Origin: a bacterium
Lineage (GTDB): Bacteria; Sumerlaeota; Sumerlaeia; MVZB01
NCBI GenBank assembly: GCA_021372575.1
Contig: JAJFUE010000118.1
Location: forward strand, 1 to 35,470
Reading direction: 5' to 3'
DNA: 35,470 nucleotides
Shown piece after piece: positions 1 through 35,470 of the stretch. Position numbers and translations under genes: made by a program. How positions within the stretch are numbered: position 1 is the first letter of the stretch; every line of letters starts with the position of its first letter. The notes below the pieces were generated by a model that saw nothing but the letters and a program-made list of their open reading frames with translations, did no database searches and was not told where the DNA came from.

Positions 1-312
1 AAGCTGATCAGCGCCGTCGCGCGCCTGACGGTGCGCGTCATGTTCAAGGGCGGCGTGCGCGACGTCAACACGCCGTATCGGCTGATGCGCTCCGACGCGC
101 TGGCGGCCATCCTGTGGGCAATCCCCGACGACACGTTCGCGCCGAACGTGATCATCTCCGGGTTGTGCGCGAAGAAGGGCTGCCGGATTTTCAACACGGA
201 AGTGCCGCACTCCGGCCGCCGCACCGGAAAAGTCTCGATCGTGAAATGGAAACTCTGGAAGGCCGCGCTGAAGGCGTTCATGCAAACCATTTCAATTGCG
301 ATCAAAAGCTGA
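1..312 (+). CDS. Family 2 glycosyltransferase, C-terminal fragment (5' end outside window)
   Basis: An open frame enters at the first base (AAG CTG ATC...) and ends at a TGA at 310-312, so only about 103 C-terminal residues are visible. The segment around DVNTPYRLMRSDAL resembles the region after the catalytic core in DPM1/GtrB-like family 2 glycosyltransferases, where a D-x-N-T-P-Y-R-L-M motif is followed by hydrophobic residues and a basic C terminus. The tail (KWKLWKAALKAFMQTISIAI) is basic and amphipathic, which suits a membrane-associated transferase of sugar to a lipid carrier. No active-site residues (DxD) are within the window, so the donor and acceptor are unknown. It lies 152 bp upstream of an unrelated exported protein and is probably the last gene of an upstream unit. 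Confidence 0.6.
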   Translation, partial: KLISAVARLTVRVMFKGGVRDVNTPYRLMRSDALAAILWAIPDDTFAPNVIISGLCAKKGCRIFNTEVPHSGRRTGKVSIVKWKLWKAALKAFMQTISIAIKS

Positions 313-464
313 TTGACGAGTCTCCAAAGCGCCGCACATGTCGAAACAGTTTTGGATTTTTCGTTCCAATTCGAGCTGTTTTCCATTATCATGATGGCCG
401 CTCGAGTTCCTGAAGATGAATTCCGTTTCCGCCCGGATTTGTATCGACCCGATGGAGTCCCGGC

Positions 465-2897
465 ATGAAAATCGAAGCGATCCTCATTGCGGCCTTGATT
501 GTTGCCTGCGCCGTTTCCCATTCATTCGCCGCGACCGCGTCCAGCGACGGTTATGATCCCAACGCGGACGCGCCCGTTTATGCGATCGCGCTGCAGCCGG
601 ACGGCAAGGCCTTGATCGGCGGCGATTTCACGGCGGTCGGCGGCGGCGCGTTCAGCCGCATCGCGCGAATCAACGCCGACGGCACGACCGACACCGTGTT
701 CGCCGCGCAAGCCGATGGCCGCGTCGTCGCGATCGCCGTTCAGCCCGATTCGAAAATTTTGATCAGCGGGCAATTCAACACGGTCAACGGAGCGATGCAC
801 AACTGCATCGCGCGGCTCAATGCCGACGGCACGATCGATGACACGTTCCTTGCCACGGGCGCCAACGGGTTCGTCAACGCGATGGCGCTGGAGCCTGGCG
901 GCAGGATCGTGATCGGCGGCGATTTCACTAGGGTGAACGGCGCCGCGTGCAACCGGATTGCACGGCTGATGCCGAACGGCCAGGTCGATACCGACTTCCA
1001 GTCGGTCCCGGGCGCCGATCGAAACATCTTTGCCATCGAGCTTCAGCGCGACGGCAAAATCCTGATTGCCGGCGAATACACCGAACTCGACGGCACGCCA
1101 CACAGCCAGATCGCGCGGCTCAACGCGAATGGTTCGGTCGATCCGAATTTCATCCCCGGCATCGCCGCCGGCAGCACCGTCACGGCGGTCAAGCTTCAGG
1201 TCGATGGCAAAATCCTGCTCGGCGGCTGCTTCGGCGGCTCGCGGCAACAGGTCGTGCGGCTGAATCCGGACGGATCGATCGATGCCATGTTTGGCGCCGC
1301 CGACGCCGACGACGCGATCGGCGCGCTGGCGACGCAACCCGACGGCCGGATCGTCATGGCGGGCGCGTTCCGGACGGTCGGCGGCGCGTCGCGCAACCGC
1401 ATCGCGCGGCTGAACCTCGACGGCTCGATCGACCCGGCGTTCGCCGACCCGCGCACAAGTGACACGATCCGCGCCATCGCCGTCCAATCCGACACCAAAA
1501 TCCTCATCGCCGGCGATTTCACCCGCGTCCAGGACCACCCCCGCAACCACATTGCAAAACTGTACGCCGACGCCTCAATCGACAAAAACTTCGCCCCATA
1601 TTTCGCCGGGAAAGAGGATCAGTTTTCCGTCTATGCGGCGGGCTTGGACATGGAAGGCAATATTTACTTTGGTGGCACCAATCTCGGTTATTTGGGAAAG
1701 TTAAGAATTGTTCACAAGGACGGTTCGGCTGCACAAGCATTTCAATTTAACAATGACGCGCAGGTATATGCCGTTTCCCCGCAAGCTGATGGCAAATTAC
1801 TCATAGGCGGTCAGTTTACACGCATCTCTGAAACCACCCACTTCGCAATCGCGCGCCTGAATTTCAATGGCTCGGTTGACAGTTCATTTAATACCACACT
1901 CTTGGTAGGTGATGCCGTCAATGCACTCATTATCCAACCAGACGGCAAGATTCTGATCGGCGGTTCTTTATGTTATATTCCCCGTTTTAACTCAGATGGC
2001 TCGCTCGATGTGAACTTTAAACCCGGATCCGGAACGGATCGGCCAATTCTTTCAATTGCACTTCAGACAGACGGCAAGATCCTTGTTGGTGGAGATTTTA
2101 GTCGTTTTAATAATCTTTCCTGTCCATACATACTACGACTCAATGCCAATGGCTCGATTGACGCATCCTTTAAAACATCATCAGGACCAAATAATGGTGT
2201 TTATGCCATCATTATACAATCCGATGGCAAAGTACTGATTGGTGGCTCGTTTGATCAATACAATGGTGTTTCCCGTAATCATGTCGCGCGACTCAATGCC
2301 GACGGTTCACTTGACGTATCATTCGATCCAGGCCCGATTACTGAAGGTGGGGTACGCTCAATGACATTGCAAGCCGACGGCAAATTGATCATCGTCGGCA
2401 CGTTCAAAGATTTCGGCCATTCTGGCAGAAATGGGATCGCTCGTTTGAATACAAATGGATCGGTGGATTCCAGTTTCAAATCATTCAACTATGAAGCCGA
2501 TTCGCTGGCGGTTCAGTCGGATGGCAAACTCTTAGTCAGTTCTTTACGCCTCGCCAATCCAGATGCGGCGTGTCAGAGCCTGTCGATTTCAAACGATGGT
2601 TATACTGTAATATGGAATCTTGGCGGTAGCTACCCATGGCCTTACCAGGTTCTATTTGAAACATCCACCGATGGAATCGCCTGGAAAATTCTCGGCTGGG
2701 GTTTTCCAGTTCCAAGTTTTGGCTACCGGCTTAATAACCTCTCAAAACCGATTCAGCAAAATCATTATGTGCGCGCGACCGGTTGGGTGGCGGGAGGTGT
2801 TTTTAACGGTTCCGTATCGCTTCATCGTTCGGTTCTATGGGCCGGGCAGACCGGGCTTCCCATCAGTGCCGCACACGATTGGGCGTTGTATCGGTAG
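465..2897 (+). CDS. Exported delta-60 repeat protein, two predicted seven-bladed beta-propellers
   Basis: An 810-residue protein with a signal peptide (residues 1-23, hydrophobic core ILIAALIVACAV, likely cut after SFA). Thirteen full repeats and one partial follow, each about 45-50 residues, with the pattern 'QPDGKILIGGDFT...RIARLNADGSID..F'. This is the delta-60 repeat family, predicted to form beta-propellers. Repeats 1-7 cover residues 38-386 and repeats 8-14 cover about 387-690. A non-repeat C-terminal domain follows (700-810, containing VLFETSTDGIAWKILGWG), as in other delta-60 proteins, perhaps Ig-like. The ATG is preceded by GGAG at good spacing. The function of the family is unknown; an extracellular or periplasmic binding role is an inference. 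Base composition drops sharply after about 1620, at the boundary between the two repeat sets. No partner gene is close by. Confidence 0.85.
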   Translation: MKIEAILIAALIVACAVSHSFAATASSDGYDPNADAPVYAIALQPDGKALIGGDFTAVGGGAFSRIARINADGTTDTVFAAQADGRVVAIAVQPDSKILISGQFNTVNGAMHNCIARLNADGTIDDTFLATGANGFVNAMALEPGGRIVIGGDFTRVNGAACNRIARLMPNGQVDTDFQSVPGADRNIFAIELQRDGKILIAGEYTELDGTPHSQIARLNANGSVDPNFIPGIAAGSTVTAVKLQVDGKILLGGCFGGSRQQVVRLNPDGSIDAMFGAADADDAIGALATQPDGRIVMAGAFRTVGGASRNRIARLNLDGSIDPAFADPRTSDTIRAIAVQSDTKILIAGDFTRVQDHPRNHIAKLYADASIDKNFAPYFAGKEDQFSVYAAGLDMEGNIYFGGTNLGYLGKLRIVHKDGSAAQAFQFNNDAQVYAVSPQADGKLLIGGQFTRISETTHFAIARLNFNGSVDSSFNTTLLVGDAVNALIIQPDGKILIGGSLCYIPRFNSDGSLDVNFKPGSGTDRPILSIALQTDGKILVGGDFSRFNNLSCPYILRLNANGSIDASFKTSSGPNNGVYAIIIQSDGKVLIGGSFDQYNGVSRNHVARLNADGSLDVSFDPGPITEGGVRSMTLQADGKLIIVGTFKDFGHSGRNGIARLNTNGSVDSSFKSFNYEADSLAVQSDGKLLVSSLRLANPDAACQSLSISNDGYTVIWNLGGSYPWPYQVLFETSTDGIAWKILGWGFPVPSFGYRLNNLSKPIQQNHYVRATGWVAGGVFNGSVSLHRSVLWAGQTGLPISAAHDWALYR

Positions 2898-3839
2898 TCG
2901 TGAGAACTAGGACAACACAGATTCCGATGGTTTCGGCGTGTCACTTTTTGTGGGGCTCCCAATTTCTCTTGGCGTTTTGCTGCAAACGTACTGCTCCTGC
3001 CGGAACTGGCAGAATGCCCAGGTTGTTGAGAAAATCCCGAAGGGATGACCGCATTCAGCCCGCCACGATGTATGTGTTTGGCGTGCGCAAGCCGATTCCA
3101 ATTGAAAGGCGTGAGCACCTGAGCGCCGAAGGCGCGAAAGAATAAAGCCTGGGGCGGAGCGCAGCGCAGCCCCAGGATAGCGATCCAAATCAGTCGCGAG
3201 CGCTGAAGGCGCGAGAGAAATCGGTTTCTTTCGCGCTTTCAGCGCTCCGGTTTTCATCGACTCACAACCTGGGGCTGCGCTACGCTCCGCCCCAGGCTAA
3301 ATTCTCTTGCGCTTTCAGCGCAAAAATTCGGATTAGTCGCGCTAAACACAAACGCCACGATAGTGGCGGGCGTGGTTAGCGTGCATATGCCGCTTTCCCA
3401 TGCCGCTTTCAGCGAAAGCGGCCTACCGCGTTTGCTGATCACCTGCCTCGGTAGGCCGCGTTCGCCGAACGCGGCACGGAATGCAGTAGCCCGAACGTGA
3501 GCGCTTGTCATCACCAAAATTCTATCGAGCAAATGGATTGCATTCGGGCCGCGACTGGCGATCTGAACGCACCAAAGGTGCGTCCGCGAGTAGCCCCCGG
3601 CGAAGCGCAGCGCCGCCGGGGGGTGGATGGGAAGAAGAAATTGCGCCCCGAAGCGGGCGCCAGAAAACATTTGGGGAATGACAAGCACGGCAGTGGCGGG
3701 TAAAGAATCCGATAAAACGAAAGTCCCGGAGGGACGAATGAACCCAAATCATGGAATCACATGGATTTCTTTCGTTCTATCAGAGCCTACTTCTGCGCTC
3801 TGACCGGGTGCGTGGGCGGGTAGTGATTCCGAGTTGGCC
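2898..3839. repeat. Gene-free tract with a cluster of nested palindromic repeats
   Basis: About 0.9 kb without a credible gene. It holds several dissimilar palindromes packed head to tail: two inverted copies of a 29-bp CCTGGGGC...GCCCCAGG element (3148-3176 and 3268-3296), a 23-bp inverted pair between them (3198-3220 / 3225-3247), CCGCTTTCAGCGAAAGCGG (3403-3421), CCGCGTTCGCCGAACGCGG (3456-3474) with facing GCCTACC/GGTAGGC, CCCGAAGGGATGA-type words near 3035 and 3712, and ACGCACCAAAGGTGCGT near 3570. Short frames across it are translations of repeats. A segment resembling the central element recurs at 24959-24980. It is probably an accumulation site for dispersed intergenic repeats. Confidence 0.75.
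3148..3296. repeat. Large imperfect inverted repeat, 29-bp CCTGGGGC element with flanks
   Basis: The element at 3148-3176 is found again, reverse-complemented, at 3268-3296 with 28 of 29 bases matching. Outside both copies the similarity continues for about 25 bp (GCGCCGAAGGCGCGAAAGAA to the left; the complement of CTTGCGCTTTCAGCGC to the right). A second inverted pair, starting GAGCGCTGAAGGCGCG, sits in the middle. Each 29-bp copy can itself fold with an 8-bp stem (CCTGGGGC/GCCCCAGG). The result is a nested cruciform-like unit of about 200 bp, directly visible in the sequence. Confidence 0.85.
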
Positions 3840-3878
3840 AAATAAAGAAAGCGGGGAGGGATTTGGTCCCTCCCCGCT
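3840..3878 (-). terminator. Rho-independent terminator of the tail-fibre-like gene
   Basis: On the minus strand a perfect 12-bp stem (AGCGGGGAGGGA / TCCCTCCCCGCT, plus-strand positions 3850-3861 and 3867-3878) with a 5-nt loop is followed by the T-rich TTCTTTATTT. It lies 25 bp past the stop codon of the minus-strand gene ending at 3904. Confidence 0.85.
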
Positions 3879-3903
3879 CGTTCGGATAGCTGTTTCGGGT
3901 TGG

Positions 3904-4860
3904 TTATTTCAGGGTAACCAGCACCATCACGAGGCCCTTGCCGCTCTTGAGGCTGGTCATGGCCTTGCCGATGATCGCGCCCTGGGCCTTCTCGTAATTC
4001 GAGGCCTTCATCGCATGGCCCGGGGTGTTGGACGTGGTGAGCAGGTCGCCCATCTGGACCGGGACCTTGGTGGCATCGACCATCACATAGACGCGACCGG
4101 TCAGAGCAACCGGGAACTTGCCGTTGGCGATCGAGCCCTGCTGGCCCATCATGAGGCCGGGCTTAAGCCCGCCGGCGCCGCTGACGACGCCCGCGACCGT
4201 GCGGTCATAAGCCTTCGAGCTGACGACCAGCTTGCCCGCCTGGGCCGGATCCATGCTGACGACCATGCCCGGCTTGACGTCCTTGCCGGTGATGTCGAAC
4301 TGTTCGCAAAGGTCGCTGCCGCCGGTGATGTTGGCGACGGCGCAGGTCATTTCGCCTGCGACATGCAGCTTCGTCGAGGGGAACGAGGTCCCGACGCCGA
4401 CGTTGCCGGAGCTGTTGACGCGCAGGACTTCCGTGGCACCCACGTTGAACATGATGCCGGAAGTACCGCTGACGACCATGTAAGCATCCGAACGGATCGC
4501 ATTGACGAAATCGCCGATTTTGCCGAAGCGCATGGCGCCGCCCTGATAGGCGCTGTCGTTAACCACGAACGAACCGGTGTTCGAGATCTCGAACTTGGTG
4601 ACGCCCGTGCGGCCGATCGTCAGGCCGTAGTCAGCGCTGCTGTTGGCATTGTGCGTGAAATCCCAGTAGTTCGGCGAGTCGCCGGAGATGCCCTGGAACC
4701 GCATGACGCCGTTCTTGACGTGGAAACGGGTGGCGGGGGCGGAGGTGCCGGCGCCGAAGTTGCCGTTGCAGGCGGCGTCGGGATCGCCGATGACTTGGAC
4801 GGCGCTGGCGCTGCTGATCAGCATGCCCAAGCAAATCATGGCGCAAAGCAGTTTCTTCAT
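3904..4860 (-). CDS. Secreted tail-fibre-like protein
   Basis: A 318-residue protein with a clear signal peptide (MKKLLCAMICLGMLISSASA, cut near residue 20). Two 'G-x-G-T-x-x-P-x-x-x-x-H-V' motifs appear (GAGTSAPATRFHV, 36-48; GVGTSFPSTKLHV, 155-167). Such motifs are typical of the beta-helical shaft of phage tail fibres and of bacterial surface proteins that borrow this fold. The C-terminal part (about 190-318) contains GDLLTTSNTPGHAMKA and ends in GKGLVMVLVTLK, a compact domain seen at the end of many such secreted proteins. The ATG has AAGGA upstream and the gene has its own terminator, so it is probably monocistronic. No phage structural genes are nearby, so it is more likely a host cell-surface or secreted trimeric fibre than a prophage remnant. 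The function is not known. Confidence 0.75.
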   Translation of the reverse strand: MKKLLCAMICLGMLISSASAVQVIGDPDAACNGNFGAGTSAPATRFHVKNGVMRFQGISGDSPNYWDFTHNANSSADYGLTIGRTGVTKFEISNTGSFVVNDSAYQGGAMRFGKIGDFVNAIRSDAYMVVSGTSGIMFNVGATEVLRVNSSGNVGVGTSFPSTKLHVAGEMTCAVANITGGSDLCEQFDITGKDVKPGMVVSMDPAQAGKLVVSSKAYDRTVAGVVSGAGGLKPGLMMGQQGSIANGKFPVALTGRVYVMVDATKVPVQMGDLLTTSNTPGHAMKASNYEKAQGAIIGKAMTSLKSGKGLVMVLVTLK

Positions 4861-5043
4861 GGCTTTGGTTCCTTGTGGCCCGAAGGCCTATCAAACTAAC
4901 GCCCGGGTAGTGATCCCCCGTGGCATAATGAACGATGCACTGTTTAATGGGACGTTCCGCCCCGCCGCCGCGTCACAAATATTTTGCATCTTTTTTACGC
5001 TCCTTGCGTGCGCCAACTTCAGCCGCGTCAATCGGGAAATCCC

Positions 5044-5071
5044 TTGCAATCGCCCGGGAGCTGAATATCAT
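5044..5071 (+). promoter_or_regulatory. Candidate sigma-70 promoter of the wecB operon
   Basis: TTGCAA (5044-5049) and TATCAT (5066-5071) are separated by 16 bp in the divergent gap between the tail-fibre-like gene and wecB. The -10 matches consensus at 5 of 6 positions and the -35 at 4 of 6. A start near 5078 would leave a leader of about 37 nt. This is by eye only. Confidence 0.35.
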
Positions 5072-5114
5072 TTACCCTGTGATGTAATGCTTTCCCAGGA
5101 TAGGTCTCACCACC

Positions 5115-6248
5115 GTGCTTCAGAAAATAGCCCTTGTCTTTGGAACCCGCCCCGAGGCGATCAAACTGGCCCCGCTTTACCTTGAACTGGTGCGCCGGCC
5201 CGACGAATTCCAACCCCTCATCTGGGTCACCGCCCAGCACCGCCAAATGCTCGATCAAGTGCTGGAAGTATTCGGGTTACACGCCGACCGCGACTTCAAC
5301 CTGATGCGCCCCGGCCAGAGCCTGACCGACGTCACGATCAACGTCCTGCGCGCCATGGAAGAGGCCTTTGCCGAGGAACGCCCCGACTGCGTGATCGTGC
5401 AGGGCGACACCACAACCGCCTTTGCCGCCGCGCTGGCGGCCTATTACCAGAAGATCCCGATCGGCCACGTCGAGGCCGGCCTGCGCACGGGCAACAAGTT
5501 CGCCCCGTACCCCGAGGAAATGAACCGGCGGCTCGTTACACCGTTGGCGGACTTGCACTTCCCGCCGACCGAGCGCTCGCGCCAGAACCTTCTCAATGAG
5601 GGCATCGCCGCCGATTCGATGTGGGTCACCGGCAATACGGTCATTGACGCGCTGGCGGTCGTGACCGAAATGGTCCGGCGCGACCCGCCGCCCCGGCCCA
5701 AGGGCTTCCCCGAGGGCAAGTTCGACAACGGACGCCGGATGGTTCTCATCACTGGACATCGGCGCGAAAATTTCGGCTCGGGCTTTGAATCCATCTGCCA
5801 GGCCATCGCCGAACTGGCCGGCCGCTACCCCGATTGCGAGTTCGTCTATCCGGTCCACCTGAACCCCAACGTCCAGGAACCCGTCCACCGGCTGCTCGGC
5901 GGCAAGAAGAACATTCACCTCATCAAGCCGCTCGACTACAAGCCGTTCGCATGGGCGATGGACCAGTGCTACTTCCTGCTGACGGACTCCGGCGGCGTGC
6001 AGGAAGAGGCCCCGTACCTCGGCAAGCCGGTCCTCGTGATGCGCGAGACGACCGAACGGCCGGAGGCGGTCGAGGCCGGCACGGCGCGCCTCGTCGGCAC
6101 CGACGCCGAACGGATCGTCGCCGAGGCCACCCGTCTCATGGAAGAGCCGTCCGCCTACGAAAAGATGAGCCGCGCGCACAACCCGTTCGGCGACGGGAAG
6201 GCCTGCCGCCGCATCGCCGACGTCCTGGCCGAGAGGTTCGGCGAGTGA
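5115..6248 (+). CDS. wecB: UDP-N-acetylglucosamine 2-epimerase (non-hydrolysing)
   Basis: A 377-residue protein, the usual family length, that interconverts UDP-GlcNAc and UDP-ManNAc in the cytoplasm for surface-glycan synthesis. Family motifs run in order: GTRPEAIK (10-17), QGDTTTAFA (Asp98), GHVEAGLRT (Glu120), PEEMNRRL (Glu134), TGHRRENFG (His215), YPVHLNPNV and DSGGVQEEAPYLGKPVLVMR. Asp98, Glu120, Glu134 and His215 sit where E. coli WecB has its catalytic Asp95, Glu117, Glu131 and His213. The start is GTG; the next in-frame ATG would delete the GTRPEAIK motif. It heads the polysaccharide export operon, 26 bp ahead of the permease. No dehydrogenase (wecC) follows in the window, so ManNAc itself may be used, or the partner may be elsewhere. 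Confidence 0.95.
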   Translation: MLQKIALVFGTRPEAIKLAPLYLELVRRPDEFQPLIWVTAQHRQMLDQVLEVFGLHADRDFNLMRPGQSLTDVTINVLRAMEEAFAEERPDCVIVQGDTTTAFAAALAAYYQKIPIGHVEAGLRTGNKFAPYPEEMNRRLVTPLADLHFPPTERSRQNLLNEGIAADSMWVTGNTVIDALAVVTEMVRRDPPPRPKGFPEGKFDNGRRMVLITGHRRENFGSGFESICQAIAELAGRYPDCEFVYPVHLNPNVQEPVHRLLGGKKNIHLIKPLDYKPFAWAMDQCYFLLTDSGGVQEEAPYLGKPVLVMRETTERPEAVEAGTARLVGTDAERIVAEATRLMEEPSAYEKMSRAHNPFGDGKACRRIADVLAERFGE

Positions 6249-6274
6249 TTCGAGTGCGGAATGCGGAGTAAACT

Positions 6275-7144
6275 TTGAATCGCATGAACACGGTCACGAC
6301 GGTTTCCTCCAAATCCGATTCGTTCGGCGCGCTGCTGCGCCCCGGGCGGCTGCTGATCGGCCTGCGCACGCACTGGGACCTGTGGCGGCAGCTTGCGCGG
6401 CGCGACATTTATACGGAGTATCGCGGCACGGTGCTCGGATTTTTCTGGTCGTTCGTGCAGCCGCTGCTGATGCTCGCGATCTACACGTTCGTGTTCGGCA
6501 CGATTTTCGGGAATCGATACGGCGCGCAGCCGCAGTCGTCGTCGCACCTGCAGTTCGCGATGAACCTGTTCTGCGGGCTGATCATGTATAACATTTTCGC
6601 CGAGACGCTGGGCCGGTCGCCGGGGCTGATCGTGGCGCACGCGGCATACGTGAAGAAGGTCGTCTTCCCGCTCGAGATCCTGCCGACGATGATCCTGACG
6701 ACGGCGCTGACGCGGGCGCTGGCGAGCCTGTTGATTTTGTTCGTGGCGGCGCTGATCGCGTTCCGCGGCCTGCCGCTCACGGCGCTCTATTTCCCGATCA
6801 TCGTGATCCCGCTGCTGATGCTGACGCTGGGGCTGAGCTGGTTCCTGTCGGCGCTGGGCGTCTATCTGCGCGACGTGGGCCAGGTGATCACGATCCTGCT
6901 CCAGATGCTTTTCTTCCTGACGCCGATTTTCTACACGCAGGAAACAATGCCCGAGAAAATCCGGTGGCTCGCCAACATCAACCCGCTGGCGGTGATCGTC
7001 GAGAATTTCCGCCGCGTGCTGATGCGCGGCGAGGCGCCCGACTGGCTGCTGCTCGGCGCGACGAGCGGCGTCTCGGTCGTCGTGCTCGTGGCCGGCTACG
7101 TCTGGTTCATGAAGACCAAGCAGGGGTTCGCCGATGTCCTCTGA
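6275..7144 (+). CDS. wzm: Polysaccharide ABC exporter permease (Wzm type)
   Basis: A 289-residue integral membrane protein of the ABC-2 family. The N terminus contains the amphipathic LWRQLARRDIYTEYRGTVLG stretch typical of Wzm/KpsM-type permeases, followed by about six membrane segments and the conserved-looking FFLTPIFYTQETMPE and INPLAVIVENFRRVL regions near the C terminus. It would form the channel that moves a lipid-linked glycan across the inner membrane. The TTG at 6275 is chosen because GGAG lies 6 nt ahead; ATG at 6284 is the alternative with a long spacer. It overlaps the next gene, the ATPase, by 11 bp, so the two are translationally coupled. The 26-bp gap upstream holds one copy of a GTGCGGAATGCGGAG repeat word also found at 25785. 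Confidence 0.9.
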   Translation: MNRMNTVTTVSSKSDSFGALLRPGRLLIGLRTHWDLWRQLARRDIYTEYRGTVLGFFWSFVQPLLMLAIYTFVFGTIFGNRYGAQPQSSSHLQFAMNLFCGLIMYNIFAETLGRSPGLIVAHAAYVKKVVFPLEILPTMILTTALTRALASLLILFVAALIAFRGLPLTALYFPIIVIPLLMLTLGLSWFLSALGVYLRDVGQVITILLQMLFFLTPIFYTQETMPEKIRWLANINPLAVIVENFRRVLMRGEAPDWLLLGATSGVSVVVLVAGYVWFMKTKQGFADVL

Positions 7145-8495
7145 GCCGATCCCCGCCGACGTGGCCCTCGACGTTTGCAACGTCAGCAAGCGCTACGAGA
7201 TCTACAGCAAACCGACGTACCGCCTGAAGCAGATCCTGTGGGGCGGCCGGCGCAACTACCACACCGAGTTCTGGGCGCTCAACGATATCAACTTTCGCGT
7301 CGAGCGCGGCGAGGCGCTCGGCATCATCGGCCGCAACGGCGCCGGCAAAAGCACGCTCCTGCAGGTTATTGCCGGCACGCTCAAGCCCACCACCGGCGAA
7401 GTCAACGTCCGCGGCCGCGTCACGGCCCTCCTCGAGCTCGGCTCCGGCTTCAACCTCGAGTTTACCGGCTGGGAAAACGTCCGCCTCAACGGCGCGATTC
7501 TGGGACTCTCGCAGGCCGAGATCGAAAACCGCCTCGATGCCATCGCCGCCTTCGCCGACATCGGCGATTTCATCAACCAACCGGTCAAAACCTATTCGAC
7601 CGGCATGCTCGTGCGCCTCGCGTTCGCGGTGCAGGTGCAGGTCGATCCCGACATCCTCATCATCGACGAGGCCCTCGCCGTCGGCGACGTCGCGTTCCAG
7701 TCCAAGTGCATGAGCCGGATGAAAAAGCTCATCGACCGCGGCGTGGTCATCATCCTCGTCACGCACGATGTCGGCGCCGTGCGCACGCTCTGCAACCGCG
7801 CGATCTGGCTCGACAAGGGCCGCATGCGTGAAGTGGGCGCCCCGCTTCAGGTCACGTCGCAATACGTTCAGCACCTGTTCACCGAAGAGACCGGCCAGCA
7901 GCAGCCCGAGGAGCCGGTCCACGGCGTTCAACCCGTCACGATCGCGCCGGCCGCCGAAGACCCGAACGCCCGCAAGCTCACCGATTTCTCGACTCGCAGC
8001 GACCTCGTGCGGTGGGGCTCGGGCGAAATCCGCGTCGAAGGCGTCTCGATCGACAACGGCACGCCGGCCGCCGAGCCGCTCTTCGAATACGGCGACACGC
8101 TGCACATCGAGGCGAAGTTCCGCGCCGTCAAGGATGTCGATTCCCATGACATCGGATTCGGTTTCGCCTTCCGGAACATGAACGGTCTGGATATCATCAC
8201 CTACACGACTCACGACGCCGGCCTGCGCATTCCGCCGCTCAAGGCCGGCCAGGCGGTGCGATTCGCATTCGAGCTGAAGAACATCCTGTTCGCCACCGCC
8301 TACGCGCTGGTCGTCAACGTCGAGGAAGTGCGCGGCCCGCTCGACCGCCATTACTACGATTTCGTCGAGAACGCGATCATGTTCAAGGTCGTCTCGGAGT
8401 TCCAGATTTTCTCGGCCGTCCTGCCGCCGGTCCGCCAACTGGCGTATGAAGTCGAGCCTTTGCCGTCCGAGGGTTCCCATGTCGCCAGTCGCTGA
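7134..8495 (+). CDS. wzt: Polysaccharide ABC exporter ATPase with C-terminal glycan-binding domain (Wzt type)
   Basis: A 453-residue protein that would energise export of the finished glycan. The ATPase half has Walker A GRNGAGKST (66-74), signature YSTGM (154-158), Walker B ILIIDEA (174-180) followed by AVGD, and the H-loop LVTHD. After a linker rich in Gln, Glu and Pro, residues from about 290 to 440 form a beta-rich domain matching the Wzt C-terminal family (RWGSGEIRVEGVSIDNG... FEYGDTLHIEAKF). In E. coli O9a-type systems this domain recognises a modified non-reducing end of the O-chain and gates export. Its presence suggests export depends on a terminal modification made by a neighbour, and the next gene starts with methyltransferase domains. 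It overlaps the permease by 11 bp and the following gene by 17 bp. Confidence 0.93.
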   Translation: MSSEPIPADVALDVCNVSKRYEIYSKPTYRLKQILWGGRRNYHTEFWALNDINFRVERGEALGIIGRNGAGKSTLLQVIAGTLKPTTGEVNVRGRVTALLELGSGFNLEFTGWENVRLNGAILGLSQAEIENRLDAIAAFADIGDFINQPVKTYSTGMLVRLAFAVQVQVDPDILIIDEALAVGDVAFQSKCMSRMKKLIDRGVVIILVTHDVGAVRTLCNRAIWLDKGRMREVGAPLQVTSQYVQHLFTEETGQQQPEEPVHGVQPVTIAPAAEDPNARKLTDFSTRSDLVRWGSGEIRVEGVSIDNGTPAAEPLFEYGDTLHIEAKFRAVKDVDSHDIGFGFAFRNMNGLDIITYTTHDAGLRIPPLKAGQAVRFAFELKNILFATAYALVVNVEEVRGPLDRHYYDFVENAIMFKVVSEFQIFSAVLPPVRQLAYEVEPLPSEGSHVASR

Positions 8496-11400
8496 ATCAC
8501 GCCAATGGTGGGATGAACGTTTCAAGGACCCGGCCGACGCCGAAGCCGCCCGCCGGCGCACGCGGACGCTGATGGAGGCCCTGATCGGCGCGATCCCGGG
8601 CCCCGAGCGCGCGAAGCTGGAAACGGAAGCGGTTCAGATTCTGGACTGGGGATGCGGCTTGGGCGACGGGACGGAGGCGCTCGCCCAAAGTTTTCCGAAC
8701 GCGCGCGTCAGAGGTCTCGAGCTGGCGGCGTTCATCGTTGACCAGGCGAAACAGCTTCACCCGGACCTGGAGTTCGCCGAGTCTGGCGACGGCACGATCG
8801 CAGAACCGGTCGATGTGATCGTTGCCTGCAACTGCCTGCAATTCCTCGATCGCCCGATCGAGGCGGTCGCGCGGCTGATACCATCCTGCCGCGACCTGTT
8901 CGTCGCGATCGTTCCGTTCAATGAATTCCCGCTGCCCGACGGCCACCGCAGCCAGTTCCGCGAGGAATCGTTCCCGGCGCGGCTTGCCGGATTCAGCCTC
9001 ATTTCGCGCGAGGAGATCGAGACGGCCGGGGCGCGCTATATCGCGGCGTTTTACGGCTCGTCGGCGCACATGACCCGCCGCAACGAAGCGATCGGCAAGC
9101 TCGACGAACGCAAGAAGTGGGACGATTATTACCGGGCGCTGCCGACGATGGAAGAGACCGACGCGCTGCGCTCGACGGGGCTGGAGTTCATCGAACTGGT
9201 TCACGACCTGCTGCCCGACGGCGGCAGCACGCTCGAGGCCGGCTGCGGCGCCGGCTGGCAAAGCCTCGCCCTCGCCCGCACGCGCCAATACGACGTCAAC
9301 CTGCTCGACTTCTCGGCGGAGGCGCTTTCGCACGCGCGCCGCTACTTCGAGCGCGAATCGCTCAAGGCCAAATTTGAGCAGGGCGACGTATTCACGACCG
9401 GCGAGCCCCAATACGACCTCGTCTTCAACTCCGGCGTGCTCGAGCATTACACGTTCGAGGAACAGGTCCGCTTCGTGCGCGGCATGGCCAGCCGCAGCAA
9501 GGGATTCGTGCTGGCGCTCGTGCCCAACCGCGACTGCTACTGGTACTGGATCTGGCGGCTTCAGGAAGAGGCGCGCGGCGCGTGGCCGTACGGCAAGGAA
9601 GTCCCCCAGGCCGACCTCAGCGAGGCGTTCAAGGAAGCCGGCCTGCACAACGTCTGCCACGCCTGGCTCGGCGCGGACTGGTCCGAGGATTTCATCCTCA
9701 ACCTGCGCAACATCGACGAGGAGCTGCGCCAGGCGATCCTCGCCGTCCACCGCAACAAGATCATCCCCGCCGCCCAGCGCGCGTATCTCTACGTTGCGCT
9801 CGGCATGGTGGGCAAGGAACAGCGCCCGATCGCCGGCAATCGCTGGAAAAAGCGCGGCCAGGGCGAGCGCCTGAGCGAGTCCGAAGCCAACGCGCGCCTC
9901 GTCGATGCCCTGGCGCTTGTCGTAAACGGGCAGACGACCGCCAGCCGGCTGATGGCTGAAGCCGAGGGCCTCAAGCAACAGATCGCGCAACGCGATCAGA
10001 TCATCACCGAGCGTGACCGCTTAATCGCCGAGCGCGACCATCTGATTGCCGAGCGCGATCAGATCATCGCCGAGCGCGACCGGCAGATCGCCGAACGCGC
10101 CGAAATGGACAACAACCTCCTGTGGAAGGCGAACCAGTACGGCGAGCTGGCCGGCGCGATCGTCGATCGCGACAAGCGCATCGCCGGGCTTGAGGTCCTG
10201 CTCACGAAGCAGTTGCCGGAACTCGGCGAAATGCACAACCGGTTCGCGGAGGCGCTTTCGGAAACCGAACGGCTGAAATCCGGGCTCGACGCCAGCCTGC
10301 GGCAATCCGCCGAAACGGCGTATGTTCTGGCCGAACACGACCAGTCGGCCAACCTGCAAGCCTCGCTGCTCACCGAGGCGCGGACCGAGATAGAGAAGCT
10401 CCGGACGGAACTGGGCAAGAACAGGATTCCGTTCGAGGAACACGTGCGCCTCATGGCCGAACGCGACGAGGAAACCGCGCGCATGGCAAGGGTCCTGGAC
10501 GAATTCCGGCGCGAGCTTCAGGAGCGCGACACGCGAATCGCGGAGATGGCCGACCGGATCGCCGATCGTGACGCGGCCATGATGGACATGCAGGAAGACG
10601 CCGCAGTGCTCCACGCCCGACTGCAACAAGAGGAAATGATGTCCCAGCTCAAAACCGAACAATTGGACAACTTGCAATCGCAACTCGGAGAACTCAAGAA
10701 CACCGTCGGCCGGCAGCAACAGGAACTCGATCGGCTCAATGCGACCGTCAAGAGCCAGCTTGAACGGCTTCGCGTCCAAGAGCAGGACCTGCGCCAGGCA
10801 AAACTGCTCAAGGAGCGGCTCAACAGCGAGCTGTATCACGCCATCCAGCACGGCAACGAACTCGAACAAAACCTTCAGACCGTCCTGAACAGCCCCGGCT
10901 GGCGATTCGCGCTCAAGGTGGCCGCGGCGCGCAAGAAGATCCTGCCGCTCGGCGGCCGCCGGGATCGCCTGTTCAACTGGACCGTGCGGAAATTGCTCAG
11001 GCGCCCGGCGCCGCCGCAACAGCAGATTGCCGCGCCCGGCGAGCTGCGCTTCGGCGACTGGAAGGTCGAGACCAACATCGCCGAGTCGCGCCGCGACAGG
11101 CCGATGCTGCTCGAAGAGGACAAGGGCGTGCGCTTTCCGCTGAGCGACCCCGAGCGCGGCGACGCGATCGTGTTCAGCCGCACGATTTCCGTCGAGCCCG
11201 GCCGCAACTACAAGATCATGGCCGAGATCCCCAGCAACTATCCGAACGAGGCGTTCGCGGGCCGGTTCGAGAAGCGGCTCTACGTCGAGGGCGAGCTTGT
11301 CTGGTCGCGCGACCTGTGCCTGCCGGCCGACTGCCCGGTCCTGGTGAACCACACGCCCAGGCAGGATCGGATCGACGTGCGCGTCGAAATGGCGACGATC

Positions 11401-13647
11401 GGCGATCCCGAGCCGGGCTGGGATTGGGGCAAGGTTGCCGCGCTGCGCGTGGGCCTGTTCCAGCACCAGCAGCTCGACGCCATCCTGCCGGTGGTCGCAA
11501 ATCCCGAATTGCAGCGAATCATCATCGACCACGCCCATTGCCGCGGGATCATCGTGTACCCGCCGCTCATCGACTGGGGCTGGATGAAGCAGCGTCCTCA
11601 CCACCTGCTGCAGCAGTTTGCGCGCTCCGGCTACCTCGTCCTGTTCTGCACGCACCAGCTCAAGACCGACAAGGTCAGCGGCTTCAAGGAGGTCGAGCCC
11701 AATCTGTTCCTTGTCGAGAAGGAGGAGACGCTCTACGACCTGCCCGAGCCGTGGATCCTTGTCAGCAATCCGCGCCACCTCGTCACGATCCGCAAGTTCA
11801 ACAAGCCGCGCATCATCTACGATTGCCTCGACAACCTGCGCGTGCATTCGCTCGACGGCGTCCCCGACCCCGACGTGTGGGTCAAGCACAACGAGCTGCT
11901 CTCGGAATCCGAGGTCGTGCTCGTCACGTGCGAGCAGCTTCGCGACGAGGTCGGCAAGGTCCGCCCCGACGCCATCAACTGCCCCAACGCGGTCACGTAC
12001 GAGGATTTCCACCTGACGCACGAGCCGAAGGTCCCGGCCGACCTCGCCCCCATCAAGGCGCTCGGCAAGCCGATTGTCGGCTACTACGGTGCGATGGCGA
12101 AGTGGTTCGACTATGAGCTGCTGCGCGAAGTCGCGCGCATGCGGACGGACCTCGAATTCGTCCTCATCGGCGTCGATTACGATGGCGCGATTCACGAACA
12201 GGGGCTCGACAAGTTCAAGAACATCCACTGGCTCGGCGAGAAGCCGTACGGCGAGCTGCCGGCCTACCTGCACCTTTTCGACGTGGCGACGATCCCGTTC
12301 GTGATCAACGACATCACGATGGCGACCTCGCCGGTCAAGATGTACGAATACATGGCCGGCGGCAAGCCGATCGTCACGACCCCCATGCCTGAATGCGAGC
12401 GCCAGGCGGGCGTGCTGATCGGGGCGACGCCGACCGAGTTCAGCGAAAAACTCGACGATGCGCTCAAGCTCGGCCGCGACGCCGATTACCTCGCGCTGCT
12501 CGACCGCGAGGCGCGCGACAACACGTGGGCCGCCCGCTTCGACAAGATCCACCAAAAGGTGTTCCGCCCGCGGTTTGTGTCGCTCGAACAGGTCGTCGCA
12601 CATGCCGCGCAGCAACGCGGCGCGATGATCTTCCTGCTGTCGATCGGCTGGCGCATCGACCTCTTCCAGCGCCCGCATCACCTCGCGCGCTACTTCAGCC
12701 GCGAAGGCTTCGTCTCGATCTACGACTGCAGCGCGTGGGAGGACGACTTCTTCGGCTTCAAGGAGATCGAGCCGAACCTCTACCTCTATCGCGGGCCGGA
12801 AGAGGAGCTGCGCAAGATCCCCAGCCCGACGCTGTGGACGTTCTGCTACAACTTCGCGCGCAAGGACAACTACCCGGCCGACGCGCGTATCGTGTACGAC
12901 CTCATCGACGACTTTTCGGTCCATCCATTCGATCTCGAAATGATGGCCGCAAACAACGAACGCGCGCTCGAGGAGGCGGACGTGATCTGCTACGTCGCGC
13001 ACCAGCTCGAAAAATTCCTGCCCGGCCGAGACGACAAGATTTACCTGCCCAACGGCGTCGAGGACTGGCGGTTCGCCGCAAAGTGCCTGCCGCCGCCCGA
13101 GGAAGAACATTTCGATCGCCTGATCGCCGAGAAGAAACCGATCATCGGCTACTACGGCGCGATCGCCGAGTGGTTCGACTACGACCTGCTCGCCGAAGTC
13201 GCCCGGCTGCGCCCGGACTGGAACTTCCTGCTCATCGGGCCCGACTACGACAAATCCATGCACGGCCACGAGTCGCTCGACCTGCCGAACGTGACGTGGA
13301 TCGGCCCGCGCGACTACAAGGAAATCCCGTCGTGGCTGCAGGCGTTCGACGTGGCGATGATCCCGTTCAAGATCAACGACATCACGCTCGCCACCTCGCC
13401 GCTCAAGCTCTACGAATACTTCGCCGGCGGCAAGCCGGTCATCACCACGCCGATGCCCGAGTGCATGCTCTACCCCGAGGTGCACATCGTGAAGGACGCG
13501 GCCGAGTTCTCGAAGGCCTTGGACAAGGCGCTCGCCGAAAACCGCGACCCAAAATTCCGCGCCAAAATGCGCGCCCTCGGCGCCGACAACTCCTGGCAGG
13601 CCCGCGTGCGCACCGTCATCGCCGCGCTGGGAAAAGTGAAGGTTTGA
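8479..13647 (+). CDS. Giant fusion: two methyltransferases, long coiled coil, beta domain, two glycosyltransferases
   Basis: About 1722 residues. Order: (a) class I SAM methyltransferase, motif I ILDWGCGLGDG at 54-64; (b) a second methyltransferase, LEAGCGAGW at 252-260, with FNSGVLEHYTFEEQVRFVRG following; (c) a coiled coil from about 500 to 800, starting with repeated 'AERDxxI' units; (d) NSPGWR at 804-809, a motif common ahead of glycan-assembly transferases; (e) a beta-rich segment at about 855-990, possibly carbohydrate-binding; (f) two homologous GT-B-like glycosyltransferases at about 1019-1370 and 1376-1722. These share RPHHL, 'P-I-x-G-Y-Y-G-A', FDYELL/FDYDLL and INDIT.ATSP.K.YEY.AGGKP. 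ATG 8479 is preferred over in-frame ATG 8446 because GAGGG precedes it and it overlaps wzt by only 17 bp. It probably extends, caps and perhaps measures the glycan handed to Wzm/Wzt. Confidence 0.88.
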   Translation: MSPVAESRQWWDERFKDPADAEAARRRTRTLMEALIGAIPGPERAKLETEAVQILDWGCGLGDGTEALAQSFPNARVRGLELAAFIVDQAKQLHPDLEFAESGDGTIAEPVDVIVACNCLQFLDRPIEAVARLIPSCRDLFVAIVPFNEFPLPDGHRSQFREESFPARLAGFSLISREEIETAGARYIAAFYGSSAHMTRRNEAIGKLDERKKWDDYYRALPTMEETDALRSTGLEFIELVHDLLPDGGSTLEAGCGAGWQSLALARTRQYDVNLLDFSAEALSHARRYFERESLKAKFEQGDVFTTGEPQYDLVFNSGVLEHYTFEEQVRFVRGMASRSKGFVLALVPNRDCYWYWIWRLQEEARGAWPYGKEVPQADLSEAFKEAGLHNVCHAWLGADWSEDFILNLRNIDEELRQAILAVHRNKIIPAAQRAYLYVALGMVGKEQRPIAGNRWKKRGQGERLSESEANARLVDALALVVNGQTTASRLMAEAEGLKQQIAQRDQIITERDRLIAERDHLIAERDQIIAERDRQIAERAEMDNNLLWKANQYGELAGAIVDRDKRIAGLEVLLTKQLPELGEMHNRFAEALSETERLKSGLDASLRQSAETAYVLAEHDQSANLQASLLTEARTEIEKLRTELGKNRIPFEEHVRLMAERDEETARMARVLDEFRRELQERDTRIAEMADRIADRDAAMMDMQEDAAVLHARLQQEEMMSQLKTEQLDNLQSQLGELKNTVGRQQQELDRLNATVKSQLERLRVQEQDLRQAKLLKERLNSELYHAIQHGNELEQNLQTVLNSPGWRFALKVAAARKKILPLGGRRDRLFNWTVRKLLRRPAPPQQQIAAPGELRFGDWKVETNIAESRRDRPMLLEEDKGVRFPLSDPERGDAIVFSRTISVEPGRNYKIMAEIPSNYPNEAFAGRFEKRLYVEGELVWSRDLCLPADCPVLVNHTPRQDRIDVRVEMATIGDPEPGWDWGKVAALRVGLFQHQQLDAILPVVANPELQRIIIDHAHCRGIIVYPPLIDWGWMKQRPHHLLQQFARSGYLVLFCTHQLKTDKVSGFKEVEPNLFLVEKEETLYDLPEPWILVSNPRHLVTIRKFNKPRIIYDCLDNLRVHSLDGVPDPDVWVKHNELLSESEVVLVTCEQLRDEVGKVRPDAINCPNAVTYEDFHLTHEPKVPADLAPIKALGKPIVGYYGAMAKWFDYELLREVARMRTDLEFVLIGVDYDGAIHEQGLDKFKNIHWLGEKPYGELPAYLHLFDVATIPFVINDITMATSPVKMYEYMAGGKPIVTTPMPECERQAGVLIGATPTEFSEKLDDALKLGRDADYLALLDREARDNTWAARFDKIHQKVFRPRFVSLEQVVAHAAQQRGAMIFLLSIGWRIDLFQRPHHLARYFSREGFVSIYDCSAWEDDFFGFKEIEPNLYLYRGPEEELRKIPSPTLWTFCYNFARKDNYPADARIVYDLIDDFSVHPFDLEMMAANNERALEEADVICYVAHQLEKFLPGRDDKIYLPNGVEDWRFAAKCLPPPEEEHFDRLIAEKKPIIGYYGAIAEWFDYDLLAEVARLRPDWNFLLIGPDYDKSMHGHESLDLPNVTWIGPRDYKEIPSWLQAFDVAMIPFKINDITLATSPLKLYEYFAGGKPVITTPMPECMLYPEVHIVKDAAEFSKALDKALAENRDPKFRAKMRALGADNSWQARVRTVIAALGKVKV

Positions 13648-14105
13648 TTGAACAGGAGGAAACGGAGGAAACAGAGAGATCCTGCCGGATGGCGGGTTCT
13701 CTGTTTAAGCCTTGTGGTGGATCATCAACGCAATCCAGACTGGGGATGAATAGAGCAGGACTAAATAGTAGATCCATCCTCTGTCTCGTTCATGAACAAT
13801 CCACGCAATGATGATTCGTCCGATGATCAAAGCATCAAATATCATCGCGAAGCGCCCCCGGGCCACTCCGACGTAACACAATACACGGCAAGAAAAGGCT
13901 CTGCAGCAAAAACGAAATGACCATGGCACAAATCAACCATTTATAATTCCAGCCGCCGGCATCGCTCGTATCACCGATAGATCTGAATACAAAAATTTTA
14001 TTCAGCCATGTCAGCATTTTGAATCTTCCAGCACTGGAATCGCGTAATTCTCGGATTTCTCTGTTTTCTCTGTTTCCTCCGTTTCCTCCGTTTCCTCCTG
14101 TTCAA
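13648..14105. repeat. Inverted pair of GGAAAC-type short tandem repeats
   Basis: The left arm (13648-13676) starts directly after the stop codon of the giant gene: TTGAACAGGAGGAAACGGAG and on to GAAACAGAG. The right arm (about 14060-14105) is its reverse complement in expanded form (CTCTGTTTCCTCC, GTTTCCTCC twice, TGTTCAA). A transcript crossing both could fold into a stem of about 25 bp. The interior holds a frameshifted small membrane gene. Further arms of the same word family occur at 14545-14577, 14612-14636 and 14653-14682. Confidence 0.85.
13705..14017 (-). pseudogene. Small membrane protein split by a frameshift
   Basis: Two overlapping minus-strand frames read as one protein of about 103 residues if one G is removed from the G5 run (C5 on the plus strand at 13855-13859). 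The first part (MLTWLNKIFVFRSIG... KWLICAMVISFLLQSLFLPC) holds one hydrophobic helix. The second (FAMIFDALIIGRIIIAWIV... WIYYLVLLYSSPVWIALMIH) adds two more. Neither half makes sense alone. It lies between the facing STR arms at 13648 and 14105 and is lower in GC than the polysaccharide genes. I do not recognise the family. A sequencing or assembly indel in the homopolymer is as likely as a genuine inactivation. Confidence 0.5.
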
Positions 14106-14110
14106 AAATA

Positions 14111-14512
14111 TCATCTGTTTGCCCCGGGCAAAATCAACCGGGTAATCCCATCCGTTAGTTTTTCTTCATGAAAATTGATGAGCAATCCAATCGGAATATC
14201 CATCAGTTTCATGTAACTAAGAAGCTTCGCCTTGTGGATTGGGAGAACCTTTTCAAGCGCCTTGGCTTCGACGAGAACGCATCCTTCCACAAGCACATCG
14301 AATCGCAACGGCTCCTCACGGGTATGTCCCTTATAATTGACCGCAATCAATCTCTGGTTACAGCAATCGAGGTTCCTTAACCCGAGTTCTATCATCATGC
14401 ACCATTCATAAATGGACTCAATGAGTCCTGGTCCCTTGTCGCGATGGACTTCAATAGCTGCGCCAATAATGTTTTCGGTCAGGCCGTCGGCTTTTTTAAA
14501 CAATGGATGCAT
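14111..14512 (-). CDS. GxxExxY family protein (predicted PD-(D/E)XK nuclease fold)
   Basis: The protein from ATG 14512 has 133 residues, the normal length for the GxxExxY family. The name motif is visible in GPGLIESIYEW. The family pattern continues with ENIIGAAIEVH before it, then LRFDVLVEGCVLVEAKALE and LPIHKAKLLSYMKLMDIPIGLLINF. The D...E-x-K arrangement (FDVLVEGCVLVEAKA) fits a PD-(D/E)XK-like nuclease core, which is the usual prediction; biochemical function is unknown. A longer frame reaches 14614, but its extra 34 residues include QQEETEETE, a translation of the GGAAAC repeat tract, so I start at the internal Met. The gene is bordered by arms of this repeat (14060-14105 and 14545-14577) and is lower in GC than its neighbours, which suggests acquisition. 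Confidence 0.85.
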   Translation of the reverse strand: MHPLFKKADGLTENIIGAAIEVHRDKGPGLIESIYEWCMMIELGLRNLDCCNQRLIAVNYKGHTREEPLRFDVLVEGCVLVEAKALEKVLPIHKAKLLSYMKLMDIPIGLLINFHEEKLTDGITRLILPGANR

Positions 14513-14539
14513 GGCGTTGAAAAGAAAGGCAACGGAATT

Positions 14540-14773
14540 AGGAATCTCCGTTTCCTCCGTTTCCTCCTGTTGAAAGAGAATTAAATTCACTCGTTTACGT
14601 CTAAATATGAACAAGAGGTAACGGAGGCAACTGAGATAATCAATTAAAATCTTCGTTTCCTCCTTTTCCTCCTGTTTAAGATAAACGCCTCCCTGATTCA
14701 GGTCATGAGTGATCGTTTAATCCATGGGTTGCGAATCATTTTTCCGGCTGAGAATTCATTCTTTAACACCCTG
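14540..14773. repeat. Further GGAAAC-type tandem-repeat arms
   Basis: CTCCGTTTCCTCCGTTTCCT (14545 onward), AAGAGGTAACGGAGGCAACT (14613 onward, opposite orientation) and CGTTTCCTCCTTTTCCTCCT (14654 onward) are degenerate copies of the word bordering 13648-14105. They lie upstream of the GxxExxY gene and downstream of the double-GT2 gene, which ends at 14774. No other gene is seen in this gap. Confidence 0.75.
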
Positions 14774-16813
14774 CTACAGCCCGATTTTCGAAATCAATGG
14801 ATAAACGGCTCGTTCGGCGTAGGTCCTGAGAATCCTCAACGCGATTCGTCCGCAACATAGGTAGTGATTCCACGCCAGTCGCCGATTTTTCACGGGAACC
14901 GGCGCCAGCGCCTTCCAGAAGCACTTCGTTCCATGCCACCACAGCTCCGCGACGCCCGTGCGTTCCCGGGTCAATAAATCCTGTTCCATTTGCAGCCGCA
15001 TCCGATATGCGTCGAGGAGCGATTTGAAATTCCAATTTTGCTGATTCGCGTTCGGTTCAAGGACGGCTTTCAACCCAAGTTTCTCGATCTCGAGCGCCGC
15101 GACCAATTTCTCCGCGCCTTCGTATCGATATCTGAATCCATAAATTTCCAAGAGAGCCCGGCGCCGCGCGGCCCAGATTCGCGCGTCGGAATACCCGCGC
15201 CATTTGGGCGGCATCAGCTCGTCGCGCTCGAGCTCGATTCCAACAACGCCGACCGATGAATCCTTTCCCTGCTCGATGATCCGTTCGAGAAGGTGCGGCT
15301 CGGCGATCGCGCCATCCAGATACACGACCCATTCGCCCATCGCCTCGCCGAGCGCGCCGTTGCGCGCAATCGGCAAGCTGTCCGCCGGGCAATCGAACAG
15401 CCGGATGTTTTTGAATCGATTCCGGAACGATTCGATTAACGCTGATAGATCTTCTTTCGGCGCGGTGTTTATCACGATGATTTCAAACCGCTCCGGCGCG
15501 AGCGTCTGGCGAGCGAGCGATTCGAGCGCGGGCCCGATCGTATTCATGATTACGATCGAAATCGCGAACTGGTCCGGTGCCGATATCTGCTCGTCGATCA
15601 ATTTTTCCATCTCGGCCGCGAAGTCGGCCCGCGCGCGAATGGGCATCGCCGCATGCCACGGCGAAGCGTCCGGAATCGAAACCCAGCCGCGCCGGCCGCC
15701 CAAACGCTTCAGATTGGGCCGCAAGTCGGTGACGCAAACATCCCATTCATCAACCTCGGCCGGCAGCGGATCCCCACCGCAATAACAGAGATTCTTAACG
15801 CAGGCATAGGGCAGTTGCGGGATGACCGGTTTCTTGCCCGGTTCATGTTTCGAGACAAAGATCGAGGGCACGCACATGCGCGGAAGCCGCGCGAATGAAT
15901 CGCTCGACAAAGTTCCGTCCGCGAACACCCGCACCGGCCAGTACGTGAGGTCCCGGCGGAACGCGTCCGTGCGCATCAGGCGTCCGGTGCGTTCCGTGAT
16001 CTTGAGTTCCCCCTGCCGCGCCGTGAGCGACCGCCCGTGCACGCGATACTGGTACAGAACCTCGCGCCCCGACGTGTGCCGCATCGCCAGCCATGCGTTG
16101 ACGCGCAGGAAAAAGTCGTAATCCTCGCAGGTGAAATGGCGCGGATTGTAATCGCCGGCAAGGAGCCGCGTCCGGTCGCGGTAAAGAAACGCCGCGCCGA
16201 TGAAATTGCCGTGATACAGAAACGAAACATCGTCCGGCAGGCGAACGAGCCCGCTGCCGGCCGGCGTTTGAAAGCGCTCCCAGTAATCGGAATTGCGCCG
16301 GATCCGGCCCTCTTCGTCGATCAATTCGTAGTCGGCGTACATCACGTCGATCGCGGGCGCGGAACGCATCTGCCCGACCATGAACTCGAGGAACCGCGGC
16401 TTCATCCGGTTGTCGTCGCTGGTCCACGTGAGGAACTCGCCGCGGGCCGCGGCCAGGCCGGCATTGAGCGCCGCCGGAAGGCGCTGATTCGACTGGCTGA
16501 TCACCCGCACGCGGCGATCGGCTTGGGCATAACGAGCCAGAATATCGGCCGTCGCATCGGTCGAGCCGTCATCGACGGCGATCAATTCAATGTTCGAATA
16601 TGTCTGCGAAAGAATCGAATCTATCGCCTCGGCCAGGTAGCGCTCGCCGTTATAGACGGGCACGATCACCGAAACGAGGCCCTGTTCCGACGGGCATCGC
16701 ACGGCCGACACATCAAGCGGCCCGCGCCGCCGCAGGTATTCGTAAAACGCCCAGCCGATGCGGGTCATCGGCCAGCTTGACGGGAAACGCGGGTTTTGCC
16801 TCGATGTGTTCAT
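14774..16813 (-). CDS. Bifunctional family 2 glycosyltransferase (two GT2 domains)
   Basis: From ATG 16813 the protein has 679 residues. The first GT-A domain begins VSVIVPVYNG (47-56) with DDGSTD at 81-86 and TWTSDDNRMKP (129-139) in the DxD position, then a CEDYDFFLRV segment typical of GT2 enzymes. A linker with several Cys follows, and a second, more divergent GT-A-like domain starts at about 416 (FAISIVIMNTIGPALESLAR), with VVYLDGAIAEPHLLERI in the place of the DxD. The second domain lacks a clear DDGSTD motif (NTAPKED instead) and may be degenerate or of different specificity. The start is fixed by the ATGA overlap with the upstream GT4 gene, which implies coupling; a longer frame to 16909 is shadow sequence. 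Both should act in the cytoplasm on the surface glycan. Confidence 0.85.
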   Translation of the reverse strand: MNTSRQNPRFPSSWPMTRIGWAFYEYLRRRGPLDVSAVRCPSEQGLVSVIVPVYNGERYLAEAIDSILSQTYSNIELIAVDDGSTDATADILARYAQADRRVRVISQSNQRLPAALNAGLAAARGEFLTWTSDDNRMKPRFLEFMVGQMRSAPAIDVMYADYELIDEEGRIRRNSDYWERFQTPAGSGLVRLPDDVSFLYHGNFIGAAFLYRDRTRLLAGDYNPRHFTCEDYDFFLRVNAWLAMRHTSGREVLYQYRVHGRSLTARQGELKITERTGRLMRTDAFRRDLTYWPVRVFADGTLSSDSFARLPRMCVPSIFVSKHEPGKKPVIPQLPYACVKNLCYCGGDPLPAEVDEWDVCVTDLRPNLKRLGGRRGWVSIPDASPWHAAMPIRARADFAAEMEKLIDEQISAPDQFAISIVIMNTIGPALESLARQTLAPERFEIIVINTAPKEDLSALIESFRNRFKNIRLFDCPADSLPIARNGALGEAMGEWVVYLDGAIAEPHLLERIIEQGKDSSVGVVGIELERDELMPPKWRGYSDARIWAARRRALLEIYGFRYRYEGAEKLVAALEIEKLGLKAVLEPNANQQNWNFKSLLDAYRMRLQMEQDLLTRERTGVAELWWHGTKCFWKALAPVPVKNRRLAWNHYLCCGRIALRILRTYAERAVYPLISKIGL

Positions 16814-18270
16814 TTCCGAAACCGTTTCGCTGCGCGGCGCAACAGGCTCGATTCGAAACGCGCGGCGCGGTCGGCCACGCTCAAGCCGGCCCAATCGCGG
16901 CACGCCCACCGCGCCATGCGCTCATAAACATGCCAACTCGGCATGGCCTCGAGCCTCAACGCCGTCATGCGCTGCCAGTAATCCCGAAACGCGGCGGCGA
17001 TCCCCGTCGGATCGGCCCGAACCACATCCTCGCCAAGATCGCCGCGCCAGAAATCGAGGGTTGGATTCTCAGCCACCGCCTTGACCGCGCATGCCGCGCA
17101 GCGCTCGGCCACGAGCGGATCGGCATTGGATGAAAACTTCCTCGCGCCCGCCGGCAACCCGCGCAACAGGCCGTCAATCCGCGCGCCCATCTGGTCAAGC
17201 GTGAAATGACGCTCGACGCGTTCGCGGCCGCGCCGCGCCATCGCGCGCCGCACATCGGGATGCCCGACCAGCCACGCGAGCCGGCCCGCATACTCGCGGA
17301 TCTCGGCCGCTTCGTCGGACCTCGCGATGAGGATGCCGCAGTCGGGCGTGACCAGTTCGCGCTGGCCGCCGACATCGGCACCGAGCACGGCGACCTCCAT
17401 CGCCATGGCCTCGAAAATCGACAACGCGATCCCCTCCCAGCGCGAGGGCAGGAAGAAGATGTCGCTTGCGGCGAGCAGCTCGCGAATGTCGCCGCTGCCG
17501 ACCATCCCCAGCATTTCGACGGCCGTCTCGCGGCCCAGCAATTTTTCGAGTTGGTCGCGATCCTCGCCGTCGCCCGCGATCCATGCCCGCAGCGGGAGTC
17601 CGCGGCCGATGCAATCGCGCAACGCCCCAGCAAGGACGCGCGGCTGCTTTTGGGGCGCCAGCCGCCCGGCGAACAAGACCACCGGCTCATCGTCCGCGAT
17701 CCCATGCTCTTGCCGGACGCGGCGCCGCGTTTGCGGATCCGGTTTCCATTCGTTGGGGTCAATGTTGACCGTGCAGATCTTCGTGCGCTCCGGGCTGGCC
17801 CCGCGCCCGGCCATCCAACGGTTCAGATGCTCGGACGTAACCATGTGCAGATCGATCAGGGCGTCCAGTTCCGCGGCCATGCGCGGAAAACCGCCGCCGC
17901 CCCACGCCATCTCCTCGATGTGGCAGTAATCGGCATAGGCGGGACCAGGACACGTGAGCCTCAGCCACGGTAGCAGCAGAAATCCCAGCCGGCTTTGCGT
18001 GACAAGCACGACGTCGGGCCGCCGCTCGCGAATCAGGTCGCGAATGAACCGCGGCTGATCGGCCGGCGCGACACGCCCGTCCATGCGGTGCACATCGGCG
18101 AGCTTCTCGAATTCGCCCAGCCACCGGTCGGGCGAAGGCCGGTCGCTCACCGCCGTGATCGACCACCCGCGCCCGCCAAGCTGCGCGAACAGGTCCAGCA
18201 GGAATTTCTCCGCGCCTCCGACGTCGAACGACGGCAGGATCACCAGCAGGCGTTTTGCTTCGGGAAGCAT
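16810..18270 (-). CDS. Family 4 glycosyltransferase
   Basis: A 486-residue GT-B enzyme. The N-terminal Rossmann half has the glycine loop SFDVGGAEKFLLDL (14-27), typical of retaining GT4 enzymes. The C-terminal donor-binding half has LFAGRLAPQKQP (199-210) and the E-x7-E motif in RWEGIALSIFEAM (Glu279 and Glu287). After about residue 390 there is a helical tail of about 90 residues rich in Trp and Arg that is not part of the usual catalytic domain. The gene is first in a minus-strand pair with the double-GT2 gene, with which it shares an ATGA junction. The substrate cannot be read from the sequence; a nucleotide-sugar donor and a growing polysaccharide acceptor are the default inference. Confidence 0.9.
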   Translation of the reverse strand: MLPEAKRLLVILPSFDVGGAEKFLLDLFAQLGGRGWSITAVSDRPSPDRWLGEFEKLADVHRMDGRVAPADQPRFIRDLIRERRPDVVLVTQSRLGFLLLPWLRLTCPGPAYADYCHIEEMAWGGGGFPRMAAELDALIDLHMVTSEHLNRWMAGRGASPERTKICTVNIDPNEWKPDPQTRRRVRQEHGIADDEPVVLFAGRLAPQKQPRVLAGALRDCIGRGLPLRAWIAGDGEDRDQLEKLLGRETAVEMLGMVGSGDIRELLAASDIFFLPSRWEGIALSIFEAMAMEVAVLGADVGGQRELVTPDCGILIARSDEAAEIREYAGRLAWLVGHPDVRRAMARRGRERVERHFTLDQMGARIDGLLRGLPAGARKFSSNADPLVAERCAACAVKAVAENPTLDFWRGDLGEDVVRADPTGIAAAFRDYWQRMTALRLEAMPSWHVYERMARWACRDWAGLSVADRAARFESSLLRRAAKRFRK

Positions 18271-18402
18271 TGCGATATGCGCTCCAGGTCAACACGAGCA
18301 TGATACAAGCTCAATGGGAGCGCGCCATATAATTTCTTTTGCGCATGGCGGCATGGGGCCGCGTTTGCTATCTTGACCCAAACACGCCGGCGAGGTCGGT
18401 CA

Positions 18403-19500
18403 TTGCCGAATCTGGTTTCAATCATCATCCCGTGTTACAACCAGTCCGCATACGTCGCGCATGCGGTCGAGTCCGCGCTCGCCCAGACCTTCCGCGACTT
18501 CGAGGTCATCCTCGTCGATGACGGCTCGACGGATCAAACGCCGCAAATCCTCGCGAAGTTTCAAGCCGGGAACCCCGACCGGATCAGCATCGTCAGCCAA
18601 TCCAACCAGGGCCTGTCCATGGCGCGCCAGGCGGGCCTCGACCGCGCGCCAGGCGAATACATCGTCTTTCTCGATTCCGACGACTGGCTGATGCCGGGGA
18701 TGCTGGGCGCGTGCCTGGCCGGGTTTCGCCGCCGGCCCCGCGCCAGCGTGATCGTCGGCCGCACGATGGTCGTCTATGAAAACAAGCCGGACCAGACCCG
18801 GATTCTGAGCCCCGGCAAGAACGCCCGCTGGCCTGACGTCCTGGCCGTCAATCCCTTCGGCCACCCGTGTTCGATGATGCTGAGGAAAACAGCCATCCTC
18901 GAGGCCGGCGGCGTCGGCATGCCGGGCGTTCGCTCCTGCGAGGATTGGGATCTCTACGCCCGCATGCTCCGGCGGGGCATGATCTTCGAGTGCATTCCGG
19001 ACGTGCTTGCGGCTTACTACCAGCACGAAAACGTGCTCAGTCGTGATATCGAAAGCATGTTGCAAGCCAAGCTCACGCTGCTGGATCGGCAGACCGAAGA
19101 CGTCAGCGGCGACGTGCGCGATCAATGCAAGTCTTACCGAAACGGGCATGTCCTGTTCGCGTTCGGACAGGCCGTTGGCCGGCAATACGACCTGGCAGCC
19201 CTCTCCGGCATCATCGATCAAACCGTTCGCAGCGCCATGCAGTTCAGGTATTTCTGCAACCAGTTCCTCTACGGACTTCAGCATTCCATCGCGTTGACGC
19301 ATGCCAAATTGGGCGAGAAATATATCGATCAAGCCTGCCGGCTGGCGTTTGACCGGTTTGGGGCTCTCGGGTTCGGTCGCCACGCCCGGATGTTCACGCG
19401 CGAGATGCGCCGCGAAATGCGAGACCCGATGCGAAGGTATTCCATTTCAAGGCGATTGAGCCGCCTGCTGGACCCGGCACGGAAATTCATCGCGGGGTGA
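18403..19500 (+). CDS. Family 2 glycosyltransferase
   Basis: A 365-residue GT-A enzyme: VSIIIPCYNQSAY at the N terminus, VDDGSTDQTPQIL, and FLDSDDWLMPGML carrying the metal-binding DxD-type motif, then CEDWDLYARMLRRG, the region holding the usual catalytic acid. TTG at 18403 is chosen as start because GAGGT lies 6 nt upstream and the protein then begins two residues before the first strand; TTG at 18373 is the alternative, adding 10 residues. It diverges from the minus-strand GT4 gene and ends 7 bp before the transaldolase gene, so the two form an operon. It resembles the first domain of the double-GT2 protein in outline. Confidence 0.88.
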   Translation: MPNLVSIIIPCYNQSAYVAHAVESALAQTFRDFEVILVDDGSTDQTPQILAKFQAGNPDRISIVSQSNQGLSMARQAGLDRAPGEYIVFLDSDDWLMPGMLGACLAGFRRRPRASVIVGRTMVVYENKPDQTRILSPGKNARWPDVLAVNPFGHPCSMMLRKTAILEAGGVGMPGVRSCEDWDLYARMLRRGMIFECIPDVLAAYYQHENVLSRDIESMLQAKLTLLDRQTEDVSGDVRDQCKSYRNGHVLFAFGQAVGRQYDLAALSGIIDQTVRSAMQFRYFCNQFLYGLQHSIALTHAKLGEKYIDQACRLAFDRFGALGFGRHARMFTREMRREMRDPMRRYSISRRLSRLLDPARKFIAG

Positions 19501-19507
19501 GGCCAAT

Positions 19508-20221
19508 ATGAACATCAGCGATCTTCGCATCAAAGTTTTCGCCGACGGCGCCGACAGGCAATTCATGCTCGACATGTATCGCAAGCCATTCATCAAGGGC
19601 TTCACGACCAACCCCACGCTCATGCGCCGCGACGGCGTCCGCGATTACGAGGCGTTCGCGCGCGACATCCTCGCGGCCATCCCCGACCGGCCGTTCGCGT
19701 TCGAGGTTTTCTCCGACGAGATGGCCGACATGAAGCGGCAGGCGCTCAAGATCGCCGCGTGGAGCTCCAACATTTACGTCAAGATCCCGATCGCGAACAC
19801 GAAGGGAATTTCCTGCGCGCCGCTCATCCGCGAGCTCGCGGCGGAAGGGGTCAAGCTCCTCGCGACCGCGGTCTGCACGCTCGAGCAGGCGCGCGAGGCG
19901 AGCGAGGCCCTCGGCGACTCCGTCCAGTCGATGATCGCGATTTACGCCGGCCGCATCGCCGACACCGGCATCGACCCGGTCCCGGTGATGGCCTCGGCGC
20001 TCGAAATCATGCGCCCCCGCCCCAACCAGGAACTGCTCTGGGGCAGCACGCGCGAGGTGTTCAACATTTTTCAGGCCGACGCGATCGGCTGCCACTGCAT
20101 CACGGTCGCCAGCGATCATTTGAAGAAGCTGGCGCTCGTCGGGAAGGATTTGACGGAGTATTCGCTCGAGACGGTGAAGATGTTTTACGAGGATTCGTTG
20201 GCGTCGGGATATACGTTGTAG
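19508..20221 (+). CDS. Small transaldolase / fructose-6-phosphate aldolase-like protein
   Basis: A 237-residue protein of the short transaldolase type. The barrel begins IKVFADGADRQFML and has KGFTTNPTLMRRDG, the substrate-loop signature. The Schiff-base lysine is Lys92 in NIYVKIPIANT. Later come TAVCTLEQAREA, SMIAIYAGRIADTG and DAIGCHCITVASDHLKKL. Family members transfer or cleave dihydroxyacetone units from sugar phosphates. Standing 7 bp behind a glycosyltransferase gene, it is more likely to serve a sugar-precursor step of the surface glycan than central metabolism; related small transaldolases do occur in polysaccharide clusters. Which reaction it performs cannot be told from sequence. 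Confidence 0.85.
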   Translation: MNISDLRIKVFADGADRQFMLDMYRKPFIKGFTTNPTLMRRDGVRDYEAFARDILAAIPDRPFAFEVFSDEMADMKRQALKIAAWSSNIYVKIPIANTKGISCAPLIRELAAEGVKLLATAVCTLEQAREASEALGDSVQSMIAIYAGRIADTGIDPVPVMASALEIMRPRPNQELLWGSTREVFNIFQADAIGCHCITVASDHLKKLALVGKDLTEYSLETVKMFYEDSLASGYTL

Positions 20222-20234
20222 CCGTTCAGAAATT

Positions 20235-20454
20235 CTCGTGCTCGTGCTCGTGCTCGTAATCGTAATCGTAATCGAAAGCCTGATCGAAGATTCAATGGCC
20301 GGCGAGGGCGCCGGCCCCACATCGGTGAATATTGCGCGATGTGGCGCCGACGCCCTCGCCGGCGATTCCTGCGCGCACGCGTAAAACCAAAAGTGTTCGA
20401 TTACGATTACGATTACGAGCACGATTACGAGCACGATTACGAGCACGAGCACGA
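20235..20454. repeat. Nested inverted repeats: CGATTACGAGCAC tandem arms around a 27-bp hairpin
   Basis: Outer left arm 20235-20274 is CTCGTG repeated, then TAATCG repeated. Outer right arm 20398-20454 is the reverse-complement word set (CGATTA and CGAGCA units, partly alternating). Inside sits a GC-rich hairpin with 27-bp arms (20298-20324 and 20337-20363), two mismatches and a 12-nt loop. It follows the transaldolase stop codon by 13 bp and may act as a transcript 3' end. No gene lies in the gap up to guaB (20222-20557). Confidence 0.9.
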
Positions 20455-20557
20455 ATGGTGCGACCTCCCCCATTGACTTCACCGGCCAAACTTGATTGAC
20501 TTATAGGTTAAACACCCCCGCCCCATGCGGCAGGGGCGTCTTGGAGGTTACGCAAAC

Positions 20558-22063
20558 ATGGCCAACGCCTGGCTCGACGCTTTCATGCAGGCCCAGCAAT
20601 ACACGGCGCTCACGTATGACGACGTGACGCTGGTCACGCAATACGCGGACTTCTCGCCGCAGCAGACCGACCTGCGCACGAAGCTGACGCGCAACATCAC
20701 GCTCAACGTGCCGTTCGTCAGCGCGGCCATGGACACCGAGACCGAGGCGCCGATGGCGATCGCCATGGCCCTGCAGGGCGGCATTGGCATCATCCACAAG
20801 AACCTCGACCCGATCGCGCAGCGCACGCACGTCAAGCGCGTCAAGTTTTACCTCAACGGCTTCCTGGCCAAGGCGCGCACGATGCGCGCCGACCAGACGG
20901 TTGATGACGTCAACCAGGTCAAGCGCGAGAAGGGCTGGGGGTTCAGCTCGTTCCCGATCACCGACGAAAACCGCCGCCTGATCGGCATCATCACCGGCCG
21001 CGAGCTCAAGTATTGCGCCAACACCGCGACCGCGCTGGCCGAGATCATGATCAAGGAGCCGGTCACCGCGCCCGTCGGCACGACGATCCAGCAGGCCTAC
21101 GACCTGATGCTCGCCAACAAGATTTCGATCCTGCCGATCATCGAGAAGGACGGCACGTTCACCGGCATGTATTGCTTCGACGACGTGAAGGAAATCCTCG
21201 CGCGCAACCACCCGCTTTACAATCGCGATCCGATGCACAAACTGCGCTGCGGCGCGGCCGTCGGGCCCAACACACACGAGCGCGTCGAAAAACTCATGGA
21301 GAGCCTCGTCGATGTGCTCGTCGTCGATACCGCCCACGGCCACACCAAGGGCGTCATCGAAATGGTCCGCTGGATCAAGCAACATTACCCGCAGGTCGAT
21401 GTGATCGCGGGCAACATCGCGACGGCCGAGGCCACGAAGGCCCTCATCGAGGCCGGCGCGGACGGCGTCAAGGTCGGCGTCGGGCCGGGCTCGATCTGCA
21501 CGACGCGCATCGTCGCCGGAGTCGGCGTCCCGCAGCTCACCGCGGTTTATGAATGCGCCCGCGCGGCCCGCGGCAGCGGCGTCGGCATCATCGCCGACGG
21601 CGGCATCCGCTTCAGCGGCGACGTCTCCAAGGCGCTCGTCGCCGGCGCCGACTGCGTCATGATGGGCGGCGCCCTCGCCGGCACCGACGAGTCGCCCGGC
21701 GAACGCGTCCTCTACCAGGGCCGCCAGTATATTGTCTATCGCGGCATGGGCTCGCTCGACGCCATGGCGCAACGTTTCGGCAGCGCCGACCGCTACGGCC
21801 AGGACCCGACCGTCCCCGACAAGATGACCCCTGAGGGCATCGAAGGCATGGTTCCCTACGCCGGCGCGCTGGGCGACGTGCTTGTGCAGTTCATCGGCGG
21901 CCTGCGCAGCTCGATGGGCTACAACGGTTGCCGCACGATCGAGGAACTCAAGGAGCGCGGCAAGCTCATGCGCGTCACCGACGCCGGCCGCCGCGAAAGC
22001 CACCCGCACGACGTGCTCGTGACCAAGGACGCGCCCAACTACCGCGCCGGACAAAACGCGTAA
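20558..22063 (+). CDS. guaB: Inosine-5'-monophosphate dehydrogenase
   Basis: A 501-residue enzyme oxidising IMP to XMP with NAD+, the first committed step to GMP. Motifs: [10 protein letters not shown] near the N terminus, [18 protein letters not shown], a CBS-domain pair (about 95-220, with the [15 protein letters not shown] and [11 protein letters not shown] segments), [12 protein letters not shown], the active-site loop GPGSICTTR with Cys314, [25 protein letters not shown] and the flap-containing [10 protein letters not shown]...RYGQ. ATG 20558 is preferred because GGAGG precedes it at about 11 nt; an in-frame ATG at 20525 lies in a GCCCC/GGGGC hairpin leader. The gene stands alone and its 3' end faces the MFS gene across an STR hairpin. 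Confidence 0.97.
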
Positions 22064-22075
22064 CAATCAATGATG

Positions 22076-22178
22076 AATGATGAATGATGAGTGATGAATG
22101 AACGGCCGTCACGCGCCGGTCGCTTTCACTTCATCGTTCATTTGCCATATCATCATTCATCACTCATCATTCATCATT
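22076..22178. repeat. ATGATGA tandem-repeat inverted pair between convergent genes
   Basis: Perfect 26-bp arms at 22076-22101 and 22153-22178, built from ATGATGA and GTGATGA words, with a 51-nt loop. The left tract starts 5 bp after the guaB stop. The right arm contains the TGA stop codon of the opposing MFS gene (22174-22176). Placed between two convergent genes, it could form a hairpin on either transcript. Confidence 0.9.
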
Positions 22179-23322
22179 CCTTGACCGGTTTTCTTCGAAT
22201 CATCACGTGAATGACCCAAATGGCGGCCATGGGGAGCGCGCCGAGCCAGAACGCCGTCGCGGGGCTGCCGGTGAATTTCATGAGAAGGCCGCCGTAAATC
22301 GGCCCCGTCGTCGCCCCCAGCGCCAGCAGCATTTCATGGAAGCCGAGGTTGGACCCTTTTTCAGCCTCGAGCGTCGAGTAATAAATGCTGAGCATGTAGG
22401 CCACCCCGAGCGCCACGCCAACGCCGATGAACGGCAACGCGAGGAGGCCCGGCCTTCCCAGCGTCGCCGTCAAAATCAGCGTCGCGATCAGCAGGCCGTA
22501 CGAAACATGATACGGCGCGTTTCGGAAATGCCAGCGGACGCTGCGCCCCATCAGCGCGAACGTCCCGAGCATCGCCGCGAACCGCAGCACGTGCAGCAAT
22601 GAGATCGTTCCCGGCGCGAGCGGGTCCTCGACGGCCTCGGCGAGCCTCGGGAACAGGTAAATCATCATCCCGCCGACGAAGAAGTTCGAGGCCAGCGCCA
22701 GCCATGCCAGCGCCTTGAAATGGCCGACGCGCGGATGCAGTTCCAATTCCATGTCATCGGCAATCGCCCGGCCGGCCGGCCGGCAAAATCCCACGATCGC
22801 CAGCGCGACGCCAAAATACACCGCCGCGCCGAGGTAAGGCCCGCGCGTGCCGCCGAAGTGGTTGAACAGCCACACGTTCGTCGATGAGCCAAGCATCGCG
22901 CCCACGCACCAGCTGACGTTGAATTTGCCGAGGACCTTGCCGAGCGCGGCCGGGTTGGCGGTCTCGGTCATGAGGCTCATGAACGGCGCCCACCAGCACC
23001 CGAGCAGCGTGAGCTGCAGGATCGACACGATGAGGAGCGAGGTGTAATTGCGCGTCAGCGGCAGGAGCAGCGCCAGCACGATCTGCGAGCCGAGCCCCAC
23101 CAGCAGCCACGGCCGCCGGCCGGTGCGGTCCGAAAGCCGCCCCGCGTAAAACGCCATGATTGCGTAGCCGCCGTTGCTGAGCATGCCCAGGAGACCCAAT
23201 TGAAAACCGCTCGCGGCGAAGCGGTCGCGGGCGTCGATCGGCTGCGTCAACCCTAGCATGAACGCCGCGCATTCGACGAAAAAGGCGGGGACAAGAAAAT
23301 AGATCCTGCGCGAAACGTTCAT
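22174..23322 (-). CDS. Major facilitator superfamily transporter
   Basis: A 382-residue inner-membrane protein with about 11-12 hydrophobic segments. The MFS loop 2-3 signature is clear: YAGRLSDRTGRRPWLLVG. The two halves are separated by a short charged loop (RAIADDMELELHPRVGHFKA). The substrate cannot be predicted. No strong ribosome site is seen ahead of the ATG. Its stop codon lies inside an STR arm. Upstream is another STR pair, which separates it from the GlgC-like gene on the same strand, so it may be transcribed separately. Confidence 0.85.
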   Translation of the reverse strand: MNVSRRIYFLVPAFFVECAAFMLGLTQPIDARDRFAASGFQLGLLGMLSNGGYAIMAFYAGRLSDRTGRRPWLLVGLGSQIVLALLLPLTRNYTSLLIVSILQLTLLGCWWAPFMSLMTETANPAALGKVLGKFNVSWCVGAMLGSSTNVWLFNHFGGTRGPYLGAAVYFGVALAIVGFCRPAGRAIADDMELELHPRVGHFKALAWLALASNFFVGGMMIYLFPRLAEAVEDPLAPGTISLLHVLRFAAMLGTFALMGRSVRWHFRNAPYHVSYGLLIATLILTATLGRPGLLALPFIGVGVALGVAYMLSIYYSTLEAEKGSNLGFHEMLLALGATTGPIYGGLLMKFTGSPATAFWLGALPMAAIWVIHVMIRRKPVKE

Positions 23323-23364
23323 CGAAATGCGGCTTTACTCTTTAGAGCGCTTGACAGTTACCGG

Positions 23365-23527
23365 TTCGTGCTCGTGCTCGTAATCGTAATCGAAACCAAA
23401 CCGAACCCCGGACACCTGTCTCGATGATGGCGATCGCCGAAAGACTTTTCTCACTCTTTTCATCGCCGATCGCAATCGACCATCTCGAATGCGTGATCGA
23501 TTACGATTACGATTACGAGCACGATTG
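23365..23527. repeat. CGATTACGAGCAC tandem-repeat inverted pair, second locus
   Basis: Left arm 23365-23392 (TTCGTGCTCGTGCTCG then TAATCG units) and right arm 23498-23527 (CGATTA units then CGAGCACGATTG) face each other. Between them is a weaker internal stem (GCGATCGCCGA at 23430-23440 with TCGCCGATCGC at 23463-23473). The word is the same as at 20235-20454 and 31551-31592. It lies 12 bp beyond the stop of the minus-strand GlgC-like gene. Confidence 0.85.
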
Positions 23528-23539
23528 AAAGGGGATACC

Positions 23540-24751
23540 CTATACCGTGACCGCCGTTTCCAGCTGCGCGCCGGCGGCGATCGTCTCGCCCGGCCCGAGC
23601 TGAAAACCCTTGGGCAGCACGGTGAGCGGCGGGGGTGCGCCCGGCTCGCAGGCGCCAACCCGCGACCCGTCGGCCAGCCGCGCGTCCTTGTCCAGCACCG
23701 CATACTCGACCCGGCAGTTCTTGCCGATCGTCACGTCGTGGAAGATCACGCAGTGGCTGACGGTGCTGCCCTTGCCGACGGTCACGCCCGGCGACAGGAC
23801 GGAGTTGATCACGCGCCCCTCGATGCGGCAGCTCGATGAAATGACCGAATCGGCGACTTCACAGTCGTCGCTGAAATAGGCCGGCCCGCGCGAGGCGAAA
23901 TTCCTGTCCGAATGGTTGGTCATAATATTCCACGACGAGTCGAACAGGCGGATTTCGCCGCGCGCCAGCTGCATGTGGAAATCGAAGTATTCGCGCAGGT
24001 TGCCGAGGTAGAACCACGGCCGGTTGAAGATCCACGCGTGCGCCTTGATGCGGTCGATCCACGGCTGGATCAGGTCGCCCGTCAGGCTGAAATTTTCGGC
24101 CGCGGGGCGTCGGCACGCATCGAGCAGCTTGAGCAGCGCCGACCTGCGGAAGCAGTAGATTCCGGTCGAAACGATCGGGCTCACCGGGCGCTCGGGCTTT
24201 TCGATGAACTGGCTGATGCGGCCCGACTCGTCGATCAGGACGTTGCCGAAGCGCGGGTGCTGCTGCTCGAGCGGGATGCGCGTGCACGCCACGGTGAGGT
24301 CGGCGTCGGTTTCGCGGTGGTGGTCGATCAGCCGCCGGTAATCCATCTGGTAGGCGTGCTCGCCCGACAGGATCAGGATGTCGCGGTCCTTCTCGGTGCT
24401 GATCATGTTGATGTTCTTGTCGATGGCGTCGCCGGTCCCCTGGAACCAGCGCGTCTCGCTCACGCCGACGAACGGCGTCATGATGCGCAGGCTGCGGTCG
24501 GCCATGTCGTAGTCCCACGGCCGCCCCGAGCCGACGTGCTCGATGAGCGGCGCCGGCAGGAACTGAATGACGATCCCGACCTTCTCGATGTTCGAGTGGC
24601 TCAGGTTGCTCAGCACGAAGTCGATGATGCGGTAACTGCCCGCGACGGGGAACGCCGCCTTGGTCCGCTGCTCCGAAAGCGGACCGAAATCGCTGCCGCG
24701 GCCGCCCGCCAGGACCAACGCCGCCACTCCATTGATGTCGCTGCGCGCCAT
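23540..24751 (-). CDS. GlgC-like sugar-1-phosphate nucleotidyltransferase
   Basis: From ATG 24751 (AAGGAG 8 nt upstream) the protein has 403 residues, close to bacterial ADP-glucose pyrophosphorylase. The N-terminal nucleotidyltransferase domain has LVLAGGRGSDFGPLSEQ, TKAAFPVAGSYRIIDFVLSN, ILILSGEHAYQMDY, QFIEKPERP (Lys185, sugar-phosphate binding) and VSTGIYCF. The C-terminal part from about residue 290 is a left-handed beta-helix (SVISSSCRIEGRVINSVLSP...). Two positions differ from canonical GlgC: the Arg of GGRGTRL is Asp21, and the Asp of the SGDH/AGDH motif is Glu131. Family membership is clear, but ADP-glucose synthesis is not assured. No glycogen synthase is nearby. A longer frame to 24901 only translates an STR tract. 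Confidence 0.85.
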   Translation of the reverse strand: MARSDINGVAALVLAGGRGSDFGPLSEQRTKAAFPVAGSYRIIDFVLSNLSHSNIEKVGIVIQFLPAPLIEHVGSGRPWDYDMADRSLRIMTPFVGVSETRWFQGTGDAIDKNINMISTEKDRDILILSGEHAYQMDYRRLIDHHRETDADLTVACTRIPLEQQHPRFGNVLIDESGRISQFIEKPERPVSPIVSTGIYCFRRSALLKLLDACRRPAAENFSLTGDLIQPWIDRIKAHAWIFNRPWFYLGNLREYFDFHMQLARGEIRLFDSSWNIMTNHSDRNFASRGPAYFSDDCEVADSVISSSCRIEGRVINSVLSPGVTVGKGSTVSHCVIFHDVTIGKNCRVEYAVLDKDARLADGSRVGACEPGAPPPLTVLPKGFQLGPGETIAAGAQLETAVTV

Positions 24752-25160
24752 GATCGAAACTCCTTCGCAACAATCATAGTTTAGCAGCATGAATGGGGCA
24801 TACCAAGAGCGAAGTGCTGAGGCCGGATCCAAGTCCTGAGTCCTGAGTGCTGAGTCCTGAGTTGTTGTTAAATCTCGATAAAACCAAGGTCGTGGATACA
24901 AATTTCGGGGATGGGCCGCTTGACCTTACATTTCCGTTTCCGCCAGGTGACCACCGGCGCGCTGAAGGCGCGAAAGAAAGTTGAATCCTGCGGTACCGTC
25001 GTTTCTTGCCAACTCCCATGGTCCCATCGGTCCCATCGGTCCCATCAGTCCCCATGGTCCCATCATTCCCATAACTCCCATTTGTTCTTAACTGACCCTT
25101 CCAGCCGGTCGATAAGATTACTGGCTGATCCTTAGAAGGCCTGAAGGAAAGGGTTTTGTC
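24752..25160. repeat. Divergent gap with three repeat types
   Basis: The 409-bp region between the GlgC-like gene and lepB holds no credible gene. It contains a TGAGTCC-type tandem tract (24833-24861), one GCGCTGAAGGCGCGAAAGAA element (24959-24978) like that in the 3198-3247 palindrome, and a nine-base GGTCCCATC tandem tract (25012-25081). Promoters for both divergent genes should lie here, but I see no convincing box. Confidence 0.7.
25012..25081. repeat. GGTCCCATC nine-base tandem repeat
   Basis: About seven degenerate copies of GGTCCCATC / ACTCCCATN, interrupted by one CCCCATGG variant. There are no spacers, so it is not a CRISPR. It is a single tract without a facing partner in the window, located about 80 bp before the lepB start. 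Confidence 0.85.
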
Positions 25161-25715
25161 ATGGACTACAGGAGCGCGCCGGTTGAGGAAAACCGGCCGA
25201 ATTTGAAGCGCCGCGCGCGCATCATGATCGCGCTCATCATCCTGCTCCTCCTGATGGGCGTCAATCTGGCCATCGGGACCGACCGGCTCCTCATCAAGAA
25301 GGTCGCGTCGGGATCCATGGAGCCGACGCTTCAGATCTCGGACGTCGTGCTGGCCGACCGCTACGCGATCCCCAAGCGCTACGATATCGTCATCGTGACC
25401 GACCCACAAGACTCCAACGAACGCCTCATCAAGCGCATCATCGGGATGCCGAGCGACCTGCTGACAATCCAGGGCGGCATTCTCTATATCAACGGCAAGG
25501 AAGAGTATTCGCGCAACGTGACCGACAACTCCATCGAGTGGACAGACATGAAGGTTCGGGTCCCCAGCGGCAAGGTGTTCGTCATGGGCGACAACCGCAA
25601 CAACAGCTTCGACAGCGTCAATTTCGGCCCCATTCCCGAGACCGACATCCGCGGCGTGATGATCGCGACCATCTGGCCCCCCACCCGCTGGAGCCGGGTC
25701 GGAAAATTCGAATGA
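25161..25715 (+). CDS. lepB: Signal peptidase I
   Basis: A 184-residue type I leader peptidase that removes signal peptides from exported proteins at the outer face of the inner membrane. One N-terminal membrane helix is present (about 20-38, IMIALIILLLLMGVNLAIG). Ser52 in GSMEPTL is the nucleophile and Lys91 in RLIKRIIGMPSD is the general base. VFVMGDNRNNSFDS (140-152) is the conserved C-terminal box. The length matches the short, Gram-positive-like and PVC-type enzymes with a single helix. AAGGAAAGGG precedes the ATG. Several proteins in this window carry signal peptides that would be its substrates. Confidence 0.95.
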   Translation: MDYRSAPVEENRPNLKRRARIMIALIILLLLMGVNLAIGTDRLLIKKVASGSMEPTLQISDVVLADRYAIPKRYDIVIVTDPQDSNERLIKRIIGMPSDLLTIQGGILYINGKEEYSRNVTDNSIEWTDMKVRVPSGKVFVMGDNRNNSFDSVNFGPIPETDIRGVMIATIWPPTRWSRVGKFE

Positions 25716-25769
25716 GGGCGCCCGTCGGCGCAGTGGTAACAACCGGCCATGCCTCTCGTCGAGACTTTT

Positions 25770-25811
25770 GCAATAGGCTCTATTGCACTCCGCATTCCGC
25801 GCTCCGCACTC
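25770..25811. repeat. Small hairpin and CTCCGCATTCCGC tandem word between convergent genes
   Basis: GCAATAG/CTATTGC (25770-25786, 3-nt loop) is followed by GCACTCCGCATTCCGCGCTC and CGCACTC (25785-25811). The same word in reverse orientation occupies the wecB-wzm gap (6249-6270). It lies between the 3' ends of lepB and the RlpA-like gene and might serve as a weak bidirectional terminator. Confidence 0.5.
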
Positions 25812-25820
25812 ATGTTCCGC

Positions 25821-26402
25821 TCACCCGTTTCCCTTGGGCCCCATCGGCTCGATGATCGGGTAGGCCAGGATGTCGATCCGGCACGGCGCGACACCGTCGC
25901 CGATCAGGCCGATGTGCTCGGCGGCGCGCCGGCTCAGGTCGATGATCCGGCCGTCGATGTAGGGCCCGCGGTCGTTGATCACCACCGTGACCGACCGGCC
26001 GGTGTCGGTGCGCGTGCAACGGACGATCGTCCCGAACGGCAGCGTTTTGTGCGCCGCCGTCAGCGCCTCCGGATTGAACCATTCGCCGGTCGCGAGCTGC
26101 TGGGGCTCATCATAATAGGAACAGACGCCCCCCTGCGGCGGGTAGTGTCCGTCATTATAGACGAGCGGCCAGACGACTCCGCGGATGCGCGCGTCGTCCC
26201 ACATCGGATCGCTCGCCGGCACGAGCCGGACCTCAGGCGACCCCATCGGCGGCGCGGGCGGCGCAACCGACCGGCAGCCCACCGCGCCCAGGATCAGCCA
26301 TGCAAGGCCGACGGCTGTCATTCTTTTCGGAATCGCAGGGGGAAAAAGCTGCTGGAACTTGGAAAAGACCCGGGGCAGACGTGACGGACAAAGGGGCTTC
26401 AT
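25821..26402 (-). CDS. rlpA: RlpA-like double-psi beta-barrel lipoprotein
   Basis: A 193-residue protein with a hydrophobic stretch MTAVGLAWLILGAVGC (28-43) ending in a probable lipobox Cys43. A Pro-rich spacer follows, then an RlpA-type double-psi beta-barrel: GVCSYYDEPQQLATGEWFNP, ALTAAHKTLPFGTIVRCT, VVINDRGPYIDGRIIDLS, AAEHIGLIGDGVAPCRIDIL. RlpA proteins are outer-membrane lipoproteins, some of which cleave peptidoglycan glycan strands lacking stem peptides. The His of AAHKTLPF is present; the residue after GEWF is Asn where catalytic RlpA often has Asp, so activity is uncertain. ATG 26402 has TGAGGA upstream at good spacing; ATG 26321, directly before the hydrophobic stretch, would give a more usual lipoprotein signal but has a weak ribosome site. 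Confidence 0.8.
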   Translation of the reverse strand: MKPLCPSRLPRVFSKFQQLFPPAIPKRMTAVGLAWLILGAVGCRSVAPPAPPMGSPEVRLVPASDPMWDDARIRGVVWPLVYNDGHYPPQGGVCSYYDEPQQLATGEWFNPEALTAAHKTLPFGTIVRCTRTDTGRSVTVVINDRGPYIDGRIIDLSRRAAEHIGLIGDGVAPCRIDILAYPIIEPMGPKGNG

Positions 26403-26767
26403 GGGTTTTCGTCCTCAGCAGAAAAGGCGGCAACGGGAACTTTCAAAGAATACCCGATTCCCATTGCGCCATGAAGTCCATCCGTTTTCAATGATTTAGC
26501 CGAGCACAACCTTTAAACAGCGCTGGCAGCTGTCACCGCATTAACTCGGGTTAGGATTCCAGCCTACGCCAAGGCTTGGGCTGGCAAAACGAGCACGACG
26601 ACTTCCCACGTATTTTCGAGGAACTCGAGCACGAGCACAAACGGAGTCTCGTCGAATGCGAAGAACCCCGCCCCTGATACTTATTTCCGATATCGTAAAA
26701 TTAAAGTAACATTCCGAATCGTTTCGAGTCCTATTATCACGGAGTCGTTGGAACTGGAGGTATGTGG
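26403..26767 (+). promoter_or_regulatory. Upstream region of the giant sigma-factor gene
   Basis: This 365-bp divergent gap has no gene. It contains degenerate GAGCAC words (26591-26600, 26624-26638), and an AT-rich stretch from 26676 with two short near-repeats, TTCCGATATCG (26685-26695) and TTCCGAATCG (26712-26721), that may be protein-binding sites. TATTAT at 26732-26737 could be a -10 box, but I see no matching -35. GGAGG (26756-26760) is only 1 nt from ATG 26762 but 7 nt from ATG 26768, which fixes the latter as start. Confidence 0.4.
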
Positions 26768-29700
26768 ATGGACCGGGATGGACAGATCCTCTGGCAATCG
26801 TTTTGCGCCACGACGGACGAGGTCGCATTCGAGGCTCTTTACGAGAATTATCGCTCGCTGGTGTGGACCCTGTGCTGGCGCGTGCTGGGCACGGAGGACG
26901 ACGCCCGCGACGCTTTCCAGGCGACGTGGACGCGCATTTACGCCCTCGCCCGCGAGGAAGGCTCGCGCGTGACGGGCGAGCTGGTCGTGCCGCTGATCTA
27001 CCGTCTGAGCATCCGGGAGGCCGACGCGCTCAAGAAACGCCGCATCCGGCGCGGCCGAAGGGAGATTGTTATGGACGAGTTGCCTGTTGTGCCGTCCGGC
27101 GCCGTCCCTGCCGATGAGATGGCCGCCGCCGCCGAGCGCCGCACGCGCCTGGAGACGGTCGTCGCCATGCTCCCGGACAAGTATCGCCTGCCGATCCAGC
27201 TCCATTATCTGCACGGGATGACACAGGTCCAGATCGCGCAGATGATGGACATCCCGCGATCGACGGTGGCGGCGAGGCTAACGCGCGGGCTGCGCAAGCT
27301 CATGCCGCTGGCCGAACGCGCGGGTCTCGGCGAGGTGGCCGGCATCCTCGGCGCGGTCGCCGTCGGCGGCGCGCTCATGGCGCCGCCCAAGGCCCTTGCC
27401 GCCACGGCCGTCTATTTCCAAATCCAGTCGGCGATCGCCGCCGGCGCCTCCACGGCCGCGCTCGCGGCCGGAGCATCGGCTACCATTTCCAAAACCATAC
27501 TCGGAGTGACCGTGATGCAAGCCAAAGCCGCATTGGTATCCGGAGTCCTGCTTCTCGCAGCCGCCACCGCCATCGGTTTCCATTATCACAACCGGGACAA
27601 CAACACATCCAAGACAACAGTCGCGAGCAACAATATAACGGTCGTCAAGCCGACCCCCGCGCCGACGGTCGTGGTCGTCAAGCAGACCGCCACCGACGCC
27701 GGCGCGAAGAAACCGGTCGTCGCCAAGGAAACCCCCAAGGCGACGCCGACTCCCACGCCGACCCCCGAAGGCCCGATGCGCGACCTGCGCGTCGCGGTGA
27801 TCTGGGAGGAAACCCAGCTCCCCGCCGAAGGCACGTCGGTCAGCCTGCAGCTTCATGCCGCCACGGACAGAAACTACCCGTATTTCGCCAAGACAAACGC
27901 CGACGGCATCGCCGTCGTGAAGCTCCCCGAGAGCTGGACGAAAATCCGCCTGCGCGCCCAACACGTCGATTCCAGGCAGAACCTCTCGAAGGCGGTTGAG
28001 CCGGCCACGGTCGAGCAGCCGGTGATGTTCGCCTTGAAGCGAGGCGGCCGGGCCTACGGCACCGTGAAAACGGCCGACGGCCGCCCCGCCGCCGCCGCCG
28101 AAATCCAGGCCTGGAATGAGGGACAACTCCGCAAGGCGGTCTCAAAGCCGGACGGCTCGTTCGAGGTCTGCCAGCTCCCGCCCGGAGAAACACGCTTCAT
28201 CGCGACGCTGCAGAAGCTGCGCTCCGACATCAAGGACCCCAAGGGGCTCTCGATGACGGCGGTCGTCGGCCAGAAGGTTGGCCCGGTCGCCCTGACGCTC
28301 GAGCCCGGCCTGACCGTCTCCGGCGTCGTGACGGCGTCCAAGACCGGCCAGCCCGTGCCCGGGGCGACCGTCACCATCCCCAACGACTCGCGCTTCCAGA
28401 ACTCGAAAACCCTCTCGGACCTCGCGGGCCGGTTCACGGTCGAAGGCCTGCCGCAGGCGCGCGTCACGCTCGTCGCCAAGGCCGAGAACTTCGCCGGCCA
28501 GGCGCGGATCGTGCAGCCGGCCCCCGGCACGATTTCGAAATGCGATTTCGCGCTCAATCCGGGCGGCGAGGTCGAGGCGACGGTCGTCGATGAAAAAGGC
28601 AACCCGGTCGAGGGCGCCACGCTGCGCGTGAGCTATAACACCAATTACATGCTGAGCGACAGCAACGAACAGGTCAAAACCGACTCCAGCGGCCGGGCCA
28701 CGCTCAAGAACCTCGTGACCGACGACCGGATGAGTGTTTCCGCCTCCAAGAGCCCGAACAGCGGCTCCCAGGATGTCGTGTTCCCTCCCGGCGAGCTCAA
28801 GGCCACCGTCAAGCTGACGATGAAGCCCTCGCAGCGCGAGAACCAGGGCGGCCCGATCACGGGCACCGTCACCGACGAGAATGGCAAGCCGCTTCAGGAC
28901 ATCAACCTTTACTACGGCTATATGTCGTCCAGCACCTCGCCCACGCCGCACGCCAAGACCGACGCGGCGGGCAAATACCGGATCGACGCCACCTACAACC
29001 AGTATTACCTGACGGCCTGGGGGGACGGCTGGGGGACTGAAATCAAGAGCTCGGTCAACCCCGGAACGAAGGACAAGCCGACCGTGGCCGACTTCACGAT
29101 GAAGCCGGGCCACTATCTGGCGGGCCTTGTGGTCGATGAAAAGGACACGGCGCTGGCCAACGTTCAGATCAGCCTCAGCCCGTACAACTCGGGCGGCAGC
29201 ATACCGAATTCGAACACCAAAACCGACTCGGCGGGCAAATTCCGCATCGAGAACCTCTCCGACATGAAATTCAACGTCCAGTTCAGCGGCACGGACATCC
29301 CGAGCCAGTCCCAGACCGCCAGCATCGATACCGAGAACAAGTTCGTCCTCAAGCCGATGGGGACGATCAAGGGGCGCGTCCTCGACAAGGACACGAAAAA
29401 ACCGATCGAGACGTTCGCGATGAAAATCAGCGGCAACTCGATCGATTACAACCTGCGCACCACCGGCCAGGCGTTCTCCAGCCCCGACGGCAAGTTCGAG
29501 CTCAAGGAGCTCAAGAAGGACGATTCCTACGACCTGACCGTCGAAAGCAAGGGCTACTCGAGCCACACCGAGGAAAAGGTCGTGGCCAAGGCCGGCGACT
29601 CGACGGAGGAAGTGACGATCTATGTCTCCAAGGGCGATGCCATGCGCGGCATCCTGATCGACGAGAAGACCAACACGCCGATCGCGGGCGCGCTCGTCGC

Positions 29701-31423
29701 TTACGGCTCCCCGAAGAACAGTTGGTTCTCGTGGCGCGTGTTCACCGACCGCGGCTACGACTCCAACATGAACATCCTCGGGCGCGTCGTGACGGGCATC
29801 GACGGCCGGTTCGAGATCAACGTCGATGACGAACACCAGATGCTCTACATCCTGCCGCGCGCGCACAAGCGCATGATCCTCTCCGAGGCCGACCGCGCCA
29901 AATACAAGCACGACAAGGAATACGTCATCACGATCCCTGCCGGCGCCGTCATCACCGGCAAGGCGTTCCTCGACGGCAAGATCCAACCGCAGACGCAGGT
30001 CTATCTCAACCAGCAGCGCACCGATGCGAACGGCCAGAGCGTCGATTTCGGCGACATCAAGACCGACGACCAGGGCGTGTTCACCATGGGCGGGCTCGAT
30101 GCCGGCGAATACACGATGAGCGGTCCCCAGCGCCGCTACGGGAACATGGGCATCTACGCCTACAATCGCAAGGTGACGCTCAAGGACGGCGAGACGAAGG
30201 AAGTCAACCTCGGCGACAACCTCGGCAACTGCCTCATGGCCGGCGCCGTCTTGAACAGCGGCCAACCCGTCCCGATGGCCCACATCTCGCTTAGCCCGAC
30301 GTTCGATTGGTACTACACAAGCATCAGCGTGTGTTCCGACGAGAACGGCGTCTATACCATGGACGGCCTCGTGCCCGGCAAATACAACGCCAACGTCTAT
30401 AAATACGACGACCGCACCGGCCAGAGCCGCTACCAGGTCAACGAGGTCGTCGAGGTCAAGGAAGGCACGACCGAGCACAACTTCGAGCGCGGCGGCCACA
30501 AGCTCACCGGCCGGCTCGTGTTCGACGAGAACTCCGATCCCAAGTATCGCGCCAGCTTCAAGAACGCCATGATCAACTTCACGAGCTGGAGCGGCCAACA
30601 GCAAGACCAGGTCGGCCCGCGGATCGACCAGTATGCCCAGTGCGAAATCAAGAACGGCGTCCTGACGTTCGATGGCCGATTCAAGGGCGAATACCAGATC
30701 CGGATCATGGGCGATTACCAGTCCGGGAACAACTCGTCGATGATGCTGCAGCAGAAGTTCCAGATCGACAACACCGAGGCCGACCAGGACCTCGGCGACA
30801 TCCCCGTCCCCGCGACCGGCCGCATCCGGATTAACGTGAAGCTGGCGGATTCCTCGGTGAAGCCGCGCTACCTGATGGCGCTCGTTTCGCCGGCCGGCAG
30901 CGCCAACCGCCAGGCGATGACGCAGCTCCAGATCGACCCGAGCAAGGGCGAGCAGTCGATCGGCCCCGTGCCCACCGGCGACGTCGAAGTCCGCGTCATG
31001 GGCGAGGCGGCCCGCTGCGATCCGCCGTCGGCCAACGTGACCGTCACCGCCGGCGCCGAAGCCGGCCCGCTCAACTTCACGATGACGCTGACTTCGGACG
31101 TGATGGTCTATGCCATCACCCCGGCAAACCAGGCAAGCCGCGGCATGCCGAGCCCGATCGCCGGCGCCAAGGTCACCCTGAGCGGCAACGGCGTCCAACG
31201 CCAGCTGGTTTCATCCGGCGCGCCGGTCAACGAGCAGACCGCGATGGCCGCTTACGCGTCGAACCAGGACGTGTCGATCGGACCGATGTTCATGTTCCGC
31301 AACGTGCCGGACGGTACATTCACCGTCACGATCGAGGCCCCGGGATTCAAACCGTTCACGCAGCAGGCCCAGGCCGGCAAGGGCAAAATGTGCCAAATCC
31401 AGGCCCGCCTGCAAAAGCAGTAA
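26768..31423 (+). CDS. Giant ECF-type sigma factor with membrane segment and carboxypeptidase-regulatory-like repeats
   Basis: About 1551 residues. The first 180 form an ECF-like sigma factor: region 2 at about 18-83 (AFEALYENYRSLVWTLCWRV, then DARDAFQATWTRIYAL) and region 4 at about 128-180 (MLPDKYRLPIQLHYLHGMTQ, then IAQMMDIPRSTVAARLTRGL). An Ala/Gly-rich stretch leads to a membrane helix at about 249-271 (AALVSGVLLLAAATAIGF), then a Thr/Pro/Lys linker to about 335. The rest is a chain of about ten beta-sandwich repeats of the carboxypeptidase-regulatory type (openings such as ITGTVTDENGKP, LAGLVVDEKD, MRGILIDEKTNTPIAGA, with TDSAGKFRIENL mid-motifs), encoded from about 28045 on. The expected topology is sigma domain inside and repeats in the periplasm. 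No anti-sigma gene is adjacent. A terminator follows. Confidence 0.9.
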   Translation: MDRDGQILWQSFCATTDEVAFEALYENYRSLVWTLCWRVLGTEDDARDAFQATWTRIYALAREEGSRVTGELVVPLIYRLSIREADALKKRRIRRGRREIVMDELPVVPSGAVPADEMAAAAERRTRLETVVAMLPDKYRLPIQLHYLHGMTQVQIAQMMDIPRSTVAARLTRGLRKLMPLAERAGLGEVAGILGAVAVGGALMAPPKALAATAVYFQIQSAIAAGASTAALAAGASATISKTILGVTVMQAKAALVSGVLLLAAATAIGFHYHNRDNNTSKTTVASNNITVVKPTPAPTVVVVKQTATDAGAKKPVVAKETPKATPTPTPTPEGPMRDLRVAVIWEETQLPAEGTSVSLQLHAATDRNYPYFAKTNADGIAVVKLPESWTKIRLRAQHVDSRQNLSKAVEPATVEQPVMFALKRGGRAYGTVKTADGRPAAAAEIQAWNEGQLRKAVSKPDGSFEVCQLPPGETRFIATLQKLRSDIKDPKGLSMTAVVGQKVGPVALTLEPGLTVSGVVTASKTGQPVPGATVTIPNDSRFQNSKTLSDLAGRFTVEGLPQARVTLVAKAENFAGQARIVQPAPGTISKCDFALNPGGEVEATVVDEKGNPVEGATLRVSYNTNYMLSDSNEQVKTDSSGRATLKNLVTDDRMSVSASKSPNSGSQDVVFPPGELKATVKLTMKPSQRENQGGPITGTVTDENGKPLQDINLYYGYMSSSTSPTPHAKTDAAGKYRIDATYNQYYLTAWGDGWGTEIKSSVNPGTKDKPTVADFTMKPGHYLAGLVVDEKDTALANVQISLSPYNSGGSIPNSNTKTDSAGKFRIENLSDMKFNVQFSGTDIPSQSQTASIDTENKFVLKPMGTIKGRVLDKDTKKPIETFAMKISGNSIDYNLRTTGQAFSSPDGKFELKELKKDDSYDLTVESKGYSSHTEEKVVAKAGDSTEEVTIYVSKGDAMRGILIDEKTNTPIAGALVAYGSPKNSWFSWRVFTDRGYDSNMNILGRVVTGIDGRFEINVDDEHQMLYILPRAHKRMILSEADRAKYKHDKEYVITIPAGAVITGKAFLDGKIQPQTQVYLNQQRTDANGQSVDFGDIKTDDQGVFTMGGLDAGEYTMSGPQRRYGNMGIYAYNRKVTLKDGETKEVNLGDNLGNCLMAGAVLNSGQPVPMAHISLSPTFDWYYTSISVCSDENGVYTMDGLVPGKYNANVYKYDDRTGQSRYQVNEVVEVKEGTTEHNFERGGHKLTGRLVFDENSDPKYRASFKNAMINFTSWSGQQQDQVGPRIDQYAQCEIKNGVLTFDGRFKGEYQIRIMGDYQSGNNSSMMLQQKFQIDNTEADQDLGDIPVPATGRIRINVKLADSSVKPRYLMALVSPAGSANRQAMTQLQIDPSKGEQSIGPVPTGDVEVRVMGEAARCDPPSANVTVTAGAEAGPLNFTMTLTSDVMVYAITPANQASRGMPSPIAGAKVTLSGNGVQRQLVSSGAPVNEQTAMAAYASNQDVSIGPMFMFRNVPDGTFTVTIEAPGFKPFTQQAQAGKGKMCQIQARLQKQ

Positions 31424-31443
31424 CCCGCTCCGCCACCCAACAC

Positions 31444-31478
31444 CTCGCCGGGAGCCAACCGCTCCCGGCGAGTTTTTT
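31444..31478 (+). terminator. Rho-independent terminator of the sigma-factor gene
   Basis: A perfect 12-bp stem CTCGCCGGGAGC / GCTCCCGGCGAG (31444-31455, 31461-31472) with a 5-nt loop is followed by six T residues. It lies 20 bp after the stop codon. Confidence 0.95.
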
Positions 31479-31479
31479 C

Positions 31480-31615
31480 GTGAATTGTGGATCGTGGATC
31501 GTGAATAACGTAATGCCAACGCACGAGGTGGGAGAACCGATCACCTGTTTCGATTACGATTACGATTACGAGCACGAGCACGAGCACGATTGAGTTCCCA
31601 TCCACCATTCACGAT
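31480..31615. repeat. GTGGATC and CGATTACGAGCAC tandem words after the terminator
   Basis: GTGAATTGTGGATCGTGGAT at 31480 onward is a GTGGATC word tract whose ATCGTGAAT (31498-31506) is matched in reverse by ATTCACGAT (31607-31615). Between them is a clean tract at 31551-31592 of CGATTA units followed by CGAGCA units and CGATTG, the same word as at 20398 and 23498. Confidence 0.85.
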
Positions 31616-31617
31616 AT

Positions 31618-31646
31618 TTGCTTTTTCATTTTTTGCCACCTACCAT
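31618..31646 (+). promoter_or_regulatory. Candidate promoter of fumC
   Basis: TTGCTT (31618-31623) and TACCAT (31641-31646) are separated by 17 bp, in a T-rich stretch just before the fumarase gene. Both are imperfect (3 of 6 and 4 of 6 to sigma-70 consensus), so this is tentative. Confidence 0.28.
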
Positions 31647-31684
31647 ATCGGGATGAACATTCTCACTCCGCAGGAGCAGATCCC

Positions 31685-33079
<1,395 letters not shown>

Positions 33080-33097
33080 AACAGCGGTGCATACGCC

Positions 33098-33147
33098 AAG
33101 ACGCCAAGGAATATGGACTCTCCGTGTTTCTGGCGTCTTTTTTTATT
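33098..33147 (+). terminator. Terminator of fumC built from a CGCCAAGA word
   Basis: AAGACGCCA (33098-33106) pairs with TGGCGTCTT (33131-33139), followed by a run of T and TTATT. The left arm is part of the tandem word CGCCAAGACGCCAAGG (33094-33109). This is a case where an STR word forms a conventional terminator stem. Confidence 0.75.
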
Positions 33148-33160
33148 GCCACGCAGGATG

Positions 33161-33205
33161 TCTTACTATTGATCAGGTTTCTTACTTTTGATATCATGTA
33201 AGTAA
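33161..33205 (+). promoter_or_regulatory. Candidate operator of the toxin-antitoxin operon
   Basis: Two direct near-repeats, TCTTACTATTGATCA (33161-33175) and TCTTACTTTTGATATCA (33180-33196), lie 19 bp apart. The second overlaps an inverted element TTACTT...AAGTAA (33182-33205) around GATATC. The location, about 20-60 bp before the antitoxin start, suits autoregulation by an AbrB-type antitoxin. Confidence 0.45.
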
Positions 33206-33222
33206 TTGAGGTAGTGGCGATT

Positions 33223-33471
33223 ATGGAAGTGACAACTTTAACGAGCAAGGGGCAGGTGACGATTCCGAAACATATTCGGGATGCATTGCAGCTAAAAGGC
33301 GGCGACAAGATTGCGTTCCGCCTCGGCCCTGACGGCGTCCGCCTCATGCCGCAGACGCTCAAGGCCCGCGACCTGTTTGGAATCCTCGAGCGCCCCGGCA
33401 AACGCAAGGCCCTGTCGGTCGAACAAATGGACGCCGCGGTCGAACGTTCCCTTAAACGGCGGCGCAAATGA
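33223..33471 (+). CDS. AbrB/SpoVT-type antitoxin (VapB-like)
   Basis: An 82-residue protein whose N-terminal half is a swapped-hairpin AbrB DNA-binding domain: VTTLTSKGQVTIPKHIRDAL, followed by GGDKIAFRLGPDGVRLMP. The C-terminal tail (KARDLFGILERPGKRKALSV... ERSLKRRRK) would wrap and inhibit the toxin. ATG 33223 is chosen because GAGGT lies 10 nt upstream; a GTG at 33214 is only 1 nt from it. The stop codon overlaps the toxin start (ATGA), giving translational coupling. Antitoxins of this kind usually repress their own operon with the toxin as co-repressor. Confidence 0.9.
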   Translation: MEVTTLTSKGQVTIPKHIRDALQLKGGDKIAFRLGPDGVRLMPQTLKARDLFGILERPGKRKALSVEQMDAAVERSLKRRRK

Positions 33472-33863
33472 AGGCCGTTGACACAAATGTCCTCGTGCGC
33501 CTGCTGACTCGCGACGACCCGCGACAGGCCAAACGCGCGCTTGAATTCATTGAGCACGCCGAAAAATCCGGCCAATCAGTTTTAGTAAGCAATCCCGTGC
33601 TGATGGAGTTGTGCTGGGTTTTGAGGTCCGCCTACGAATATTCGCGCGACGAGGTCATTGGAACAATCGAACAACTGGCAATGGCGCCTGTGTTCGCGTT
33701 CGAGAGCCGGGAAATTTTAGAACAGTTGGTCACCGTGGCCCGATCGAGCTCAATCGACATCCCCGACCTGATCATCGCCCTCACCGCCAAGCAGCACGAT
33801 TGCGAAACCACGCTGACCTTCGACAAACGCGCCGCAAAATCCACATTGTTCGAGCTGATTTGA
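33468..33863 (+). CDS. vapC: PIN-domain ribonuclease toxin (VapC-like)
   Basis: A 131-residue PIN-domain protein. The acidic active-site set is present: Asp5 (AVDTNVLVRLL), Glu47 (VLMELCWVLRSAYEY), Asp97/Asp100 (SIDIPDLIIAL) and Asp119 (LTFDKRAAK). Such toxins cleave tRNA or rRNA when the antitoxin is lost. It is coupled to the AbrB-type antitoxin by an ATGA overlap. The family has many chromosomal copies; a role in stress or in stabilising the region is possible but not shown here. Confidence 0.92.
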   Translation: MKAVDTNVLVRLLTRDDPRQAKRALEFIEHAEKSGQSVLVSNPVLMELCWVLRSAYEYSRDEVIGTIEQLAMAPVFAFESREILEQLVTVARSSSIDIPDLIIALTAKQHDCETTLTFDKRAAKSTLFELI

Positions 33864-33896
33864 TCTAAAGGACGGAACGATATGGCCGATGATGCG

Positions 33897-34373
33897 CTAT
33901 TTGATTAATCGAATCAACTTCACCATCACGCTCACAAAATCACCCCTATATTCAACTCTCTCCGTCACGCTCCAGCCAAGCTCTGTATAAAAGCTCTCCG
34001 ATTTGGGCGTGTAGAGATAGAGTTTGGTGACTCCCAGTTTCGCGGCTTCAATTTCGATCGCCTCAACCAGCCTGGCTCCGATTCCTTCCCTGCGCCGCGT
34101 TTCTTTCACGTAGAGTGACGCCAGCCACGGCGTCAGGTCGGGGCGCGTGTCCATGTCGTTGATTTTGAGCCCGACCGTGCCGACCGGCTCGTCGCCGTCG
34201 ATCGCCACGAGCGTCAGCGGAATGCGATCCTTGTTCGCGCGCTCGGTGACGATCCGTTCACGGGTCTCGAGCGTGTGCTCGGGATACAGATACCCCCACT
34301 CCTCATGCATCCACCGCGCGAGGGTCGGAATGAAATCCGGATGATCGGCAAGATATTCGATTCGCAAGGCCAT
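33897..34373 (-). CDS. GNAT-family N-acetyltransferase
   Basis: A 158-residue protein with the GNAT fold order: an N-terminal helix pair, TLVAIDGDEPVGTVGLKI (strands 2-4), WLASLYVKETRRREGIGARL with the acetyl-CoA pyrophosphate loop RREGIG, then KLYLYTPKSESFYTELGWSV, in which the Tyr near SFYTELGW is the usual general acid. The substrate is unknown: it may be a small amine or a protein N terminus. It is convergent with the toxin gene, 33 bp away, with no clear terminator between. The ATG has only a weak ribosome site. Confidence 0.85.
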   Translation of the reverse strand: MALRIEYLADHPDFIPTLARWMHEEWGYLYPEHTLETRERIVTERANKDRIPLTLVAIDGDEPVGTVGLKINDMDTRPDLTPWLASLYVKETRRREGIGARLVEAIEIEAAKLGVTKLYLYTPKSESFYTELGWSVTERVEYRGDFVSVMVKLIRLIK

Positions 34374-34391
34374 TTCAGGATTCCCAATTCA

Positions 34392-34580
34392 TTTCACGAA
34401 ACACACGAAACCACCCACGAAATTCACGAAAATGTTTCTACCATAATCAAGCCTGAGAAATAAATGCTTCGCCCCGACCAACGAAGTCATCCTTTTCGTG
34501 TCTTTCGTGGATTTGATTTCGTGAATTTCGTGACCAGAAATCTTCTCTGCGCCCTCTGCCCTGCTCTGCGCCTCTGCGAC
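34392..34580. repeat. CACGAA tandem-repeat inverted pair and CTCTGCG word tract
   Basis: The left arm (34392-34432) repeats CACGAA in several contexts; the right arm (34493-34533) is its reverse complement (TTTCGTG words). A third, unrelated word tract follows (34543-34580, CTCTGCG units). The 280-bp gap between the GNAT and response-regulator genes contains nothing else apart from the terminator next to it. Confidence 0.85.
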
Positions 34581-34602
34581 AAAAAAAAACGCCCGTGGGG
34601 CG
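34580..34602 (-). terminator. Terminator of the response-regulator gene
   Basis: On the minus strand CGCCC-CAC-GGGCG (plus-strand 34590-34602) is followed directly by nine T residues (the A run 34581-34589). The stem is only 5 bp but the T tract is strong. It lies about 50 bp after the stop codon at 34654. Confidence 0.7.
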
Positions 34603-34653
34603 GATTCAAATTCGATGTCGCTTCGAGCCGAAGCGACCTACTGACGACGCGAT

Positions 34654-35331
34654 CTACTTCTGTTCCATCGCCCACTGCACGGCGCGGTGGATCAGTTCGT
34701 GGCTCGATTCCAGATTCAATTTCCGTTTGATGTGTTCCCGATGCGTCTCGATCGTCTTGATTGAAAGGTGCAGATGCTTGGCGATCTTGCGCGTGGACAT
34801 CCCTTGGCCGACGAGCGTGAACACCTCCAGTTCGCGGTCGGTCAGGCTATCGACGGGCGACTGCACGGGCGCCTGCTCGGGGTAAACGGCCCGGTGCAGC
34901 ATGCGCTCGGTCATGTTGTCGCTCAGGTAAATCTTGCCGTTCAAAATAGTGTGGATCGCCTCGACGATTTTGTCCGAGGTCTCCTGCTTGTTGATGTAGC
35001 CCTTGGCCCCCGCGTGCAGCGCGCGGTCTGAGAACAGGCTCTCCTCGTGCATCGACGAGACGAGCATCTTGATGGCCGGGTTCTGGGCCTTGATCTGCTT
35101 GATCAGCTCGATCCCGCTGCCGTCCTTGAGCGATATATCGATCACGACCAGGTCCGGGTTGAGCTCGCCGATCAGGCGCAGCGCCTCGCAGATGCCCGGC
35201 GCTTCGCCGCAAACCTCCAGGCCCGGATCCTCGTTGATCATCATGGCCAGCCCGCGGCGCACAATCGGGTGATCATCCACCAGCAGAATCCGCGCAACCT
35301 GAGCCACCTGTTTGTGATTAAACTTCCCCAT
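34654..35331 (-). CDS. NarL/FixJ-type response regulator
   Basis: A 225-residue two-domain transcription regulator. The receiver domain has the acidic pair in ILLVDDHPIVRRG (Asp19/Asp20), the phospho-acceptor Asp65 in LVVIDISLKDG, and Lys115 in AKGYINKQ. The LuxR-type helix-turn-helix is at about 160-205 (LTDRELEVFTLVGQGMSTRK, then IAKHLHLSIKTIETHREHIK). ATG 35331 is chosen because AAGGA lies about 7 nt upstream; an in-frame ATG at 35391 would add 20 residues and lacks a good site. Phosphorylation by a sensor kinase would promote dimerisation and DNA binding. No kinase gene is in the window, so its signal is unknown. About 140 bp of sequence upstream to the window end show no clear promoter. 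Confidence 0.93.
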   Translation of the reverse strand: MGKFNHKQVAQVARILLVDDHPIVRRGLAMMINEDPGLEVCGEAPGICEALRLIGELNPDLVVIDISLKDGSGIELIKQIKAQNPAIKMLVSSMHEESLFSDRALHAGAKGYINKQETSDKIVEAIHTILNGKIYLSDNMTERMLHRAVYPEQAPVQSPVDSLTDRELEVFTLVGQGMSTRKIAKHLHLSIKTIETHREHIKRKLNLESSHELIHRAVQWAMEQK

Positions 35332-35470
35332 TAAAATCCTTCCCACCTCGATTTGCTCAGAGGGCGGTCTCCCCTCGGCCCTCGCTCCCATCTTAATGCG
35401 GCATCCTCCCGCGCGCCACGGTGATGTGAATCAATCATTCGATGCGCGCCAAATCTCCATTTGCTTTGAC

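What the first reader, a model, noticed from the sequence alone, without database searches (positions are those of the whole stretch)
14060..14682. GxxExxY nuclease-like gene bordered by GGAAAC repeat tracts
The GxxExxY gene lies between STR tracts at 14060-14105 and 14545-14577, and its longer frame translates the repeat (QQEETEETE). From memory, other annotated GxxExxY proteins also often carry translated low-complexity repeats at the N terminus. A small PD-(D/E)XK-like protein physically tied to repeat tracts could be an agent that makes, moves or uses them. This would be an undescribed gene-repeat system.
Basis: partly seen in the sequence, partly recalled or inferred. Interest (0 to 1): 0.72.

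Follow-up and report, generated by a model that had tools for sequence, protein, structure and literature searches.

The report
Nuclease gene bound to hairpin repeats
A small nuclease gene found across bacteria sits between matching inverted repeats whose short words change with the nuclease's family branch, and near-identical copies of gene plus repeats occur at unrelated sites, so it looks like an undescribed minimal mobile element rather than a gene beside random repeats.

Summary
The gene is a true GxxExxY (TIGR04256/PF13366) with an intact PD-(D/E)XK site and a Cas4/lambda-exonuclease-like predicted fold. In many phyla, GxxExxY genes lie between inverted arms built of about three heptamer-core words spaced 8-10 nt: 61/78 loci against 6/647 other ORFs in the same contigs, 0/27 ParE genes and 0.9% of random segments. 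Word type follows the protein clade (3 changes on a 152-protein tree; host phylum needs 47-52), even inside this one genome. The window's word (GGAGGAAAC) occurs 108 times here and at background in 38 class relatives. One genome has two 468-bp copies (arms plus gene, 95.7% identical) in unrelated flanks; the atpG-atpD spacer filled here is short and empty in many relatives. Best reading: a self-contained hairpin-ended mobile element whose nuclease acts on its own words and whose solo hairpins are MITE-like derivatives, organised like REP-RAYT but with an unrelated nuclease. Mobility of the unit is well supported; nuclease action on the arms is inferred. A sister class carries a four-helix-bundle gene between pure heptamer arms, resembling 23S rRNA IVS elements.

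The parts
14111..14512 (-). GxxExxY gene (ATG start, about 133 aa; conserved domain 14135-14482)
   Evidence: TIGR04256 126 bits and PF13366 116 bits; catalytic E, D, ExK present
14513..14614 (-). upstream open extension from TTG that translates the arm (QQEETEETE); probably not part of the real protein
   Evidence: domain match begins at residue 45
14545..14572 (-). 5' arm: CAACAGGAGGAAACGGAGGAAACGGAGA in gene sense
   Evidence: sequence; TRF; typical 5' arm position and polarity of related loci
14058..14104 (-). 3'-side tract, same word and same polarity as the 5' arm (not inverted in this copy)
14609..14677 (.). complete solo hairpin of the same word just upstream of the gene
   Evidence: pattern hits 14614+ and 14655-
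13650..13708 (+). tract of the same word with opposite polarity to the 3'-side tract, with a short partner arm
   Evidence: directly follows the stop of the upstream glycosyltransferase/methyltransferase ORF (8446-13647)
13705..14017 (-). two overlapping short frames of a hydrophobic protein lying between tracts; looks decayed; membership of the element uncertain
   Evidence: no Pfam match

Best explanation
The gene and its arms are one selfish mobile unit of about 0.5 kb: [arm of about three words]-[GxxExxY nuclease]-[inverted arm]. Shown by sequence: inverted arms at most GxxExxY genes; one word type per protein clade; word tracts concentrated in genomes with the gene; near-identical units in unrelated sites; filled and empty versions of the same spacer; intact PD-(D/E)XK site; sense orientation between host genes. 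Inferred: the Cas4/lambda-exonuclease-like protein recognises its cognate words in hairpin or single-stranded form and nicks or trims them, so that the unit, and gene-less hairpins in trans, are copied into intergenic DNA, probably during replication or repair and without target duplication. The element is probably expressed by read-through from the upstream host gene, and the arms can pair in the mRNA as a 27-29 bp stem that could be cut out by RNase III, limiting harm. In the window lineage the element with the GGAGGAAAC word was probably gained from Verrucomicrobiota or Planctomycetota and then seeded about 30 or more solo hairpins.
For: Inverted arms: 50/73 in the class and 61/78 across phyla, against 0/27 ParE, about 0.9% of random segments and 6/647 other ORFs. 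Arms of one element fit each other better than those of other elements (median 44.5 against 18; own partner best in 71 of 110). Word type needs 3 changes on the protein tree, 0 of 200 shuffles as low, while host phylum needs 47-52; this genome has one gene of each type. Tracts: 332 in 31 genomes with the gene, 4 in 8 without (p 0.005); GGAGGAAAC type 108 in G000, 0-3 elsewhere, like the reversed control. Moved unit: 468 bp at 95.7% in unrelated flanks. Empty atpG-atpD spacers. Catalytic residues complete in 146/152. Fold: Cas4 SSO0001 best, prob 1.00, E 3e-4, though TM only 0.47. Orientation +++ 54 against -+- 6. RNA z-scores -3.6 and -5.2.
Against: No activity has been shown. No target-site duplication or defined junction was found, and the two near-identical copies share 14 nt beyond one arm. 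About a fifth to a third of the genes lack clear arms. The window's own copy lacks a proper inverted 3' arm. The four-helix-bundle elements have the same layout without a nuclease, so a host factor could do the moving. Word classes were defined after seeing the data, the tree has only 116 columns, and the clade-specific tract burst rests on one genome.
Confidence: 0.62

Rival explanations
1. The word hairpins are moved by host replication or repair machinery; GxxExxY is a passenger or a regulator that binds the hairpins rather than the mover.
For: Four-helix-bundle genes, with no nuclease fold known to me, sit in the same layout (20/29); no target-site duplication; solo hairpins far outnumber genes.
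Against: Word type follows the GxxExxY clade and not the host; tracts scarce in genomes without the gene; the two protein families have different repeat grammar (periods 8-10 against 7); catalytic site kept.
Confidence: 0.2
2. An RNA-level selfish element like the 23S rRNA intervening sequences: the arms form an RNA stem cut out by RNase III and the unit spreads through RNA.
For: Same architecture as the Coxiella IVS (28-bp terminal stem, ORF in the loop, RNase III excision; PMC4990558); sense orientation in host transcripts; stable terminal stems.
Against: No reverse transcriptase (PF00078) found in this genome or in several GxxExxY-rich ones; the protein is a DNA-nuclease type; the copies seen lie between protein genes, not in rRNA.
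Confidence: 0.1
3. A toxin-antitoxin or defence module in which the repeat RNA restrains the nuclease, as tandem-repeat RNA restrains ToxN.
For: Small nuclease next to tandem repeats; Rpn nucleases are reported as toxins and anti-phage proteins (abstract of PMC10327210).
Against: Repeats are inverted on both sides, dispersed alone through the genome, and gene plus repeats moved together. GxxExxY was not found in 50,697 phage records and is in only 7 of 72,556 plasmids, unlike many toxin-antitoxin modules.
Confidence: 0.05
4. Coincidence: simple repeats that happen to lie beside an ordinary gene.
For: Repeat tracts are common in this genome.
Against: All control comparisons and the word-protein correspondence.
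Confidence: 0.02

Closest known systems
REP-RAYT system (IS200/IS605-like Y1 transposase flanked by REPs; PMC2817692)
   Same: Nuclease gene flanked by two cognate palindromic repeats in inverted orientation; gene and repeat coevolve; repeat abundance goes with presence of the gene; many solo repeats in intergenic DNA.
   Different: Nuclease is PD-(D/E)XK (Cas4/lambda-exo-like), not HUH Y1; arms are about 30 nt made of three tandem heptamer-core words, not 20-40 nt hairpins with a GTAG head; spread over many phyla.
23S rRNA intervening sequences with S23p (TIGR02436; Coxiella IVS, PMC4990558)
   Same: About 0.45 kb, terminal inverted repeat forming a stem of about 28 bp, single small ORF in the loop, sense orientation.
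   Different: Protein is a nuclease, not a four-helix bundle; inserted between protein genes, not in rRNA helices; tandem-word arms.
Rpn (YhgA-like, PF04754) nucleases (PMC5350276)
   Same: PD-(D/E)XK protein linked to DNA mobility.
   Different: Different family; no word arms known to me; Rpn also act as toxins.
Cas4 / lambda exonuclease family
   Same: Predicted fold and active-site layout incl. QxxxY-like motif.
   Different: Minimal core of about 116 aa, no CRISPR or recombinase partner seen; structural match is partial (TM 0.47).
Intergenic heptamer repeats (TAACTGA of Beggiatoaceae, PMC4679880; cyanobacterial STRRs)
   Same: Intergenic tandem heptamers.
   Different: Direct repeats of one fixed word, no gene partner of this kind found in that paper.

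Membership tests
GxxExxY / PDDEXK_3 protein family | profile match above curated cut-off | tested here: met
   TIGR04256 126 bits (cut-off 35), PF13366 116.5 (cut-off 22)
GxxExxY / PDDEXK_3 protein family | PD-(D/E)XK catalytic residues | tested here: met
   E22, D62, E72, K74 in the window protein; 146/152 relatives
REP-RAYT | nuclease gene flanked by cognate repeats in inverted orientation | tested here: met
   for the family; in the window copy itself the adjacent tracts are not inverted
REP-RAYT | coevolution of repeat with gene, and repeat abundance tied to the gene | tested here: met
REP-RAYT | Y1 HUH tyrosine transposase | tested here: not met
   only PF13366/TIGR04256 match; fold Cas4-like
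23S rRNA IVS | four-helix-bundle S23p ORF | tested here: not met
23S rRNA IVS | ORF inside long terminal stem | tested here: met
   for related loci
23S rRNA IVS | excision by RNase III | not testable with these tools
   needs RNA work
Classical TIR transposon (DDE) | DDE transposase and target-site duplication | tested here: not met
   no such domain; no duplication signal
Known Rfam RNA | covariance model match | tested here: not met
   no match above gathering score; only sub-threshold miRNA chance hits

The most novel reading that the evidence does not exclude
Word-armed hairpin elements are a superclass of minimal bacterial mobile units with at least two branches, one with a GxxExxY nuclease (heptamer core plus linker) and one with a four-helix bundle (pure heptamers, to which rRNA IVS would belong), each protein recognising and renewing its own changing word.
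Probability: 0.4. Interest if true: 0.9.

Novelty: new variant of a known kind. Interest (0 to 1): 0.8.

Why it matters
GxxExxY proteins (PF13366) are widespread and have no assigned function, and the repeat words (CACAGAG, CACGAAG, CGCAGAG and so on) litter environmental bacterial genomes without explanation. The data tie the two together, give the family a testable role, explain the odd translated N termini, and offer a second, non-HUH example of a nuclease with its own dispersed palindromes. The four-helix-bundle counterpart may also explain the decades-old puzzle of how rRNA intervening sequences spread.

Tried and rejected
Simple STR slippage or chance (controls). Reverse-transcription-based movement: PF00078 absent in G000 and many element-rich genomes. 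Target-site duplications: none detected. Phage or plasmid carriage: none in phages, 7 plasmid records; the Bacteroides plasmid record with a copy carries chromosome-like genes. Known RNA families: none. First broad alignment too diverse for a collection scan; a narrower one was used, which biases the 80 named loci towards clades A and B. The window's own locus has no syntenic empty site in relatives.

Full report
What is in the window. The ORF at 14111-14614 on the minus strand is a GxxExxY/PDDEXK_3 protein. The conserved domain covers 14135-14482 and the likely start is ATG 14512; the longer frame from TTG 14614 translates the right-hand tract as QQEETEETE. Tracts of the word GGAGGAAAC lie at 13650-13679, 14058-14104, 14545-14572 and, as a full hairpin, 14609-14677. 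In this copy the two tracts next to the gene point the same way; the opposite-polarity tract is at 13650, beyond about 350 bp holding two overlapping short frames (13705-14017) of a decayed-looking hydrophobic protein. The host is probably a Candidatus Sumerlaeota genome: locus L218, titled Sumerlaeota AUK269, has a protein identical to that of class relative G011.

The genome. GGAGGAAACGGAGGAAAC with up to two mismatches occurs 95 times, against 1 for the reversed pattern. About 30 of these form hairpins, always with the purine-rich word first (counted by eye). The genome has two other GxxExxY genes. One, inside the atp operon, lies between inverted arms of another word (ACGCCAAGACGCCAAGAACGCCAAGA), the other beside CGGATGAA-type tracts. 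Some dispersed repeats are nested hairpins within hairpins.

The family. In 39 genomes of the class, 31 have GxxExxY (91 matches). Scoring complementarity between 300 nt on each side, 50/73 reach 30 or more, against 0/27 ParE toxin genes and 0.96% of random segments. In 80 loci fetched from many phyla, 61/78 do, against 0.93% of 9,703 random segments and 6/647 other ORFs of at least 100 aa in the same contigs; two of those six are further GxxExxY genes. The arms hold about three words with a heptamer core, mostly CRCNRAK, spaced 8-10 nt. Own left and right arms match each other better than arms of other elements.

Word follows protein. Labelling loci as A (ACAGRAGG/AACRRAG), B (CRCNRAG) or C (CRCNRAT), the protein tree of 152 rows needs 3 changes (shuffled mean 22.9, 0 of 200 as low), while host phylum needs 47-52 on the same tree. 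The present genome carries one gene of each class, each with its own word. Caveats: the classes were drawn up after looking, class C was seen only in this phylum, 45 rows could not be labelled, and the tree has few columns.

Tracts go with the gene. Triple-word B and C tracts number 332 in 31 genomes with a GxxExxY gene and 4 in 8 without (Mann-Whitney p 0.005). The A word occurs 108 times in G000, whose only class-A gene is the one in the window, and 0-3 times, like its reversed control, in each of 38 class relatives, in none of which a class-A gene was seen. The nearest protein relatives are in Verrucomicrobiota and Planctomycetota (alignment), which suggests a horizontal gain followed by a burst of hairpins; this rests on one genome.

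Movement. In genome G012 two loci share exactly one 468-bp block at 95.7% identity, arms plus gene, with unrelated flanks. The homology ends at the arm on one side and 14 nt beyond it on the other. The atpG-atpD spacer holds the element in G000 but is short and empty in many class relatives; in G017 it holds a heptamer hairpin, in G006 a CACAGAG arm. No target-site duplication is visible. Other sister-species pairs keep the element in synteny, so it can also be inherited vertically.

Expression. Of 117 loci, the gene is co-directional with both neighbours in 54 and opposed to both in 6, with a median of 108 nt to the upstream neighbour, so it probably rides host transcripts. Predicted RNA of two elements forms a terminal stem from the arms (z -3.6 and -5.2), like the 28-bp stem of the Coxiella IVS (PMC4990558).

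Protein. The AlphaFold2 model is confident (pLDDT 96.5). The best solved match is SSO0001, which I know as a Cas4 protein (prob 1.00, E 3e-4, TM 0.47), then a Cas4-family protein and lambda exonuclease. Catalytic residues are complete in 146/152 relatives.

Sister class. Four-helix-bundle genes (TIGR02436) in the same genomes are also bracketed by inverted arms (20/29), but of pure heptamers (period 7 in 22 of 32 arms, while GxxExxY arms have periods 8-10). From general knowledge this protein family includes the ORF of 23S rRNA intervening sequences.

Interpretation. The organisation matches REP-RAYT in three respects stated for that system in PMC2817692: flanking inverted repeats, coevolution, and repeat abundance tied to the gene. 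The nuclease and the repeat are unrelated to RAYT and REP, so it works like that system without being a member. Shown: association, clade specificity, movement of the unit. Inferred: that the nuclease acts on the words and mobilises hairpins. No description was found in the open-access library; subscription papers were not searchable.

Noticed in passing
L103-L132 (TIGR02436 loci): Four-helix-bundle genes lie between inverted arms of pure heptamers, a parallel element class to GxxExxY and a likely relative of 23S rRNA IVS.
   Followed up: partly
window 22065-22179; 24832-24862; 25785-25811: Heptamer tracts (AATGATG, AGTCCTG and related words) of the four-helix-bundle type as gene-less hairpins or single arms, the latter two around a signal peptidase gene.
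   Followed up: partly
window 20236-20274, 20398-20454, 23366-23526, 31551-31591: Hexamer tracts (CGATTA/CGAGCA) in inverted pairs; another word class with no partner gene identified.
   Followed up: no
L243-L262 (G000 loci): A dispersed composite repeat made of nested hairpins of several words (CACGAAA, GCAGAG, GGAGGAAAC), ending at GGATAGTAGTAC, in more than ten copies with varying word number.
   Followed up: partly
G009 atpG-atpD spacer (L264): About 900 bp of other coding sequence inserted in the same spacer that holds a GxxExxY element in G000.
   Followed up: no
L293 2926-3396: GxxExxY element with CACAGAG arms between radA and an FAD-dependent protein gene in a Bacteroides finegoldii record labelled plasmid but holding chromosome-like genes.
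   Followed up: partly
window 8446-13647: A 1733-aa ORF fusing methyltransferase domains, a coiled region and two glycosyltransferase domains, just upstream of the element.
   Followed up: no
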